From the NCBI RefSeq assembly GCF_004217115.1, contig NZ_SHKN01000001.1, forward strand, positions 1,739,781-1,803,780: a stretch of 64,000 nt of DNA, read 5' to 3'. A program made the translations under genes and the position numbers. Positions 1 through 64,000 of the stretch are shown one piece after another; the stretch's first letter is position 1, and each line of letters starts with the position of its first letter. The notes beneath the pieces were generated by a model. It was given only the letters and a program-made list of their open reading frames with translations, did no database searches and had not been told where the DNA came from. Source of the stretch: Ancylomarina subtilis. Its GTDB lineage: Bacteria > Bacteroidota > Bacteroidia > Bacteroidales > Marinifilaceae.

Positions 1-172
1 CTTTGCTTTCGTCCATAAAAGCGACAATCGTGTATCGGGACACTCCCTTTACCTCTGACTCCGAAACAGTCAGGCTTTCAATATTGATCTTTCTCCTTGA
101 AAAAACGATGGTTATCTCATTCAGAAGACCGATATTGTTTTCCGAGAATACGGTTATTGTATATTCTTTCAT
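1..172 (-). CDS. ilvN: Acetolactate synthase small (regulatory) subunit, 3' truncated by window edge
   Basis: Only the first 57 codons lie in the window. The protein starts MKEYTITVFSENNIGLLNEI and continues with an ACT-type fold (beta strand, a 'NIGLLNEIT' turn, 'INIESLTVSESE'), the usual N-terminus of IlvN/IlvH. This subunit binds valine and tunes the IlvB catalytic subunit. It starts 44 bases after the ilvB stop on the same strand, so it is the third gene of the ilvD-ilvB-ilvN operon. The ATG at 170-172 is the only sensible start. The remainder, including any second ACT-like domain, lies outside the window. Confidence 0.9.
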   Translation of the reverse strand, partial: MKEYTITVFSENNIGLLNEITIVFSRRKINIESLTVSESEVKGVSRYTIVAFMDESK

Positions 173-216
173 CTCTTTAATTTTTAGTTCCTTTTCAAAC
201 TCTAGACTTATCAACT

Positions 217-1953
217 TTACTCCAGTCTCATATCAGAAACAGCCGCTCCCGGTGCGATCATGGGTAGTACATTCGATTCGGTTTCAACAACAACTTCAAG
301 AAAATAGGCATTGGGTGATTCCAGCATTTCTTTAATGGCTGCATCCAAATCTTCTCGCTTACTAACTCTTTTGGCTTGTATGCCGTAGCCCTCAACAATT
401 TTCACAAAATCCGGATTATCCAATCGGGTGCACGAGAAACGTTGATCGAAAAACAGATCCTGCCACTGTCGAACCATTCCCAGAAATGAATTATTCAGTA
501 CAATGGTTTTAACCGGCAAACTATATTGTCTGATCACAGCCAATTCCTGCAAAGTCATCTGAAAACCACCATCTCCCGATATGGAAACAACCGTAGCCTC
601 TTTATCTCCAATTTGAGCACCAATGGCTGCCGGCAATCCAAACCCCATGGTTCCCAAACCACCAGAAGTAATTTGCGTATTCGGTTTTTTAAATTGATAA
701 TAGCGAGCCGACGCCATCTGATGCTGTCCCACATCGGTACATAATACAGCCTCACCATGGGTTTGTTCCGACACCAAACGAACGACTTCTGCCATATTAA
801 TCTGCTCCCTATCCGAATAAGCTTGTTTCCTGATCACCTTATCAAATTCAAGCTGATAAAAATCACTGAAACTCTTCATCCACTCGGATTTAAACTTTCC
901 ACTAACCAGTTCATTCAAGGCAGTCAAAGCTTGTCTGGCATCAGCCAATATCGGCACATCAACCTTAATATTTTTATTGTGTTCCGACCGATCAATATCG
1001 ATATGAATGATTTTAGCCTGCTTGGCATATTTCGCGGTATCACCTGTTACCCTATCGTCGAAACGCATGCCCACAGCAATCAACACATCGCATTCGTTGG
1101 TGTTTTTATTGGGTCCGTAATTCCCATGCATGCCCAACATGCCCACATACAAAGGATGATCTGTTGGGAAAGAAGACAAGCCCAAAAGGGTACATGCCAC
1201 CGGAATCTGAGTCTTTTCAACAAATGCTTTCAACTCCTTTTCAGCCCCTGACAATAAGATACCCTGACCAGCAAGCAGTAAAGGTTTCTTCGCATTATTG
1301 ATCAATTCGGCTGCGGCTTCAATCTGGCTCATATCTAACTTGGGCGTGGGCTGATAAGAACGGATAAACTCACACTTTTTATACTTATAATCTGCCGTTG
1401 CAATCTGTGCATCCTTGGTGATATCAATCAAGACAGGCCCCGGACGCCCTGAGCGCGCTATATAAAAAGCTTTGGCCATCACCTCAGCAATCTCCTCAGC
1501 TTTGGTAATTTGAAAATTCCACTTCGTAACCGGCATAGATAAACCAATCATGTTGGTTTCCTGAAAGGCATCCGAGCCCAAAAAGCCACTGGCTACTTGT
1601 CCGGTAATGATCACAAGTGGAGTTGAATCCAGATAGGCATCAGCCAATCCGGTTAAAACATTAGTCGCTCCCGGCCCCGAAGTGGTGAAACAAACACCAG
1701 GCTTCTTACTGATTCGCGCATAAGCCTGCGCCGCATGAGTTGCCCCCTGCTCGTGGCGCGCTTGATAATGCTGCAGTTCATCCTGATGATCATATAAGGC
1801 ATCGTACACCGGCATAATCGCCCCTCCGATATAACCAAATATGCTATCCACATCTTCTTCTACCAGACTTCGAACCAATATTTCTGCACCAGATAAATGC
1901 TCTGTGGCTTTAGTCATGGTATTCGTATTTTGAGTTATTGTTGCTACTTCCAT
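217..1953 (-). CDS. ilvB: Acetolactate synthase, large catalytic subunit
   Basis: This 578-residue ThDP enzyme condenses two pyruvates to 2-acetolactate (valine/leucine branch) or pyruvate plus 2-oxobutyrate (isoleucine branch). The ThDP-activating glutamate is in RHEQGA (E68). The diphosphate/metal motif runs from GDG (460-462) to NN (487-488), the normal spacing for the family. The central FAD-type domain spans roughly 200-340 and the length is normal for a biosynthetic enzyme. A second possible start is Met13; the first 12 residues are not diagnostic. It lies 96 bases after ilvD and 44 bases before ilvN, so it shares their transcript and the attenuated leader upstream of ilvD. Confidence 0.97.
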   Translation of the reverse strand: MEVATITQNTNTMTKATEHLSGAEILVRSLVEEDVDSIFGYIGGAIMPVYDALYDHQDELQHYQARHEQGATHAAQAYARISKKPGVCFTTSGPGATNVLTGLADAYLDSTPLVIITGQVASGFLGSDAFQETNMIGLSMPVTKWNFQITKAEEIAEVMAKAFYIARSGRPGPVLIDITKDAQIATADYKYKKCEFIRSYQPTPKLDMSQIEAAAELINNAKKPLLLAGQGILLSGAEKELKAFVEKTQIPVACTLLGLSSFPTDHPLYVGMLGMHGNYGPNKNTNECDVLIAVGMRFDDRVTGDTAKYAKQAKIIHIDIDRSEHNKNIKVDVPILADARQALTALNELVSGKFKSEWMKSFSDFYQLEFDKVIRKQAYSDREQINMAEVVRLVSEQTHGEAVLCTDVGQHQMASARYYQFKKPNTQITSGGLGTMGFGLPAAIGAQIGDKEATVVSISGDGGFQMTLQELAVIRQYSLPVKTIVLNNSFLGMVRQWQDLFFDQRFSCTRLDNPDFVKIVEGYGIQAKRVSKREDLDAAIKEMLESPNAYFLEVVVETESNVLPMIAPGAAVSDMRLE

Positions 1954-2049
1954 CTTGTTAGTTATTTGTCAATGATCCTTGTGAATCGTTTATCCTCACA
2001 TCATCAGACCATCTAATCAACTTTATCCTTGAATATCTTTGACCTTAAT

Positions 2050-3885
2050 TTATAATTGACGTACAGCTCCTTTATCTGCAGAACTGACCAATTTTGAATA
2101 GGCTTGTAAAGCTTTCGATACGACTCGTTCTCTGCCTCGTGGTGTGAACGCTTTGTCACCAAAGGCCTCTTCTTCTTTTCTTCGGGCTTGCAATTCCTTA
2201 TCCGAGATGCAAATGTTCAGACGGCGATTGGGAATGCTAATTTCAATTTCATCCCCTTCTTTAATCAGGGCAATAGCTCCACCAGCAGAAGCTTCAGGTG
2301 AAACATGTCCAATTGATAATCCCGAGGTTCCTCCCGAAAAGCGGCCATCAGTAATCAGGGCACATTGGGCTCCCAATCCCATCGCTTTCAGATAAGAGGT
2401 TGGATAAAGCATTTCCTGCATACCTGGACCTCCTGATGGGCCCTCGAACTTAATAACTACCACATCGCCTGCATTTACCTGCTTGGTAAGAATGGCTTCA
2501 CAAGCATCACGCTGTGAGTGATACACCTTGGCTTTACCTTTGAAATTGAAAACTTCGTCTGCCACTCCGGCTGTTTTCACCACACAACCATCAGGGGCAA
2601 TATTTCCGAAGAGAACCGCCAATCCACCATCCTGAGAATAGGCATTGGTGATGCTTCTGATACAGCCCTTTTCTCTATCCGTATCCACCTGCTTGTATTG
2701 GGAATCTTGGGAAGCAAAACTTAGGTTACGACCTTGACGACCCGGTGCAGCATAATAAATCATCCTGGCTTTTTCAGTCAGGCTTTCGGCTGTCAGATCA
2801 TATTCCATAAGTGCTTGCTTTAAGTTTTTCTGATCAACACGAGTCACATCAGTATTTAGAAGTCCAGCCTTTGCAAGTTCAGCCAATATGCTCATGATGC
2901 CACCTGCACGGTTCACATCTTCTATATAATATTGATTCGAATTGGGCGCCACCTTACACAGATTAGGCGTTCGGCGCGACAAGTCATCCATATCCTTCAT
3001 TGTAAAATCAACTTCGGCCTCATTGGCAATAGCCAAAAGATGAAGTACCGTATTGGTTGAACCACCCATGGCAATATCCAAAGTCATGGCATTCTTGAAA
3101 GCCTCACGGGTAGCAATTGATCTGGGTAAAACCGAAGCATCGCCCTGCCTGTAGTAAGCATCAGTTATTTTCACAATACAATCTGCAGCATCCAGAAACA
3201 GGGCTCTACGCAACTTATGAGTTGCCAGTATAGTTCCGTTTCCAGGCAAGGCCAATCCCAAGGCTTCGTTCAGACAATTCATCGAATTCGCGGTGAACAT
3301 ACCGGAACATGATCCACAGGTTGGGCAAGCCGATTCTTCAATTTCCTGAAGACGTTCATCGCTTACGCTATCGTCGCCGGCTTTAACCATGGCATCAACC
3401 AGATCGAGCTTTTCGCCCCTCGATTCACCAGCTTCCATAGGTCCACCCGACACAAAAACGGTTGGGATATTCAATCGCATAGCAGCCATCATCATACCCG
3501 GTGTAATCTTGTCGCAGTTCGATATGCAGATCATGGCATCCACCTTGTGTGCGTTGCATACATACTCCACGCTATCGGCTATCAGCTCGCGGGATGGTAG
3601 TGAATACAACATGCCGTCGTGGCCCATGGCGATACCATCGTCAATGGCTATGGTATTGAACTCGGCAGCAAAACAGCCCGACTTCTCAATCTGTTTTTTC
3701 ACCATCTGTCCAACAGCTTGCAGGTGTGCATGTCCCGGAACAAACTGCGAAAATGAGTTCACTACGGCTATTACAGGCTTCCCAAACATCTCTTCTTTCA
3801 TGCCATTGGCACGCCAAAGACTTCTGGCTCCTGCCATGCGTCTGCCCTCGGTGGTTTGGCTGCTGCGTAATTGATTTTTATACAT
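2050..3885 (-). CDS. ilvD: Dihydroxy-acid dehydratase
   Basis: This 611-residue IlvD/Edd-family iron-sulfur dehydratase converts 2,3-dihydroxy-3-methylbutanoate or -pentanoate to the 2-keto acid, the step before transamination to valine or isoleucine. Visible family motifs are [10 protein letters not shown] (about 43-52), [11 protein letters not shown] with a cluster cysteine at 124, [17 protein letters not shown] (about 192-208) and the C-terminal [15 protein letters not shown]. The length is close to E. coli IlvD (616). It is the first structural gene of the operon, and 230 bases upstream on the same strand lie two leader peptides and two terminators that should control it. No defect is seen. 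Confidence 0.97.
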
Positions 3886-3962
3886 CTTGGTTAATCGTTA
3901 AGTTATTTGTCCTAATCTTGGTTATCAGTTGTCTGTTATCGCTTATTAAGCGGAGCCGAAGC

Positions 3963-3994
3963 AAAAAAAACGCTCTTCCGTTTCGGGAAGAGCG
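3963..3994 (-). terminator. Attenuator terminator 2 (ilvD-proximal)
   Basis: A 9-bp GC-rich stem (3971-3979 with 3986-3994) with a 6-base loop is followed on the minus strand by eight U (3963-3970), a classic intrinsic terminator. It lies between leader peptide 2 and ilvD, so it would stop transcription before the structural genes. Its 5' arm (CGCTCTTCCC as read on the minus strand) can also pair, with one bulge, with GGGAAAGCG near the 3' end of leader ORF 2. That gives the competing antiterminator expected if ribosomes stall earlier on the Ile/Val codons. The pairing is read by eye and was not folded. Confidence 0.85.
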
Positions 3995-4016
3995 CTCATA
4001 ATTTCGTTAGTTCGAA

Positions 4017-4106
4017 TTATTGTGTGTGCACGCTTTCCCTCATCCTCATTCTAATAATGACGATGACCATAATAATGATAATAATGACTAGCTTACTTGA
4101 TAACAT
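4017..4106 (-). CDS. ilv operon leader peptide 2 (29 aa, Ile/Val-rich)
   Basis: This short ORF starts at ATG 4104-4106 and ends with TAA 4017-4019. Its middle reads KLVIIIIIMVIVIIR: nine Ile, three Val and one Leu within 14 codons, the regulatory amino acids of the operon. The tail is RMRESVHTQ. It precedes an intrinsic terminator by 23 bases, the standard geometry for ribosome-mediated attenuation like ilvL/ilvBN leaders in enterobacteria. It is too short for routine gene callers. Function is inferred from codon content and position. There is no clear Shine-Dalgarno, as usual in Bacteroidota. Confidence 0.85.
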   Translation of the reverse strand: MLSSKLVIIIIIMVIVIIRMRMRESVHTQ

Positions 4107-4121
4107 ACAATAATCTGATCT

Positions 4122-4152
4122 AAAAAAAAGCCCCTTCGTTTCGGAAGAGGCT
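4122..4152 (-). terminator. Attenuator terminator 1 (distal)
   Basis: A 9-bp stem (4129-4137 with 4144-4152, one G-U pair) precedes eight U on the minus strand (4122-4129). The two attenuator hairpins are clearly related: both use a CTCTTCC 5' arm and share the loop core GAAAC. It follows the stop of leader peptide 1 by 27 bases and precedes leader peptide 2 by 16 bases, so transcripts must pass this site and then terminator 2 to reach ilvD. Confidence 0.85.
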
Positions 4153-4179
4153 TAGAATATTTTGTAAAACTTGTTTCGT

Positions 4180-4263
4180 TTAGTTTAATATGCACAACCT
4201 CGATTCATGTCCAATTAGGACGCGAATAATGACGTTGATAATAATAGTTGTATTCAATTGCAT
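4180..4263 (-). CDS. ilv operon leader peptide 1 (27 aa, Ile/Val/Leu-rich)
   Basis: The ORF runs from ATG 4261-4263 to TAA 4180-4182. It contains TIIINVIIRVLI, with six Ile, two Val and one Leu in 12 codons, followed by GHESRLCILN. The unit leader ORF > short spacer > intrinsic terminator is repeated once more just downstream, so this is the first of two attenuators in series. The two peptides share the layout 'Ile run - Val-Ile-Ile-Arg' but differ in the rest, suggesting an old duplication. The predicted promoter lies about 120 bases upstream. Confidence 0.85.
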   Translation of the reverse strand: MQLNTTIIINVIIRVLIGHESRLCILN

Positions 4264-4380
4264 ATTGTTTTTTCTACTTGCAGATTCCTAACTAATTTAT
4301 TGAAATCCTTTTGTTTTAATCTTGTCAACGAACCTTTACAATCTCTCTTTCGATCTGATTACGCTGACAAATCTATGCGA

Positions 4381-4413
4381 CAAATATAGCTTATAAAATC
4401 TTTTATTTCCAAA
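4381..4413 (-). promoter_or_regulatory. Predicted ilv operon promoter
   Basis: On the minus strand TATATTTG (4381-4388) matches the Bacteroidota -7 consensus TAnnTTTG exactly. TTTG (4410-4413) lies 21 bases upstream as the -33 element. Transcription would begin near 4374, giving a leader of about 490 nt that carries both leader peptides and both terminators. The 290 bases from here to the end of the kamA-like gene (4414-4704) are AT-rich with nothing recognisable. Confidence 0.6.
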
Positions 4414-4704
4414 TCATACGATTCCCAAACCTGATTTCATCCTCTAAAAAAAATCTAAATAAGAATAGGAAACACCAGTATTTACGGGCTTTCTTATTTT
4501 CAGAACATTTTCTAATTCATATTACTTTCACAGCTTTTCTTACTGATGAAATTAATAGAGATTAATCATTTTTCAAATTCAATATCATGTAAGCATAGAC
4601 GATAAATATGACAAACTCAAGAGGAAATTACTTTCCTATCATTATTGGGACAAAAAGCCGAAGTACTTATCCCCCAGCAGTATTTTTATTCATCTAAAAA
4701 AAAC

Positions 4705-6900
4705 TTATTCTATCTCTCCCAAATTAGTCACCTCATCGGTTAGTTTATAATCGTATTCGGGGTACTCAAACAGACTCATTCGGGGTTCGGTTTCCCCAAT
4801 GGAATAGCCCCATATACTTTCATAATCGGCAATATCTTCTCCCATTTCTTCCAACTGGTTTAGATATTCTCCTATAGACTTTGATTCAATAATAATCACC
4901 TTATCCATCTCATGCACAGCCGGACTATGAGCACGTGTTTTATCCAACTCAAATTCCAATATTCTTCGCCCATAACGTGTGATCCCAATCGTTCTGAAAG
5001 TCATACTCTTTCCTACTCCAGGCAAGTTCAGTACATTCCTATCTGTAGCAAGAAAGGGTAAAGCTGCTTTTCGCATTAAATTTTGAATATTATCAACCAA
5101 GACCTCTGCATGACTTGGAAAATCACTTATTGCATCCTCATACTCAGGCGGAACTTGCCCTATTCTCTTTTCCTCGGTTAACTCCTGAACCGATCGCTCA
5201 TTTGTGGCAAAATTGAAACTGTTTTCCATATAACCTTTTACACTGAAAGTATAGTAATTCAAAATCCCTATCTCATTAAGTGTCTGGCGGAGTTTTGCTG
5301 AATGCCCCCGACGCGATGCTGCCGAAGTCAATACCAGTTGGTTGGTAACAGTCCATCCTGCACTATTTAACAAACGCACCGCTTCACGTGCTTCAGGTGT
5401 AAGCTCCATGGGCGATTCAAAATGCGTTTGAACAATAAACTTCTTCACGCCCAATTTCGATGCTTTGTGTTTAAAATCCTTCAGAACCTGCACAAACTCT
5501 AAGCTAATTCTTTGAGGTAGATAGACAGGTATTCTTGTTCCCAAACGAACTCTTAAAATCTCAGCATATTTCTCTCCATCCTGACGTTTCTCATTCGCTT
5601 TCTTTTTTCGTAAGGCCATATCATAAACGGCATCCAAAATTTGTTTTAAAGATAGATTCGAGCACATAAAAGCATCGCCACCAGTAATTAATATATCACG
5701 CAATTGAGAATCAAATTCGAAATATTCCAGCAAACGATTTAGTTTATCAGGCCAGCTTTCTTTGGGTTTTAGTTTGTCGAGGTTAAAATTCAGGTTACCT
5801 CGCTGAAAATCGAACATGCGTTGACAGGAGGCACAAAGCCCTGCACAGGCTCGTCCCATAGTATCGGGGATTAGGATAGCCACCTCAGGATAGCGACGAT
5901 GAATATTATGACTCGATGGCAAAATCCAACCTGCGGCATTGGGTTTTCCGGGTTCAACCAAGTCTTCTTTTTCCCAGGCCACAATATGGCCGTATTCATC
6001 AATCAATTGCTGGCTATACACCACATAATACCGGATTGCCAAATCGGCACCAATGGCAAAATAGGGGACGCGAACATGAAGCAAGGATAAATAATAGGGA
6101 TTAACGAAAAAGGGAATGCCTTTCTTTTCTGCTTCGTAAAGAATCTTCATAGAATCGGGATCGAGAGATTCATCCAATAACTCGTTCAACAAATCGGGAG
6201 AACGAACGGCAAAACTTAGGTGAAACCTGTAATCATCCCACCATTTAAGCATCAAAAAATATTTTTGCTCATCACTCAAGTTGGGGGGAAACACATACCT
6301 GTTACTTTTTATCTCGCCAGAATCAATTTTCTCAATCAGAACCTTAATAATACGTTCCCGATTTTCTTCCCGGAGTTTTATTATTCGGGGATCAAGCCCT
6401 GTACTCCAACGATTCATCCACTCTTCAAGTTTTTTACGGCTTGGCATTTCGCGCTTGTAATCGCCACAAAACTGACGAAACAAATAAAGCATATCATTGA
6501 AAAAATAGGGTTTTGCCCCACCCGTTCCGAAATTAACAGCGAGCCAAATTAATTTGATAGGATTACTGACGGCCTTTTCTCCTCCAATATTGGGATCATC
6601 AAATTCACGGCCCGCATTATCAATATAATCGAGTATTCTGATGGCTGCAAAATCACGCCAATTTAATTTCTCATAAGCTTCCCGACCTTTGACTTCCCCT
6701 TTATAAAACAGATAGGCTTCCTTGTGTTTTTTCAATTCTTCGAGCACCCAGTTCCTAACTCCCTCCAAGGCTTCGGTTGAATTTTTGGCGTGATGCATAA
6801 TTTCTTCTAAAACCGGACTCACTTTTAAGAGTTGCTTTAAAAGCATGTGCGATTTTACCGTAATAGCGATATGATCTAGTTGGTGTACTTTCGATACCAT
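4705..6900 (-). CDS. KamA-family radical SAM protein (long lysine 2,3-aminomutase-like)
   Basis: The 731-residue protein has the radical SAM cluster motif CAGLCASC (C352, C356, C359; CX3CX2C), which is the spacing of the lysine 2,3-aminomutase branch. It is followed by DILITGGDAF, RLGTRIPVYLPQRI and FIVQTHFESPMELTPEA, the equivalents of KamA's GGDPL, R-GTR-P and THFNHP segments. It is much longer than classical KamA (about 415 residues): the extra 300 N-terminal residues are mostly helical and unlike anything I recognise. The third segment reads ESP rather than the usual NHP, so the substrate may not be lysine. PLP-binding lysine and substrate residues were not confirmed. It appears monocistronic and its function is unknown beyond family. 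Confidence 0.75.
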   Translation of the reverse strand: MVSKVHQLDHIAITVKSHMLLKQLLKVSPVLEEIMHHAKNSTEALEGVRNWVLEELKKHKEAYLFYKGEVKGREAYEKLNWRDFAAIRILDYIDNAGREFDDPNIGGEKAVSNPIKLIWLAVNFGTGGAKPYFFNDMLYLFRQFCGDYKREMPSRKKLEEWMNRWSTGLDPRIIKLREENRERIIKVLIEKIDSGEIKSNRYVFPPNLSDEQKYFLMLKWWDDYRFHLSFAVRSPDLLNELLDESLDPDSMKILYEAEKKGIPFFVNPYYLSLLHVRVPYFAIGADLAIRYYVVYSQQLIDEYGHIVAWEKEDLVEPGKPNAAGWILPSSHNIHRRYPEVAILIPDTMGRACAGLCASCQRMFDFQRGNLNFNLDKLKPKESWPDKLNRLLEYFEFDSQLRDILITGGDAFMCSNLSLKQILDAVYDMALRKKKANEKRQDGEKYAEILRVRLGTRIPVYLPQRISLEFVQVLKDFKHKASKLGVKKFIVQTHFESPMELTPEAREAVRLLNSAGWTVTNQLVLTSAASRRGHSAKLRQTLNEIGILNYYTFSVKGYMENSFNFATNERSVQELTEEKRIGQVPPEYEDAISDFPSHAEVLVDNIQNLMRKAALPFLATDRNVLNLPGVGKSMTFRTIGITRYGRRILEFELDKTRAHSPAVHEMDKVIIIESKSIGEYLNQLEEMGEDIADYESIWGYSIGETEPRMSLFEYPEYDYKLTDEVTNLGEIE

Positions 6901-7084
6901 TTTTCATTTTTTTGCATTCTCTTTAAGATACGATTTTTTAAGGTGTTTTACTAATTCATTTCTAAAGAGAAAGCTTCTGATATCTGATAAAATCAGTACT
7001 AAAGGCAGGTCAAAACAGATCCTGGTCGCAGTCTGACTTTTATGCTTATCAGAGCAGAATACGATAACCAGGACTTTAAATCCT

Positions 7085-9886
7085 CTACTTAACACCAAAA
7101 AGAAGTGAATAGATAATTAGAGCAATTAATAGAAATCCAATAAACAGGAATAAGAAACCAAAGAGTTTAACAGATCGACTTCTTTCCTTTGTGATTTCCA
7201 TTTCAACAATTTGTTCTTTCAACTTACCTGAACTCTTGAGTTCTTGATAATCTCTTGGCCGATCTTTCTTATAGTCTTCGAGCAAAACATGCCCTGTAAA
7301 GATCACCGTATCCATTGGAAATGATTCGGGACGGAAATGGGTATTAAAGAAATGAATGGTAAAAATGAAACCCACGGCTAGCAATGCTTCGTCGCTATGA
7401 ATGATTTGGGCAACATTGATCAACCATCCCGGTAGAAATTTGGTGAAAACTTCAGGGAACCACAACATTAAACCTGTAAAACCAATAATTGCAACGCCCC
7501 AAAAAACAGCAAAATAATCAAATTTTTCCCAATAGGTCCATCGTCCATATTCCGGACGCTTCCCTATTCCAATAAACCATTTTACACTTGCCCAAAAATC
7601 TTTAAGATCCTGGCGATTGAACATGAGAGAATGTCTACCAAATATAAAGGCAGACCACTTCATTCCCATTTTGCGCTTGTTCAGTAACAAACTATACAAA
7701 TGATAAACAAAGTAAGAAAATGTCACAACAGCCCCCATACGGTGCAAAATTCCTGCTGTCTCAACACCTCCCAATAAGTCAACCAGATATCTGGCCCATT
7801 GCATATTAGCAAATTTCAGCATCATTCCTGTTAAAGCCAAAATCACGAAACTTAGAATAACAAAGATGTGTGTGTATCGCTGACTATCGGTGAAACGTCG
7901 TATATAAACCGCCTTACCTTTGGGTTTATGCAGTTTCCGTTTCCTTCTCTCCCTTAAGGATTGAGGTAACCACAACAAGGTGTGCAGACCAAAGAATCCG
8001 AAAACAAAAATCAACAAGGAAGACATACTCCAAAAAGTGTAATATAAAACGGGGTATTCATCCCGATTATTATGAGTGGCATGCGTCAAAAAACCTGTAA
8101 ATCCCATATTGGCATCTTCATGACATTTCTGGCAAGTAGCTACTATATTGTTATAACCTACTGCAGAATTCGGATGTCTAACGTTCATATCAGAATGGGC
8201 TCCGTGACAATCGGAACAACGAGCAGCCTGTAAATAGCCAAGCTGATAAGCTTTTCCATGGTAGGTTTCCATATAAGTATCCGACAAACGCTTGTGACAG
8301 AGACCACATTGATGGGTGATTTCATGCATAAATTTATCCTTATCAATCTCGGATATCAGATGAGCCGAGTGACAGACCGTACACGTCGGGTATTTTTCCT
8401 TCCCTTTATCATTCACTATACTATGATCACTCTTGATGTAAGTATTGTAAATGCCCCTATGACAAGTCCCACAGGTTGCTGGTATATTTTTAGGGTAAAC
8501 CGAAGATCTTTCGTCACTATCTTTCAGCATAAAATGAGTGGTATGGCAATCGGTACAAACGGCACTCGACAAAAGCCCCTTTTTAATCATACCCTTACCA
8601 TGTACACTTGAAGAATAGTCGTGATAAGCATCCACTTCCTTAAGAGTCGTTTGCGCAATTGCCCTGCCATTTTCACGATGGCAACCTCCACAAAGTGCAG
8701 GTATGGAAAGACGATAAACAGGAGACGTTTCATCCTTTTTAGTTTTAATCAGATGCTTCCCATGACAATCTGTACAGTAAGGCGCAGATTCTTTCCCTTC
8801 GAGATGTGCGACGCCATGCCCACTTATGACATAAATCTCAGATATCTCCGCATGACAAGAAGAACAATCCACTTTACCAGCAGTCTCACAAGGTCGTTTC
8901 TTTCTGGCAGAAACATCGGAGTGGCATTTCACACAGGTAATATTGTTGTGGGCTGAACTTGTCAAAAGATTCACATCAACCTGGAGAGGAATGGTATCCA
9001 AACCAACCACTTTATGTATTTCTTCCTTTTCGTGGCACTCCAGACATGAACGATCAGAAATTGTTTCAAGAATATTCTGGATACTAACAATATGAGGCGG
9101 ATGACAATCGGTACAAGCTGGAATGGCCCCCGGTCTTTTCTCCCACTGTTCTTCGTTTATCACCTTGGTATGGACCTGTTCGATTCTTGCATGGCATTTC
9201 ATACAGGTTGCAGCAATATTATTGAGTGAAATGCTGGAATGTCGGTTCGTGTGAGGTAAAATCAAATGATTCCCGTGGCAATTGTTACAGGTAGCTGTCA
9301 CAATCAGACCACTCTTATACAGCCCCTTACCATGAATACTCTGACTGTAATTTTCTAAAATATTATGCTCGGTAATTTTATAAGTTCGGGTCACAGGAGC
9401 ACCTTCGCGATGGCACTTTCCACAAAGAATGGGAATGTTCATTTTATAAGTCCGACTATCAGGATTAGAATGGGACAAAATATCATGCCATCCATGACAT
9501 TCCCTGCAATCGGGAGCATATCTTGCGTTTCGGGCAAGAGCTTTACCATGAACCCCCTCTTTAAATTTAGCCATAGCCTCTTCATGACAAGTCCCACAGT
9601 CTACAGCTTTCATTTTTGCGGGATGTGGCCAATCATCCCCAACAGCTGCTTCAGGATGACACGAAATACAGGTCACATCCTTATGAATGGATTTAAGTAA
9701 GAGCGGATGATCAACCCAAACCGATTGTTTTTTAACATTCCCTTCTCTAACAATATAAGGATCGTCATGACACATCATACAGGTTTCGTCATCCTGGGCA
9801 ATAAGATGTAGGCTACTGAAGAGAGCCAGTAGAAAGATAAGAATCCAAATGAAGCCTTTAAGTTTGATGAGATAGGAATCATCCAT
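7085..9886 (-). CDS. 19-haem c-type cytochrome fused to a membrane cytochrome b domain
   Basis: The 933-residue protein begins with a signal/anchor helix (residues 11-30, FIWILIFLLALFSSLHLIAQ). It then carries 19 CxxCH haem c sites from CMMCH (about 36) to CQKCH (near 600), with extra conserved histidines (GVHGK, SIHGKG, SVHGKG) as likely distal ligands. The haem block is built from internal repeats (C..CH-GWH/GNH/GKH-...-NIPALCG-CH). The last 300 residues contain five or six membrane helices with histidines suited to two haems b (LHRMG, YHLYS, IIHSDEA, IHFFNTHFR), like FdhI or thiosulfate-reductase b subunits. The likely role is moving electrons between membrane quinol and periplasmic or extracellular carriers. 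The partner is unknown and there is no neighbouring reductase. Confidence 0.85.
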   Translation of the reverse strand: MDDSYLIKLKGFIWILIFLLALFSSLHLIAQDDETCMMCHDDPYIVREGNVKKQSVWVDHPLLLKSIHKDVTCISCHPEAAVGDDWPHPAKMKAVDCGTCHEEAMAKFKEGVHGKALARNARYAPDCRECHGWHDILSHSNPDSRTYKMNIPILCGKCHREGAPVTRTYKITEHNILENYSQSIHGKGLYKSGLIVTATCNNCHGNHLILPHTNRHSSISLNNIAATCMKCHARIEQVHTKVINEEQWEKRPGAIPACTDCHPPHIVSIQNILETISDRSCLECHEKEEIHKVVGLDTIPLQVDVNLLTSSAHNNITCVKCHSDVSARKKRPCETAGKVDCSSCHAEISEIYVISGHGVAHLEGKESAPYCTDCHGKHLIKTKKDETSPVYRLSIPALCGGCHRENGRAIAQTTLKEVDAYHDYSSSVHGKGMIKKGLLSSAVCTDCHTTHFMLKDSDERSSVYPKNIPATCGTCHRGIYNTYIKSDHSIVNDKGKEKYPTCTVCHSAHLISEIDKDKFMHEITHQCGLCHKRLSDTYMETYHGKAYQLGYLQAARCSDCHGAHSDMNVRHPNSAVGYNNIVATCQKCHEDANMGFTGFLTHATHNNRDEYPVLYYTFWSMSSLLIFVFGFFGLHTLLWLPQSLRERRKRKLHKPKGKAVYIRRFTDSQRYTHIFVILSFVILALTGMMLKFANMQWARYLVDLLGGVETAGILHRMGAVVTFSYFVYHLYSLLLNKRKMGMKWSAFIFGRHSLMFNRQDLKDFWASVKWFIGIGKRPEYGRWTYWEKFDYFAVFWGVAIIGFTGLMLWFPEVFTKFLPGWLINVAQIIHSDEALLAVGFIFTIHFFNTHFRPESFPMDTVIFTGHVLLEDYKKDRPRDYQELKSSGKLKEQIVEMEITKERSRSVKLFGFLFLFIGFLLIALIIYSLLFGVK

Positions 9887-10085
9887 ATCGAAGGAAATAA
9901 TAGCTATTAAACTTATTTCCTAACTAAGTTAATGACTATTCAAATGAAATAAAAAAAAGTGTGGGATTAATTCCACGCAAATGAAAATAGATATTCATAT
10001 TTTAATATCTCGGATTTAAAACATTTCAATTAATATTTCAAAAAACTCCCTTAAATTTTCACACACTTTATCTTTCGTTAGGTTG

Positions 10086-11240
10086 TTATTTATGATTTGG
10101 TTTTATTTTAATATTGTGAGATAATGATTTTCTGTATATCCTTGCAATTTCAAGATATTTATCTAACTTTTCCTTTATAATCTTTAAATTATCATTGACT
10201 CTTCTAATCGATTTCAATAAATTATTCTTGTTTATTTTTAAGGTTGAAGAAGAATTCTTAACCTGCTCTAAGTGAGAAAGCGCTAAATTTAATTCTCCTT
10301 CAATATTGTCAAGCATCTTTTTTATTTCTGAATCACTTTTATATGGCAAGTAGTATTTGTTTTGATAATCGATATATTCGTTTAACAAATGTACTCCCTC
10401 GCTATAATACTTTAAAGCTAAGTTATACTGCCCTTCATTTAGCTTATCATAATACTCTTTTATAGAAAAGTTCAGATGATTAAGATTATCTAAATCTAAA
10501 TAACTTGCTATTCCATTGGATTTTATTCTAATACTAGTATTTGTTAATCGCTGGATTTCATTCTGATTATCGAAAACTTTAAGAGTGTCAACAAAATTAA
10601 AAAACACCCTTTTTGGGGATTTAGATTTTCCTTTTTGAAACTCTCTTTTTGTAATTGGGTAATTCGAAAATTGCCACAAAGGATCAAAGGGAATATGGGT
10701 TTTTATAAAGCGGTCAGGTCTCACCATGAAATTATTATTATCTATTTCCTTTACAAAATGAAAATCTTTTATATAACCAGCACCCCAAGTTGGATCAGTC
10801 AAATACCATATTGAGTCAATCATTAAAGCACACCATGCATGTGGACTATAAAGTACTTGACTATATTTCTTTGTATACCCTGTAACAACATAGGTCCTGA
10901 TCCCTACTTTAGATGCAATAGCCGAATATAAATTCACATAATCACGGCAAACTCCTTTCCTAACCTTAAGAATATCTTCACTTTTCGAGCTTGAATTCAC
11001 AAACATATTATCACAATCATAATCAATATTTTTAGCTATCCAAAAGAAAATTGCTCTTGCCTTTTGCTTTTGTGTAAGAAATTTCAAGTTGACATAATTA
11101 GCAATATCTTGTACAGAAGAAGTTGAGGAATCAGAAATTTGAAGCATGGCTCTTTCAATAAAAGTAAACTTACCACTCTTCTGAGCTTTTAATACTAAAG
11201 GAGAACAAATTAGCAAAAGCAATAAAATATTTTTAAACAT
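10086..11240 (-). CDS. Secreted transglutaminase-like (kyphoscoliosis-peptidase type) protein
   Basis: The 384-residue protein has a signal peptide (MFKNILLLLLICSPLVLKAQ). Residues about 60-160 show the transglutaminase/protease-like core: helix QKARAIFFWIAKNIDYDC, nucleophile in KGVCRDYVNLYSAIASKVGI, catalytic His in SPHAWCAL and Asp in WYLTDPTWGAG. The C-terminal third is a charged helical, possibly coiled-coil region (about 260-370) ending in a lysine-rich tail. Family members act as peptidases or structural proteins; the substrate is unknown. Codon use is more AT-rich than its neighbours, which may mean a less conserved or acquired gene. It stands alone on the minus strand. Confidence 0.75.
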   Translation of the reverse strand: MFKNILLLLLICSPLVLKAQKSGKFTFIERAMLQISDSSTSSVQDIANYVNLKFLTQKQKARAIFFWIAKNIDYDCDNMFVNSSSKSEDILKVRKGVCRDYVNLYSAIASKVGIRTYVVTGYTKKYSQVLYSPHAWCALMIDSIWYLTDPTWGAGYIKDFHFVKEIDNNNFMVRPDRFIKTHIPFDPLWQFSNYPITKREFQKGKSKSPKRVFFNFVDTLKVFDNQNEIQRLTNTSIRIKSNGIASYLDLDNLNHLNFSIKEYYDKLNEGQYNLALKYYSEGVHLLNEYIDYQNKYYLPYKSDSEIKKMLDNIEGELNLALSHLEQVKNSSSTLKINKNNLLKSIRRVNDNLKIIKEKLDKYLEIARIYRKSLSHNIKIKPNHK

Positions 11241-11694
11241 CAGATTATATTTAGATAACTATTTAACTAAACTTATAAGGTCGTTTTTACATACTTTTAT
11301 AAACCAATCTTACTTGGGCTATGATGAAAGACAATCAAACAATATAAATCTAAATATTATCTTATTAATATATTTAAAGTGTTTGTTAAATAAGCTTAAA
11401 ATACAATATACATAATCACAGAACTCCCAATAGGTATTTGGTGTGAGTAAAATGCTATCCAGTCTATTAATAATTTAAATCATAACAGAGACAGGGATCA
11501 TCCCCAGACAATCAAATTTGAGAGTCTGCTTTTATACTCTCATGAGAAATCATAGAACCAATAGCACTCATATCCAACTTCGATAAACCAATAAACCTGG
11601 AGCATCAGCCACTTTCGCGTCCATACTCCAGGTTATCACGATAGAGACTTTAGGCTCTATTAGTAGTTATCCAAACCCTAACTTATAATAGTCC
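11241..11694 (-). other. Intergenic region without a gene
   Basis: These 454 bases are AT-rich with no convincing ORF. They hold a 9-bp inverted repeat (11594-11602 with 11626-11634, AACCTGGAG/CTCCAGGTT, 23-base loop) and a smaller one near 11521-11541 (GAGAGT/ACTCTC). Neither has a U-run, so they are not typical terminators. They could be RNA hairpins at the end of the DPP IV transcript. Confidence 0.4.
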
Positions 11695-13881
11695 CTATTT
11701 CAAATTCTCATTTAAAAAGTCAGTCATCATTCCATAAAGGTGCAAACGAGTTTTACCTCCATAAATACCATGATTTCGATTGGTGTATAAGTGCATTTGG
11801 AATTTCTTGTTGTTCTGAACCAATTCTTCAGCTAACTCAAGACTGTTCTGCAAGTGCACGTTATCGTCTGATGTCCCGTGGATCAATAGGAATTTTCCCT
11901 TCAGCTGATCGGCAAAAGAAATCGGTGCATACTTATCGTAGCCTTCAGAATTTTCCTGTGGTGTGCGAAGGTAACGTTCCGAATAAATGCTATCGTAGTA
12001 ACGGTAAGTGGTTACAGGCGCTACAGCAATTCCCGCCGAAAAAACATCGGCTCCGCGGAACATACAAAGCGAGGACATTTGACCACCAAAACTCCAGCCG
12101 AACACACCGATTTTACTACCATCAATATAATCCAAACCAGCCATATATTTACCGGTTTCTATCAAGTCTATAGCTTCCAAATTCTGAATTTGCATATAAG
12201 TACATTTCTTAAAAGCTTCCCCGCGAGCACCTGTTCCTCGATTATCAACACAAACCACCACGAAACCTTCCTGAGCCAAATATTCGAACCACTCAAAACG
12301 GTAACGATCTAAAACACGCTGCGATCCCGGACCTCCATAGAAAGTCAATAGTGCAGGGTAATTCTTCGAAGCATCAAAGTTCGTGGGCTTAATCATAAAG
12401 GCATTCAATTCCACATCTTCAGAAGTTTTAAATGAAAAGAACTCTCGTTGTGGTAATTGATAAGCGGCCATTTTCATTTTCAAGTCTGCATTATCTTCAA
12501 GCACACGAATTTGCTTGCCTTTGGCATTGTGTAAAGTCACCAAAGTTGGTGTCTTGGTATTCGAAAAATAATTGATGTAATATTTGAATCCTTTGCTGAA
12601 AACAGCCGAATTCGTTCCGACATCTGTACTCATTTTTCGGGTGCGTTTTCCTTTTATATCAACCGAATAAATCTCACGTTGCAGAGGCGAAACGGCTGCA
12701 GCCTGGTAATAAAAAAGCTTGTGCGCCTCGTCATAACCCAGGAACTGAGTTACATCCCAATCTCCACTGGTAATTTGGCGCTTAAAATGGCCCTCTATAT
12801 CGTAAAGGTAAATGTGATTGAAACCCAATTTCTCACTCGTTAAAATGATCGATTTTCCATCCTCAGTAAAAGTCAAATCGTCGTTCACATCAATCCAAGC
12901 CTTATTCTTCTCTTCGTAGATCAACTTGGTCTCACCCGTTTGGGCATTTGCAAACAAGAGTTCGTAATGGTTTTGATGACGATTCATGCGAACCAGACTC
13001 AACACTTCAGGATTGCGTGTCCATTTGATTCTGGGAATGTACTGATCGGTCTCCTCACCCACATTCATCGTCTTAATTTTATCCGAAGCCAAATCATAAA
13101 CATGAATACTCACCACTGAGTTATCTTCACCCGCCTTGGGGTATTTAAAGGTGTAGTTTTCGGGATATAAGGCATTGGCTTTCTTCTCCGGGTATCTGCC
13201 TTTAAAAACAGTCATATTAAACTGTTTCACACGAGATTCATCGAAACGCATAAAAGCAATACGCTTGCCATCGGGAGACCATTGAAAACCTTTACTAAAA
13301 GAGAACTCTTCTTCGTAAACCCAATCTGGTGAGCCATTGATAATGTGATTGTATTTGCCATCAAAGGTGAATTGTTTCTCCTTATTGCTCTTCAAATCTT
13401 TAATAAATAAATTATTCTCTCGAAAGAAACAAACCTGATCGCCTGCAGGTGAAAAATCAGCCAACTGCTGACGTCCTGAAGATAGTGCCTCTAGTTTCTT
13501 ATTCTCTCTGTCGTAAACAAAAAATTCAGCCGAATAAGAATGTCGATAAATATTGATTCGATTACTTGCCAGCAAAAGTTTCTTCTCATCTGATGAAAAT
13601 TGGTAACTATCAATTCGCTTAATCTTCGAATTGTCAATTGTTGACAGATCAAATAAAACTTCTATCAGTTTTCCGGTAGCATAAGCATATTTTTCAACAC
13701 GTTGCCCATTTTTCAAAATGGTGTAATGCAAGCCATCGTTCATCGAACGCAAACCATAAACCGATTGAGCATTAAACGTTCCGTTTAAAGTCACATCTTC
13801 CAATGTGAAGAGTTTGTCACCATTTTGCGCTCCTGCAATAAATGCAATCAGCAATAAAGGAATTATGAGTAATCGTTTCAT
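11695..13881 (-). CDS. Dipeptidyl peptidase IV family (S9B) secreted serine protease
   Basis: The protein is 728 residues from ATG 13879-13881. The longer frame begins with TTG and adds 18 residues before a clear signal peptide (MKRLLIIPLLLIAFIAGAQ), so the internal ATG is preferred. The N-terminal eight-bladed propeller carries DWVYEEEF, the S9B glutamate motif that grips the substrate amino terminus. The C-terminal alpha/beta hydrolase has GWSFGG (Ser597), HGTSDDNVH (Asp672) and NRNHGI (His704). It should cleave X-Pro or X-Ala dipeptides from peptides in the periplasm. It lies 94 bases downstream of the hydroxyproline dehydratase gene on the same strand, so coexpression to use proline/hydroxyproline-rich peptides is plausible but inferred. 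Confidence 0.93.
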   Translation of the reverse strand: MKRLLIIPLLLIAFIAGAQNGDKLFTLEDVTLNGTFNAQSVYGLRSMNDGLHYTILKNGQRVEKYAYATGKLIEVLFDLSTIDNSKIKRIDSYQFSSDEKKLLLASNRINIYRHSYSAEFFVYDRENKKLEALSSGRQQLADFSPAGDQVCFFRENNLFIKDLKSNKEKQFTFDGKYNHIINGSPDWVYEEEFSFSKGFQWSPDGKRIAFMRFDESRVKQFNMTVFKGRYPEKKANALYPENYTFKYPKAGEDNSVVSIHVYDLASDKIKTMNVGEETDQYIPRIKWTRNPEVLSLVRMNRHQNHYELLFANAQTGETKLIYEEKNKAWIDVNDDLTFTEDGKSIILTSEKLGFNHIYLYDIEGHFKRQITSGDWDVTQFLGYDEAHKLFYYQAAAVSPLQREIYSVDIKGKRTRKMSTDVGTNSAVFSKGFKYYINYFSNTKTPTLVTLHNAKGKQIRVLEDNADLKMKMAAYQLPQREFFSFKTSEDVELNAFMIKPTNFDASKNYPALLTFYGGPGSQRVLDRYRFEWFEYLAQEGFVVVCVDNRGTGARGEAFKKCTYMQIQNLEAIDLIETGKYMAGLDYIDGSKIGVFGWSFGGQMSSLCMFRGADVFSAGIAVAPVTTYRYYDSIYSERYLRTPQENSEGYDKYAPISFADQLKGKFLLIHGTSDDNVHLQNSLELAEELVQNNKKFQMHLYTNRNHGIYGGKTRLHLYGMMTDFLNENLK

Positions 13882-13975
13882 ATATAAGGTTAAAATTATA
13901 AGTTTAAAATAGTTGAACTGCCTACAAAGAAGCAATCCAACTATTTACCAAACTAAAAACTAATTGAGTTGATGT

Positions 13976-16339
13976 TTAAAATTCTGTGTGTTCATTACGG
14001 CGGATAATTTCGTTCTGAAGATCCTCCCCCAAATCGTTAAAATAATCGCTGTATCCTGCTACACGCACAATCAGATCTTTATACGATTCCGGATTTTTCT
14101 GTGCATCGCGAAGGGTATCGGCACTGACCACATTGAATTGAATGTGATGTCCATCCATGCGGAAATATGAACGAACTAAATTCATAACCTGAGTAATACC
14201 AGCTTCATCCTCCATAAACTGAGGACTGAACTTTTGATTCAATAGGGTTCCTCCGGTACGAAGATGATCAATCTTTGCAGCTGATTTCACCACTGCAGTT
14301 GGGCCTTTGGTATCGGCACCCTGATAAGGAGAAATCCCTTCGGAAAGTGGCATTTCGTCCAAACGTCCGTCGGCTGTAGCCCCCATGATATTTCCAAAGT
14401 AAACATGGCAAGTCGTCGGAAGCATATTGATACGAAAAACGCCCCCTTTTGCAGTGGATCTGCCGTTTATCACCTCGTAAAAGGTTTCAAAAATATCAAT
14501 AGCTAGATCATCAGCATAATCGTCGTCGTTACCATATTTGGGTGTCTTATAAATCAAATCACTACGCAACTGATCGTACCCCTCAAAATTGGCATCCATC
14601 GCTTTTTTCAATTCAGTCAGACTCAGCATCTTCTTTTCGAAAACATTCAATTTAATGGAAGCCAACATGTCACTCAAACTGCCCAGGCCTACCCCTTGAA
14701 CGTATGAGGTGTTATAGCGAGCACCGCCTGCATTATAGTCTTTCCCTTTACTGATACAATCGTCAACCAAAACCGAAAGGAAGGGCACTGGCAAGTAAGT
14801 GGCATACAAACGCTCAATTACATTATTACCTCTCAGCTTGATATCGGCAAAATATTTCACCTGCTTTTGCCAGGCAGCAAATAGCTCTTCATAAGAACTG
14901 AAACTTGACAATTCGCCCGTTTGTAAACCAATCAATTTACCCTTACGAGGATCAACACCATTATTCATGGTCACTTCAAGAATTTTAGCCAAATTAAAGT
15001 AACCACTCAAACTGTAATTCTCAGTTCCAAAAGCACCCGTTTCAACACAACCAGAACAGCCACCATTACGCGCATCTTCGATACTTTTCCCTTGACGTAA
15101 CATCTCCTGAATAATTGCATCGGTATTGAAAATTGAAGGCTGACCAAAACCTGTTTTCACAATTCGAAGGGCACGCTTGATAAAGCGATCCGGATTTTTC
15201 TTGCTCAACTGAACCATCGAACTTGGTTGCAAGAGACGCATCTCTTCAATCACATTCAACAGAACGTATGACATCTCGTTCACCGCATCAGATCCATCCT
15301 CCTTTAAACCTCCAAGATTGATCAAACAGAAATCGGTATAGGTATTACTTTCTTTAGCCGTCACACCCATTTTAGGTGGTGCGGGATGGTTATTGAATTT
15401 GATCCAGAAAGCATGCAGTAATTCATACATGTTATCCTCCGATAATTCTCCAGACTTCACTTCCTTCTCGTAAAATGGCAACAAGTGCTGATCCAATCGA
15501 CCTGGATTAAAGGAATCCCAAGGGTTAAGCTCTGAAATCACACCCAAATGTATAAACCAGTAATGCTGTAATGCCTCGTGCATGGTTTGTGGTGCATGTG
15601 CTGGTACCCGGCGACAAACCTTAGCCATCTGCTCCAGTTCTGCTTTTCTCACAGCATCCTTTTCTGCTTTAGCCAAGCCCTCCAATTCTTCAGCATGACG
15701 TTCTGCAAAATGGATAATCCCATCGCAAACAATATCCATTGCTTTCAGCTCTTCCTGCTTATCGTAAGCCTCATTGTCCTTGAAAAAATCCAAAGCCTCA
15801 ATTGCTTTAGCAATATCCTTTTTTACATCAATAAAACCTCTTTGAAACATTTTTTTACCCAAAACCGTATGCCCGGGAGCACGCTGCTCCTGAAACTCAG
15901 TAAAAATACCAGACTCATAAGCATTCAACCACTCAGGAGTCATATTGCCAATCAGTTTGTCACGATTGGTTTTGCCGGTCCAGAAAGGGATGATGCTTTC
16001 CTCATAAACTTTGAATGTTTCCTCATCCACCTTGAAAGACACTTTTTCTCTTTCGTTCAATATTTTAAGATCATCCAGAGAGTGAATGCAAATTTCAGGA
16101 TAAGTTGGGCAAGCTTTGGGAGCAGGTCCACGCTCACCAACAATCAGTTCATTGGGATTGATACAGATCGTTTTATTAGCAAAAAAATGTTGGAAAGAAA
16201 GAGCACGTTTCACTGGAGTAGAAACCATTTGTGCCTCATCTGATTTATAAAATTCGGTCATTAACAAAGCACGCTCAGGCGATATGCAGTTGATTGCATT
16301 TAAACTTTGTTCTCTTAGTTTTTGTATTCTTGTGTTCAT
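13976..16339 (-). CDS. hypD: Glycyl radical trans-4-hydroxy-L-proline dehydratase (HypD type)
   Basis: The 787-residue glycyl radical enzyme has its radical glycine in RVAGYSDYF (G762). The catalytic pair is in GGCSGCVETG (C431 and E433), and an acid sits in ELNPWDSF (D275). These positions are each three less than C434, E436 and G765 as I recall them for Clostridioides difficile HypD, whose sequence also shares KTPKYGNDDDYAD, MLPTTCH and SEGISP. HypD removes water from trans-4-hydroxyproline to give pyrroline-5-carboxylate. The 'CVE' motif separates it from glycerol and choline dehydratases and from pyruvate formate-lyase. No P5C reductase is adjacent. The activase is 39 bases upstream. Oxygen sensitivity of the family implies growth without oxygen. 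Confidence 0.88.
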   Translation of the reverse strand: MNTRIQKLREQSLNAINCISPERALLMTEFYKSDEAQMVSTPVKRALSFQHFFANKTICINPNELIVGERGPAPKACPTYPEICIHSLDDLKILNEREKVSFKVDEETFKVYEESIIPFWTGKTNRDKLIGNMTPEWLNAYESGIFTEFQEQRAPGHTVLGKKMFQRGFIDVKKDIAKAIEALDFFKDNEAYDKQEELKAMDIVCDGIIHFAERHAEELEGLAKAEKDAVRKAELEQMAKVCRRVPAHAPQTMHEALQHYWFIHLGVISELNPWDSFNPGRLDQHLLPFYEKEVKSGELSEDNMYELLHAFWIKFNNHPAPPKMGVTAKESNTYTDFCLINLGGLKEDGSDAVNEMSYVLLNVIEEMRLLQPSSMVQLSKKNPDRFIKRALRIVKTGFGQPSIFNTDAIIQEMLRQGKSIEDARNGGCSGCVETGAFGTENYSLSGYFNLAKILEVTMNNGVDPRKGKLIGLQTGELSSFSSYEELFAAWQKQVKYFADIKLRGNNVIERLYATYLPVPFLSVLVDDCISKGKDYNAGGARYNTSYVQGVGLGSLSDMLASIKLNVFEKKMLSLTELKKAMDANFEGYDQLRSDLIYKTPKYGNDDDYADDLAIDIFETFYEVINGRSTAKGGVFRINMLPTTCHVYFGNIMGATADGRLDEMPLSEGISPYQGADTKGPTAVVKSAAKIDHLRTGGTLLNQKFSPQFMEDEAGITQVMNLVRSYFRMDGHHIQFNVVSADTLRDAQKNPESYKDLIVRVAGYSDYFNDLGEDLQNEIIRRNEHTEF

Positions 16340-16378
16340 GATTTTGTTTCATTAATAATTGACAATTATCAATTGTTT

Positions 16379-17173
16379 TCAACCTCCTACTTTCACTTTA
16401 TACCCTTCAGCTTTAAAAACATCCTGTACCCAAACAGTGTCTTCTTCCATCAGAGATGGGATATCGGGCATTAAACTCTCTATACCAAAACGTCGAAACT
16501 TATCCTGTCCGGTTCGGTGATAGGGTAGAATATGAAATTCAGGTTTATTGGCTAATTCATTCAGAAAGTCAAGCATTAAATTGATATTCTCTTTCGAATC
16601 GTTATAACCAGGAATCATCGGGAAACGAATAATAATTTTCGTGCCTTTTTCCGACAGGTACTTCAGGTTATCAAGAATCAATTTATTGGAGACTCCAGTA
16701 TTTTTCTGGTGTTCGGCATCAAGCATGTGCTTCAGGTCGAAAAGGAAAAGATCCACATTGTCAGCTATACGATCAATCTTGTCCTTTGATGCATAAGCTG
16801 TAGTATCCAAAGCGGTGTGGATTTCTCTTTCTTTACAGGCTTTAAGTATGGCCTCAAGAAAATCAATCTGCATCAATGGCTCTCCACCACTGAATGTTAC
16901 GCCTCCACCCGATTCGTCAAAAAAGAGTTGATCATTTTCTATTTCAGAAATCAATTGGTCAAGCGTATAGACTTTGCCAATTTCCGACTCATCGACGACT
17001 TCAATATCCCCCAGACGATTGTTTCGACAAATTGACTCAACACCTGCCTTATAGGATTCCGGGTTATGGCACCAGATGCAACGCAAAGGACAGCCCTTAA
17101 AAAAAACTGAGGTCCGAATCCCCGGTCCATCATGCACGGCATAACGTTTAATATCAAATACAATGGCTTGCAT
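16379..17173 (-). CDS. hypE: Glycyl radical enzyme activase (radical SAM; HypE/PflA type)
   Basis: The 264-residue radical SAM protein has the cluster motif CPLRCIWC (CX3CX2C) after VHDGPGIRTSVFFKGC, and FSGGEPLMQ for SAM binding. It abstracts the glycine hydrogen of its partner, here surely the HypD-type enzyme whose gene begins 39 bases downstream. Most dehydratase activases carry an insert with two more ferredoxin-like clusters (CX2CX2CX3C twice). The matching stretch here (ESICRNNRLGDIEVVDESE) has a single cysteine, so the auxiliary clusters are missing, as in PflA. The frame opens with TTG; ATG at 17171-17173 (MQAIVFDIKRYAVHDGPG) matches the family start, with ATG 17189-17191 as an alternative. 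Confidence 0.88.
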   Translation of the reverse strand: MQAIVFDIKRYAVHDGPGIRTSVFFKGCPLRCIWCHNPESYKAGVESICRNNRLGDIEVVDESEIGKVYTLDQLISEIENDQLFFDESGGGVTFSGGEPLMQIDFLEAILKACKEREIHTALDTTAYASKDKIDRIADNVDLFLFDLKHMLDAEHQKNTGVSNKLILDNLKYLSEKGTKIIIRFPMIPGYNDSKENINLMLDFLNELANKPEFHILPYHRTGQDKFRRFGIESLMPDIPSLMEEDTVWVQDVFKAEGYKVKVGG

Positions 17174-17561
17174 TGTTTCAAACTTAAGCATACAAGATAT
17201 CAACAAGTTGCAATCATCCCATTAAGGATATGCCCTGATACTCGTATTACAATTAATAAAATGTGATTATAATTATCGACCGATAGGATGTAGTCGAATT
17301 TAATTCCAAGAATTAGAATATAGAGATAGATGCAGGATCAACAAATCCAACATTCGTAGAGACCTTTATAGGAAGGTTTTTGTATTACGGTTTTAGCCAT
17401 TTTGCTTACAGACTTTTTAGTAACTCTGTAAAGTTATGACTTTTTTTGAATTGAAAAACTGATTTTCAGCAGCCTTCGTAAGTCAGACTGTTTCTAATTA
17501 ATAGGATCTAAAATAAACTGTAAGTCCTTATTCCTTTTTAAACTTAAAGTCATTTCAAAAC
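17174..17561. other. Intergenic region without a gene
   Basis: Nearly 390 AT-rich bases separate the activase start from the end of the ElaA-like gene. It must contain the activase-hypD promoter on the minus strand, but I could not find an exact TAnnTTTG there. A weak ACCTT/AAGGT hairpin followed by five T lies around 17370-17390 on the plus strand. Nothing else is recognisable. Confidence 0.35.
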
Positions 17562-18029
17562 CTAAGTCTTTATCATTCCAATATGTGGGATGCCATCTTC
17601 AAGATATTCCTCGCCTTTTTGGACAAAACCATGACTTTCGTAGAACTTCTTCAGATATTTCTGAGCAGATATTTTAATTCGATCTTCTCTGTAATGTGCT
17701 TTTATGGCTTTAATACACTCAGTCATCAGAGCATGACCATAATTATATCGCCTTTCATCTTCTGCAACAATCACACGTCCAATGCTGCAGGTATCAAAAT
17801 AATCGCCCTTATCAAACAAACGAGCATACGCACAAATCTTCTTGCCCTTAAAGCCTAATACATGCAAGGCTTTTCTGTCTTTTCCATCCTGATCGAGGTA
17901 AACACAATCCTGCTCTACAACAAAAATTTGCGATCGTAACTGCAATAGATCATACAATTCATCAAGGGTGAATTCTTTAAACTCTATAACTCGCCAATCC
18001 AGAGCTGAGGTTTCTATATTTGCTTTCAT
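17562..18029 (-). CDS. elaA: ElaA-family GNAT N-acetyltransferase
   Basis: The protein is 155 residues from ATG 18027-18029; the longer frame opens with GTG and adds a poor N-terminus. Family signatures are LYDLLQLRSQIFVVEQDCVY near the start and the acetyl-CoA pyrophosphate loop region IGRVIVAEDERRYNYGHALM, followed by HGFVQKGEEYLEDGIPHIGM, which is typical of ElaA. The substrate is not established for the family. It lies 75 bases downstream of the MFS gene on the same strand and may be co-transcribed with it. Confidence 0.88.
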   Translation of the reverse strand: MKANIETSALDWRVIEFKEFTLDELYDLLQLRSQIFVVEQDCVYLDQDGKDRKALHVLGFKGKKICAYARLFDKGDYFDTCSIGRVIVAEDERRYNYGHALMTECIKAIKAHYREDRIKISAQKYLKKFYESHGFVQKGEEYLEDGIPHIGMIKT

Positions 18030-18104
18030 CATCATATAAAACGACACAAAGACCACGAATTCGTAAACCCGTGGTCTGACATTTATTAATAAATGTGATA
18101 TTTT

Positions 18105-19463
18105 CTATTTTGCATTAGAAGGCAATTCAAGCCCATAGCCTGAAATCTTATCTTCACGCTTGAGCAAAATTGCAAAAAACAGTCCCAGAATCCCCAAAGC
18201 TGCAAACATGATTAGGGTATACGTATAATCCAAACTCTTAACCCCTTCGGCATTTGTCTTATCCAATACCACTCCAGCTAAAATAGGGAAAATCCATAAG
18301 CCGATATTCTGAATCGAAAACATGAAACCATAGGCCGAACCAATCCGTTTTTCATCAACAATTTTAGCCACAGATGGCCACATTGAAGCAGGTACCAATG
18401 AAAATGCAATGCCCAAAATAACCATTAAAACATAAGGATTGATTGTAGTAAACGCGAAGCAGGTATGTACCAAAACCAGTATTAATGATCCATAAATCAT
18501 CAAACTGGCTGCACGCCCATATTTATCAACAACAAAACCAAAAAGAGGGGTGAAAAACATAGTCCCAATCGGCAACATAGATGAAATAAAACCCGACTCT
18601 TTCACACTTAAACCAAACTTATTTAAAAAGAAATCGGCAGAAAAAGATAAAAAAGGAAAGACCGCTGAATAGAATGTCAAACACAACAATGTCACATACA
18701 TAAACGAAGGATTCATAATCAGTTTCTTCAAATCAGATAGTCTAAATGGATCACTTTTTGCAACTCCACCATCTTGTTGACTTTGTCTATCCAATTTTAA
18801 ATCCAACATCATGTAAATCATGAAAACAAGTAGCGATGCTGTTACAAAGAAAGCTGCAAACCAGATGGCTGTTGTCCATCCTGCCGGAGATTCAATCAAG
18901 ATTGGAGACAAATTAAAAGCCAGGAAAGAACCTGTTCGTGCCAAGCCTAGTTTCACTCCAAAAGCCAAAGCCAACTCTTTCCCCTTAAACCATTTCACAA
19001 TAATTTTGGATATAACCACAATACTGGTCTCAGCACCCAATCCAAAAAGGAAACGCCCTAGAAGCATCATCTTCAATTCCGGAGAATAGGATGGCATAAA
19101 CGAAGACATAAATCCGTATCCCCAGCCCCCGTTGGTATAAATATCGCTGGCACCATAGGCCGTAATTAAAGCACCAAAAGCCATGAATGATACGAACATG
19201 AAACCTGTTCTCCGAATTCCCAATTTATCAAGAATAACACCACCCAATACGGCCATTAATAAAAACACATTGGGAATAGAATAAACGGAAACAAAAAGTC
19301 CAAAATCAGTTGATGAAAAACCAAATTCTTCGGTAAGTTTTGATTTTAAAGGTGATAACGCATCATAAAAATAATAGTTGGCTGCCAACACAAAACCTAC
19401 CATAAGTAGCATTCCCCAACGAATCCATGCATTATCACGAAGTGTCATTTTCAAATTTCCCAT
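18105..19463 (-). CDS. Major facilitator superfamily transporter (MFSD1-like)
   Basis: The 452-residue inner-membrane protein has about twelve hydrophobic helices and the MFS loop signature GGVILDKLGIRRTG after helix 2, repeated as GFVVDKYGRAAS in the second half. The long loop after helix 3 (YTNGGWGYGFM) and the general pattern resemble MFSD1-type carriers, a group with dipeptide-transporting members. This comparison is from memory and the substrate is inferred. It sits close to a dipeptidyl peptidase and a hydroxyproline dehydratase, which would suit peptide uptake. The 230 bases upstream are shared with the divergent nfeD gene. Confidence 0.8.
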   Translation of the reverse strand: MGNLKMTLRDNAWIRWGMLLMVGFVLAANYYFYDALSPLKSKLTEEFGFSSTDFGLFVSVYSIPNVFLLMAVLGGVILDKLGIRRTGFMFVSFMAFGALITAYGASDIYTNGGWGYGFMSSFMPSYSPELKMMLLGRFLFGLGAETSIVVISKIIVKWFKGKELALAFGVKLGLARTGSFLAFNLSPILIESPAGWTTAIWFAAFFVTASLLVFMIYMMLDLKLDRQSQQDGGVAKSDPFRLSDLKKLIMNPSFMYVTLLCLTFYSAVFPFLSFSADFFLNKFGLSVKESGFISSMLPIGTMFFTPLFGFVVDKYGRAASLMIYGSLILVLVHTCFAFTTINPYVLMVILGIAFSLVPASMWPSVAKIVDEKRIGSAYGFMFSIQNIGLWIFPILAGVVLDKTNAEGVKSLDYTYTLIMFAALGILGLFFAILLKREDKISGYGLELPSNAK

Positions 19464-19695
19464 ATCTGTTTTAACTAAATGTTTGTTGTCTTTTATAATT
19501 AGGTTGAATTTTTATCAGCTTCGAAAATACAAATTAAATTGAGACTTATACTTTAAAATACATGTATCCTAATCTTATATTATTCTTTCTATACAGAAAA
19601 TTATGACTAAGTTTTTTTGTAATTAAATCGATGAATTAAGCGCAATGATTATCTTTAATAAATATTACATCATCAGAACTCAATTCTTTTTAGAT

Positions 19696-21111
19696 ATGAA
19701 GGCGCGCACACTCCATTTTTTACTCCTGCTTATTATTCCTTTGATTTCATTTTCTCAAAAAGCAAATGATAGTTTAGAGGTTAACAAAGTCAAAGTGTAT
19801 CAATTCGATATTAAACAGGAAATTGGACCTCCGGTTTGGCGACAAACCAAAGATGCCTTTAATGAGGCTAAAGACTGGAACGCGAATATCTTCCTCATTC
19901 ATATGAATACCTACGGAGGTATGGTGGTTCATGCCGATTCAATCCGCACCGCAATTCTCAACAGTAGGATCCCTGTTTATGTCTTTATCGATAATAATGC
20001 AGCCTCTGCAGGAGCTCTTATTTCTATCGCCTGCGATAGTATTTATATGCGTACGGGGGCTAATATAGGTGCTGCAACTGTAGTCAATCAAACAGGACAA
20101 GCCATGCCTGACAAATATCAATCCTATATGCGATCGACCATGCGAGCCACGGCTGAATCTCACGGAAAAGATACCCTGATTCAGAATGGCGATACCCTTA
20201 TTAAATGGAAAAGAGATCCATTGATAGCTGAGGCAATGGTTGACCCACGCACCTATATCGAAAATGTGATTGACACGGGTAAAGTCCTGACGTTTACACC
20301 AAACGAAGCCATTAAGAATGGCTACTGCGAAGGCATCGCTAATTCGATTGAAGAAGTATTGGAACAAGTGAATGTTAAAGAATATGTCATTAAAAAATAC
20401 GAACCTTCAGGCATAGAAAAATTAATTGACTTTATGCTCAACCCGATGCTTCAGGGTATTTTCATTATGCTTATCGTTGGAGGTATCTATTTTGAATTGC
20501 AATCGCCTGGAGTTGGTTTTCCTTTGATAGTCGCAATCATTGGTGCTTTTCTGTATTTCTCACCACTCTATCTTGATGGCCTGGCAGCCAATTGGGAGAT
20601 TATTCTTTTTGTTATAGGCGTTGTCTTACTTGGAGTTGAAATATTCGTCATCCCCGGGTTTGGAGTTGCCGGCGTATCAGGTATCGTACTCATTATCGCA
20701 GGTCTAAGTCTAAGTCTGATTGATAATGTCAATTTTGAGTTTGAACCCCGACACATTAAATCCCTTTTAGGAGCCATTCTGCTAGTCACATTTTCCATGT
20801 TAGCATCTATCATCATCTCCATCAATTTAAGTAAAAGACTTTTTGCCGGAAATGGTTTCCTTGGCAAATTGGCTCTAAATACAGAAGGAAAAATCGAGGA
20901 AGGTTTTATCGGAGTTGATATGAGTCCTAGAGCATTGATTGGCAGACAAGGTATTTCATCAACGGATCTTCGTCCTTCGGGTAAAGTAATCATCGATGAT
21001 GAAGTTTACGATGCCAAATCAGAGGATGGTTTTATCAATAAGAACACAGAGGTTAAAGTCGTCAGATACGAAACAGGACAAGTGTATGTAATCAAAAGTG
21101 AAAATGGATAG
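19696..21111 (+). CDS. NfeD-type membrane-bound ClpP-class serine protease
   Basis: The protein is 471 residues from ATG 19696, which opens a signal peptide (MKARTLHFLLLLIIPLISFSQ). A longer frame from 19645 adds 17 non-signal residues and is less likely. The periplasmic ClpP/crotonase-fold domain spans roughly 30-230, with the nucleophile in NNAASAGALIS and a candidate lysine in PDKYQSYMRS. Four or five membrane helices follow (about 245-390), then a C-terminal OB-fold NfeD domain (LIGRQGISSTDLRPSGKVIIDDEVYDAK). Relatives cleave stomatin-like proteins and assist membrane quality control. There is no flotillin or stomatin partner gene beside it, unlike many nfeD loci. Confidence 0.9.
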   Translation: MKARTLHFLLLLIIPLISFSQKANDSLEVNKVKVYQFDIKQEIGPPVWRQTKDAFNEAKDWNANIFLIHMNTYGGMVVHADSIRTAILNSRIPVYVFIDNNAASAGALISIACDSIYMRTGANIGAATVVNQTGQAMPDKYQSYMRSTMRATAESHGKDTLIQNGDTLIKWKRDPLIAEAMVDPRTYIENVIDTGKVLTFTPNEAIKNGYCEGIANSIEEVLEQVNVKEYVIKKYEPSGIEKLIDFMLNPMLQGIFIMLIVGGIYFELQSPGVGFPLIVAIIGAFLYFSPLYLDGLAANWEIILFVIGVVLLGVEIFVIPGFGVAGVSGIVLIIAGLSLSLIDNVNFEFEPRHIKSLLGAILLVTFSMLASIIISINLSKRLFAGNGFLGKLALNTEGKIEEGFIGVDMSPRALIGRQGISSTDLRPSGKVIIDDEVYDAKSEDGFINKNTEVKVVRYETGQVYVIKSENG

Positions 21112-21221
21112 ATCTGTTAATTCGCAAAACTTCTATGTTTTTTTCATTGAACTTTGAACATCAACCTTTCGACTTGACACTTTAGCCTTAAAGCCTATCT
21201 TTACACTCAAAATAAGGGTCT

Positions 21222-21932
21222 ATGAGTTTCATTGAACATATAATAAATGAACAGAGCATTACCACAGAAACAATAGCCTTCAGAATGCTATTGAGCCTGC
21301 TTGTTGGCGCTGTAGTGGGATTCGAGCGGGAATATCACAAACAACCCGCAGGACTTCGAACCCATATACTCATTAGTATGGGGGCTACTCTTATCATGTT
21401 GCTCTCTATTTATATTCCTCAAACATTTAGCCAGTATAAGCCAGCAGATCCTGCTCGATTAGCAGCTCAAGTTGTATCGGGTATTGGTTTCTTAGGTGCA
21501 GGAGCCATCATGAAATTTGGCTTTAACGTAAAAGGATTAACCACTGCGGCATCCATTTGGGTAATCGCGGCAATTGGTTTAGCTGTTGGTGCCGGTATGT
21601 ATTGGGCCACGGCTATTGCAACACTCATTTTGTTGTTTGCACTGATTTTCCTCGATATTATTGAAAAATGGATCTTTCCTGCAAAATTCATCAAATATTT
21701 AAGAATATATTCTTCAGCAGGTTATGATTTGCAAACTGACCCCATCTCAGATTTATTAAAAAAACATAAGGTAAACATTCGCACGGTAGACATTGAACAA
21801 ACCTTTGATGATAAACGGACTAGTCTTTATTTTGTTATTCAGATTAACGAGAATGTAAAAATCAACACCCTATCTAAAGAAATCGGTCAGATCGAAGGCG
21901 TACAAAGAGTTAAACTACAGCAAATTATCTAA
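21222..21932 (+). CDS. MgtC/SapB family membrane protein
   Basis: The 236-residue protein shows the MgtC signature: GAVVGFEREYHKQPAGLRTHILISMGATL in the first half and QVVSGIGFLGAGAIMKFGFNVKGLTTAASIWVIAAIGLAVGAG in the middle, in four to five membrane helices. Residues 160-236 form a cytoplasmic ACT-like domain. MgtC proteins inhibit F-type ATP synthase or aid growth at low magnesium in pathogens; in environmental bacteria the role is open. It follows nfeD by 110 bases on the same strand. Confidence 0.92.
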   Translation: MSFIEHIINEQSITTETIAFRMLLSLLVGAVVGFEREYHKQPAGLRTHILISMGATLIMLLSIYIPQTFSQYKPADPARLAAQVVSGIGFLGAGAIMKFGFNVKGLTTAASIWVIAAIGLAVGAGMYWATAIATLILLFALIFLDIIEKWIFPAKFIKYLRIYSSAGYDLQTDPISDLLKKHKVNIRTVDIEQTFDDKRTSLYFVIQINENVKINTLSKEIGQIEGVQRVKLQQII

Positions 21933-21969
21933 TCCTATTCCAACAACACATTACATTTACAAAAAATAT

Positions 21970-22842
21970 ATGAACCTAATTAATAATGGGAAACTCGATT
22001 TTTCCCAATTGGAAAGTATCACCAAAAAACCCAAGCTTTTCACTAGAGACAAGGTCAACTTTTGGCAAGATCCTTACATCTCCGAACATATTTTATACGC
22101 ACATTTAGACGATGACAGTGATGAAGGTTCACGGAAATACGAGACAATTATCAAGTCTGTTTTGTGGCTTTCCGAATATATGGATCTGCCCAAAGGTGCA
22201 CGTCTACTCGATTTGGGTTGTGGTCCGGGTTTGTATAGCGAACATTTCCATGGACAAGGTTTTAAGGTTACAGGGATCGACTTCTCGCAAAACTCTATCG
22301 ACTATGCAAAGGAAGAGGCCAAAGCTTCACAATACGATATTGAATACCTCTGCCAAAATTATTTGGAGATTGATTACAGCAACGAATTTGATGTAATTAC
22401 GCTCATTTATGGTGATTTATGTGTCCTTTCGCATCAGGAAAGAGATTTGCTTCTAACAAAAGTCCGGAAGGCACTCAAACCTGGCGGCTACTTAATATTC
22501 GATTTATTTACCAAACAATATTTCAACAAAGGACACGAAAACCAATCCTGGTATTTAAGCCGGGAAGAAGGTTTTTGGAAAGAGGACGAACATCTGCTCC
22601 TGCACGAACATTTCAAATACAAAAAAGAAAAAGTGCGCTTAGAGAAATACACCCTCATCATGAGCGACGGCGAAATGCAGAGCTACCACATTTGGAAACA
22701 TTACTTCTCTCTCAAACGTGCCAAAGAAATGCTCCATGAGCATCAATTTATACTCAGGGACTTTTGGAGTGACCTCTGTGGCACCCCCTATAAAATTGAG
22801 AGTTCCTGGATAGGAATGATTGCTCAAAAGCCATTAAAATAA
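21970..22842 (+). CDS. Class I SAM-dependent methyltransferase
   Basis: The 290-residue protein has a Rossmann methyltransferase core: motif I LLDLGCGPGLYSEHF (about 78-92), the acidic end of strand 2 in VTGIDFSQNSIDYAKEEA, motif II FDVITLIYGDLCVLS and GGYLIFDLFT after it. The C-terminal half (about 190-290) has LLLHEHFKYKKEKVRLEKYTLIMSDG and a mostly beta structure seen in small-molecule methyltransferases. The substrate is unknown. It follows mgtC by 37 bases and ends in a 9-base tail-to-tail overlap with the reductase gene on the other strand. Confidence 0.85.
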   Translation: MNLINNGKLDFSQLESITKKPKLFTRDKVNFWQDPYISEHILYAHLDDDSDEGSRKYETIIKSVLWLSEYMDLPKGARLLDLGCGPGLYSEHFHGQGFKVTGIDFSQNSIDYAKEEAKASQYDIEYLCQNYLEIDYSNEFDVITLIYGDLCVLSHQERDLLLTKVRKALKPGGYLIFDLFTKQYFNKGHENQSWYLSREEGFWKEDEHLLLHEHFKYKKEKVRLEKYTLIMSDGEMQSYHIWKHYFSLKRAKEMLHEHQFILRDFWSDLCGTPYKIESSWIGMIAQKPLK

Positions 22843-23628
22843 TGATAATGCTTTCATCAAATCAGGATGAATAAATTCATAATTCAATCTTCTTTTAAGC
22901 TTTTCATTTGTGATCAGTTTAAAAGAAGATGAACGTCCCTCCTCTTCGTCGAAAATAGGTAGTGGTACACCAATCAGCTCAGCAGCTTTGGTATAAAATT
23001 CTCTTTTTGAAGGATGTGTGTCTGCTGTACAATTGAAGCATTCTTCCCACACATCTTGCTGAATGATTTCATTGATGATCTTTATACAATCGTCCCGATG
23101 GATTAAGTTAACAGGAGCGTCACCGCCTTTTACCATTCTACCAGATAAGAAACGCCCGGGTTTTCTGTTCCCTCCAAAGAGCCCCGAGAATCTTAGAATA
23201 GCGGTCTGATAATTCAGATTGTCTTTCATTATTTCCTCAATAGAAACCCAAACCGATTCACTCAATTCTGAGTTTTCATCAACTGGTTTTTCTGAATTTC
23301 GATAAACACCTGTTGAACTAATCAAGATTAACTTCTTAACAGGAGATTGCTCCAATACAGGTAGAAATTGCTTATAGAGATCAAGATCCTTTATCGTCAA
23401 ATTTAAAACCAAAATTTCAGAATTCAGAAAGCTTTTCATAGCATCATTCAAATTCTCAAACCTCAATTGGTAAGCATCGATTCCTTGCTCTGACAAACGC
23501 TCTTTTTTATCAGGACTTGTAGTCGCTCCTTTTACTATAAAACCTTTATCCAGCAGATCAATAGCCAAAGATTCCCCTAACCAACCACAAGAAAGAATAC
23601 TGATAGATTTCGAATTGGATATCTGCAT
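22834..23628 (-). CDS. YeeZ-like NAD(P)-binding epimerase/reductase (atypical SDR)
   Basis: The 264-residue protein has a variant nucleotide-binding turn near the N-terminus (ILSCGWLGESLAIDLLDKG), LILISSTGVYRNSEKPVDENS in the position of the SDR active-site strand, and ILRFSGLFGGNRKPG plus NLIHRDDCI later. These are hallmarks of the YeeZ/atypical SDR5 group. The usual YxxxK pair is not obvious, so catalysis may differ or be lost. It stands alone on the minus strand and overlaps the 3' end of the methyltransferase gene by 9 bases. Confidence 0.8.
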   Translation of the reverse strand: MQISNSKSISILSCGWLGESLAIDLLDKGFIVKGATTSPDKKERLSEQGIDAYQLRFENLNDAMKSFLNSEILVLNLTIKDLDLYKQFLPVLEQSPVKKLILISSTGVYRNSEKPVDENSELSESVWVSIEEIMKDNLNYQTAILRFSGLFGGNRKPGRFLSGRMVKGGDAPVNLIHRDDCIKIINEIIQQDVWEECFNCTADTHPSKREFYTKAAELIGVPLPIFDEEEGRSSSFKLITNEKLKRRLNYEFIHPDLMKALSLF

Positions 23629-23748
23629 GAGTCGATGATTAAAATATAAGTGATAATATGTTTCTCTTTAAGAACAAAGATTTACAAAATTTCTGAATTT
23701 CCACCTTTATAAAGGGAACAAGTTTTTGAATTAAGAACTATCAGAAAT

Positions 23749-24426
23749 TTACATAGATAATACTTTAACCAGCGACTCCTCAAGTAAACCGAGTTGCTCT
23801 AACATCTCAGGTTGATCAATAAGAGCATTTTTAATAGTCTTTTTATAATCACGGACCCATTCAATTAATAAATCTAATATTTCATCTCTTATCTGAATGG
23901 CATGTTGAGCTTCAGTTCGCCCCTCTTCATTCAATTGAAAATAACTTTGAACATTTAAAATTGAGTTTTTAACTGCTACTACTTTCTCTGAATCTTGTCC
24001 ATAAGCTTCCATTTTAGCTTTAAAATCAGGCTTGCTGATTAAACGGTTGCAAAAATCCAAAGCTTGAGAACACCAACCGCTGTAACTTATCTTGCGATTC
24101 TGATTAAGACCTAATGCTTGTTGTGCATTCGCATCATCTTTGAAAGCAACTTTCGAAATTAGGAGCAAATCCATGTAATTCTCATGTGCAATCTCCAATT
24201 TGCGTTGAAAATCGTACTCTGTTTGATGGTAATCATCGTACTCTGTTTGCGGAGTATTGTATAGTTCTTCCAACATTGAGATTAAAGATTCAACTTCAAC
24301 AAATTTAAGTTCGTCATAACCAAATAAACCTACAGCCTGTTTTATGGTGGTATCGCTAATACTTTTATTTAATAGAAATTTTGTGTCAACTAGAAAATCC
24401 GCAATTGCTTCATTTAGTTTAATCAT
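23749..24426 (-). CDS. Uncharacterised helical protein
   Basis: I do not recognise this 225-residue protein. It has no signal peptide, membrane segment or catalytic motif and is predicted almost entirely helical. Two tyrosine-rich repeats (YDDYHQTEYD) sit near residues 62-72, and KISYSGWCSQALDFCNRLI lies near 130. It reads like an internal-repeat helical bundle similar in feel to proteins of the DUF6261 kind, but I cannot assert that family. It lies downstream of the ThiF-type gene on the same strand, with 338 bases between them holding a predicted LuxR-type operator, promoter and hairpin. It could therefore belong to the same circuit by read-through. Confidence 0.55.
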   Translation of the reverse strand: MIKLNEAIADFLVDTKFLLNKSISDTTIKQAVGLFGYDELKFVEVESLISMLEELYNTPQTEYDDYHQTEYDFQRKLEIAHENYMDLLLISKVAFKDDANAQQALGLNQNRKISYSGWCSQALDFCNRLISKPDFKAKMEAYGQDSEKVVAVKNSILNVQSYFQLNEEGRTEAQHAIQIRDEILDLLIEWVRDYKKTIKNALIDQPEMLEQLGLLEESLVKVLSM

Positions 24427-24550
24427 ATTTGGGATAATTTAAAGAGTACTACTAGTTTGTCTTTTAGGATAATCCTATTCCCGATGAAATCATTATTTTC
24501 TCTTGGAGAAAATCGCTCCATTTAACGAATGAATAGTTTCACTTTAAAAG

Positions 24551-24580
24551 AGAAGACCATTCCTTTCGAAACAGTCTTCT
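24551..24580 (-). terminator. Hairpin, weak terminator of a short transcript
   Basis: The stem AGAAGAC/GTCTTCT (24551-24557 with 24574-24580) encloses a loop containing the palindrome TTTCGAAA. On the minus strand it is followed by CTTTT. It is about 165 bases downstream of the predicted start set by the promoter at 24714-24744, so it may end a short RNA or let part of the transcription continue into the gene at 24426. Confidence as a terminator is modest because the U-run is short. Confidence 0.4.
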
Positions 24581-24612
24581 ATTTAGACAACATCGTCAAT
24601 CTAAAATTCTTC

Positions 24613-24663
24613 TCACTCATCTCTCATATACTTTAGAACGATTTCACTTACAACTACATACAT
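24613..24663 (-). CDS. Candidate 16-residue peptide ORF behind the operator-controlled promoter
   Basis: The ORF runs from ATG 24661-24663 to TGA 24613-24615 and would encode MYVVVSEIVLKYMRDE. It is the first ATG after the predicted transcription start (about 24707). A second tiny ORF (24579-24620, MSEKNFRLTMLSK) overlaps its end. There is no Shine-Dalgarno. In AT-rich DNA such ORFs arise by chance, so only position supports it: a LuxR-type site and promoter in front and a hairpin behind, next to a ThiF-type enzyme. The transcript could equally be a noncoding RNA. Confidence 0.25.
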   Translation of the reverse strand: MYVVVSEIVLKYMRDE

Positions 24664-24713
24664 AAAACCAATTGATGAATATATCGATTTATTTTGAGTG
24701 ACTTTGTTATACC

Positions 24714-24764
24714 CAAAAGTAATTTTGATTCTAATAGAGAACAACTACCCTAAAGTGTAGTTTT
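24714..24764 (-). promoter_or_regulatory. Site 1: 20-bp dyad operator with -33/-7 promoter after thiF
   Basis: On the minus strand a 20-base inverted repeat AACTAC-N8-GTAGTT (24743-24762) is followed by TTG (24742-24744, -33), a 20-base spacer, then TACTTTTG (24714-24721), an exact TAnnTTTG -7 match. The operator overlaps or abuts -33, where LuxR-type activators bind. Its 25-base core (24740-24764) is 22/25 identical to site 2 before the acyltransferase-like gene. It starts just past the thiF stop codon and points away from it, toward 24426. Confidence 0.55.
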
Positions 24765-25499
24765 CTAATTGACTGATGCGAGATAAAATTCGGGAAATAC
24801 TTTGGTTTCTTTATGGTTTGCTATTTTATACAGCAAATTTGTACACACACCAGCAGTAATCCATGAAGCAGGTGCTAATTGAGGGGGTGAATCATCGCAT
24901 TTTTCCTTTACATAGGCTTCTAACACATTTTCTAACCACCTTAAATCTACATCAGGTTGACTGTTTTGAATAATGTGCTCAACAATGGCGACTTCAGCTT
25001 GCTCATCATGCCGAATAATATCTTTTAAGCTTTCACTTGACTGGTTAATAACAAAAACACATCCGGCCCAACCAAAGTTATAAGGATGTAGCACAGGAAT
25101 ATTATTTTTTAAGCAAATTTCGTCAAAAACAAATGGAGCAGTTGAAGTAAAATCAATTGTATTAATAGCAATATCAATACCATCAATATAATCAGCGCAA
25201 TTGTTCTCCGATAAAAATACATTATGATACTTAATAACTGCCCTGGGATTAATCGTTTTAAGTCGATAGTATAAACTTTCAACTTTAGACTTTTCTATAT
25301 CATACTCTGTATAGTTCTGACGATTCAGATTAGAATGCTCTACATTATCCATATCGCAAATGGTAATATTTTCAAACCCCAATCGTAAAGCGCACTCTGC
25401 AATATTACTTCCTAAACCAGCCCCTGCAATTAAAATTTTGGTATGCTTAATTATTTCTTGTTCTTCCGATGAAATATAGATTCGATTTCTTTGATACAT
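24765..25499 (-). CDS. ThiF/MoeB-type (E1-like) adenylyltransferase
   Basis: The 244-residue protein has the E1 superfamily core. The ATP-binding glycine loop is IAGAGLGSN (24-32). DMDNVEHSNLNRQ (49-61) holds the acidic residue and arginine finger. K72 lies in the following helix, and INTIDFTS (D116) replaces the usual DCTDN. A C-terminal helix SPPQLAPASWITAGVCTNLLYKI matches the family. Zinc-binding CxxC pairs of MoeB/ThiF and an obvious thioester cysteine motif are absent, so it may only adenylate a carboxyl end. No ubiquitin-like partner gene is visible. It follows the acyltransferase-like gene by 75 bases, so the two form an operon. The target is unknown. Confidence 0.82.
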   Translation of the reverse strand: MYQRNRIYISSEEQEIIKHTKILIAGAGLGSNIAECALRLGFENITICDMDNVEHSNLNRQNYTEYDIEKSKVESLYYRLKTINPRAVIKYHNVFLSENNCADYIDGIDIAINTIDFTSTAPFVFDEICLKNNIPVLHPYNFGWAGCVFVINQSSESLKDIIRHDEQAEVAIVEHIIQNSQPDVDLRWLENVLEAYVKEKCDDSPPQLAPASWITAGVCTNLLYKIANHKETKVFPEFYLASVN

Positions 25500-25574
25500 A
25501 GTCGTAAAATATTAAAGTCAAGGTGAAAAGGTAAAGTCATAAGACTTACTCCTTAACCTGTTTTTATATATTGA

Positions 25575-26246
25575 TTAAGCTGAATACAAATCTTGCTTCA
25601 TATAAGAGTAACAAAGACTAATGTTCTGTTCCACAAATTTTTTGACACCTATGGCCGTATTAAACATGGGTACCGTTTCTGATCCCAAATAAGATTTTGA
25701 ATTTCCAATCTGGGATGAATAAATTTCCATCAATTGTAATTTCTCAAATAACTTCCTGTCACATTCAGCAATTAAAATATTTGTCCTGTCTGCATAGATA
25801 TGCTGCAAGGCATTGGCCATTAGCATCTTGAGTATGACAATTCTATTCTTTTTTAAAAGTGGGTCATCTTTAATTTTTTGCTGATCAATAGCAAAGCGAC
25901 CTATATGCCATACTTCGTGAGGCTTATAACTTAATTCACTGACAATATCATCAACTTTAATATCAAAATCCTCTTCAATTGGGAGCTTGCAACTCCCATC
26001 CCACTTTTGAGCTTTTATGGTGCCAACAATTTCATGTTTTTTATTCTTTATGGCATAGAAATAAGAACTAGAAAAACTATCCAAATCAAGTTTTCTCGTT
26101 TTAATTAAATCAGAATAATTGATAATGTTTGAGTTTAAGTGCACCTGATGATTGACACGCAGAATAAAACGACTCACTTCAGCAAGGTGGTCCTTAGATA
26201 CTAACCACAGTGAATAATCTTGAAAATCATCTAAAAGAATATCCAT
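25575..26246 (-). CDS. LuxI/FeeM-fold GNAT acyltransferase-like protein
   Basis: The protein is 223 residues from ATG 26244-26246. The longer frame opens with TTG inside the operator region and is rejected. It resembles autoinducer or N-acyl amino acid synthases: FYAIKNKKHEIVGTIKAQKWDG forms the strand pair, EVWHIGRFAID sits where LuxI proteins have E-x-SRF-x-V, and ILKMLMANALQHIYADRTNILIAECDRKLFEKLQLMEIYSSQIG matches the following helix and C-terminal strands. The key glutamate is replaced by histidine (HIGRF), so chemistry may differ. A divergent LuxR-type regulator and a downstream ThiF-type gene suggest a signal or acylated small molecule. Similarity is by eye; plain GNAT is the fallback. 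Confidence 0.6.
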   Translation of the reverse strand: MDILLDDFQDYSLWLVSKDHLAEVSRFILRVNHQVHLNSNIINYSDLIKTRKLDLDSFSSSYFYAIKNKKHEIVGTIKAQKWDGSCKLPIEEDFDIKVDDIVSELSYKPHEVWHIGRFAIDQQKIKDDPLLKKNRIVILKMLMANALQHIYADRTNILIAECDRKLFEKLQLMEIYSSQIGNSKSYLGSETVPMFNTAIGVKKFVEQNISLCYSYMKQDLYSA

Positions 26247-26273
26247 ATTGATTATAAATTTTATGTGTTTATC

Positions 26274-26323
26274 TAATATTAGAGTTCTGAATCTTGCAAA
26301 CAACTCCTCAAAAGTGTAGTTTT
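26274..26323 (-). promoter_or_regulatory. Site 2: dyad operator and promoter before the acyltransferase-like gene
   Basis: The imperfect dyad AACTCC-N8-GTAGTT (26302-26321) lies in a 25-base block (26299-26323) nearly identical to site 1. On the minus strand TTG (26301-26303) is followed 19 bases later by TAATATTA (26274-26281), a poor -7 element, as expected for a promoter needing an activator. Transcription would start about 20 bases before the ATG at 26246. The site also lies 52 bases before the divergent regulator gene, so autoregulation is possible. Confidence 0.55.
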
Positions 26324-26374
26324 AGTTATTGACAGTATAAATTTTTAAGTTATTAAGTCAAAAAAAGGAGGGAT

Positions 26375-27136
26375 ATGATTGCAATAGAGAAGTTTTTTGA
26401 TCCCATAAGTAAAGATGGTTATTTAGGAGACGACAATTACCAAATGATTAAGCAATATATGCTTGCACTTCGGGCTGTATCAAAGTTGATAAATCTGGGT
26501 TTTTATATTATCGACTACAACAAACAAGAATTTCTGTACGTATCTGACGATCCATTATTTTTATCAGGCTATAAGCAGGAAGAAGTCTTAAAAATGGGCT
26601 ACGAATTCTACAATAAAGTCGTGCCTCCTGATGACCTGGATATGCTCTTGGAATTGAATGAAAAAGGATTCGAGTTTTTCTACAATCTACCCGTCGAAAG
26701 AAGAGATAAGGCTTCTATCTCCTACGATTTTAGATTAAAAAGAAGGGATACCGGGAGTGAAATATTGATTAACCATAAACTGACCCCACTTATTTTAACT
26801 GAAACAGGTAATATCTGGTTTGCTCTTTGTTTGGTTTCTTTATCGGTTGCTGAAAAACCAGGAAATATATTCATCACCTTTCAGGATAAAGATGAAAGAT
26901 TTGATTATGATGTTATCAGAAAAAAATTTAAACCTGCAAAAGTCAAACACCTTTCAAAGCGAGAGAAAGATGTGTTACGTCTTATGATACAAGGTTATGT
27001 CACCTGCGAGATATCACAGCAACTTTTTATATCAGAAGAAACCGTTAAGTTTCATAAACGCAATATCGTTAAAAAGTTGAAAGTAAAAAGTGCTATGGAA
27101 GCTGTTTACTTTGCGACAATCAATAAGATTGTATAA
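26375..27136 (+). CDS. PAS-like sensor with LuxR-type DNA-binding domain
   Basis: The 253-residue regulator has an N-terminal PAS-like region (about 30-160), with YIIDYNKQEFLYVSDDPLFLSGY then PDDLDMLLEL resembling PAS folds common in Bacteroidota LuxR proteins. The C-terminal LuxR HTH runs 192-250 (LSKREKDVLRLMIQGYVTCEISQQLFISEETVKFHKRNIVKKLKV). There is no receiver domain and no classical autoinducer-binding domain, so any ligand would bind the PAS domain. It is preceded by a strong Shine-Dalgarno (AAGGAGG, 4 bases before the ATG), rare in this phylum. It is divergent from the acyltransferase-like gene and is the natural candidate to bind the two dyads. Confidence 0.85.
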   Translation: MIAIEKFFDPISKDGYLGDDNYQMIKQYMLALRAVSKLINLGFYIIDYNKQEFLYVSDDPLFLSGYKQEEVLKMGYEFYNKVVPPDDLDMLLELNEKGFEFFYNLPVERRDKASISYDFRLKRRDTGSEILINHKLTPLILTETGNIWFALCLVSLSVAEKPGNIFITFQDKDERFDYDVIRKKFKPAKVKHLSKREKDVLRLMIQGYVTCEISQQLFISEETVKFHKRNIVKKLKVKSAMEAVYFATINKIV

Positions 27137-27137
27137 A

Positions 27138-27167
27138 TAAAAAAGCCGAAGAATAAATCTCCGGCTT
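27138..27167 (-). terminator. Terminator at the convergent luxR/acnB ends
   Basis: The stem AAGCCG/CGGCTT (27143-27148 with 27162-27167) is followed by a six-base U-run on the minus strand, fitting termination of acnB transcripts. On the plus strand the hairpin follows the regulator stop by 6 bases but lacks a T-run. Two further inverted repeats (TGAAGCT/AGCTTCA and TGAACTG/CAGTTCA) lie in 27173-27237. Confidence 0.55.
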
Positions 27168-27252
27168 GGGGTTGAAGCTTTGAGGTTGTCCAATTCCATA
27201 GCTTCAAAAATGAACTGACCAACAAGTGATCAGTTCAAATTCATAATATGTA

Positions 27253-29805
27253 TTACAGGTCGCGACGCTGATATAGAGCATCTTCCATATCCATTTCGTC
27301 GAACTGCATATATTTATAAACTTCTTCTTGATGAGCTTCGATCTTCTCTTTGTAGATCGCCATATACTCCGCAGGAGTTGGTAATTTTCCTAATACAGAA
27401 ACAACAGCACCAAGTTCAGCAGATCCCAGGTAAACCTGAGCTCCAGTACCCATACGATTGTTGAAGTTACGAGTTGAAGTCGAATATACATTTACCTTAT
27501 CCGGAACACGAAGTTGGTTACCCATACATAGTGAACATCCAGGAGTCTCAACACGAACACCCAACTGAGAGAAAGTAGCAAAAGTCGCTTCTTCTTTCAA
27601 TACAGCCTGATCCATACGAGTTGGAGGCGCAATATAAGTCCTTACCTTATCAGATGGCGTTAGACCATTCCAAACCTTCTCACAAGCACGGAAATGGCCA
27701 ATATTTGTCATACATGAACCGATGAATACATCCTGAATTTCTGTGTTCTGAACATCAGAAAGTAATTTCACATCATCTGGATCATTTGGACAACAAAGAA
27801 TAGGCTCAGTAATTGCAGAAAGATCGATCTCGATAGTCTCAGCATATTCAGCATTCTCATCTCTTGAGATCAATACCGGATTAGCCAACCATTCGTTACA
27901 AGCATCGATACGGTTCTGAATCGTTTGAGCATCTTCGTACCCCATCTTGATCATAGATTCCATCAAGGCAACGTTAGATTTCACGTACTCAATCACACGC
28001 TCTTCTGATAACTTAATACAACCAGCAGCAGCAGAACGCTCAGCAGTCGCATCAGTTAATTCAAAAGCTTGCTCGACAGTAATATCCTCAAGACCTTCCA
28101 TCTCGATAATCTTACCGTTGAAAATATTGATTTTATTTTTCTTAGGAACAGTTAACTGTCCGTTCTGAATTGCAAAATATGGAATTGCATTTACCACATC
28201 ACGTAAAGTGATACCTGGGTTAAGCTTACCTTTAAATTTGATTAATACAGACTCCGGCATATCCAATGGCATGAAACCTAATGCACCAGCAAAAGCAACC
28301 AAACCAGAACCAGCTGGGAAAGAAATACCCAATGGGAAACGTGTATGCGAGTCACCACCTGTACCAACAGTATCAGGGACCAATAGACGGTTTAACCAAG
28401 AGTGAATTACACCATCACCTTGCTTCAAAGGTACACCTTTACGCTCTGCCATAAACTTAGGCATAGACTTGTGCATTGCCACGTCAGTTGCTTTAGGATA
28501 AGCAGCAGTGTGACAGAAAGACTGCATGAACATTGGCGCTTCAAACTTCAAACATGCCAACTCTTTGATTTCATCGCGAGTCATAGGACCAGTCGTATCC
28601 TGAGAACCAACAGTCGTCATTTTAGGTGCACATGATGTTCCTGGCAATACACCTTCAACACCACAAGCTTTACCTACAATTTTTTGAGCCATAGTATAGC
28701 CCTGATTAGCTTTAGGCTGTGGATTATTAGCTACAGTAAAAATGTCGGTAGCAGGCATACCAAGTAAAGTGCGAGCTTTCTCTGTTAGAGCTTTACCAAT
28801 GATCAAAGGAATACGACCACCAGCACGGTACTCGTCAGACAAAGTATCAGGAGCCAATGAGTAAGTACAAATGACTTCACCATCGCGAGTAATTTCACCT
28901 TTAACATTGTTGATGATAATCTCATCACCTGTGTTTAGTTTAGAAACATCAGTTGTGATTGGTAATCCACCTGAATCCTGAGTTGTATTATAGAAAATTG
29001 GAGCAATAGCACCACCAATTACTACACCAGCAGTACGCTTGTTAGGTACAGCAGGAATATCTTCACCAATGTGCCATAACAATGAGTTAGCAGCTGATTT
29101 ACGAGAAGAACCCGTACCTACAACATCACCTACAAAAGCAACCTTGTGACCTTCTTTTCTCCATCCAGCAATCGTTTCGATACCATCTTCGAAACGGCCA
29201 GCACCCATAGCTAAAGCGTGCAATGGAATATCAGGACGAGTAAACGCCTGAGATGCAGGAGAAAAATCATCCGTATTGATTTCACCTTCTACCTTATAAA
29301 CTTTAAGCTTGATTTCTTCTGGCAATTCAGCACGCTTAGTAAACCACTCTGCGTTTGCCCAAGATTCAAGTACACTTTTAGCAGCAGCATTGTTTTTTGA
29401 AAGTTCTGCAACTGTTTCAAAAGCATCATAAACAAGGATAATGCCTTTAAGAGCTTCTGCAGCCTCATCAGCTAAAGCTTCGTCTTTTAAAGCCTCAACC
29501 AATACGGTTACATTGTAGCCTCCCATCATAGTTCCCAAAATCTTAATAGCTTCAGATTTTGTAATGATTGGAGAACTCACTTCACCTCTTAAAAGCTGTC
29601 CTAAAAAGTCAGCTTTTACTTTTGTTGAATCATCAACTCCAGGAGCGATTCTTTCTTTGAATAAATGCAATAGAAAATCCTCTTTCCCTTCGATAGGATT
29701 TTGCAATAACTCGCAAAGTTCTGCAGTTTGTTCTGCATTCAATGGCAAAGCCGGGATACCTTTGGTAGCACGGGCTGCTTCGTGTTTTAAATATGCGTCA
29801 ATCAT
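27253..29805 (-). CDS. acnB: Aconitate hydratase B
   Basis: The 850-residue enzyme interconverts citrate and isocitrate in the TCA cycle, and AcnB often also hydrates 2-methylaconitate. The AcnB domain order is visible: N-terminal HEAT-like domain (1-160), the swivel domain placed before the core (VYKVEGEINTDDFSPASQAFTRPDIPLHALAMG, near 167-200), then core domains with GGDSHTRFP and iron-sulfur ligands in FIGSCMTNIGHFRACEK and PGCSLCMGNQ. The length is near E. coli AcnB (865). It is monocistronic with its own predicted promoter. The codon use suggests high expression. Confidence 0.96.
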   Translation of the reverse strand: MIDAYLKHEAARATKGIPALPLNAEQTAELCELLQNPIEGKEDFLLHLFKERIAPGVDDSTKVKADFLGQLLRGEVSSPIITKSEAIKILGTMMGGYNVTVLVEALKDEALADEAAEALKGIILVYDAFETVAELSKNNAAAKSVLESWANAEWFTKRAELPEEIKLKVYKVEGEINTDDFSPASQAFTRPDIPLHALAMGAGRFEDGIETIAGWRKEGHKVAFVGDVVGTGSSRKSAANSLLWHIGEDIPAVPNKRTAGVVIGGAIAPIFYNTTQDSGGLPITTDVSKLNTGDEIIINNVKGEITRDGEVICTYSLAPDTLSDEYRAGGRIPLIIGKALTEKARTLLGMPATDIFTVANNPQPKANQGYTMAQKIVGKACGVEGVLPGTSCAPKMTTVGSQDTTGPMTRDEIKELACLKFEAPMFMQSFCHTAAYPKATDVAMHKSMPKFMAERKGVPLKQGDGVIHSWLNRLLVPDTVGTGGDSHTRFPLGISFPAGSGLVAFAGALGFMPLDMPESVLIKFKGKLNPGITLRDVVNAIPYFAIQNGQLTVPKKNKINIFNGKIIEMEGLEDITVEQAFELTDATAERSAAAGCIKLSEERVIEYVKSNVALMESMIKMGYEDAQTIQNRIDACNEWLANPVLISRDENAEYAETIEIDLSAITEPILCCPNDPDDVKLLSDVQNTEIQDVFIGSCMTNIGHFRACEKVWNGLTPSDKVRTYIAPPTRMDQAVLKEEATFATFSQLGVRVETPGCSLCMGNQLRVPDKVNVYSTSTRNFNNRMGTGAQVYLGSAELGAVVSVLGKLPTPAEYMAIYKEKIEAHQEEVYKYMQFDEMDMEDALYQRRDL

Positions 29806-29878
29806 GAGTTTGTTGATACGATTATGTTCTTTAAGTAACTTACGTATTTAGAATAAAGAAATATCCCTTTATTCGAAA

Positions 29879-29886
29879 CAAACATA
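29879..29886 (-). promoter_or_regulatory. Predicted acnB promoter -7 element
   Basis: TATGTTTG on the minus strand matches TAnnTTTG exactly, about 74 bases before the acnB ATG. A -33 element is not clear. The rest of the 329-base gap between acnB and the symporter gene (29806-30134) is AT-rich with no ORF or strong hairpin. Confidence 0.45.
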
Positions 29887-30134
29887 GAGCTTTTATCATT
29901 TACACGATTCAGAAAATTATGTGTTTTATATCATATTTTACACATGGAAAAACGAGGATAAATCCTACCCTAAATCAAAGAGAATACTATATTTAGGCCC
30001 TCTCAAAAAAAACACAATTTAGTAGTCTGTCTGTTAAAAAATGGAATCCGTAAAAGGCTAATAAAACAATAAAAAGACCCAACAATACAAAGCATTCTTA
30101 TTAATTGAGACATATTCAAAATGTCATTGGGATT

Positions 30135-31496
30135 TTAAACCAGACCTAATCCGTTTAAAAAGACAATCGCTATTGCACCAGGAGCAATAAATTTAACAAT
30201 GAATAGAAAAACGGTAATCAATCCCCGACTAAGTTTCGATCCTTTTGCCAATTCTTCTTCAATCTTTTTACGTCCCCAATACCAACCAATAAATAGGGAA
30301 ATAAATAAACCTCCCAATGGCAATAACATATTAGCAGAAATCCAGTCAAGCAAATCAAATAAGTTCAAACCAAACAACGTCTCTGCTTTAAATAAGCCCA
30401 TAGATAGAGAACAAAAAACACCCACAATTGAAATTAATAACGTCGCCAAAAGTGTAGCCAACTTCCTTTTAATCTTCAGCTCTTCCCTAAAATACGCAAC
30501 CACCACTTCGAGTATCGAAATGGACGAGGTAAGGGCTGCAACAGTTAATAAAAGGAAAAATAAGATTGAAAAAAAGATACCGCCAGGCATTTGCTGAAAC
30601 ACATTGGGTAGTGTTATAAAAACAAGTCCCGGTCCACTACTGGGTTCAATTCCAAAAGCAAATACAGCCGGAAAAATAGCAACTCCCGCTAAAATAGCAA
30701 TCAGCGTATCGGCAATGGTTACTTGCAAAGCCGTTTTTGCCAAATTATTCTCATCGCCAATATAAGAACCATAAGTAATCAGAGTTCCCATTCCCAAACT
30801 CAATGAAAAAAAAGCATGTCCTAATGCACTCAATATACCATCTGAACTCAGTTTGGAGAAATCAGGATGAAACAAAAATGACAAACCTTCCTTGGCTCCT
30901 TCAAGAGTAACAGCCCTGATATCTAACACAATGATAATAACGACCAGTAAAGGCATTAGAATTTTTGCGTACTTCTCAATCCCATCTTTAACGCCAATAA
31001 TAACAATGGCCATGGTCATCAGCATAAATAACAACTGATAAAAAATAGGTAATATGGGAGCTTCAATAAATTGAGTAAACATACTTCCCAGTTCATCGGG
31101 ACTTTTGTCAGCAAAACTATTTGTAATCGATTTCACAATATAATCGATACTCCAACCAGCAACTACACCGTAAAACGAAAGAATCATTATCGCAGCTACG
31201 ACACCTAGTAAACCCGCATATTTCCATCCCGATTTCGGAGCCAGGTTTTTAAAAGCCCCAAAGACATTTGATCGGGACTTTCGACCAATCATAAATTCAG
31301 ATAACATAATTGGCAGACCAATGAGTGCAATAAAACCCAAATAGACAAAAAGAAAAGCCGCCCCTCCATAAACACCGGTGATATAGGGAAACTTCCATAT
31401 ATTCCCAAGCCCAACAGCCGAACCAGCGGCAGCCGCTATTACACCTATTTTACTTGAAAATACATCTCTCACTTGGGGAATTTTATCTGGCTTCAT
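30135..31496 (-). CDS. Sodium-dependent neurotransmitter-symporter family transporter
   Basis: The 453-residue NSS (SLC6-type) carrier has the diagnostic first helix IGVIAAAAGSAVGLGNIWKFPYI (unwound GxAVGLGNxWRFPY with the sodium site) and about eleven membrane helices, the bacterial number. HAFFSLSLGMGTLITYGSY in helix 6 is the second substrate and sodium contact region. Members import amino acids with sodium; the exact substrate cannot be read. It is the only gene between two intergenic regions on the minus strand. Confidence 0.94.
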   Translation of the reverse strand: MKPDKIPQVRDVFSSKIGVIAAAAGSAVGLGNIWKFPYITGVYGGAAFLFVYLGFIALIGLPIMLSEFMIGRKSRSNVFGAFKNLAPKSGWKYAGLLGVVAAIMILSFYGVVAGWSIDYIVKSITNSFADKSPDELGSMFTQFIEAPILPIFYQLLFMLMTMAIVIIGVKDGIEKYAKILMPLLVVIIIVLDIRAVTLEGAKEGLSFLFHPDFSKLSSDGILSALGHAFFSLSLGMGTLITYGSYIGDENNLAKTALQVTIADTLIAILAGVAIFPAVFAFGIEPSSGPGLVFITLPNVFQQMPGGIFFSILFFLLLTVAALTSSISILEVVVAYFREELKIKRKLATLLATLLISIVGVFCSLSMGLFKAETLFGLNLFDLLDWISANMLLPLGGLFISLFIGWYWGRKKIEEELAKGSKLSRGLITVFLFIVKFIAPGAIAIVFLNGLGLV

Positions 31497-31620
31497 AGGG
31501 GATTTTTGGGTTTTATTAATTGGGGATTAACAAATCGGTTAGTAAATAATAATCAGTCTATAAAGAAACTAAATTCACAAAAACTCACAAGTTATTTAAT
31601 CATGATTATTATCAGGGAAC

Positions 31621-31649
31621 AAAAAAACCCAGACAAAGTCTGGGTTTTT
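31621..31649 (-). terminator. Terminator of the aldolase gene
   Basis: The perfect stem AAAACCCAGAC/GTCTGGGTTTT (31624-31634 with 31638-31648) with a U-run on the minus strand sits 23 bases after the aldolase stop codon. It is nearly symmetrical and may also act on plus-strand transcripts. Confidence 0.85.
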
Positions 31650-31671
31650 AAAATCTATATCGTGACAATTA

Positions 31672-32748
31672 TTAGTTACGGCCAACAGCATTAAGATCGT
31701 TGAAAGCAACAACTAAACGGTCTTTCATCGAAATCTCGCCTTCACGTAACCATTTACGTGGATCGTAATATTTCTTGTTTGGTTTTTCTTCACCATCAGG
31801 GTTTCCAATCTGTCCTTGCAAGTAGTCACGATTAGCCGCTTCGTACTTACGAACGCCATCCCAACATGCCCACTGCGTATCTGTATCGATATTCATTTTA
31901 ACAACACCATAAGAGATTGCTTCACGAATTTCCTCCAAAGAAGAACCTGATCCACCATGGAATACAAAATCAACCGTGTTTTCTGCAACACCATATTTTT
32001 CAGAAATAAATGACTGAGAATTAAGAAGAATCTTAGGTGTTAAAACAACATTACCTGGCTTATAAACACCGTGAACGTTACCAAAAGACGCTGCAATAGT
32101 GAAACGAGGCGATACTTTCAATAAAGTTTCATAAGCTAAAGCAACATCAGCAGGTTGAGTATACAATAAAGAGTTATCCATATCTGTATTATCTACACCA
32201 TCTTCTTCTCCACCTGTACAACCAAGCTCAATTTCTATAGTCATATCAATTTTACTCATACGCTCTAGATATTTAGCACAAGTACCAATATTTTCTTCCA
32301 GAGGCTCCTCTGACAAGTCTAACATATGAGAACTGAATAATGGCTTTCCAGTTTGTGCATAGAATTCCTCACCAGCATCTAAAAGACCGTCAATCCAAGG
32401 TAACAATTTCTTAGCCGCATGATCAGTATGTAGAATTACAGGAATACCATAATGCTCAGCTACAGCATGAACATATTTAGCTCCGGCAACTGCCCCAATA
32501 ATAGCAGCATCCTGTCCATTAGCTCCGATTCCTTTTCCTGAGAAAAATGAAGCGCCACCATTTGAGAATTGAATAATAATAGGAGAGTTAGCTTCGCGAG
32601 CAGCTTCTAAAGCAGCATTAATCGAATTTGTATTTACAACATTAACTGCAGGCAATGCGAATCCTTCTTGTTTGGCAACCTGAAATACCTTTTGTACATC
32701 ATCACCTGTGATTACACCTGGCTTAACTACTTCTAATACTTTTTTCAT
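31672..32748 (-). CDS. fba: Class II fructose-bisphosphate aldolase
   Basis: The 358-residue zinc-dependent aldolase cleaves fructose 1,6-bisphosphate to glyceraldehyde 3-phosphate and dihydroxyacetone phosphate. Zinc ligands and catalytic residues are visible in VILHTDHAAKK (Asp-His), ELGCTGGEEDG, FGNVHGVYKPGNV and DFVFHGGSGSS, with KMNIDTDTQWA binding the phosphate. The length and the GVDNTD loop place it in the long class IIA type like E. coli FbaA. It is monocistronic, with a strong terminator behind it. Confidence 0.97.
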   Translation of the reverse strand: MKKVLEVVKPGVITGDDVQKVFQVAKQEGFALPAVNVVNTNSINAALEAAREANSPIIIQFSNGGASFFSGKGIGANGQDAAIIGAVAGAKYVHAVAEHYGIPVILHTDHAAKKLLPWIDGLLDAGEEFYAQTGKPLFSSHMLDLSEEPLEENIGTCAKYLERMSKIDMTIEIELGCTGGEEDGVDNTDMDNSLLYTQPADVALAYETLLKVSPRFTIAASFGNVHGVYKPGNVVLTPKILLNSQSFISEKYGVAENTVDFVFHGGSGSSLEEIREAISYGVVKMNIDTDTQWACWDGVRKYEAANRDYLQGQIGNPDGEEKPNKKYYDPRKWLREGEISMKDRLVVAFNDLNAVGRN

Positions 32749-32979
32749 ATGTGATAGTTTTTGATAAGATTAACTCAATAAATATTGAATAGAATTTACT
32801 CAAATTTCAGTATTGAAACAAGAATATATTCTTGTAATCTAATTTTATTAAAATGGTTCGGATTACATAAAATCAGGTGATATCAATTAGAGATATACCC
32901 AATTTGAGTACGAAGTTAAAAAGAAATAATAGAACTTACCTCCTTTTTTTTCTAAGAAAATTCCGCAAACGAATGCAAT

Positions 32980-35421
32980 TTAAAATGGATAGCCAATACC
33001 GATATTATAGGTTAGCTGAGAGAAGTTAAACGATCGATTTCCGATGATCCAACGTTGATCAGCAGGCAATGACGGATCTCTTAATTTTAGACCTAAATCT
33101 AATCTAAAAAGAATAAAATTCAGATCAACACGAGCTCCAACTCCTGTTCCAACAGCTATTTCTTTATAAAAACGATTCATTTCAAATTCAGCACCTTCAC
33201 GACCATCTTTTGATGATACGGCCCAGATATTACCCGCATCTAAAAACAAAGCCCCTTCCAAAGCCCAAATCAATTTAAAACGGTATTCCAGATTTCCTTC
33301 CAATTTTAGGTCGGCCGTATTATTGGGATATGCAGCCTGATCATTTGAAAAAGATCCCGGTCCCAATGACCTAACTTGCCAAGCTCGGATACCATTAGCT
33401 CCACCTGAAAAATAACTCTTTTCGAAAGGCAATACTTCAAGATTTCCATAAGCATATCCCAGGCCTAAAAACAAACGTCCTACAATTGTATTCACCTTAT
33501 TTAAATGCCAATTGTATCGGTAATCAACATCCATCTTTATGTATTGAGCATAACGAATCCCTAATAAATCGTAGTAGGTTCCTTCCAACTCTCCGGCATC
33601 ATTATAATCCTCATTCTTTTTTGAACCGAAAAGCTGATCGAGTGTTTTAAGCGTATTACCAGCTGTCTCAAAACTAAAGCGCAAGTAATTATAATTACTC
33701 GGTTTATTCAGATTCTGATTGTTATAAGTCAATGTGTAACGCGTAGTTGAGATAACGTGTTCAGTAAACGAATTGGCGATGTACAGATTATTGATATTTT
33801 TCAGAAAGTCATCACTTAAGTTTTTAACATCAACAAAACTTAATTCAAGCAAACTAAGACTATGAGACAAATAACGAGATGATTTCCAATTATAACCAAA
33901 ACTTACATCAGCCTGTGTTCTTGTATAATCAGGACGTTTTTGATAATCGTAAGCCATTGACAATCTCGTTTTAGGATTGTATCTTCTTTTAAATCGATTA
34001 GCATTCAGAAAAGGCAACAGAAATTTTGGTGTACTCAAACTGACCTCTCCACCATATTCTCTGGAAAAGAAATTCCCACTATTGTTTGATTTCACCGTTT
34101 CAGTCGCATTCGACAAACTAATATCCAGAATCTCAGCACCACGCAATAAATTTCTATGTTGATAATGCAACTTCGCTGCAAATCCGATATTACCCGAAGT
34201 ATTGGTTCCTTCAACTTCAACGGTATAAGCTTGTTTTTTGTGCGGAGTCAATTGAATAATACAATTCAAACTGCCTTCAGTTTGGTTTTCTGCTTCAGCA
34301 TCAACCTCAAATCGAATATTAACAAACTTGTATTGACTTAAAGCCTGTAACTTCGTATATGATTCTTCAACATTGGATAAATTATAAAGACTTCCTGGTT
34401 GAAAGCTTAAAGAATTCAAAATAACATCTGGTTTAATATTTAGTTTTTTATTGTATATAAACTGGCAATTGTCATAGGTTAAAGTATCCAATTTATTTAT
34501 ATACAACGAATCGTTCATCAAAACTGATTTAGGGTTGTAATCTGTGTTAACCACAATCGTTCTGATGCGATATTTGCGTTCAACATTTAAAGACAGAGGT
34601 TTCTTTATTCCCACAAAAACGTCCATGTGGTGGTCTTTACCCACACTATCCATCATAAAATGGACATATTCCTTAGAGAAATTATAATAACCCTTATTCT
34701 TAATCACTTTTGATATCCGATCACGCTCTTTTCCCAAATTATCCGAATCAACATTTTGTCCGGGTTTTATATTCCTGTTTACAGAATCAGCAACTAAATA
34801 TCTTCTAATTAAGGATGTATCACTAATTTCTTTACGCTTTTGATATGGAGACAAAAAATTTCGAGGCAAATCAGCTTCCTCATCATAAACATTGCTGTAC
34901 TTATACGGTGTACCCGCTATGATATTAAACTTAAGCTTGGCTTTTTTTCTGCGAAAAATAACCGTATCCTCAATTATCGCATTGTAATAACCTTTCTTTT
35001 TCAAGTAAATTTCTAACTGAGTTTTTCCTCTCTGAGTTTGATAATCTTCATAAATAACAGGCTCTTCCCCAATGCGGCGTAACCATTTGTTAATGCCTTT
35101 CTTTGTATTTTTTCCTGAAAGGTTATACAGTCCCAAATGAAACTTCCAAACACCCAGAATCTTAATATTGGGCTTTTGCTTAATATTCTGATTGAGTTCA
35201 GTTGAGGAAATATTTTTATCATCTACTTTAACACTTACTTTACTTAAGAGATATTCCTTATCTCCCACATACTTAGTGGTTGAACAAGAAACCGCTCCCA
35301 GAAGTATAACCAGAGTAAAGATTAAGGATAGAAAAAAATAACTATTTTTGTATTTCAGATTAGGTTTCAAGTAGTGTATTGTGTTATGAGTTATGAATTT
35401 TACAAAGATACTTATCTTCAA
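32980..35421 (-). CDS. tamL: TamL-type Omp85 outer-membrane assembly lipoprotein
   Basis: The 813-residue protein has a lipobox (LGAVSC|STTKYV), POTRA-like repeats (about 70-330, for example KKKGYYNAIIEDTVIFRRKKAKLKFNI) and a C-terminal Omp85 barrel (about 400-813) with GGANGIRAWQVRSLGPGS, the conserved loop 6. TamL replaces TamA in Bacteroidota and helps insert outer-membrane proteins. The ATG start puts 45 residues before the lipid cysteine, long for a lipoprotein. A TTG at 35368-35370 would give a better 28-residue signal. Two exact -7 matches (TATCTTTG at 35403-35410 and 35448-35455) lie on either side of the ATG, so the start is unsettled. It is divergent from the methyltransferase gene. 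Confidence 0.88.
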   Translation of the reverse strand: MKISIFVKFITHNTIHYLKPNLKYKNSYFFLSLIFTLVILLGAVSCSTTKYVGDKEYLLSKVSVKVDDKNISSTELNQNIKQKPNIKILGVWKFHLGLYNLSGKNTKKGINKWLRRIGEEPVIYEDYQTQRGKTQLEIYLKKKGYYNAIIEDTVIFRRKKAKLKFNIIAGTPYKYSNVYDEEADLPRNFLSPYQKRKEISDTSLIRRYLVADSVNRNIKPGQNVDSDNLGKERDRISKVIKNKGYYNFSKEYVHFMMDSVGKDHHMDVFVGIKKPLSLNVERKYRIRTIVVNTDYNPKSVLMNDSLYINKLDTLTYDNCQFIYNKKLNIKPDVILNSLSFQPGSLYNLSNVEESYTKLQALSQYKFVNIRFEVDAEAENQTEGSLNCIIQLTPHKKQAYTVEVEGTNTSGNIGFAAKLHYQHRNLLRGAEILDISLSNATETVKSNNSGNFFSREYGGEVSLSTPKFLLPFLNANRFKRRYNPKTRLSMAYDYQKRPDYTRTQADVSFGYNWKSSRYLSHSLSLLELSFVDVKNLSDDFLKNINNLYIANSFTEHVISTTRYTLTYNNQNLNKPSNYNYLRFSFETAGNTLKTLDQLFGSKKNEDYNDAGELEGTYYDLLGIRYAQYIKMDVDYRYNWHLNKVNTIVGRLFLGLGYAYGNLEVLPFEKSYFSGGANGIRAWQVRSLGPGSFSNDQAAYPNNTADLKLEGNLEYRFKLIWALEGALFLDAGNIWAVSSKDGREGAEFEMNRFYKEIAVGTGVGARVDLNFILFRLDLGLKLRDPSLPADQRWIIGNRSFNFSQLTYNIGIGYPF

Positions 35422-35474
35422 GAACTTTTTAGCCTGATTCGTATTCTCAAAGATAAAAATTCAATTCAATTATT

Positions 35475-36242
35475 GTGCTTTCAAAAAACCAGATTAAACT
35501 CATTAGTAGTTTACAGAAAAAAAAATTTAGAGACCAACATCAGCTTTTTGTAGCTGAAGGGTATAAACTGATCTCTGATTTATTAGAATCAAAACTTGAG
35601 TCCCAATACATCATCCACAACAAACAAGCAGATACTGCTGGTTTTCTGAAACTCAACAAGCAAATAGAACTCATCGAGTGTGAAGCTTCAGAATTAAAAA
35701 AAATCAGCAATCTGAAAACACCTTCAGATGTGTTGGGAATTTTTAAAATTCCTGATTCCAGCTATAACAAAAAGGCAATCAATCAATCCTTGTCGATACT
35801 TCTTGACGATGTACAGGATCCTGGAAATTTAGGAACGATCGTTCGAATAGCAGATTGGTTCGGAATTAAACACATATTCTGCTCCCCAAACACCGTTGAT
35901 CTTTATAACCCCAAAGTGATACAAGCAACCATGGGGGCACTTTCACGCGTTAAGGTGATTTATACCGATCTGCAACAAATGATTAATGAATATGCGGCAC
36001 CTGATTTTCCAGTTTATGGTACTTTTCTTGAGGGTGAAACAATTTATAAAAGCAAACTCAGTACTCAGGGGTTTATTATTATGGGCAACGAAGGCAAAGG
36101 GATTTCTGAAGATCTAAAAGCCCTTGTGAGTCACAAATTATTCATCCCTAACTTTCCGGCAGACCAAGCAACTTCCGAATCGTTAAATGTTTCTGTGGCC
36201 TGCTCTATTGTATGTTCTGAATTCAGAAGGCATCAGTTTTAA
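35475..36242 (+). CDS. SpoU/TrmH-family RNA 2'-O-methyltransferase
   Basis: The 255-residue protein starts at GTG 35475; no in-frame ATG is close. The N-terminal substrate domain (1-100) carries the usual KFRDQHQLFVAEGYKLISDLL. The knotted SPOUT catalytic domain has motif 1 DDVQDPGNLGTIVRIADWFG, motif 2 FIIMGNEGKGIS and motif 3 IPNFPADQATSESLNVSVACSI. It methylates ribose in rRNA or tRNA and is closest in style to RlmB/TsnR-type 23S enzymes, but the target base cannot be read. It is followed by a strong terminator. Confidence 0.92.
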   Translation: MLSKNQIKLISSLQKKKFRDQHQLFVAEGYKLISDLLESKLESQYIIHNKQADTAGFLKLNKQIELIECEASELKKISNLKTPSDVLGIFKIPDSSYNKKAINQSLSILLDDVQDPGNLGTIVRIADWFGIKHIFCSPNTVDLYNPKVIQATMGALSRVKVIYTDLQQMINEYAAPDFPVYGTFLEGETIYKSKLSTQGFIIMGNEGKGISEDLKALVSHKLFIPNFPADQATSESLNVSVACSIVCSEFRRHQF

Positions 36243-36260
36243 AGCACAAAGTATAAAACA

Positions 36261-36293
36261 AAAAATGCAGCTTTTTCAGGGCTGCATTTTTTT
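36261..36293. terminator. Bidirectional terminator between rRNA methyltransferase and trkH
   Basis: The 11-bp stem AAAAATGCAGC/GCTGCATTTTT (36261-36271 with 36281-36291) is flanked by A-runs and T-runs. It ends both the plus-strand methyltransferase transcript and the minus-strand trkA-trkH transcript. Confidence 0.88.
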
Positions 36294-36314
36294 ATTCAAT
36301 AGATTAAAAACTAA

Positions 36315-37763
36315 TTAATCCCTCCAAAAAGATGGTGAAAATAAAATCAAAACAGTAAACAGCTCCAATCGTCCTAAAAGCATCAGGAAAGAAAGAAACC
36401 ATTTGGCAAGATCAGGCATTTTCGAAAAATTCTCCATCGGTCCAATCTCAGAAAAACCAGGACCAATATTCCCAAGTGTCGTTGCTACAGCACTTAAAGC
36501 CGAAAATATATCAGAACTCCAAAATGACATCAAAACAGTTGATGCCAGGAAAATGATGATGTAGAATACAAAAAAGGCCAAAATATTTGTCACAGTACGC
36601 TGATCAACAACTCTTTGATTATAACGAATTGGGATAACAGCATTGGGGTGAATCAAACGCTTTAATTCATAAAAACTGTTTTTAAAAAGTAGCAATACCC
36701 TAACAACTTTAACACCTCCACCAGTTGAGCCCGCCGAACCACCAACAAACATCAACACAAATATTAACATGCCTAAAAAGGGCATCCATAACAAATAGTC
36801 CGCAGTCGCATATCCTGTGGTTGTGATAATAGAAACAACCGTGAAAAGTGCATCGCGAAAAGCCTGTTCAACGCCCATTGAAGAGGTTAAATAAATGCCT
36901 CCCCCAATTACAATCGTAAACAAAACAATCACAAAGGAATAAAATCGAAATTCTTCATCCTTAAAAATCTTAGACATTCTCCCTGTAAGCATACCGTAGG
37001 ACAAAGTGAAATTTGTACCTGCGATAAACATGAAAGCAATGATGACATATTGTAAATAAATGGAATCGAAATAACCAATACTGGCTTGCTTGGTAGAATA
37101 ACCTCCTGTTGCCATTGTTGTTAAAGAATGGTTTATCGCATCAAAAAAAGGCATCCCACCCAACATTAACAAAAGGCATTCTGCGAGAGTAAAAGAAGCA
37201 TACAAGCCCCAAAGGTTACGTGCTGTTTCCTTAATTCTGGGTGTTAGTTTATCGGGGGCAGGACCTGGAACTTCGGCAATAAAAAGTTCTCTCCCACCTA
37301 TCCCTAAGGTTGGAAGAATAGCCAGGAACATGACAATAATCCCCATACCTCCAAGCCATTGAGTTAACGAACGCCAGAATAAAATACCATGTGGCAATTC
37401 TTCGATATTGTTCAAAATTGATGATCCAGTCGTAGTAAATCCAGACATGGTTTCAAAAAAAGCATCCGTAACCGAAGAAATCGATCCGCTAAACAGAAAG
37501 GGCAAACAACCAAAAATTGAGAATACGATCCAAACAAGGCTAACAATAATGTAACCTTCACGTTTTCCCATCTCCTTTTTAACCCCTTTCGAAGTTAAAT
37601 AACTACCCCCTCCTACTGCAAATGTAATCAGGCCTGAATATAAAAAGGCCTGCGTATCTGACTCCTTATAGAAAAGAGAAACCAATAAGGATAGAAAAAG
37701 AAAAACACTTTCTCCTACCAACAGTTTTCCAAGGATGTTGAATATTATTTTTTTTCTAATCAC
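36315..37763 (-). CDS. trkH: Trk potassium uptake channel subunit TrkH
   Basis: The 482-residue inner-membrane protein starts at GTG 37761-37763. It holds the four pore-loop repeats of the TrkH/KtrB superfamily, recognisable as FFETMSGFTTTGSSIL, AINHSLTTMATGGYS, ALFTVVSIITTTGYAT and LSAVATTLGNIGPGFSEIGP, each with the filter glycine. It conducts potassium under control of TrkA, whose gene ends 33 bases upstream, so the two form an operon. Confidence 0.95.
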   Translation of the reverse strand: MIRKKIIFNILGKLLVGESVFLFLSLLVSLFYKESDTQAFLYSGLITFAVGGGSYLTSKGVKKEMGKREGYIIVSLVWIVFSIFGCLPFLFSGSISSVTDAFFETMSGFTTTGSSILNNIEELPHGILFWRSLTQWLGGMGIIVMFLAILPTLGIGGRELFIAEVPGPAPDKLTPRIKETARNLWGLYASFTLAECLLLMLGGMPFFDAINHSLTTMATGGYSTKQASIGYFDSIYLQYVIIAFMFIAGTNFTLSYGMLTGRMSKIFKDEEFRFYSFVIVLFTIVIGGGIYLTSSMGVEQAFRDALFTVVSIITTTGYATADYLLWMPFLGMLIFVLMFVGGSAGSTGGGVKVVRVLLLFKNSFYELKRLIHPNAVIPIRYNQRVVDQRTVTNILAFFVFYIIIFLASTVLMSFWSSDIFSALSAVATTLGNIGPGFSEIGPMENFSKMPDLAKWFLSFLMLLGRLELFTVLILFSPSFWRD

Positions 37764-37796
37764 AGTTCAAGCTTGTATTCAATTTTAACAATCAAA

Positions 37797-39137
37797 CTAT
37801 TTAAAAATCTTTTCAACTTTTTTGATCGCTGAAGGTAAGGTAAATACAACAACTTGATCACCTTCCTGAATTTGAGTATCTCCCATTGCAATAATACCTT
37901 GATCGCCTCTGATAATACCACCAATATTAGCATCCTCAGGAAAGTCAATATCTTTCAGTTTACCCATTGTGATTTTAGAATTAGCCTGTGCAACCAATTC
38001 AATCACCTCAGCATCTGAAACAGTTAACCATTTGCAGTGCTGCACATCAGCATCCATAGTAAATCGGTAGATATAACTTGCTGCAAGTAACTTTTTATTA
38101 ATCATGGCACCCACACCAATACTATCTGCTAAATCGATGTAATCGATATTTTCAACCTCAGCAATTGTACGTTTCACACCCATTTTACTTGCCAGCAAAC
38201 AAGCCAGAATATTCGTCTCTGAGTTTCCTGTTACGGCAACAAAAGCATCCATTTTTTGAATTCCCTCTTCACGTAAAAGATCCAAATCGCGTCCGTCTCC
38301 ATTAATCACCAGGGTTTTATCCAGTGCATCAGCAAGTTTTATACTCTTATTTTTATCAATCTCAAGTAATTTAAGATCCAGGTTTTGTTCCAATTCACTT
38401 GCCGTTTTAAAACCAATACGACTACCACCTAAAATCATGGCTTTCTTGATTTTGTATTTTTGCTTTCCGGCAAGTGTCATCACCCTATCAATACTCTCTG
38501 CTTTACTGATAACAAAAACCAAGTCGCCTCGCATAAATCGATTATGGCCTCGTGGAATAATAGTTTGGCCCTCACGTTTAATCGCAACGGCTCTAAAATC
38601 GTCATCACCTGTTATTTGAGAAACCTCGGCCATGGTTTTATCCATAATCACCGACTTGCTGCTGATTTTTATACCATAAAGTAACAGTTTACCCCCTGAA
38701 AATTCATACATCTGACGTGTTCCGGAACGTGATAAATAATTAATCACTTCTTTGGCCGCCAAACGTTCAGGATATACGAACTCATCGATTCCTAAACTCT
38801 TTAAAAAATCTTTATTTTCCGGGATAAGATACTCTTGGTTATTAATACGAGCAATAGTACGCTTCGCACCCAATTTCTTGGCAAGCAAACTCGAAGTTAT
38901 ATTGGTCTCTTCAGATTGAGTTACAGCTATAAACAAGTCAGCCTTCTTCACATTGGCTTCTTTCAGATCATTAATCGAAGAACTTGATCCGACAATGGTT
39001 AAAAGATCCAAATGAGAATCGATTAATTTCAATTTTTCCTCATCACTATCAATCAAAATGATTTCATGATCCTGATGACTAAGCATTTTTGCCAAGTGAG
39101 TTCCTACTGCACCTGCTCCTGCAATTACAATCTTCAT
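37797..39137 (-). CDS. trkA: Trk potassium uptake regulator TrkA (double RCK)
   Basis: The 446-residue cytoplasmic protein has two RCK units in tandem. Each starts with a nucleotide-binding turn (IVIAGAGAVGTHLAKML at 3-19; AMILGGSRIGFKTASELE near 233) and contains IGSSSSINDLKEA/INGDGRDLDLLREE. TrkA_C domains follow near 150-220 and 365-446. It binds NAD(H) and ATP and gates TrkH. It is the first gene of the trkA-trkH operon. Confidence 0.96.
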   Translation of the reverse strand: MKIVIAGAGAVGTHLAKMLSHQDHEIILIDSDEEKLKLIDSHLDLLTIVGSSSSINDLKEANVKKADLFIAVTQSEETNITSSLLAKKLGAKRTIARINNQEYLIPENKDFLKSLGIDEFVYPERLAAKEVINYLSRSGTRQMYEFSGGKLLLYGIKISSKSVIMDKTMAEVSQITGDDDFRAVAIKREGQTIIPRGHNRFMRGDLVFVISKAESIDRVMTLAGKQKYKIKKAMILGGSRIGFKTASELEQNLDLKLLEIDKNKSIKLADALDKTLVINGDGRDLDLLREEGIQKMDAFVAVTGNSETNILACLLASKMGVKRTIAEVENIDYIDLADSIGVGAMINKKLLAASYIYRFTMDADVQHCKWLTVSDAEVIELVAQANSKITMGKLKDIDFPEDANIGGIIRGDQGIIAMGDTQIQEGDQVVVFTLPSAIKKVEKIFK

Positions 39138-39352
39138 AATGGTATTTAATTTGAACTTCCTAATCTATACTATTCAATAAATAGACTAACCAAAAACGAG
39201 TCGGCAAAATAAAACAATATCCTTTAAATATACTGCATATATGCTAAAAATAATACTAATCTAAATTGAGTACAGAATTCGCAATACCTATTTCAAAATC
39301 AACACCCTATAAAAACACGATTCAGAAGCCAAACCCTTTTCATGCTTATTTC

Positions 39353-41395
39353 TTAATCGTAACTGAATTCAGCCATATAAGCTCCCAACTTTTGGGTATC
39401 CCAAATATCAGCTTTCAAACCATTGGTGCTTACTCTATAATTGGATCCATCACGAATAATCACACCACTCACAGGGGCTAGTAAGTGCTCCTCTCTTTTA
39501 TAGGCATTATTGCGTAGAATAATATAATCAAGGGGTAAATCAGAAACAGACGCACCTAAAGCAGACGTTCCAAGCACTGCAATAAACTGATCATCAATCA
39601 CACGCCAATCATTTTCTTTTAATGTATCGTATTGATAATGCTTCACACCTCTAGCCATAGCATATGGATAGATCAAACGCGTCTTCATTTTTTCGTTAAG
39701 AATTGTATCACTCAGAACAAAAAGCTGCTGTCGATCTCTAAGACAAACAACAGTATGCTTATGGGCATTAAATACAACCATTTCTGTTGAGGGGTTTAGA
39801 AATAGAGCTGATAATGATGTTAGTTTTAAAGCGATCAGGCAAACCAGACTAAAATGAACAACTCTTCTTCTGTTCCACCAAATACAAACAGTCAGTCCAA
39901 TAATAAAGGCATATATAAGGATGACTTGAAAAGGTGAAAATGTAATTTTCTCAAGGAGAGAACCAGGCAAAGCCTGAATCTGATAAATCAACCAATGAAT
40001 CCACTCAACAAAATGCTGCAAAAGAAAGGATAATGCTTTAGATAAAACATTGACCTCTGAAAATATCAATAAGAAAACGGAGCCATAAATTAAAAGTCCG
40101 GCAAAAGGAATGATTACAAAATTGGACAGAAAAAAATAAGTAGGAAACTGATGAAAGTAGAAAACCGCTAAAGGGAAAGTGCCAATCTGCGCTGCCACTG
40201 ACACGGTAAACAATTTCCACGACCAACGTGGAATAAAAGAGTGAAACTGAAATAAATCCTCAAATTTCGGCTGAAAGAAAACGATACTTACAACTGCCAA
40301 ATAAGAAAACTGGAACCCCACCTGAAACAAAACATAGGGGTCTATGATCAGTAAAAGAAAAGCAGATACGGATAATGAATTGTAAATGGTTCCCTTTCGA
40401 TTGATGGCTAATCCCAGGGCAAGTATAGAGAACATACAAGCAGCACGCATTACCGAAGGCGACAAACCTGTCAGTAAAGCATACAACCACAAACTCATAA
40501 TCAATATGACAGCCCGTAGAATACGCCCTATTTTTGAGCCCTTCATAAAACTAAAGAGAAATTGCATAATGCCAAAGATGATCCCTACATGCAAGCCCGA
40601 AACTGCCAGGACATGCGTAGCGCCGGCTGAAGTCCAAACCTGTTTCACATCATCTGAAACTTCCTCTCTGGCCCCCAAAGTTAGTGCGGCTAAAATTTCA
40701 TAGGCCTCATCCTTTAAACCTGTTCTTTTATAAATGCGCAATAACTTTTCTCTCCAGCCCAAGGCCAGACCTTTCAAACTGACACCTTCATCTCTTTCTG
40801 TTATACACCACTGATTACCCGACGCATAAGACGAATACAAAATAGACTGGTGTTTTAAATAAGTAGCATAATCAAACTCGTTAGGATTACCACTATTTCT
40901 CACACGATTAAGTTTGGACGAAACCAAAATTTGATCACCAAACTTCAACGATCTTGACAAAGAATCTTTAGCCAAATACAGGAGTACCAGAACTCTTTCC
41001 CTTTCCCAAACACCCCTTTTATTTACAGCATCCAATTCAATAACACAGGCCAATGAATTTGCTTTTTCATCGGGGCTACGCTTCAATTTTCCTTTAAAAG
41101 ATGAGATGGAGTCAGTGTTATATAATTGCATTGCAGAGTTGATCTGGTTAACTCGAAACTGACCAAAACTAAAAATCAGTAAAAAGATAAAAAGACCAAA
41201 GACATAGAAATAAGCATAAGATTTACGAAAAACGGGTATCAATTGGAATAAACACAAACCAACAAAAGCAAAGGCTATAAAAATGAATATTAGATAATCT
41301 GGCAGTAAAAAAAACTCTGCCAAAACAGTGCCCAAGGTAAGTGGTAGCAATAAGCGCAAAAAAGGCACCTGATGTAGAAACTCCCTGAAAGACAT
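39353..41395 (-). CDS. comEC: ComEC/Rec2-family DNA uptake channel protein, metallo-hydrolase domain degenerate
   Basis: The 680-residue inner-membrane protein has an N-terminal DUF4131-type domain (about 30-200) and a competence domain with the signature TSAGATHVLAVSGLHVGIIFG (about 260) and GLSPSVMRAACMF, with some ten membrane helices. In many ComEC proteins a C-terminal metallo-beta-lactamase domain with HxHxDH follows. Here residues about 540-680 show no such motif (STEMVVFNAHKHTVVCLRD instead), so the nuclease part is missing or inactive. Its role would be to carry single-stranded DNA across the inner membrane. It stands alone on the minus strand. Confidence 0.9.
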   Translation of the reverse strand: MSFREFLHQVPFLRLLLPLTLGTVLAEFFLLPDYLIFIFIAFAFVGLCLFQLIPVFRKSYAYFYVFGLFIFLLIFSFGQFRVNQINSAMQLYNTDSISSFKGKLKRSPDEKANSLACVIELDAVNKRGVWERERVLVLLYLAKDSLSRSLKFGDQILVSSKLNRVRNSGNPNEFDYATYLKHQSILYSSYASGNQWCITERDEGVSLKGLALGWREKLLRIYKRTGLKDEAYEILAALTLGAREEVSDDVKQVWTSAGATHVLAVSGLHVGIIFGIMQFLFSFMKGSKIGRILRAVILIMSLWLYALLTGLSPSVMRAACMFSILALGLAINRKGTIYNSLSVSAFLLLIIDPYVLFQVGFQFSYLAVVSIVFFQPKFEDLFQFHSFIPRWSWKLFTVSVAAQIGTFPLAVFYFHQFPTYFFLSNFVIIPFAGLLIYGSVFLLIFSEVNVLSKALSFLLQHFVEWIHWLIYQIQALPGSLLEKITFSPFQVILIYAFIIGLTVCIWWNRRRVVHFSLVCLIALKLTSLSALFLNPSTEMVVFNAHKHTVVCLRDRQQLFVLSDTILNEKMKTRLIYPYAMARGVKHYQYDTLKENDWRVIDDQFIAVLGTSALGASVSDLPLDYIILRNNAYKREEHLLAPVSGVIIRDGSNYRVSTNGLKADIWDTQKLGAYMAEFSYD

Positions 41396-41450
41396 AAGAT
41401 ACTTTTAGGTTTGTAACATTACAAATTACTGAAACATTCTGTATGAATCA

Positions 41451-41488
41451 AAAAAAAATCCTATGACTCAAATGAGTCATAGGATTTT
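41451..41488 (-). terminator. Terminator of the def gene
   Basis: A near-perfect 16-bp inverted repeat (41455-41470 with 41473-41488, AAAATCCTATGACTCA and its complement) with eight U following on the minus strand lies 65 bases after the deformylase stop. Confidence 0.85.
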
Positions 41489-41552
41489 ACAATCAGTTCA
41501 TCAACACCTAATGCTTAAACACTTAAGATGAAGACTTTATTTTTTATCGGCC

Positions 41553-42107
41553 TTATTTTGCCAAATTGAATCGATATTTTGCACTAAACTTCCCTTTTGA
41601 AATACCTGTCAGCTTCGATTTTAAAAGACGCTTACGTAAAGGAGAACAATGATCGGTAAACATGATACCATCCAGGTGATCGTACTCGTGTTGAATAACG
41701 CGAGCCGCAAAACCGGAATATTCTTCTTCGTGAAACTCCCAGTTTTCATCGTAATACTCAATCTTTATGCTTTCAGGGCGCACAACATCTTCGTTCAATC
41801 CTGGAATACTCAGACAACCTTCTGACATGCTCCACTCCTCGCCTGTGCGCTCGGTAATCTTTGCATTGATAAACATCTTTTTGAAACCTTCCAACTCTGG
41901 CTCCTCATCAGCAAAAGTTGAACAATCGATAACAAACATACGAATTGAACGCCCAACCTGAGGTGCAGCCAAACCAACACCATCTGCAAAATACATGGTT
42001 TGCCACATATCTGCCATAAATTTCTCCAAATCCGGATAATCCTTATCAATATCCTTTGCTACTTTTCTTAATACCGGATGCCCGTAAATTGTAATGGGTA
42101 AAATCAT
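41553..42107 (-). CDS. def: Peptide deformylase
   Basis: The 184-residue metalloenzyme removes the formyl group from new proteins. All three motifs are present: GVGLAAPQVG (motif 1, about 43-52), EGCLSIPG (motif 2, metal cysteine) and QHEYDHLDG (motif 3, HExxH). It follows ruvX by 46 bases on the same strand, so the two may form an operon. Confidence 0.97.
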   Translation of the reverse strand: MILPITIYGHPVLRKVAKDIDKDYPDLEKFMADMWQTMYFADGVGLAAPQVGRSIRMFVIDCSTFADEEPELEGFKKMFINAKITERTGEEWSMSEGCLSIPGLNEDVVRPESIKIEYYDENWEFHEEEYSGFAARVIQHEYDHLDGIMFTDHCSPLRKRLLKSKLTGISKGKFSAKYRFNLAK

Positions 42108-42153
42108 TCTTTATTGCTTAAGATTGATTGAGATCAATCAATTTGTAATTTAA

Positions 42154-42576
42154 TTAAAACATATTCCTTCTGGCTTCCATATACGACTGAAGTATGATGG
42201 TCGCACTAATCTTATCGATAACTGCCTTATTCTGACGTTGTTTCTTGGTCATCCCTCCATCTATCATCGTCTGAAAAGCCAGCTTGGATGTAAAACGTTC
42301 ATCCACCATTTCGATAGGCATATCCGGAAATCGCTTCTTCAACTGCCCCAGAAAAGGTTTCAAATATTTCATCGATTCGCTATCCTCGTTATTCAATTGT
42401 TTGGGGTGACCTACAACAATACACTCAACCTCTTCAGTTTCCATATACTTTTGAAGATAATCCAAAACATCTTTAGCATGGACTGTATCCAAACCGTTTG
42501 CAATGATTTGCATTGGATCGCTAACAGCTAACCCCACTCTTTTTCTACCGTAATCAATTGCTAAAAGTCTTGCCAA
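42154..42576 (-). CDS. ruvX: YqgF/RuvX-family RNase H-fold nuclease
   Basis: The 140-residue protein has [19 protein letters not shown] at the start, [12 protein letters not shown] in the middle, [10 protein letters not shown] and the final [14 protein letters not shown], the full YqgF signature with its acidic residues. It works in 16S rRNA 5' processing or as a Holliday-junction resolvase. The start codon appears to be TTG (42574-42576), since the conserved N-terminus begins there and the predicted promoter is only about 28 bases upstream. Confidence 0.93.
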
Positions 42577-42603
42577 AGCTTGTTATTTTTAAATTTTAAT
42601 GTG

Positions 42604-42611
42604 CAAAGATA
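42604..42611 (-). promoter_or_regulatory. Predicted ruvX-def promoter -7 element
   Basis: TATCTTTG on the minus strand is an exact TAnnTTTG match 28 bases before the ruvX TTG start, with no clear -33 element. The rest of the 380-base divergent gap (42612-42956) must also hold the efflux operon promoter, but I see no clear motif, ORF or hairpin there. Confidence 0.5.
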
Positions 42612-42956
42612 GAAAAACTTAATGGAAGCATAAACTCAAAGGCTTTATAATCGCATTCTTAGGAACTATTTATTACTAAATTATCGCCCTCAATCGATGC
42701 TGAATAATGACATTTGTGAAGATTTAATTCCTAACAAAGGCTTCTAAGTAAAAATATTTGAACCTCTAAAATCACTTCCTTTAAGAAGCCATTTCAATCC
42801 CATTTCTTGCCTTCTCACTTTCTTTCTTTTTTTCACTATATTAGATAGCAGTATTTTAATAAATTTCAAAACGCTTCTTATTTAATAAGACGAGGCTTCT
42901 CGAAAAGGGCCAAATACTATCGATAGTCCTGTTCATATTTCTAAATGTATCCAAAC

Positions 42957-45302
42957 ATGAAGAACAAAATCATCCTTCTCATTCTGTTGTTTTCATCAAT
43001 TGCCAGTTTAGGACAGCAACAGAAAGATTACCACATCGCAATTTTGGGCGATAAACAAATCCCGGAAACCATTCTACTACTCAAACAACTTAAAGAGGAA
43101 ATCAAATCAGTTGTAGGGCAATCTGCCAATATTGTATTTAAAGATTCTTTCGTCTTGTTGAATGATTTGAACCTTGAAAAAGCAAAAAATAATTACCAAA
43201 ATATGCTCGAATCTAAGGATGTGGATCTGATTCTTTCTTTTGGTTCGGTAAACAACTTTGTAATTGCAAAAAACAAGACCTTTCCCAAGCCTGTCATTTT
43301 ATTTGGTGCAATTAACGATGATTTTATCACCTTCCCCGAAGGACAGGTGACTTCGAACACGCCTAACCTGACCTATATACTAACACCACAATCCTACAAA
43401 AGAGATCTCCTGCAATTCAAAGAAATATTCCCTTATCAGAAAATTGGGATTGTTCTGGATAAATACCTCACTGACATTTACCCGGTAAAAAATACACTGG
43501 ATGAGGTCTTCAAGGATATTGACTCTGACTATATTTTGATTCCCATCAATCAGGTTTCCGATCTTGATGGACAATTGGAATCCCTGGATGCCATCTATTT
43601 GTCTGGTGGCATTTTCTTCACTAAGAATGAACAGATTGCTTTGGTTCAAAAATTTAATGACAAGAAGCTACCAACATTCACCTCTATAGATAAATACTTT
43701 TCTGATTGTGGCATTTTACTGACATCACAACCGGTAAACAATCTAGATCAATTTTTCAGACGTATTGCCTTGAATATTGAAGCGGCTGTGAATGGGGATA
43801 ATCTGTCCCACCTGCCTATTTATTTGGATATTGACTCAAAACTATCCTTGAATATCGAAACGGCATTTCAAATCAATTTTCCACTAAAATACAGTTTTCT
43901 ATTACAGACAAATATCGTGGGGAATGCCAAACGCCTTTCGTCTCAAAAGAGATACAGTCTGCCCGATGTCATGCATCAGGTATTGGAACAAAATCTCAAC
44001 TTAAAAGCTGAACAGAAAAATATTGAATTGTCAGCAGAGGAAGTTAAACTTTCTAAAAGCGAATACCTCCCAAATCTCTCGGCTTCAGCTAGCGGAACAC
44101 ATATCGATCCCGATTTGGCAGAAGTTTCGAATGGATCGAACCCGGAATACAGCACATCCGGTAATATTAAACTCGAACAGGTTATTTTTTCAGAACAGGC
44201 AAGTGCCAATATCAAGATTCAGAAAGAGCTTGAAAAAGCAACAAAAGAATCCTATAATTCCAGCGAAAAAAATGCGATTCTGGATGCCGGGATAGCCTAC
44301 TACAGCGCACTTATTGCCAAGGCAAACTTCTTAATAAACGATGAAAACTTAAGAGTAACCCGTAAGAACTATGAAATCGCTCAACAAAAATATGATGCCG
44401 GACAAACCGGGAAATCTGATGTATTAAGATGGAAAAGTGAATTGGCTCGAGCAACACAGAGTATTGTAAACGGGTACACCTCACTGAATCAGTCCTTCAA
44501 TGAATTGAATCAAATCCTTAACAATCCCATTGGCTTAAAAATTGATGTGTTCAATACGGAAGAAAATGAGCTAGGTCGAACAAAAAGAGAACACTGGAAA
44601 TTTTTCAACCTCTTAGACGATCCTTTCCTAAGGGAAAAATTCACTCATTTTGTGGAAGAACTCGCAATTGAGAATGCGCATGAATTAAAAGCATTGCAAT
44701 ACAACATTAGCGCAACAAAACGATTGGAAACCTTATATCAGCGAAGCAAATTTTTACCAACAGTGGGTTTTCAAGGGCAATACAATCACACCTTCACCCG
44801 AGATGGTAAAGGTTCGACATATCCAATTGGATTTTCAGGAGCTCCTGATGGCTATTACAATCTGGGTGTACAGGTGACTCTTCCCATCTTTCAGAAAAAC
44901 CAGAGAAATATAAACCGCCAAAAATCATTTATTCAACGGGAACAATTGAATTTTCAGAAAGATGAAGCAATCGTTTCGATCAAGAAAAATGTGAACGATA
45001 TGATTTTATCCATACTAAGTCAGTATTCCAGCATCGAACTTTCGCAAGTCTCAACCGAGGCCGCCAAAGAAAGTCTTGAATTGATGCAGGTTTCCTACTC
45101 CAACGGAGCCATAGGTATTACCTCTTTAATTGATTCCCAACAGGCCTATTTTCAGGCTCAGCAGCAACAAGCCAATGCGACCTATAATTTTCAGTTAAGC
45201 ATTTTGCAACTTGAGAGAATCATGTCGTACTTCTTTATTCTCCATTCCGAAGAAGAAAATCAGGCTTTTATCAATCGTGTTAAAGAAAAAATTGTTCGAT
45301 AA
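42957..45302 (+). CDS. TolC-family outer-membrane efflux protein with N-terminal substrate-binding-protein-like domain
   Basis: The protein is 781 residues from ATG 42957 (MKNKIILLILLFSS signal peptide; ATG 42945 is four codons earlier). Residues about 25-300 resemble the ABC_sub_bind/TrpX-like periplasmic binding fold: DYHIAILGDKQIPETILLLKQLKEEI, then VDLILSFGSVNNFVIA, PVILFGAINDDF, YQKIGIVLDKY, LDAIYLSGGIFFTKNEQIALVQKFNDKKLPTFTSIDKYFSDCGILLT. Residues about 330-781 are a two-repeat OEP/TolC domain with long coiled-coil helices (LPDVMHQVLEQNLNLKAEQKNIELSAEEVKLSKSEYLPNLS...). It is the first gene of a tripartite RND operon. The extra domain may sense or gather substrate; that is inference. 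Confidence 0.85.
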   Translation: MKNKIILLILLFSSIASLGQQQKDYHIAILGDKQIPETILLLKQLKEEIKSVVGQSANIVFKDSFVLLNDLNLEKAKNNYQNMLESKDVDLILSFGSVNNFVIAKNKTFPKPVILFGAINDDFITFPEGQVTSNTPNLTYILTPQSYKRDLLQFKEIFPYQKIGIVLDKYLTDIYPVKNTLDEVFKDIDSDYILIPINQVSDLDGQLESLDAIYLSGGIFFTKNEQIALVQKFNDKKLPTFTSIDKYFSDCGILLTSQPVNNLDQFFRRIALNIEAAVNGDNLSHLPIYLDIDSKLSLNIETAFQINFPLKYSFLLQTNIVGNAKRLSSQKRYSLPDVMHQVLEQNLNLKAEQKNIELSAEEVKLSKSEYLPNLSASASGTHIDPDLAEVSNGSNPEYSTSGNIKLEQVIFSEQASANIKIQKELEKATKESYNSSEKNAILDAGIAYYSALIAKANFLINDENLRVTRKNYEIAQQKYDAGQTGKSDVLRWKSELARATQSIVNGYTSLNQSFNELNQILNNPIGLKIDVFNTEENELGRTKREHWKFFNLLDDPFLREKFTHFVEELAIENAHELKALQYNISATKRLETLYQRSKFLPTVGFQGQYNHTFTRDGKGSTYPIGFSGAPDGYYNLGVQVTLPIFQKNQRNINRQKSFIQREQLNFQKDEAIVSIKKNVNDMILSILSQYSSIELSQVSTEAAKESLELMQVSYSNGAIGITSLIDSQQAYFQAQQQQANATYNFQLSILQLERIMSYFFILHSEEENQAFINRVKEKIVR

Positions 45303-45322
45303 AACTTTAAACATATAAGCAT

Positions 45323-46408
45323 ATGAAACCAATATATCACATCTTAATCCTTTCAGTTTTACTATTGGAAACAGCCTGTTCCAACAAAAAAGAGCCCGTA
45401 CAAAAAGAGAAATTACGCCCGGTGAAATATGCCGAGGTGAGCTATTCAGGTATCGGTCAGGTTAGATCATTTAATGGAACGGCCAGGTCTGACAAGGAAA
45501 TTAACCTAAGTTTCAGAACCAGTGGTATCCTAACCACATTGAATATTGCTGCCGGACAAAAAGTTCATAAAGGCGATTTATTGGCTCAAATCGATAATTC
45601 TGAAGCTCGTTTGTCTTTAGAACAATCTCTTTCAGCCTTAAACAGTGCCAAAGCCAATCTAAACACAAGCACCTCTACTTTAGAGAGAACCAAAACTCTT
45701 TTTGAAAAGGGAAGTGCATCGCTTAGCGATTACGAGAATGCAAAATCCTCATTTGCCTCAGCCGAAGCCAACTACGAATCAGCTAAACGAACCGTTGAAA
45801 TACAGAAAAAACAGGTGGGTTACGGTATCATTTACGCCCCAGCTGACGGTGTGATTGCTTCAAAGAATGTGGAGAATAACGAAAATGTCGGGGCAGGTAG
45901 CCTTATTGCAGTTTTAAACGCTGGCAGCTTCATGGAAATCAGCCTGGGTTTGCCGGAAAATGTGATCAACCGCGTGCATAAGGGTATGAAAATCACTGCT
46001 AAGTTTCCTGCGCTTCAAGGCAAAGTATTTAATGGTATTGTCAACGAAATAGCGCCTTCTATTGAGAGCGGAACCGCAACATATCCCGTACGTATCAAGC
46101 TTTCGGGGGAAACATCCGAAATAAAATCGGGAATGGCTGCTAACATCACCTTCACCTTTCCAAAGTCCGATAATCAAGAAGTTTTAATCGTGCCAATTTC
46201 TGCTGTAGGTGAAGACAGCAAAGGTAAGTTTGTATATCTCATCGAAAAAGAAAACAATGCGGTGGGTATCATTAAAAAACAACATTTTACACTTGGAGAT
46301 CTGTCTCCTGCCGGCTTCGAAGTGAAAAGCGGACTCAAATCCGGACAAATTGTTGCCACTGCAGGATTGCAAACCCTGCTCGATGGACAAAAAGTTAGTC
46401 TTAAATAA
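45323..46408 (+). CDS. RND efflux periplasmic adaptor lipoprotein
   Basis: The 361-residue membrane fusion protein has a lipobox (LLLETAC|SNKK). It has the biotinyl-lipoyl halves (GILTTLNIAAGQKVHKGDLLAQIDNSEA and YAPADGVIASKNVENNENVGAG), a coiled-coil hairpin of about 70 residues between them, and a beta-barrel and proximal domain after 200. It joins the TolC and RND proteins encoded on either side, with gaps of 20 and 24 bases, so the three genes are one operon. Confidence 0.95.
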   Translation: MKPIYHILILSVLLLETACSNKKEPVQKEKLRPVKYAEVSYSGIGQVRSFNGTARSDKEINLSFRTSGILTTLNIAAGQKVHKGDLLAQIDNSEARLSLEQSLSALNSAKANLNTSTSTLERTKTLFEKGSASLSDYENAKSSFASAEANYESAKRTVEIQKKQVGYGIIYAPADGVIASKNVENNENVGAGSLIAVLNAGSFMEISLGLPENVINRVHKGMKITAKFPALQGKVFNGIVNEIAPSIESGTATYPVRIKLSGETSEIKSGMAANITFTFPKSDNQEVLIVPISAVGEDSKGKFVYLIEKENNAVGIIKKQHFTLGDLSPAGFEVKSGLKSGQIVATAGLQTLLDGQKVSLK

Positions 46409-46432
46409 TATCAACACATTAAATCAGCACAT

Positions 46433-49400
46433 ATGAATCTGACAAAATTCGCCATTGAAAAAAGCCGAATTACTTTCACACTGCTTGCTGTAGTGGTGAT
46501 CATGGGATTAGCTTTATACAAATCATTACCCAGAGACAGTATGCCTCCCTATACGGTTAGAGTTGCAACAATTGTCTCCTCCTTTCCTGGAGCAAGCCCC
46601 GAACGCGTCGAACTTTTAGTCACCGATAAAATCGAAAAAAAAACACAGGAGATACCTGAAGTTAAAGAGATAAACAGCACCTCAAGAACGGGACTATCCG
46701 TTGTTACAGTCACACTAAAAGACGAAGTCGGACCCGAACAGCTTCAAAACATTTGGGATAAACTCAGACGTAAACTCGATGGCATACGCGACTTGCCTAA
46801 AGGTGTTAAGCCTGATTTGAACGACGATGATATTGGTGTTGTTTATGGCATTATTGTAGGCCTGATTAGCGATGGCTATTCCTATACCGAAATGAAGGAT
46901 TTTGCTGACGATCTTCGCGATGATCTGATTAAACTGGATGATGCTGCCAAAGTTGAGTTTGGTGGTGCCCAAGCAGAACGGGTGTTTATCGAATTTGATG
47001 AATCCCAACTAAAAGAATATGGTTTAACTTCAACCTCTCTTCAAAATGTGATTGCCTCCACCAATATACTTGATTCTGGTGGTGAAGTTAATCTTGAAGA
47101 TGAGAAAATCATACTGGAACCAACCGGGAACTACAACTCGCTTGAGGACATCCGAAACACCCTGATTCCAGTTGGCGATGGTAAACAAGTGGTGCAGCTT
47201 CGCGATATTACGAGCATCCGAAAAGCCTATATCGAGCCTGCTAATTCCATTGTACATGTGAATGGAAAGCCTGCTATTTCATTAGCAATTTCGCTGATTG
47301 ATGGTGCCAACATTATCAAACTTGGCGAAGAAGTGGACAAAGTTATAAACAAATGGAATCAGGAACTCCCTATTGGATTAAAGGTTCAGAGACTCTCTTC
47401 ACTAGATACCTTTGTCAACAAGAGCATTGGGAATTTTATTGGTAATCTGATTCAATCCATTGTGATTGTTTTGGTTGTGATGCTGATATTTCTTGGATTA
47501 AGAACCGGACTGATTGTTGCCAGTTTAATTCCTCTTGTCACCATTATGACATTGATGCTAATGGGCCTTATCAACATGGGACTAAACCAGGTAACCCTTG
47601 CAGCACTGATTATGGCTCTGGGAATGATGGTAGACAATGCCATTGTGGTTTCCGAATCCATCATGGTGAAAATGGAAAAGGGAATTGCCGTTAAGGAGGC
47701 AGCCATTTCTTCCTGTTCTGAACTCCTGATCCCCCTTTTAATATCAACACTAACAACCTCGGTTGCTTTTCTATCCTTCTTCCTGGCCGACTCGGTTATG
47801 GGCGACATTATGGGACCTATTTTCGTGGTAATTACGTTGGCTTTACTTTCCTCATGGATCGTATCCCTAACTATTATTACGATGCTGTGCTACCTTTTCT
47901 TAAAGGTTAAACCCAAGGGAGAAAGAAAGCCCGGTTTAATGGATCGCATGTTTGATACCTTAAAATTGTATTACAAATCACTTATCTTGCTGGCTCTGGA
48001 TTTCAAACGCAGCGTCATTATAGGCATATTTGCCCTATTTTTTCTGTCACTCTTCGGTTTTGGACTGGTTCCTTTCGACTTCTTTCCTGATAGCGATCGT
48101 AATATGATCACCATCAATATCAATTTACCTTTAGGTACAAAAATCGAAAAAACTGAAACCGTCGTTAAAAAAATAGAAAGCTTTATTGCCGATAGTCTAT
48201 TGGTGAACGAATCCCGATCAGAGGGCATTGCCGATTGGTCATCCTTCATCGGTCAGGGACCTAAATCATACGATTTAGGATATTCGCAGGATGAAGCGAA
48301 CTCGAGTTACGCCCATATCCTCGTCAACACCAGCACATTTCAAGTCAACAATGAGATGATTACCCGGCTGGACGACTACTGTTTTTCCCACTTTCCCAAT
48401 GCCGATATTAAGGTTGGTCCATTGGCTGCAGGCGGTGGCGGAACTCCCATCGAGATTAAAATTTCAGGAAAAGATCCCGATATCCTCTCGGTATTATCGG
48501 AGCAAATCAAATCAAGACTCTCTGTCATAAAGGGAACAAAAAATGTGAAAGATGACTGGGGGCCCAAAACAAAAAAATTCATCATCGATATCAATCAAAA
48601 CAATGCACAAATGGCAGGCATAACCAATCAGGATATTGCCACCTCACTTAAAACAGTATTGGATGGATTCAAAACCGGGGAATATCGCGAAAATGATAAA
48701 AACATTCCGATTCTACTGAGAGGATTTTCGAATCAGGAACAGACTTATGAGTCAATCGAAACCATGAATGTTTTCGCACAAAAATCAGGACGAAGTGTGC
48801 CACTTTCGCAGCTTGCTTCTATTGTGCCTCAATGGCAATATGCCAAAATCAAGCGCTTAAATCTGATTCGAAGCATCAACGTTTCAAGTGAGCTTAATGA
48901 ATACGGGAATGCTTCAGATATAATGGCAGAGCTTAATCCATGGCTCGACGAACAAACACAAAATTGGCCGGAAGGTTATGTCTACGAATTGGGTGGTGAC
49001 AGCAAGAGAACCTCTGAAAATATGGGGGCTGTGATTGATTATTTGCCACTATCCGCCTTCATTATTCTGCTTCTCTTGGTTATTCAGTTCAATTCGTTCC
49101 GAAAAACACTGATGGTTGTCAGTACCATTCCATTGGGTGTGATTGGTGTGGTTATTGGATTGATTGTGCTTCGCTCCTACTTTGGATTTATGGCCTTCCT
49201 GGGGGTGATTTCTCTGGCAGGTATTGTCATCAACAATGCCATCGTACTCATCGACAGAATTGAAATTGAGATAAATGAATTAAAACGAACGCCTCAGGAT
49301 GCAGTAATAGCAGCCTGTTTGCAACGCTTTCGTCCTATTCTATTGACCACTTTCACAACTTCGCTGGGTTTAATTCCTTTGTATTTAGGCGGTGGACTCA

Positions 49401-49546
49401 TGTGGGAACCTATGGCAGCATCAATCATGATTGGACTTCTGTTCGGAACCATCATTACCTTGGTATTTATTCCATCATTCTATAGCATCCTTTATAAGGT
49501 GAGCTATAAAGATTACGTTTTCAAAAATGATTTATTAGAGGACTAG
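46433..49546 (+). CDS. RND-family efflux permease (AcrB/HAE-type)
   Basis: The 1037-residue permease has twelve membrane helices in two halves and two large periplasmic loops. Visible are the N-terminal FAIEKSRITFTLLAVVVIMG, the helix-4 segment LIMALGMMVDNAIVVSESIMV with the proton-relay aspartate, and the second-half equivalent FLGVISLAGIVINNAIVLIDRIE. SFPGASPERVELLVTDKIE is typical of the porter domain. It exports hydrophobic compounds by proton antiport with the adjacent adaptor and TolC protein. The substrate cannot be told. No regulator gene is adjacent. Confidence 0.96.
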   Translation: MNLTKFAIEKSRITFTLLAVVVIMGLALYKSLPRDSMPPYTVRVATIVSSFPGASPERVELLVTDKIEKKTQEIPEVKEINSTSRTGLSVVTVTLKDEVGPEQLQNIWDKLRRKLDGIRDLPKGVKPDLNDDDIGVVYGIIVGLISDGYSYTEMKDFADDLRDDLIKLDDAAKVEFGGAQAERVFIEFDESQLKEYGLTSTSLQNVIASTNILDSGGEVNLEDEKIILEPTGNYNSLEDIRNTLIPVGDGKQVVQLRDITSIRKAYIEPANSIVHVNGKPAISLAISLIDGANIIKLGEEVDKVINKWNQELPIGLKVQRLSSLDTFVNKSIGNFIGNLIQSIVIVLVVMLIFLGLRTGLIVASLIPLVTIMTLMLMGLINMGLNQVTLAALIMALGMMVDNAIVVSESIMVKMEKGIAVKEAAISSCSELLIPLLISTLTTSVAFLSFFLADSVMGDIMGPIFVVITLALLSSWIVSLTIITMLCYLFLKVKPKGERKPGLMDRMFDTLKLYYKSLILLALDFKRSVIIGIFALFFLSLFGFGLVPFDFFPDSDRNMITININLPLGTKIEKTETVVKKIESFIADSLLVNESRSEGIADWSSFIGQGPKSYDLGYSQDEANSSYAHILVNTSTFQVNNEMITRLDDYCFSHFPNADIKVGPLAAGGGGTPIEIKISGKDPDILSVLSEQIKSRLSVIKGTKNVKDDWGPKTKKFIIDINQNNAQMAGITNQDIATSLKTVLDGFKTGEYRENDKNIPILLRGFSNQEQTYESIETMNVFAQKSGRSVPLSQLASIVPQWQYAKIKRLNLIRSINVSSELNEYGNASDIMAELNPWLDEQTQNWPEGYVYELGGDSKRTSENMGAVIDYLPLSAFIILLLLVIQFNSFRKTLMVVSTIPLGVIGVVIGLIVLRSYFGFMAFLGVISLAGIVINNAIVLIDRIEIEINELKRTPQDAVIAACLQRFRPILLTTFTTSLGLIPLYLGGGLMWEPMAASIMIGLLFGTIITLVFIPSFYSILYKVSYKDYVFKNDLLED

Positions 49547-49825
49547 CTTGATAAAACAGGTGTTGAAACAATTGATTTTGTCTCAACACTAATAACACAT
49601 ACAAATGAAAAATCTTGCATTTAAAATATAGCCTTGTTCAAACAAGCCTGCCCGCAGGTTCTGTTTCCAACACAGGTCATGATACGACTTATCAAATAAA
49701 AAAAAGAGTTGAAAGTGTTTTTTTTAGGGATTTAACAATTCATTAAGCTACTAGCTCCTCCTATGTCTTAAATTTGCATATATAAAATCTATTGCTTTTT
49801 ATAAAACCATCAAATATTCATAAGT

Positions 49826-50242
49826 ATGAAACGATTATTACATACAGGAACAAACGACAACTACTTAGACTTCTTAAGCCTTATATTGAGAGTAAGCATT
49901 GCAGCCTTCATGCTAACACATGGCTTGGGAAAGCTTAACCTCCTATTTTCGGGCAATGAGATTCAATTTGCCGACCCATTCGGATTGGGCGCCACTTTCT
50001 CTTTGGCACTTACTGTTTTTGCAGAGGTTCTATGTTCCATTCTAATTGGATTGGGTCTGTTAACGCGTTTGGCTTCTATTCCTCTCATCATTACCATGCT
50101 AGTGGCTGTTTTTATGATTCACGCTGATGATCCTTTTGCAAAAAAGGAATTTGCCCTACTTTACCTGCTTATTTACTTGGTTGTATTTGTTGTAGGTAGC
50201 CGTAAATTTTCACTTGACTATCTCCTTCAGAAGAAAAAATAA
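49826..50242 (+). CDS. DoxX-family membrane protein
   Basis: The 138-residue protein has four membrane helices with the DoxX pattern: LSLILRVSIAAFMLTHGLGKL in helix 1, FAEVLCSILIGLGLLTRLASIPLIITMLVAVFMIHADDPF in the middle, and EFALLYLLIYLVVFVVGSRKFSLDYLL at the end. Function in the family is diverse (quinone-linked redox, thiosulfate oxidation in archaea). It is 280 bases after the efflux operon and probably separate. The gap has only AT-rich DNA. Confidence 0.9.
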   Translation: MKRLLHTGTNDNYLDFLSLILRVSIAAFMLTHGLGKLNLLFSGNEIQFADPFGLGATFSLALTVFAEVLCSILIGLGLLTRLASIPLIITMLVAVFMIHADDPFAKKEFALLYLLIYLVVFVVGSRKFSLDYLLQKKK

Positions 50243-50265
50243 AGTCGGTCCGACCAAAAGATGAT

Positions 50266-50300
50266 AAAGGCAGTTTACCTCTTGGGGTAAATTGCCTTTT
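50266..50300 (+). terminator. Terminator of the doxX gene
   Basis: The 13-bp stem AAGGCAGTTTACC/GGTAAATTGCCTT with one mismatch, followed by TTTTCT, lies 24 bases after the doxX stop. Confidence 0.85.
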
Positions 50301-50330
50301 CTGCCTTAATATTGGCGCAAGAATTTTTTA

Positions 50331-50702
50331 ATGAGAAAACCCAAACTCGTTGAGTTTGGGTTCATTTTGTTATTTACCCATTACATCAGTTGGAGGAATT
50401 CATTCTGCAAGCGTAATATGGACATTGTACTTGGTAAAATTGATTAATCAGACGGTAGAATTCATTCTGTGAGTGTAAAATGGACTTTGCGAAGGGTAGA
50501 ATGAGAATATTTATTAGTAAAATCGATTATGTAAGTGTTAAAATGCCCTCCCCCGCAATCAAAAGGGAATTTTACAAAGTAGTAACTATAAGCCCCTTTA
50601 GGGGTTTGGGGCAAATCCCTCGTGCACTTTTACCCTTCGGAGTAGGCTACACTGTTTTTTAATGAAAAAACCCAAGCTTTAAGGCTTGGGTTTCTATTTT
50701 GT
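50331..50702. repeat. Duplicated terminator hairpins flanking degenerate tandem repeats
   Basis: Two very similar hairpins bound this region: 50336-50362 (AACCCAAACTC/GAGTTTGGGTT) and 50668-50693 (AAACCCAAGC/GCTTGGGTTT), each inside a TTTTAATGA(G/A)AAAA...CATTTTGTT-like context. Between them, copies of a unit starting GAATTCATTCTG(C/T)(A/G)AG(C/T)GTAA begin at 50396 and 50458 (62 apart), with a third weaker copy (GATTATGTAAGTGTTAAAATG) near 50525. A GC-rich inverted repeat (AGCCCCTTTAGGGGTT) follows near 50591-50606. A 60-codon ORF across this block looks accidental. The last bases before 50760 hold another small hairpin (CGAG/CTCG). Confidence 0.6.
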
Positions 50703-50759
50703 TTCCATTTCTGCTTCTCAGAGTACGAGCTACATGCTCGCACTAGCGGAGTAGCTTAT

Positions 50760-51212
50760 TTACTTCTTGACTTCTATCAAATGAATATCGAAGATTAAAA
50801 CAGAGCCACCTGGAATGCCTCTTGTATCATAGGGTCCATAGCCTAAGTGAGAAGGAACCAAAAGCATTCCTTTTCCGCCTTCTTTAAAATAGGTGATACC
50901 TTCTGTCCATCCTTTTATAACTCTATTTAATGGGAAAGAGATGCCTCTTTCACTACTCTCGTCGAAAACTTCACCATCTAAATAATGCCCTCTATAGGCT
51001 ACCTGAACAGTGGATGCACTTGTGGGTTGAACACCCTCGCCTGCCTCATCAATCACATAATACAAACCAGACTCACACTTTATTGCTTCCAGCTTATTGG
51101 TCTTTATATAATCGGTAATTTGTTTCTCATTTATAGTCGAGAAATCTTTCTCAGGCCCACTTGAGCAAGAAAATAAAAAGGCACATACAATGGCTAATAA
51201 ACTATATTTCAT
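50760..51212 (-). CDS. FKBP-type peptidyl-prolyl isomerase lipoprotein
   Basis: The protein is 150 residues from ATG 51210-51212 (the longer frame opens with TTG). Lipoprotein signal MKYSLLAIVCAFLFSC|SSG. The FKBP domain spans about 60-150: VQVAYRGHYLDGEVFDESSERGISFPLNRVIKGWTEGITYFKEGGKGMLLVPSHLGYG...GGSVLIFDIHLIEV, with the active-site Tyr, Phe-Asp, Trp and Tyr. It catalyses proline isomerisation on the periplasmic side of a membrane. It is monocistronic. Confidence 0.94.
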   Translation of the reverse strand: MKYSLLAIVCAFLFSCSSGPEKDFSTINEKQITDYIKTNKLEAIKCESGLYYVIDEAGEGVQPTSASTVQVAYRGHYLDGEVFDESSERGISFPLNRVIKGWTEGITYFKEGGKGMLLVPSHLGYGPYDTRGIPGGSVLIFDIHLIEVKK

Positions 51213-51342
51213 TTTTATCAATTTTTAGTGAAAAACAAATATAGTAAAATGTGGGCATGTTGGCTATTACAAAAAACAAATCGCAAATTACGGAATAAAA
51301 GGCTATACACATGGTGTTTGGCGACTTCCAAAGAATCACCAT

Positions 51343-51405
51343 ACTACATCTATAGTAACTATTACTACTTTTATAGTAATAATTACTACAAACATAGTAG
51401 AGTTT
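51343..51405 (+). promoter_or_regulatory. Three tandem 21-bp BlaI-type operator units
   Basis: Three 21-base units start at 51343, 51364 and 51385, each reading ACTAC-N4-ATAGTA plus six bases. Each holds the dyad ACTA-N6-TAGT, and further dyads TAGTA-N5-TACTA (51353-51367, 51374-51388) bridge the units. The block ends 47 bases before the BlaI-type gene start and should cover its promoter. Two-turn spacing would place repressor dimers on one face of the DNA. Confidence 0.75.
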
Positions 51406-51452
51406 AAAAAAAACGATTATATTTGTTGTATAAATTAATATTCAAAAACTCT

Positions 51453-51839
51453 ATGAACGTAAAATCATTGACAAAAGCGGAAGAACAAATCATGCAAATA
51501 ATCTGGAAATTGCGCGAAGCTATTGTTAAGGATATACTTGCAGAATTTGAAGGATCAAAACCTGCCTATACGACCATTGCAACCGTTTTAACTGTATTAG
51601 AAAAAAAAGGTTTTGTTTCGCATCGTAAAATTGGAAATTCTAAACTATTTACAGCTACAATCAGCAAATCTGAGTATACCAAATTCCAGGTCACCTCTCT
51701 ATTGGGAAACTACTTTGGCGGATCGTTCCCTAAATTGGCTAGCTTTTTTGCTAAAGAAAACGATATGGACATTTCCGATTTGGAAAAAGTTCTGAAAGAA
51801 GCCGAGAAGGAAATGAAGAAAGATCAAGAAAAAAATTAA
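51453..51839 (+). CDS. BlaI/MecI-family winged-helix repressor
   Basis: The protein is 128 residues from ATG 51453; an upstream non-ATG frame adds ten residues and is unlikely. MNVKSLTKAEEQIMQIIWKLREAIVKDILAEF and PAYTTIATVLTVLEKKGFVSHRKIGNSKLFTATISKSEY are the winged-helix domain of the family, and the C-terminal helix pair (about 85-128) dimerises. It probably represses itself and the following M56 gene (4 bases downstream) by binding the three 21-base units upstream. The signal that releases it would be proteolysis by the M56 partner. Confidence 0.93.
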   Translation: MNVKSLTKAEEQIMQIIWKLREAIVKDILAEFEGSKPAYTTIATVLTVLEKKGFVSHRKIGNSKLFTATISKSEYTKFQVTSLLGNYFGGSFPKLASFFAKENDMDISDLEKVLKEAEKEMKKDQEKN

Positions 51840-51843
51840 AACG

Positions 51844-53673
51844 ATGGAAGTATTATTAGAAATATTAATTCGCGCTTCAATCGGTATAGCTCTATTCTAT
51901 GCGCTTTACTGGCTACTTTTAAGACAATCTACTCATTTTAAAGCTAACCGTCTTTTTCTACTGATAAGCCTAATGGTTGCAGTCCTATTAGCATTGGTTC
52001 CCATTCAATATCAAGTATTAGTACAAACTCCTTCATCGCCTGCTTTAAGTGACTATAGCGGCGTTTTTAATCGTGATATTGCGAACACACCAAATGATGT
52101 TCAAAATTCAAATGGTATTAGCTTATTGGGTGTTTTACTTATAATATATAGCATTGGAGCTGCAATAGTATTGCTACGCTTACTGATACAATGCAGAAAA
52201 CCGATGCTGATTATTACCCAATCAAAACCTAAAAAAATTTACGATTGTTTGATTTACGAAAACAAGGAATTCAATTCACCATTTTCGTTTTTCAATCGCA
52301 TATTAATCAATCCTGAATATTTTAAACAGGACGAAATATATGACATCTTAACTCATGAAAAAGTGCACATTCAGGAGCGTCATTGGATCGATCTGTTCAT
52401 TATAGAGCTGTTAACAGTATTTTTCTGGTTCAATCCATTTATATGGTTCTTTGAACGAGCAATTAAACAAAACCATGAATACCTGGCCGACAAAGGTGTA
52501 TTATCCCTGGGCCATTCACCTGTCAGGTATCAGGCATTATTAATTAACCGGCTAATGGGGACACAAGTAATTGGTTTGGCCAATCACTTTAATTCGTCCC
52601 TCGGCCTAAACCGATTTAAGATGATGACAAAAGAAAAGACATCGAAACGTAAATTGTTTCGAATGATATGGGGAGTACCTGTATTGGCACTTCTATTAAT
52701 GGCTTTTGCTCAGCCGGATTACAAAATGCAAACACAAGAAAAGACCAAAACAGTTAAAATTCCAGAAAATAAAGAATTGGAACATACGCTTCCTGATGGA
52801 ACTGTAGTAACGATTATGGGTGGAACCACTTTCACCTACCCTGTTAAGTTTACTGAAGATAAAAGAGAGGTAACTCTTGATGGGGAAGCTTATTTTAATG
52901 TAAGTGATTCTAAAGTTCCTTTTGTTGTTAAAAACAAAAAAGGCGAAATAATTGGATCTAATAATTCGGGTAGCGAAATGTTAAAACCAATCAATAGCAC
53001 AGATTATACCAAATCAGAAAAAAGTACGCCTATTAAAGTAAAAGGTACAGTAAAAGATGACAAAGGAAATCCTATGCCTGGTGCTTCTATTGTACTTAGA
53101 GGTACTACAACAGGAACTGTTGCTGATAAAGATGGTACTTTTAAGTTAGAAGTGCTTGAAGATAAAGAGTGGTCACTTGTTGTTTCATATGTAGGTTATA
53201 AAACTATCGAGAACCAAGTCGAATTTTTTCAAGATAAAACAGATCTTGATTTTAAGATTGTATTACAACGAGAAGTCATATCAATCGATTCAAAAGAGAT
53301 GGAGAATGCCGGAGATGTTCCTCCTCCTCCACCACCAGCTCCTGAATTTGACGAAAATTCAGACAAACCCGTTTTTTTTATTGTTGAATCTATGCCAGAA
53401 TATAAGCAAGGTCGTTACGGATTAGCTCAGTATGTAAAAAAGCAGAAACGTAAACTTAAGGCTAAATTTGGCAAAAAGTTAGAAGGAAAAGCAACTGTTG
53501 GTTTTACTGTTGATACCAAAGGAAATGTTACAAACATTCAGCTATTGGATAAAACATCAGAAACGACTGCAAGAGCTGCGAAAATTATAGCTAAGGAAAT
53601 GGAACAATGGAAACCAGGCTCGCAAAGAGGGAAAAAGGTTTCGGTTGATTTTGCAATAAAATTAGAGTTCTAA
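51844..53673 (+). CDS. BlaR1-type M56 metallopeptidase fused to FecR-like, carboxypeptidase-regulatory and TonB C-terminal domains
   Basis: The 609-residue membrane protein has helices at about 5-26, 37-56 and 93-112, the zinc protease motif HEKVH (171-175) with NHEYLAD (E212) behind it, and a last helix near 277-289. Outside the membrane follows a FecR-like segment (LPDGTVVTIMGGTTFTYP...REVTLDGEAYFNV...PFVV, 316-362). Then come a carboxypeptidase-regulatory-like beta domain (KVKGTVKDDKGNPMPGASIVLRG, 398-475), a proline linker (PPPPPP) and a TonB_C domain (about 515-609). The BlaI gene is 4 bases upstream. It should sense something at the cell envelope, and the TonB part may touch outer-membrane receptors. 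It lacks the penicillin-binding sensor domain of true BlaR1. Confidence 0.9.
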   Translation: MEVLLEILIRASIGIALFYALYWLLLRQSTHFKANRLFLLISLMVAVLLALVPIQYQVLVQTPSSPALSDYSGVFNRDIANTPNDVQNSNGISLLGVLLIIYSIGAAIVLLRLLIQCRKPMLIITQSKPKKIYDCLIYENKEFNSPFSFFNRILINPEYFKQDEIYDILTHEKVHIQERHWIDLFIIELLTVFFWFNPFIWFFERAIKQNHEYLADKGVLSLGHSPVRYQALLINRLMGTQVIGLANHFNSSLGLNRFKMMTKEKTSKRKLFRMIWGVPVLALLLMAFAQPDYKMQTQEKTKTVKIPENKELEHTLPDGTVVTIMGGTTFTYPVKFTEDKREVTLDGEAYFNVSDSKVPFVVKNKKGEIIGSNNSGSEMLKPINSTDYTKSEKSTPIKVKGTVKDDKGNPMPGASIVLRGTTTGTVADKDGTFKLEVLEDKEWSLVVSYVGYKTIENQVEFFQDKTDLDFKIVLQREVISIDSKEMENAGDVPPPPPPAPEFDENSDKPVFFIVESMPEYKQGRYGLAQYVKKQKRKLKAKFGKKLEGKATVGFTVDTKGNVTNIQLLDKTSETTARAAKIIAKEMEQWKPGSQRGKKVSVDFAIKLEF

Positions 53674-53700
53674 GAAGATTTTGATACAAGATTAACAAAT

Positions 53701-53743
53701 AAGTGCTGTTACAACTTTTAAAAAGATGTAACAGCACTTTTTT
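53701..53743 (+). terminator. Terminator of the blaI-M56 operon
   Basis: The 13-bp stem AAGTGCTGTTACA/TGTAACAGCACTT (53701-53713 with 53727-53739) followed by a T-run lies 28 bases after the M56 stop. Confidence 0.88.
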
Positions 53744-53821
53744 ATTTAAGATAAGGTCAGAACTTTTATTAAATTAGCCTTCAAGTCAAACCATTATACA
53801 CGACTAAAAGCTATTACTGAC

Positions 53822-54838
53822 ATGAAAAAGACCCTACTGATATTAAGCTTGCTGGCAATCTTTAATTCCACGTTCGCACAAAGCAATTTGGAGACTTTCC
53901 CTGTACTAAAAGGATCCTATATGGGACAAAAACTGCCTGGACTAAGCCCTGAACTTTTTGCGCCTAATATTATATCCAATGGCCTGGCCAACCGAGATGT
54001 CGCCATATCCCCCGATGGAAAGGAGATGTATTTCACTATGCACACAGCCAGGTTTCAGTATGCCATAATCGTTTGTTCCAAATTGGTAAATGGCAGTTGG
54101 ACAAAACCTGAAATTGTACCCTTCGCAACCGATTCACGTTATAAATATTTGGAACCCGCATTGAGCTACGATGGTCAGAAATTGTTTTTCGTATCGGACC
54201 GACCAAAGGATGGAAGCAAAGAACCAGTTGCTGAAGATATCTGGGTCGTTGACAGAAAAAACGACACATGGGGAGAACCTTATAATCTGGGCGCACCTGT
54301 CAATTTCGAAGGCGGGGATTTTTTCCCATCACTCACAAAAGATGGGACGCTTTATTTCACCAGAAACGAACTGGAAGGCCGAATCAGCAATATATACCGA
54401 TAACACCTTGTGGATGGCAAATACAGCACTCCTGAGAAATTACCTCAGCAAATTAATTGCGGCACGAATCGTTTTAATGCCTATGTGTCACCCGACGAAA
54501 GCTTTGTGGTTGTGCCTGCTGTGGGTGTTGAAAAAGATTACAGAGGTGTACACTACTATATTGTTTTTAGAAACGAAGATGATACCTGGCAAGAACCTCT
54601 TGCATTGAGCTCTGAGATTAATACGCCAAAGGGAACCGGCTGGTCTTTCTATATCTCTCCTGACAAAAAGTATATCTTCTATATGGCAACAAAACCATTA
54701 GCTAAGCAAAACCATCCAAAATCTTTAAGCGTGGAGTTTCTAAATAAATTCTCCGAAATGCCTCAGAATGGCAATTCAGACATTTATTGGGTGGATGCTA
54801 AAATTCTTGAAAATTTAAGGCCAAAAACTAAAAAATAG
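53822..54838 (+). pseudogene. Secreted PD40 (TolB-like) beta-propeller protein interrupted by an in-frame stop
   Basis: One continuous frame of 339 codons from ATG 53822 is broken by a single TAA at 54401-54403. The second part (HLVDGKYSTPEKLPQQ...) continues in the same phase with no frameshift. A signal peptide (MKKTLLILSLLAIFNSTFAQ) starts it. PD40-like blades recur on both sides: AISPDGKEMYFTM, LSYDGQKLFFVSDRP, LTKDGTLYFTRN, then VSPDESFVVVPA and ISPDKKYIFYMAT. The break falls at IYR*HLVDGKYS, where related proteins keep one blade, so the stop is a point change. It may be a recent pseudogene, a read-through codon or an assembly error. A GTG 54410 restart would lack a signal peptide. Confidence 0.75.
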
Positions 54839-55003
54839 TCAACTCAAATCTATCTTCAGATAAACATCTTAATCAGTTGAATAACAAAAACATCTCTTGT
54901 ACAAACACAAAAGGTGTTTTTTTATGAATAAGATAGAAGACACTTTTTTTTGAAAAAAAGGAAATAAATAATGTAACTATCTTTATTCTCCCTTACTAAA
55001 TAG

Positions 55004-55543
55004 ATGAGAACAAAAACTTATACATTGAAAAAAGAAGAGCATTTTAATCAGATACTATCGGAAAATAGTGAGCGGATACAAAGGATCTGCCGCTACTACA
55101 ATTCGAATACCGAGGATCAGAAAGATATGTACCAGGAGGTGTTGGTGAATATTTGGAAGAGTCTGGATAATTTCCGGGGCGATTCGGCTATCAGTACCTG
55201 GGTTTACCGGGTTGCCGTAAATACCTCGCTAAGTTTTACAGGCAAAAGCTACAAGCAAATGAAGCTGATTGTCAATACCGATACACAAAACCTCTCCTCC
55301 ATTATCGACGATGAGGGTCTGGCTGAAAAACAAAAGGAGGAAAGCCAATTCAATCTGCTACAAAGCGAACTGAATATGCTCTCGGTCATCGATAAGGCTT
55401 TAATATCGCTTATGCTAGAAGGCCTCAGCATGAAAGAAATTGCCGATGTGATTGGTATTAGTGAACCCAACGTAAAAGTTAAAATCCACAGAATTAAAGC
55501 ACAACTCAAAACCAAACTGACAGGAGGTAATCATGAACTTTAG
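55004..55543 (+). CDS. ECF-type RNA polymerase sigma factor
   Basis: The 179-residue sigma-70 protein has region 2 (about 18-85: DQKDMYQEVLVNIWKSLDNFRGDSAISTWVYRVAVNTSL) and region 4 (about 120-175: LLQSELNMLSVIDKALISLMLEGLSMKEIADVIGISEPNVKVKIHRIKAQLKTKL). It overlaps the next gene by 11 bases, typical of a sigma/anti-sigma pair. Targets are unknown; autoregulation is expected but no ECF promoter motif is evident. Confidence 0.94.
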   Translation: MRTKTYTLKKEEHFNQILSENSERIQRICRYYNSNTEDQKDMYQEVLVNIWKSLDNFRGDSAISTWVYRVAVNTSLSFTGKSYKQMKLIVNTDTQNLSSIIDDEGLAEKQKEESQFNLLQSELNMLSVIDKALISLMLEGLSMKEIADVIGISEPNVKVKIHRIKAQLKTKLTGGNHEL

Positions 55544-56069
55544 AAGAAATAAAAACGTCAATCTCGATCAGTTAGTGGGCAAACTCCAAAAAGAAGATGC
55601 CAAATATGCAAGACTGAGCAGAGGTCTTCAAATTGTGTATTGGATTTTCATTCCACTCTACACCTTTTTAGCTATCAATCATTACAGGGAATCTGGCGAA
55701 ATTAATGACCTAATTGGTGGACTATGTTATGTGATCTCATTTTTCATATTCGCTATCTTTTTCGGGATATACCATAAGGAATACAAGTATGCCGATTATT
55801 CACTCCCTACCCTTAAGATGCTGAAAAATGCAGCTTACAGATATCAACCTGTTCAGGTAAAAAGCATTTGGCCCTTTATTGCTGTTTTGTTTATGGATGC
55901 AGGCTTGTGCTTAAATAAATCCATTGGCTTCTCCTTTATAAAAGTTCAAATCTATTTTCTGGGTGCCATGTTTATTGCTGTTATGATTGGCTTAACTATT
56001 TGGTATTTTAAATATAAACCACTTCGGGATAACGCTCTAAGCCTGATTGCTGAAATTGAAGGGGAATAA
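55533..56069 (+). CDS. Membrane protein co-encoded with the ECF sigma factor (possible anti-sigma)
   Basis: The 178-residue protein has a cytoplasmic N-terminus of about 30 residues (MNFRRNKNVNLDQLVGKLQKEDAKYARLSRG) and four membrane helices (about 31-47, 62-79, 109-127, 140-160). It overlaps the sigma gene by 11 bases, so translation is coupled. It lacks the zinc-binding H-x3-C-x2-C anti-sigma motif; if it is an anti-sigma, it would act through the short N-terminal helix. Not recognised beyond that. Confidence 0.65.
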   Translation: MNFRRNKNVNLDQLVGKLQKEDAKYARLSRGLQIVYWIFIPLYTFLAINHYRESGEINDLIGGLCYVISFFIFAIFFGIYHKEYKYADYSLPTLKMLKNAAYRYQPVQVKSIWPFIAVLFMDAGLCLNKSIGFSFIKVQIYFLGAMFIAVMIGLTIWYFKYKPLRDNALSLIAEIEGE

Positions 56070-56135
56070 AAACAGTCTAGATCATCTTACCACAAAAAGA
56101 ATAGCTCAGTATATCAAACAAATGAATTTCGTATT

Positions 56136-56378
56136 ATGAAATTGAGAAAAAAAGATAAAAGGATGAAGAATGGATTACGCATCGCTTTGTTGTCATGCAT
56201 ATTCATTGGAAACTTCATCCTGTCGATGAGTCGGATTTTCGATGACAAATTAACGGATTTTCAACTGGGCTTCTGCGAAGGCTTATCGGTCAGTCTGGTT
56301 GTGATCGGAACTCTATTTATAGTCTGGTGCACCATCAAAAAGCATAATCCCTTTAAGCCCATTAAGCTAACTAATTAA
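56136..56378 (+). CDS. Small two-helix membrane protein A
   Basis: The 80-residue protein has a basic N-terminus (MKLRKKDKRMKNG), helix 1 (LRIALLSCIFIGNFILSM), a short acidic linker (DDKLTDFQLGFCEGLS) and helix 2 (VSLVVIGTLFIVWC), then a basic tail. It has the same plan as the next gene, including the matching linker FQLGFCEGLSVSLVVIG / FIQGFLFGLSIALMLLG, so the two are probably divergent paralogues. It sits 66 bases after the sigma operon gene; role unknown. Confidence 0.6.
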   Translation: MKLRKKDKRMKNGLRIALLSCIFIGNFILSMSRIFDDKLTDFQLGFCEGLSVSLVVIGTLFIVWCTIKKHNPFKPIKLTN

Positions 56379-56403
56379 TAATAACACTTACAATCATACC
56401 ACC

Positions 56404-56598
56404 ATGAATACAAAAATCATCATTGGACTTTTATGCCTGAGTCTAGGTCTCACTTTAAAGCAATTCATATCAATTCCTGATTTTATTCAAGGCTTTCTCT
56501 TTGGACTATCAATTGCTTTAATGTTACTAGGCTTAATGTCCGATTCAAAGTGTAAAAAGTTGAAAGCATGGAAAACTTACAACCCCAAACACCAATGA
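56404..56598 (+). CDS. Small two-helix membrane protein B
   Basis: The 64-residue protein has two membrane helices (IIIGLLCLSLGLTLKQFI and LFGLSIALMLLGLM) joined by SIPDFIQGF and a basic C-terminus (KCKKLKAWKTYNPKHQ). It is 25 bases after protein A on the same strand and resembles it in layout. It likely belongs to the ECF operon. Function not recognised. Confidence 0.6.
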   Translation: MNTKIIIGLLCLSLGLTLKQFISIPDFIQGFLFGLSIALMLLGLMSDSKCKKLKAWKTYNPKHQ

Positions 56599-56652
56599 GT
56601 CGTAGCAACATTACCTCTGTATAAATAAGACTTAGCCGTAAGATTTGTTTTC

Positions 56653-58803
56653 TCAGGATTTGTTTTCTTTAGTGATGAGGCTTGCTTCTCGTAGCAATTG
56701 TTCGCTTACCTCAGCAATATTATAAAGCAATACAAGTTTTTGTCGCTCAACCCCTTTTTCACAGGACGTGAGTAGAATCGACAATTCATTCAGGAAGTCA
56801 TGCAAGCCAATTGAAGGGTCGCAAGGTTCGTTTTCCTTTAATGCTCTGACAGCTCGATCCAATACGCTCTCAATTCTCAAATACATTTCCCTTTGCTCTT
56901 TGCTAATATAATCAGTCGTATTCTTATGAGCCCCCAAAGCCGAAAGATATGATAAGAGGGCATGGTTGAGATAGGTTAAGGAAAAAGCATGTTTCTGGAA
57001 TTTCTGTTGTTTTTTAGGTTCCAGTTTCATACTCTTCCAGGCCAAAACCAGAGCATTGTCAGCCTGATGAGCCCGATGTCTTGCAATTCGGTAATTCAAA
57101 TCGTCGACTTGATGCTCCCGATGTTCCTTCAGAATGGAACTGAAATAAACCTTGTTTTTTTCCAGAGCTTTTGTCAACAAGTTTGGTAGATGTTTGTGTT
57201 GCCAATCGGGCCATAAAACACGAACAACGGCTATTGCCAGAACAGAACCAATAATGGTATCCATAATTCGAGGCCCCATAACAATAAGCCCTTTACCCGC
57301 TATCAGATTAAATGCTGCGATAACGAATATGGTAACAAAGACAACCGAAACTGCATAGTTCTTGCGAAGCCAAACAAAAAAAGCATAGGCAGCCGTTAGC
57401 ATAAGTAGGGTTTGTCCCGCCTTTGTTGGCAAAATCTGAACAATTAATACACCAGCCACCACGCCACTGAGAGTCCCAAGTATTCTTTGAAATAAACGTC
57501 TGCGGGTTTCACTGTAACTGGGTTGGCACACAAATAAACTGGTCAGCAATATCCAATCCCCTTTCTCAATATTTAACCATCTCAAAAGAATATAACCTAT
57601 CAGGAAGCAGGTGCTTAATCGAATGGCATAACGCAAACGAGGATGCTCCCAATTGAGTTGCTCTGTAAAGCGCTCCCATAGCGAACGGGAATCACGGTCA
57701 ACACGGGGAAGCAAACCCGTTTCGACATTATAATTCAGATTCTGTAAAGAAATATGCGACTGCGTTAGATTTTTCAGTAAGAGAGACAAATTATTGGTCT
57801 CATGATTCGATAATTGTTTTTTAATTTGATCATCTAGGGCTGCTATCGTCCATTTTAATGAAACCGGATGCTGATAAGCCGTTCCTGTTAGTAAGCTTTT
57901 CGAGAGCTGATGGCAAGCCTGCGACAATTGTAACAGAAGTTGCCCCAATCCCTCAATCATCTCATGATTATCAGAGTCCTTACTCAATAAATCGTATCGT
58001 TCGTGACTCGAAGCTGCTCTTTCGTGAAGGCTTTGCAACAACAAAAATTGATGTAAATACGGACGAAGGGCATTGGGATATTGCAAAGCGTCAGCATAAG
58101 AATTCAACACATTTTTGCAGCTCTCCAAAGAATTAATCACCTGTATGTTTTGCATGGACAAGCGATTGATCAGCTTCTCCTGAACTTTGGCTTCACTAGG
58201 GAAAAGTCTTGACTTTTCTTTCATATAAAGCGATAGGTTTTCAAATCCCAGCGCCAATTGTTCTTCCAATAATCGCCAAGGGTTGGAAACCAGCAGCAAT
58301 AAAGAAAGAATCCCGTAACAAAGAGCACCCGCAGGTAACAAAAGAGGTTGCCAATACCATTGAGGACTGATATCAGATCCCAGCATGGTGTATATAGCGA
58401 CCAATAAAGCCCCGAAAGTAACGCCCCGGTAGCGTTCGCCCAAACCTCCAAGAATGATAAAGGTCAATGTTGAGCCCACCAATCCCACCCCAAACAGAAT
58501 AGGATAAGGACGTAATAACTCTACGGATGCACTTGATATAGCAAAACTAATCAGACATAATATTAAAGCTTTTATTCTCCCCTTAGGATGATCATCGGTT
58601 TCAGAAAGAGCTCCGGCTAATGCTCCCAAGCCAAGAGTTACACCAATAAACGAAAGATTTAAAGCGACAAAGGGAATAACCAAAACAGCCATGGCAATAG
58701 CTGCCTTTAGGGCAAACAAACGATTAGGATAACGCCAAAAAGTTGTTACCCAAAACTCCTGCCATCTTTTGACTTTCAACCTCCCTATTTTGTCTGTACG
58801 CAT
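56653..58803 (-). CDS. FUSC-family (YccS/YhfK-like) inner-membrane protein
   Basis: The 716-residue protein has two blocks of about six helices (about 30-170 and 400-540) separated by a cytoplasmic helical domain and followed by another (550-716). The second block opens with LNWEHPRLRYAIRLSTCFLIGYILLRWLNIEKGDWILLTSLFVCQPSYSETRRRLFQRILGT, the FUSC signature (aromatic-acid exporter relatives such as AaeB, also YccS). It probably exports small organic acids or aids membrane stress tolerance. It stands alone on the minus strand, tail-to-tail with the ECF operon. Confidence 0.9.
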   Translation of the reverse strand: MRTDKIGRLKVKRWQEFWVTTFWRYPNRLFALKAAIAMAVLVIPFVALNLSFIGVTLGLGALAGALSETDDHPKGRIKALILCLISFAISSASVELLRPYPILFGVGLVGSTLTFIILGGLGERYRGVTFGALLVAIYTMLGSDISPQWYWQPLLLPAGALCYGILSLLLLVSNPWRLLEEQLALGFENLSLYMKEKSRLFPSEAKVQEKLINRLSMQNIQVINSLESCKNVLNSYADALQYPNALRPYLHQFLLLQSLHERAASSHERYDLLSKDSDNHEMIEGLGQLLLQLSQACHQLSKSLLTGTAYQHPVSLKWTIAALDDQIKKQLSNHETNNLSLLLKNLTQSHISLQNLNYNVETGLLPRVDRDSRSLWERFTEQLNWEHPRLRYAIRLSTCFLIGYILLRWLNIEKGDWILLTSLFVCQPSYSETRRRLFQRILGTLSGVVAGVLIVQILPTKAGQTLLMLTAAYAFFVWLRKNYAVSVVFVTIFVIAAFNLIAGKGLIVMGPRIMDTIIGSVLAIAVVRVLWPDWQHKHLPNLLTKALEKNKVYFSSILKEHREHQVDDLNYRIARHRAHQADNALVLAWKSMKLEPKKQQKFQKHAFSLTYLNHALLSYLSALGAHKNTTDYISKEQREMYLRIESVLDRAVRALKENEPCDPSIGLHDFLNELSILLTSCEKGVERQKLVLLYNIAEVSEQLLREASLITKENKS

Positions 58804-59112
58804 CTTCTATTTATTAAGTCTTGATTAATCAACAAAGATAGTAGAACTATTTAAATGCACAGAAAGCCTCAGACGTAAAATATAAACACTTGGATCCGAA
58901 AATTTAAAGTTCTCAGAGGAAAATGAAACTAAAATCAAAGCCATTTAATAGATAATATAAATCCAATCTCCCTTTTCCCTAAATCAAAACCTCTTTTTTA
59001 AAATCGTAAATTAATACAACTCAATGTCAAACTCTTAGAGTAAATTGATTAATTTTAATTGAATAGAAATTCATCAAAGCGACCTTTAAAATTTGTTCTT
59101 AATTGAAAAAAG
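58804..59112. other. Divergent intergenic region
   Basis: These 309 AT-rich bases separate the divergent FUSC and GNAT-nitrilase genes and must carry both promoters. No exact TAnnTTTG with good placement, ORF or strong hairpin was found. Confidence 0.35.
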
Positions 59113-60645
59113 ATGATAAAAGATATAGAGAATATCGAATTGCAATTTTTAACCCTAAATGATTATCAGGAATTGAAGCGCGCTATGATTGAGGCATATC
59201 CAAACATGCCAAATTCATATTGGTCCGAAAATCATATCAAGTCTTTAATAAAAAAATTTCCGGAAGGACAGGTTGTTATAAAAGTCAATAATCAATTAGC
59301 AGGTTGTGCATTATCGATAATTGTGGACTACGCCAAATATGATGAAGACCATACTTACAGCAAAATAACAGGGAATTACACCTTTAACACGCACACTTCA
59401 GAAGGGGATGTTTTGTATGGGATTGAAATCTTTATAAAGTCAGAATATCGTGGCCTAAGACTTGGCAGAAGACTCTACGATTACAGAAAGGAATTGTGCG
59501 AACGTCTCAACTTGAGGGGTATTGCTTTTGGAGGCAGAATACCAAACTATCACAAGTATTCGGATAAGATTTCTCCCAAAGAATATATTGAACAGGTGAA
59601 ACGAAAGGAAATAAACGACCCTGTTCTGAACTTTCAGATTTCAAACGATTTTCATCCCTCAAAAGTTTTGAAAAGTTATCTCGAAGGGGATGAAGCATCG
59701 AATGAGTTTGCTGTCCTTCTTGAATGGGATAATATTTATTACCAAAAGCATTCAAAAAAGGCTGCCACTTTGAAAAAAAACATCCGTTTGGGATTAATTC
59801 AGTGGCAGATGCGTCCGTACAACAATTTTGAAGAGTTAATGCAACAGGCCGAATATTTTGTAGATGCAGTTTCGGGCTACCGTGCTGACTTTGCACTTTT
59901 CCCTGAATTTTTCAATGCCCCCTTGATGGCAGAAAACAATCATCTTCCTGAATCGGAAGCAATCAGAGAACTAGCAAAGCATACGGCAGATATCGTTCAG
60001 AAATTCTCAGAATTAGCTATTACATACAATATCAATATCATAACGGGAAGTATGCCGGAGATGAAAGATGGTTTTCTATATAACTGTGGCTATTTATGCA
60101 AAAGAGATGGCACGACTGAAAGTTATGAAAAGCTACACGTCACACCAGACGAAGCAAAAATATGGGGCATGCAAGGCGGTAATCAGTTAAAAACATTCGA
60201 TACGGATTGCGGAAAAATCGGGATTCTGATATGTTATGATGTTGAATTCCCCGAATTAAGCAGACTTTTAGCTGATGATGGCATGGATATTCTATTTGTC
60301 CCTTTTCTGTCAGACACACAAAATGGCTATTCCAGAGTTCGACATTGTGCACAATCAAGAGCCATTGAAAATGAATGCTATGTTGCCATAGCAGGCAGCG
60401 TAGGGAATTTGCCTAACGTTCATAATATGGATATTCAATTTGCCCAATCGATGGTTTTTACACCTTGTGACTTTTCTTTCCCTGCCAATGGCATTAAAGC
60501 TGAAGCTGTTACCAATACCGAAATGATTTTGATTGCTGATGTTGATATCGACTTATTAAGGGAACTCAATCAATTTGGTAGCGTTAATAATCTAAGAGAT
60601 AGACGAAAAGACATTTTCAACTTAAAAAAAATGCCCAAATCATAA
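59113..60645 (+). CDS. GNAT acetyltransferase-carbon-nitrogen hydrolase (nitrilase) fusion
   Basis: The 510-residue protein joins two enzymes. Residues 1-205 are a GNAT domain (GIEIFIKSEYRGLRLGRRLYDYRKELCERLN, acetyl-CoA loop). Residues 225-505 are a nitrilase-superfamily domain with the Glu-Lys-Cys triad in ALFPEFFNAPL, SYEKLHVTPDE and GILICYDVEFPE. This fusion is known in several phyla, where the amidase is thought to act on a small molecule also handled by the GNAT part; the substrate is unknown. The gene is monocistronic and ends 38 bases before the 3' end of tmRNA on the other strand. Confidence 0.92.
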   Translation: MIKDIENIELQFLTLNDYQELKRAMIEAYPNMPNSYWSENHIKSLIKKFPEGQVVIKVNNQLAGCALSIIVDYAKYDEDHTYSKITGNYTFNTHTSEGDVLYGIEIFIKSEYRGLRLGRRLYDYRKELCERLNLRGIAFGGRIPNYHKYSDKISPKEYIEQVKRKEINDPVLNFQISNDFHPSKVLKSYLEGDEASNEFAVLLEWDNIYYQKHSKKAATLKKNIRLGLIQWQMRPYNNFEELMQQAEYFVDAVSGYRADFALFPEFFNAPLMAENNHLPESEAIRELAKHTADIVQKFSELAITYNINIITGSMPEMKDGFLYNCGYLCKRDGTTESYEKLHVTPDEAKIWGMQGGNQLKTFDTDCGKIGILICYDVEFPELSRLLADDGMDILFVPFLSDTQNGYSRVRHCAQSRAIENECYVAIAGSVGNLPNVHNMDIQFAQSMVFTPCDFSFPANGIKAEAVTNTEMILIADVDIDLLRELNQFGSVNNLRDRRKDIFNLKKMPKS

Positions 60646-60683
60646 TGATCTGGGCATTTCTCATTGCTCGCTTGAGCGTGTTC

Positions 60684-61086
60684 TGGTGGAGCTGCAGGGG
60701 ATCGAACCCTGGTCCAAACATGCGATCAATAAGCTTTCTACATGCTTATTCCGTTCTTAATTTTCGAATCTAGTTTGGGAAAGGACACCCGAGACTAAAC
60801 CTTATCTTTTAAATTTCACCAACTCCCCAAAGCTTGAAGCCAGCTAACCCTGAATTGATAGCATCCCATATACTTACCGGAACAAGGTGTAACCATAAGC
60901 GGGATGTCTCGTCTTCGCTCCTAGAGCGATGATGAAGCTTAACCTACTGTAATTCGGTTAGGCAGCAAGAGCGTAGTTATTTTCGCCAATTAAAAAGTGT
61001 GAGACCTGATATTAACGAGCCAGATACACAATGCTCGACATGCTTACATACCAATTCTTCATGCTGTCAAAAGCCACGTCAGCCCC
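60684..61086 (-). ncRNA. ssrA: tmRNA
   Basis: The 403-nt tmRNA reads GGGGCUGACGUGGCUUUUGAC at the 5' end (61086 downward). The 3' end has a T-arm (GGUUCGAUCCC) and CAGCUCC-A-CCA with the CCA encoded at 60684-60686. The 7-bp acceptor stem GGGGCUG/CAGCUCC closes it. The tag ORF (60961-60987, stop TAA 60958-60960) reads GENNYALAA, the Bacteroidota form of the degradation tag. It rescues ribosomes stalled on broken messages. smpB is not in the window. Confidence 0.97.
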
Positions 61087-61096
61087 AGAATTTGTA

Positions 61097-61104
61097 CAAA
61101 GCTA
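61097..61104 (-). promoter_or_regulatory. Predicted tmRNA promoter -7 element
   Basis: TAGCTTTG on the minus strand matches TAnnTTTG and ends 11 bases before the mature 5' end at 61086. A matching -33 element is not clear. Confidence 0.5.
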
Positions 61105-61235
61105 GAAAATTCAACTGGATTAAGCTTATTTTTTCTTCGAAAACTTATCAATTATCACTAAATTGGTGATCCTGAATGAAAATCATCCCCAAAATTTGAT
61201 TTTCTAACCTAAAAATTAAGCCATATACACAACAC

Positions 61236-62456
61236 ATGATTAGACCCACACGCATTGGGGTACTTCGGGAAACCAAGACCCCACCAGACAGACGAGTTGC
61301 TATTACGCCTCAGCAAGGCCTGAACATTTTAAAATCACATCCCAACATAAGCATCTTTATTCAACCCAGTGATATCCGCTGCTATACCGATGCAGAATAC
61401 CGAAAAGCCGGTTTCTTTTTAACAGAAGACTTACGCGAATGTGATATCCTTATTGGGGTTAAAGAAGTCAGTATTCCGACCCTTATCCCCAACAAAAGAT
61501 ACCTCTTCTTCTCTCATACCGCCAAAGAACAAGCTCATAACAGGAAACTCCTTCAGGAGATTTTAAAACGCAATATCACGCTCATCGATTACGAATATCT
61601 TTGCGACCCCAATGGCAAGCGAGTTGTCGCCTTTGGTTACTGGGCTGGTGTAGTCGGTGCTTACAAAGCATTACGTGCACGAGGTATGCGGACCGATTCC
61701 TTTGACTTACCTCCTGCCCGAACGTGCGAAAATATGGATGAGATGTATGCTCACCTGAGAAAAGTACAATTGCGCCCCATTAAAATATTGGTTACTGGTG
61801 GAGGACGTGTGGCCAAAGGAGCTATGCAAACAATACAGGTATTGAATATTCGTGAAGTTACCCCACATGAATTTCTTAATCAGGATTTTAATGAACCTGT
61901 GGTTTGCCGTTTGGATCCGGAACACTACGTTGAGAGAATAGACGGGGAAGCGTTTGATTTAAAGCACTTTTACGCGCACCCTCAAATGTATAAATCCAGT
62001 TTTAAACCATTTACTAAGGTAACAGACCTGCTTATAACCTGCCATTATTGGGATCCGGAATCGCCAAAGTTTATGACTCCTGAAGATTATAAAGAGGAGG
62101 ATTTCCGAATTTCTGTAATCGCCGATGTCAGTTGTGATTTAAACGGACCTATTCCCTCTACGATAAGGACTTCAACCATTGCCAATTCATTTTATGGCTA
62201 CGATCGGTTTACAGGAGAAGAGGCAATCCCATTTGTCGACAAAAGAAATGTAACGGTGATGGCTGTGGATAATCTGCCAGGAGAATTGCCTCGGGAATCA
62301 TCGGATGATTTTTGTCAGGCTCTTTCCGAACACGTCTTTCCTGCTCTTTTAGGAGACACCGACGATGACATCATCGAAAAAGCCTGTATTACAAAGGATG
62401 GACAGCTCACGCCAACCTTTAGCTACTTGCAAGATTACGTTTACAAATCAGAATAA
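61236..62456 (+). CDS. Saccharopine dehydrogenase/alanine dehydrogenase N-terminal-family oxidoreductase
   Basis: The 406-residue protein begins RIGVLRETKTPPDRRVAITPQQ, the AlaDh/PNT N-terminal motif in the form found in lysine-forming saccharopine dehydrogenases (LYS1/AASS type). Later it has RPIKILVTGGGRVAKGAMQTI (nucleotide turn), the substrate segment SVIADVSCDLNGPIPSTIRTSTIANSFYGYD and VMAVDNLPGELPRESSDDF. It would interconvert saccharopine and lysine plus 2-oxoglutarate with NAD(H), or an analogous reaction. No partner lysine gene is next to it. Its start lies 150 bases from the 5' end of divergent tmRNA. Confidence 0.85.
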   Translation: MIRPTRIGVLRETKTPPDRRVAITPQQGLNILKSHPNISIFIQPSDIRCYTDAEYRKAGFFLTEDLRECDILIGVKEVSIPTLIPNKRYLFFSHTAKEQAHNRKLLQEILKRNITLIDYEYLCDPNGKRVVAFGYWAGVVGAYKALRARGMRTDSFDLPPARTCENMDEMYAHLRKVQLRPIKILVTGGGRVAKGAMQTIQVLNIREVTPHEFLNQDFNEPVVCRLDPEHYVERIDGEAFDLKHFYAHPQMYKSSFKPFTKVTDLLITCHYWDPESPKFMTPEDYKEEDFRISVIADVSCDLNGPIPSTIRTSTIANSFYGYDRFTGEEAIPFVDKRNVTVMAVDNLPGELPRESSDDFCQALSEHVFPALLGDTDDDIIEKACITKDGQLTPTFSYLQDYVYKSE

Positions 62457-62498
62457 AAAAGAGAACGCCCGATCCTATCCAGATCGGGCGTTCTTTTA
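62455..62498. terminator. Bidirectional terminator between saccharopine dehydrogenase-like and rpe genes
   Basis: The perfect 13-bp stem AGAACGCCCGATC/GATCGGGCGTTCT (62462-62474 with 62482-62494) is flanked by A-runs and T-runs, serving both convergent genes. Confidence 0.92.
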
Positions 62499-62518
62499 TT
62501 TTTTGTTTCAAATACAAC

Positions 62519-63169
62519 CTATAATTGCTTTAAATCAGCAATTGTTTGTGTTGGATTCTCCGAATTGAAAACAAAACTACCAGCAACCAAAGCATCAGCT
62601 CCGGCTTCAACCAATTTTTTACCCGTCTCCAGATTCACACCGCCATCAATTTCAATGATAAGCTCTGTCTTTTTTTCAGCGACTAAGGCTTTCAGTTTCT
62701 CAATTTTTGAATAGGTATTCTCAATAAAACTTTGTCCTCCAAAACCAGGATTCACACTCATCAAAAGAACCAAATCGATATCCTGAATGATATCTTCAAG
62801 AACAGAAACAGGCGTGTGCGGATTAAGAGAAACCCCTGCTTTCATACCGTGAGAATGAATATTCTGAACCGTGCGGTGTAAGTGGGTGCAAGCTTCGTAA
62901 TGAACCGTTAAAAGATCAGAACCAGCCTTTTTGAAAGCCTCGATATAACGATCTGGATCAACAATCATCAAATGAACATCAAGAGGTTTGGTTGCAATCT
63001 TGCTGATTTGCTCAACCACTGGAAGTCCATAGGAAATATTTGGAACGAAAACGCCGTCCATAATATCAAGATGAAACCAATCGGCTTCACTCTTGTTTAC
63101 CATTTCAACATCGGCTTTCAAATTCATGAAATCGGCCGCTAATAATGAGGGAGATATTAATGTTTGCAT
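62519..63169 (-). CDS. rpe: Ribulose-phosphate 3-epimerase
   Basis: The 216-residue TIM-barrel enzyme interconverts ribulose 5-phosphate and xylulose 5-phosphate. Motifs: PSLLAADFMNLKADVEMVNKSEADWFHLDIMDGVFVPNIS (metal residues H and D), LDVHLMIVDPDRY, VLLMSVNPGFGGQSFIENTYSKI and IEIDGGVNLETG plus GADALVAGSFVF (phosphate loop). Length is normal. It follows the sigma factor gene after a terminator, with its own promoter. Confidence 0.96.
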   Translation of the reverse strand: MQTLISPSLLAADFMNLKADVEMVNKSEADWFHLDIMDGVFVPNISYGLPVVEQISKIATKPLDVHLMIVDPDRYIEAFKKAGSDLLTVHYEACTHLHRTVQNIHSHGMKAGVSLNPHTPVSVLEDIIQDIDLVLLMSVNPGFGGQSFIENTYSKIEKLKALVAEKKTELIIEIDGGVNLETGKKLVEAGADALVAGSFVFNSENPTQTIADLKQL

Positions 63170-63199
63170 CTGTTTAAGGGGCTTTTAATTGTTTTGCTG

Positions 63200-63207
63200 C
63201 AAAGATA
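63200..63207 (-). promoter_or_regulatory. Predicted rpe promoter -7 element
   Basis: TATCTTTG on the minus strand, an exact TAnnTTTG match, lies 31 bases before the rpe ATG. No clear -33 element. Confidence 0.5.
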
Positions 63208-63263
63208 TAAGAAATCGCTCAACTTATCTTTCTAAATTACTTTTTGCCTGAAAATTTGATCAA

Positions 63264-63302
63264 CAAAAAAAGCGTACATGCATTGTTGAAAACAGTACGC
63301 TT
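63264..63302 (-). terminator. Terminator of the sigma factor gene
   Basis: The 8-bp stem AAGCGTAC/GTACGCTT (63270-63277 with 63295-63302) followed by seven U on the minus strand lies 32 bases after the sigma factor stop. Confidence 0.8.
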
Positions 63303-63333
63303 CGTAAAAATCTTTATTTAACTTCTAACTAAT

Positions 63334-64000
63334 CTAACCCAGATAGGTTTTGAGAATCTTCGATCGGAAAGTCGATTTCATTTTCCTAATGGCCTTTTCT
63401 TTGATCTGACGTACACGTTCGCGAGTCAGATCAAACTCCTTACCAATTTCTTCAAGCGAGCAAGGAGGATTCCCCTTTAAACCAAAATACATCCGGATAA
63501 TTGTGGCTTCTCTATTGGATAAAGTTGACAAAGAACGTTCAATCTCAATAATCAGGGAATCTCTCAATAAAGTCTTATCAGGTCCCACTTCATCGGTACT
63601 TAAAAGAATATCATACAAGGTATTATCTTCTTCCGAATTGATTGGTGCATCCATCGAAATCTGGCGCCCCGAAGCCTTAATCGCTTCCTTCACATCTTTG
63701 GGACTCATATCCAAAACATTAGCAATCTCATCAGGAGAAGGTTCTCGCTGATATTCCTGCTCAAGCTGAGCCAGAGTTTTGCTAATTTTATTTATCGAAC
63801 CAATCTTATTGAGGGGTAATCGAACAATACGAGACTGTTCTGCCAGTGCTTGCAATAAGGATTGACGAATCCACCATACGGCATAAGAAATAAACTTAAA
63901 TCCACGGGTTTCATCAAATCTCTGGGCTGCCTTTATTAAACCTAAATTGCCTTCATTAATTAAATCAGACAAACTCAGCCCCTGATTTTGATATTGCTTC
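63334..64000 (-). CDS. rpoD: Primary RNA polymerase sigma factor (RpoD/SigA), 5' truncated by window edge
   Basis: The visible 221 codons run from [62 protein letters not shown] (regions 2.1-2.4) through region 3 ([20 protein letters not shown]) to region 4 ([15 protein letters not shown]...[29 protein letters not shown]). The reading continues to base 64000; an apparent TTG start near 63972 lies inside region 2 and is not real. This is the housekeeping sigma factor that reads the TAnnTTTG promoters found in this window. Bacteroidota versions are short, lacking most of region 1.1. Confidence 0.95.

Follow-up and report, generated by a model that had tools for sequence, protein, structure and literature searches.

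The window analysed here, a 64,000-nt stretch of the Ancylomarina subtilis genome (NZ_SHKN01000001.1), contains a minus-strand pair of genes for a GNAT-type acyltransferase and a ThiF-type enzyme, divergent from the gene for a PAS-like LuxR-type regulator. The locus raises the question of whether these three genes make and sense a signal molecule and, if so, whether the pathway is one that is already described. A preliminary description had named the same gene set, which profile searches confirm in the window, and had read it as an undescribed circuit in which acyl transfer and carboxyl activation provide a signal for the PAS-LuxR protein. Judging from sequence comparison, the acyltransferase, the ThiF enzyme and the regulator do constitute one linked, probably self-inducing circuit, whereas its novelty probably does not hold: the locus very probably encodes an acyl-cyclolysine-type (ACL) autoinducer circuit and is most likely a member of the ACL system reported in Bacteroidota in 2025. 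This would extend a recently described signalling pathway of the phylum to a marine genus. What appears to be new is a second palindromic box in Ancylomarina, facing a conserved structured stretch of ~165 nt that is a candidate signal-activated small RNA (Table 1).

Table 1. Features of the locus, with coordinates given as positions in the window
Feature	Position	Strand	Evidence
ThiF-type adenylating enzyme, proposed ATP-dependent cyclase of an N-acyl amino acid	24765..25499	-	PF00899, E 1e-34; 9egc/9egb, phmmer E 5e-78
GNAT-fold N-acyltransferase, proposed signal synthase (acylation step), WHIGRFAI motif	25575..26246	-	Weak profile matches, AlphaFold model, PDB comparison
PAS-like / LuxR-type (GerE) transcription factor, proposed signal receptor	26375..27136	+	GerE/LuxR helix-turn-helix, E 4e-21
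20-bp palindromic box between regulator and acyltransferase genes, centre 64-65 bp from either start codon	26302..26321	.	Repeat comparison
Second 20-bp palindromic box, directly 3' of the ThiF stop codon	24743..24762	.	Kept in the four genus genomes with the circuit
Bacteroidota-type -7 element TACTTTTG, start 31 nt from the centre of the second box	24714..24721	-	Spacing analysis
Candidate small RNA stretch: long imperfect hairpin, conserved GTATGTAGTTGTAA segment, predicted transcript ~165 nt	24545..24712	-	
Terminator-like hairpin, 3' end of the candidate RNA	24550..24582	-	4 of 15 pairs changed on both sides

Enzymes, regulator and candidate chemistry

The acyltransferase is matched weakly by family profiles. 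Acetyltransf_5 (E 0.036) was the sole Pfam match at E values up to 1, with no match to the LuxI-family profile (Autoind_synth), and the NCBIfam match to TIGR03694 (exosortase-associated acyltransferase; E 1.7e-6) falls under the family cut-off. The HIGRFAID segment noted in the preliminary description is present; E-x-SRF, the motif of LuxI acyl-homoserine-lactone synthases, is absent from the protein, which has WHIGRFAI instead, and H114, G116, R117 and A119 are invariant among the 16 sequences compared. Lacking both profile match and motif, the acyltransferase was rejected as a member of the LuxI family. Its AlphaFold model, of middling confidence (mean pLDDT 69, pTM 0.73; the other four models were poorer, with mean pLDDT 35-56), has a GNAT fold, and among its best PDB matches are FeeM and three AHL synthases (RpaI, BjaI and LasI), although ordinary acetyltransferases reach equal Z scores. 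The LuxI/FeeM-type fold proposed earlier is thus upheld by the model as a GNAT fold, but not, given these ties, as a placement with LuxI and FeeM over other GNAT proteins; identity to FeeM-type N-acyl amino acid synthases is 8%.

The locus resembles LuxI/LuxR systems in having a proposed synthase of predicted GNAT fold whose gene lies beside that of a LuxR-type regulator, and a 20-bp palindromic operator (the lux operator is a 20-bp palindrome at about -42). It differs from them, apart from the synthase profile and motif, in that the regulator combines its helix-turn-helix domain with a weak PAS_3 match (E 0.009) in place of the autoinducer-binding domain, and in that a ThiF enzyme is added.

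The ThiF product is 52% identical to the solved protein 9egc over the printed segment, and among solved ThiF proteins it is far nearer to 9egc/9egb (phmmer E 5e-78) than to any other (next-best 6e-12). This close relative, with solved structures 9egb, 9egc and 9egd, is presumably the cyclase of the ACL work of Linares-Otoya et al. (2025). That work, published in Nature, reportedly describes the N-acylation of lysine followed by ATP-dependent cyclisation, a dedicated transcription factor, autoinduction, and operons for secreted molecules co-localised with the ACL genes. The present locus, from the same phylum, would share the logic of N-acylation and cyclisation, and has a dedicated transcription factor beside the synthase gene; ACL gene names and a lysine substrate are applied to it by analogy. 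According to a passage of a review (PMC13419125), N-acyl-cyclolysines are a family of Bacteroidota signals found by Linares-Otoya et al. in 2025 (doi 10.1038/s41586-025-09418-9). In the proposed pathway, the GNAT enzyme would acylate an amino acid, which by analogy would be L-lysine; the ThiF enzyme would activate the carboxylate of the acylated amino acid with ATP and close the ring, and the cyclised product would exit and re-enter cells.

Pairs of GNAT and ThiF enzymes were also known already from oxazolone biosynthesis (PMC10404671 and PMC12856293), and the pair in the window could instead make an N-acyl oxazolone lipid in the manner of OxzAB, TyzACB and TrzAS, which likewise combine an N-acyltransferase with a ThiF-like ATP-dependent cyclase; the LuxR protein would then only regulate a lipid pathway. 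Oxazolone loci, however, carry a fused or adjacent flavin-dependent oxidase of the nitroreductase family, and Pfam found none among the 14 window proteins scanned around the locus, on which ground the pathway was rejected. The kinship of the ThiF product to 9egc also counts against an oxazolone lipid, and a signal better explains operators that connect with a LuxR gene and with a variety of product clusters. The lipid reading is quite unlikely.

Gene linkage and promoter geometry across Bacteroidota

In a sample of 395 Bacteroidota genomes, homologues of the acyltransferase, the ThiF enzyme and the regulator were found in 11, 12 and 24 genomes, respectively. All 11 genomes with the acyltransferase also carry the ThiF enzyme (hypergeometric 1.5e-20) and the LuxR regulator (3e-15), both values ignoring kinship among the genomes. 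The neighbourhood survey suggested earlier finds the three genes linked in relatives, with 11 of 12 GNAT genes divergent from a LuxR gene less than 400 bases away, the arrangement looked for as a sign of the dedicated regulator of an ACL circuit. Gene order differs between relatives while the linkage is kept, and inter-protein distances of the three families correlate at 0.93-0.97 over 15 loci and at 0.83-0.96 over the 11 loci outside the genus. A profile search of contigs with the ThiF alignment recovered three loci only, a low yield that probably reflects the narrowness of the two peptide patterns used.

The two dyads of the window form a 25-nt direct repeat, 88% alike. They had been described as flanking the whole unit; the paired dyads are indeed present, but they bracket the GNAT-ThiF pair and not all three genes, because the one at 26302-26321 sits between the two divergent genes. 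The box consensus is AACTACAC-N4-GTGTAGTT, with tandem copies spaced 38 bp. When no more than one mismatch is allowed, the box core is matched 41 times in 15 homologous circuit regions totalling 37,722 bases, compared with a mean of 0.21 and a maximum of 2 in 100 dinucleotide shuffles. The core pattern was derived from ten of these regions; 10 of the 41 matches come from the remaining five (L106-L110), which a protein search added afterwards. The dyads, whose conservation the preliminary description had left to be checked, are conserved across families.

The spacing between box and promoter is constrained. Of 27 promoters faced by a box, 14 have an exact TAnnTTTG as -7 element, in every case 30 or 31 nt from the box centre and never at another offset between 12 and 65; with one mismatch allowed, 21 of the 27 have such an element at 30/31 nt. 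Biosynthetic genes are preceded, at the level of sequence, by an operator of conserved boxes and fixed -7 spacing, with the window's own GNAT element degenerate (TAATATTA, offset 30), as it is in three related loci of the genus. Boxes stand before synthase genes as well as output genes, which is probably the wiring of autoinduction. The PAS-like LuxR protein would bind the cyclised product and then the box, which lies ~40 bp ahead of the start site; this would turn on expression of GNAT and ThiF in positive feedback, and also a second transcript that would begin just behind ThiF.

In relatives, boxes face, or the circuit sits in, RiPP-, NRPS- or outer-membrane-type clusters, with neighbourhood products that include lantibiotic dehydratase, nitrile-hydratase-type leader peptides and radical SAM proteins; the small peptides encoded at loci L030, L032 and L110 and the membrane protein of L031 matched no Pfam family. 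In four sampled genomes a distance of ~9-12 kb separates ThiF from the GNAT-LuxR pair, and its neighbours are RiPP-type genes. It could therefore be a tailoring enzyme, with the trio producing an N-acyl amino acid amide, or a similar compound, that is itself the antibiotic or surfactant and is under local rather than population-wide control, but the side-by-side position of the three genes in the ten loci examined and the autoinduction wiring of the boxes make this very improbable.

For an ACL-type circuit, an operator whose centre lies 30/31 nt before TAnnTTTG may allow targets to be recognised in other genomes; those so recognised are the structured element in Ancylomarina and, in a number of genera, gene clusters that resemble RiPP and NRPS loci. 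Across the window's genome, exact box cores number 4, equal to the 4 of a reversed-pattern control, and none of the three that lie elsewhere than at the locus has the 30/31 spacing; a larger regulon in this genome was therefore rejected. One outside core (L058) recurs in three relatives, including the circuit-less G002, with different half-sites, and is therefore probably another element and not a circuit box. Scans of 13 whole genomes gave 1-4 box-core sites per genome, with control counts of 0-7. Only a distant family (f7) shows a clear excess, in five of its six genomes; in G237 and in G398 the counts are 2 against 1.

A structured element behind the second box

No secreted-product operon was recognised beside the window's circuit. 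Where the ACL system reportedly has operons for secreted molecules, the second box in Ancylomarina faces the structured element, which in the window is followed by a PQLLE-family gene. The ~165-nt stretch is probably a regulatory RNA. The chances are evenly balanced that the ACL-type circuit of Ancylomarina activates this dedicated small RNA in place of a secreted-product operon, through the same box and -7 geometry as is found before synthase genes in other loci. If real, the RNA would connect cell-density signalling to RNA-based control in Bacteroidota, a link of which we know no case in the phylum.

The structure statistics are thin, coming from four sequences with a structure predicted from the same alignment: out of 500 shuffles, the observed paired percentage is reached by 9, the number of double-change pairs by 38, the covariation score by 27 and the count of further pair types by 404. 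The terminator-like hairpin is absent from the list of a simple terminator scan, and Rfam at gathering thresholds reports nothing but tmRNA in the window. Pairing of the RNA with the starts of the GNAT, LuxR or ThiF mRNAs gave no duplex consistently above shuffles in the four genomes.

The element could alternatively belong to the following gene as its 5' leader or attenuator, or encode a very short peptide. A PQLLE-type gene follows it in three of the four genomes, and all four have a short ORF with a similarly placed start, the lengths being 13, 13, 32 and 23 codons. These frames are nevertheless unequal in length, with an indel shifting the frame in G004; the element ends in a terminator-like hairpin; and in G003 it is conserved with an SDR gene next to it and no PQLLE gene there. 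A leader or peptide gene is accordingly a tentative possibility, and an RNA gene the preferred reading.

Outside the genus, no convincing homologue was found among 40 sources of loci (fifth-best match 31.6 bits, E 0.001), and DNA matches extend to 13 family genomes in all, the nine beyond the first four being weak (E > 1e-4). An empty site could not be defined in G002, because synteny stops just past aconitase. Within the genus, the element is present in four of five genomes, exactly those carrying the circuit, with match scores of 128.7-153.6 bits.

Locus anatomy and known signalling systems

The regulator, the enzyme pair and the two palindromic boxes (putative operators) listed in the table lie between aconitase B and two other genes, one of the PQLLE family and one SDR-like. 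This anatomy fits the scheme for N-acyl-cyclolysine (ACL) signals attributed to Linares-Otoya and colleagues, which reportedly comprises lysine acylation followed by ATP-dependent cyclisation, a transcription factor (AclR), autoinduction and co-localised operons for secreted molecules, and for which structures of the enzyme AclA are also said to exist. The solved structures of a ThiF relative (9egb, 9egc and 9egd) are, we presume with some confidence, those of AclA; a literature search for the three codes gave no paper. The window locus is very likely an ACL-type signalling circuit, with its chemistry, binding and expression predicted. Passages of a 2026 review (PMC13419125) credit the discovery of N-acyl-cyclolysines in Bacteroidota to Linares-Otoya et al. 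(Nature 2025, 646:423) and describe them as widespread in samples from the human gut and mouth. This kind of circuit, considered new in the preliminary description, has therefore probably been described already, in recent work, and the window would add a member. Oxazolones are the second known use of a GNAT and a ThiF enzyme, in which, according to three sources (PMC10404671, PMC12856293, PMC12479983), a flavin-dependent oxidase accompanies them; a Pfam scan of 14 proteins in and around the window circuit found none.

Features of the circuit and a tmRNA gene in the window
Feature	Position	Strand	Remark
LuxR-type regulator (PAS-like)	26375-27136	+	divergent from minus-strand enzyme pair
GNAT-like acyltransferase	25575-26246	-	paired with ThiF-type enzyme
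ThiF-type enzyme	24765-25499	-	paired with GNAT-like acyltransferase
20-bp palindrome, first copy	26302-26321		between divergent regulator and acyltransferase genes
20-bp palindrome, second copy	24743-24762		just behind ThiF stop
RNA element	24545-24712	-	candidate small RNA
tmRNA gene	60684-61086	-	Rfam RF00023, 144 bits

Linkage of the three genes

Among 56 family genomes, the acyltransferase and ThiF occur in the same five, and the regulator (E <= 1e-25) in these and six others, including a strong match in G030 (E 2e-120). All three genes are present in four of the five genus genomes; none was found in G002 at the thresholds used. A sample of 395 phylum genomes was searched at cut-offs of E <= 1e-40 for ThiF (12 genomes, 14 matches), 1e-10 for the acyltransferase (11 genomes, 12 matches) and 1e-25 for the regulator (24 genomes). 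All 11 acyltransferase genomes also have ThiF (hypergeometric 1.5e-20) and the regulator (3e-15), with relatedness ignored in both values.

The earlier proposal of a three-gene unit is borne out by the neighbourhoods in this sample, where a regulator match lies divergently beside 11 of 12 acyltransferase matches; the lone exception, a second copy in G143, is paired with ThiF and has no regulator. In six of the 11 acyltransferase genomes, the window's among them, ThiF adjoins the acyltransferase-regulator pair; four others carry it on the same contig at a distance of about 9-12 kb from the acyltransferase, and G300 has it on other contigs. G285 has regulator and ThiF with no acyltransferase match, and seven genomes (G320, G316, G308, G257, G229, G057 and G265) have a regulator match (E 6e-105 to 8e-69) with neither enzyme in the fetched stretches; five further regulator matches are weak (E 4e-26 to 6e-29). 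Protein distances among the three families correlate at 0.93-0.97 (15 loci), and at 0.83-0.96 outside the genus (11 loci), species relatedness being retained in both. The G143 pair without regulator (L037:6949-8425) is diverged, with a ThiF at 40% to 9egc, and perhaps belongs to a related pathway that yields another product.

Boxes and promoter spacing

The dyads first noted in the window proved to be conserved, with 41 matches to CTACNCNNNNGNGTAG (at most one mismatch) in 15 circuit regions of the window and its relatives versus a shuffle mean of 0.21 and maximum of 2 (100 shuffles). These regions are ten loci with an adjacent trio and five with acyltransferase and regulator only; G285, the second G143 copy and regulator-only loci were excluded. 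The pattern was written after inspecting the first ten regions, and the five fetched afterwards contribute 10 of the 41 matches. All ten tandem pairs in the scan are spaced 38 bp, and the pair in L111, a regulator-only locus, 39. At five loci, a pair of boxes with 38-bp spacing (L034:10465-10518, with counterparts in L027, L030, L031 and L032) lies inside the last acyltransferase codons and faces the next gene, so the C-terminal end of the enzyme appears shaped by operator sequence; over these boxes it reads LPKSVV... and NYxLV-stop in L030, L031, L032 and L034.

The Bacteroidota -7 element has the consensus TAnnTTTG. We scored 27 box-faced promoters, one box each, before the acyltransferase, ThiF, the next gene or the RNA element, leaving out boxes that face the regulator and, in each pair, the farther one. 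Within 12-65 nt of the box centre, the exact element occurs in 14 of 27, always at 30 or 31 nt and at no other offset; allowing one mismatch, 21 have it at that offset. Of the six that lack it, four are the acyltransferase promoters of the genus, one belongs to a target (L007) and one to an acyltransferase (L108). As for boxes that face the regulator, four loci have the exact element at offset 37-38; the remainder show one-mismatch matches at varying offsets or no match. A lux box at an activated promoter sits at about the same distance as the 30/31 spacing. Judged from sequence, the acyltransferase, ThiF and neighbouring outputs would form one regulon marked by this spacing.

A box-related palindrome at L058:6429 (there CACCTACACTTTAGGGTAGGTG) recurs at L061:6659, L062:6132 and L063:6924, each time next to one and the same gene; the four genus genomes concerned include one that has no circuit. 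The 30/31 spacing is missing here, and the palindrome may serve another regulator or be a terminator. At L064:6101 in G003, a box lies directly upstream of a gene (6162-6905) whose protein product is unnamed, with a -7 element (one mismatch) at offset 31, making this gene a possible further circuit target.

Candidate outputs

Each of the four circuit-bearing genus genomes has a -7 element 31 nt beyond the second box (exact in three). Conserved sequence of about 155-167 nt comes next, with a strong hairpin at its end. DNA searches with this RNA element gave matches in 13 of 56 family genomes (E <= 0.01), strong ones being limited to the four circuit-bearing genus genomes (E 1e-119 to 2e-11) and the best in any other reaching E 1.5e-4. 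Compared with shuffled sequences, the window copy has the better fold (z -2.86), with 2 of 200 shuffles doing as well. The consensus of four sequences comprises 47 pairs, with 93% of cells paired; both-side changes occur at five pairs, and the terminal hairpin holds four of these. With so few sequences, this is no more than suggestive of a structured RNA. A covariance model recovers the four copies at 128.7-153.6 bits and nothing else above 31.6 bits in 40 sources. The element could instead be a 5' leader; in G003, however, the conserved element is followed by a different gene than in the other genus genomes, and a free-standing RNA is therefore favoured. Short reading frames exist within it, their lengths differing among the four genomes. 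We give even chances to the circuit output in Ancylomarina being a signal-driven small RNA, a plausible new output whose expression is predicted.

In relatives, genes behind boxes or within the same stretch include a lantibiotic dehydratase in L110 and a radical-SAM protein in L007; L106 has two peptides with nitrile-hydratase-type leaders (Pfam), and such peptides were recognised by eye in L107 and L109. Also recognised by eye only are outer-membrane-receptor-like genes behind boxes or in circuit stretches, small GG-motif peptides (L030, L032, L110) and, next to a NusG-family gene in L108 and L118, large NRPS-like ORFs. No name could be given to the genes that come next in L031 and L034.

Among regulator genes with neither enzyme nearby, no box was seen in L115 and L117; those of L111, L112, L113, L114 and L116 have a box at the start or a short way upstream of it, mostly with one mismatch, and are possibly eavesdropping receptors. 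A DUF3667 zinc-ribbon gene adjoins the solitary regulator in L112 (Pfam match) and in L113 and L114 (by eye).
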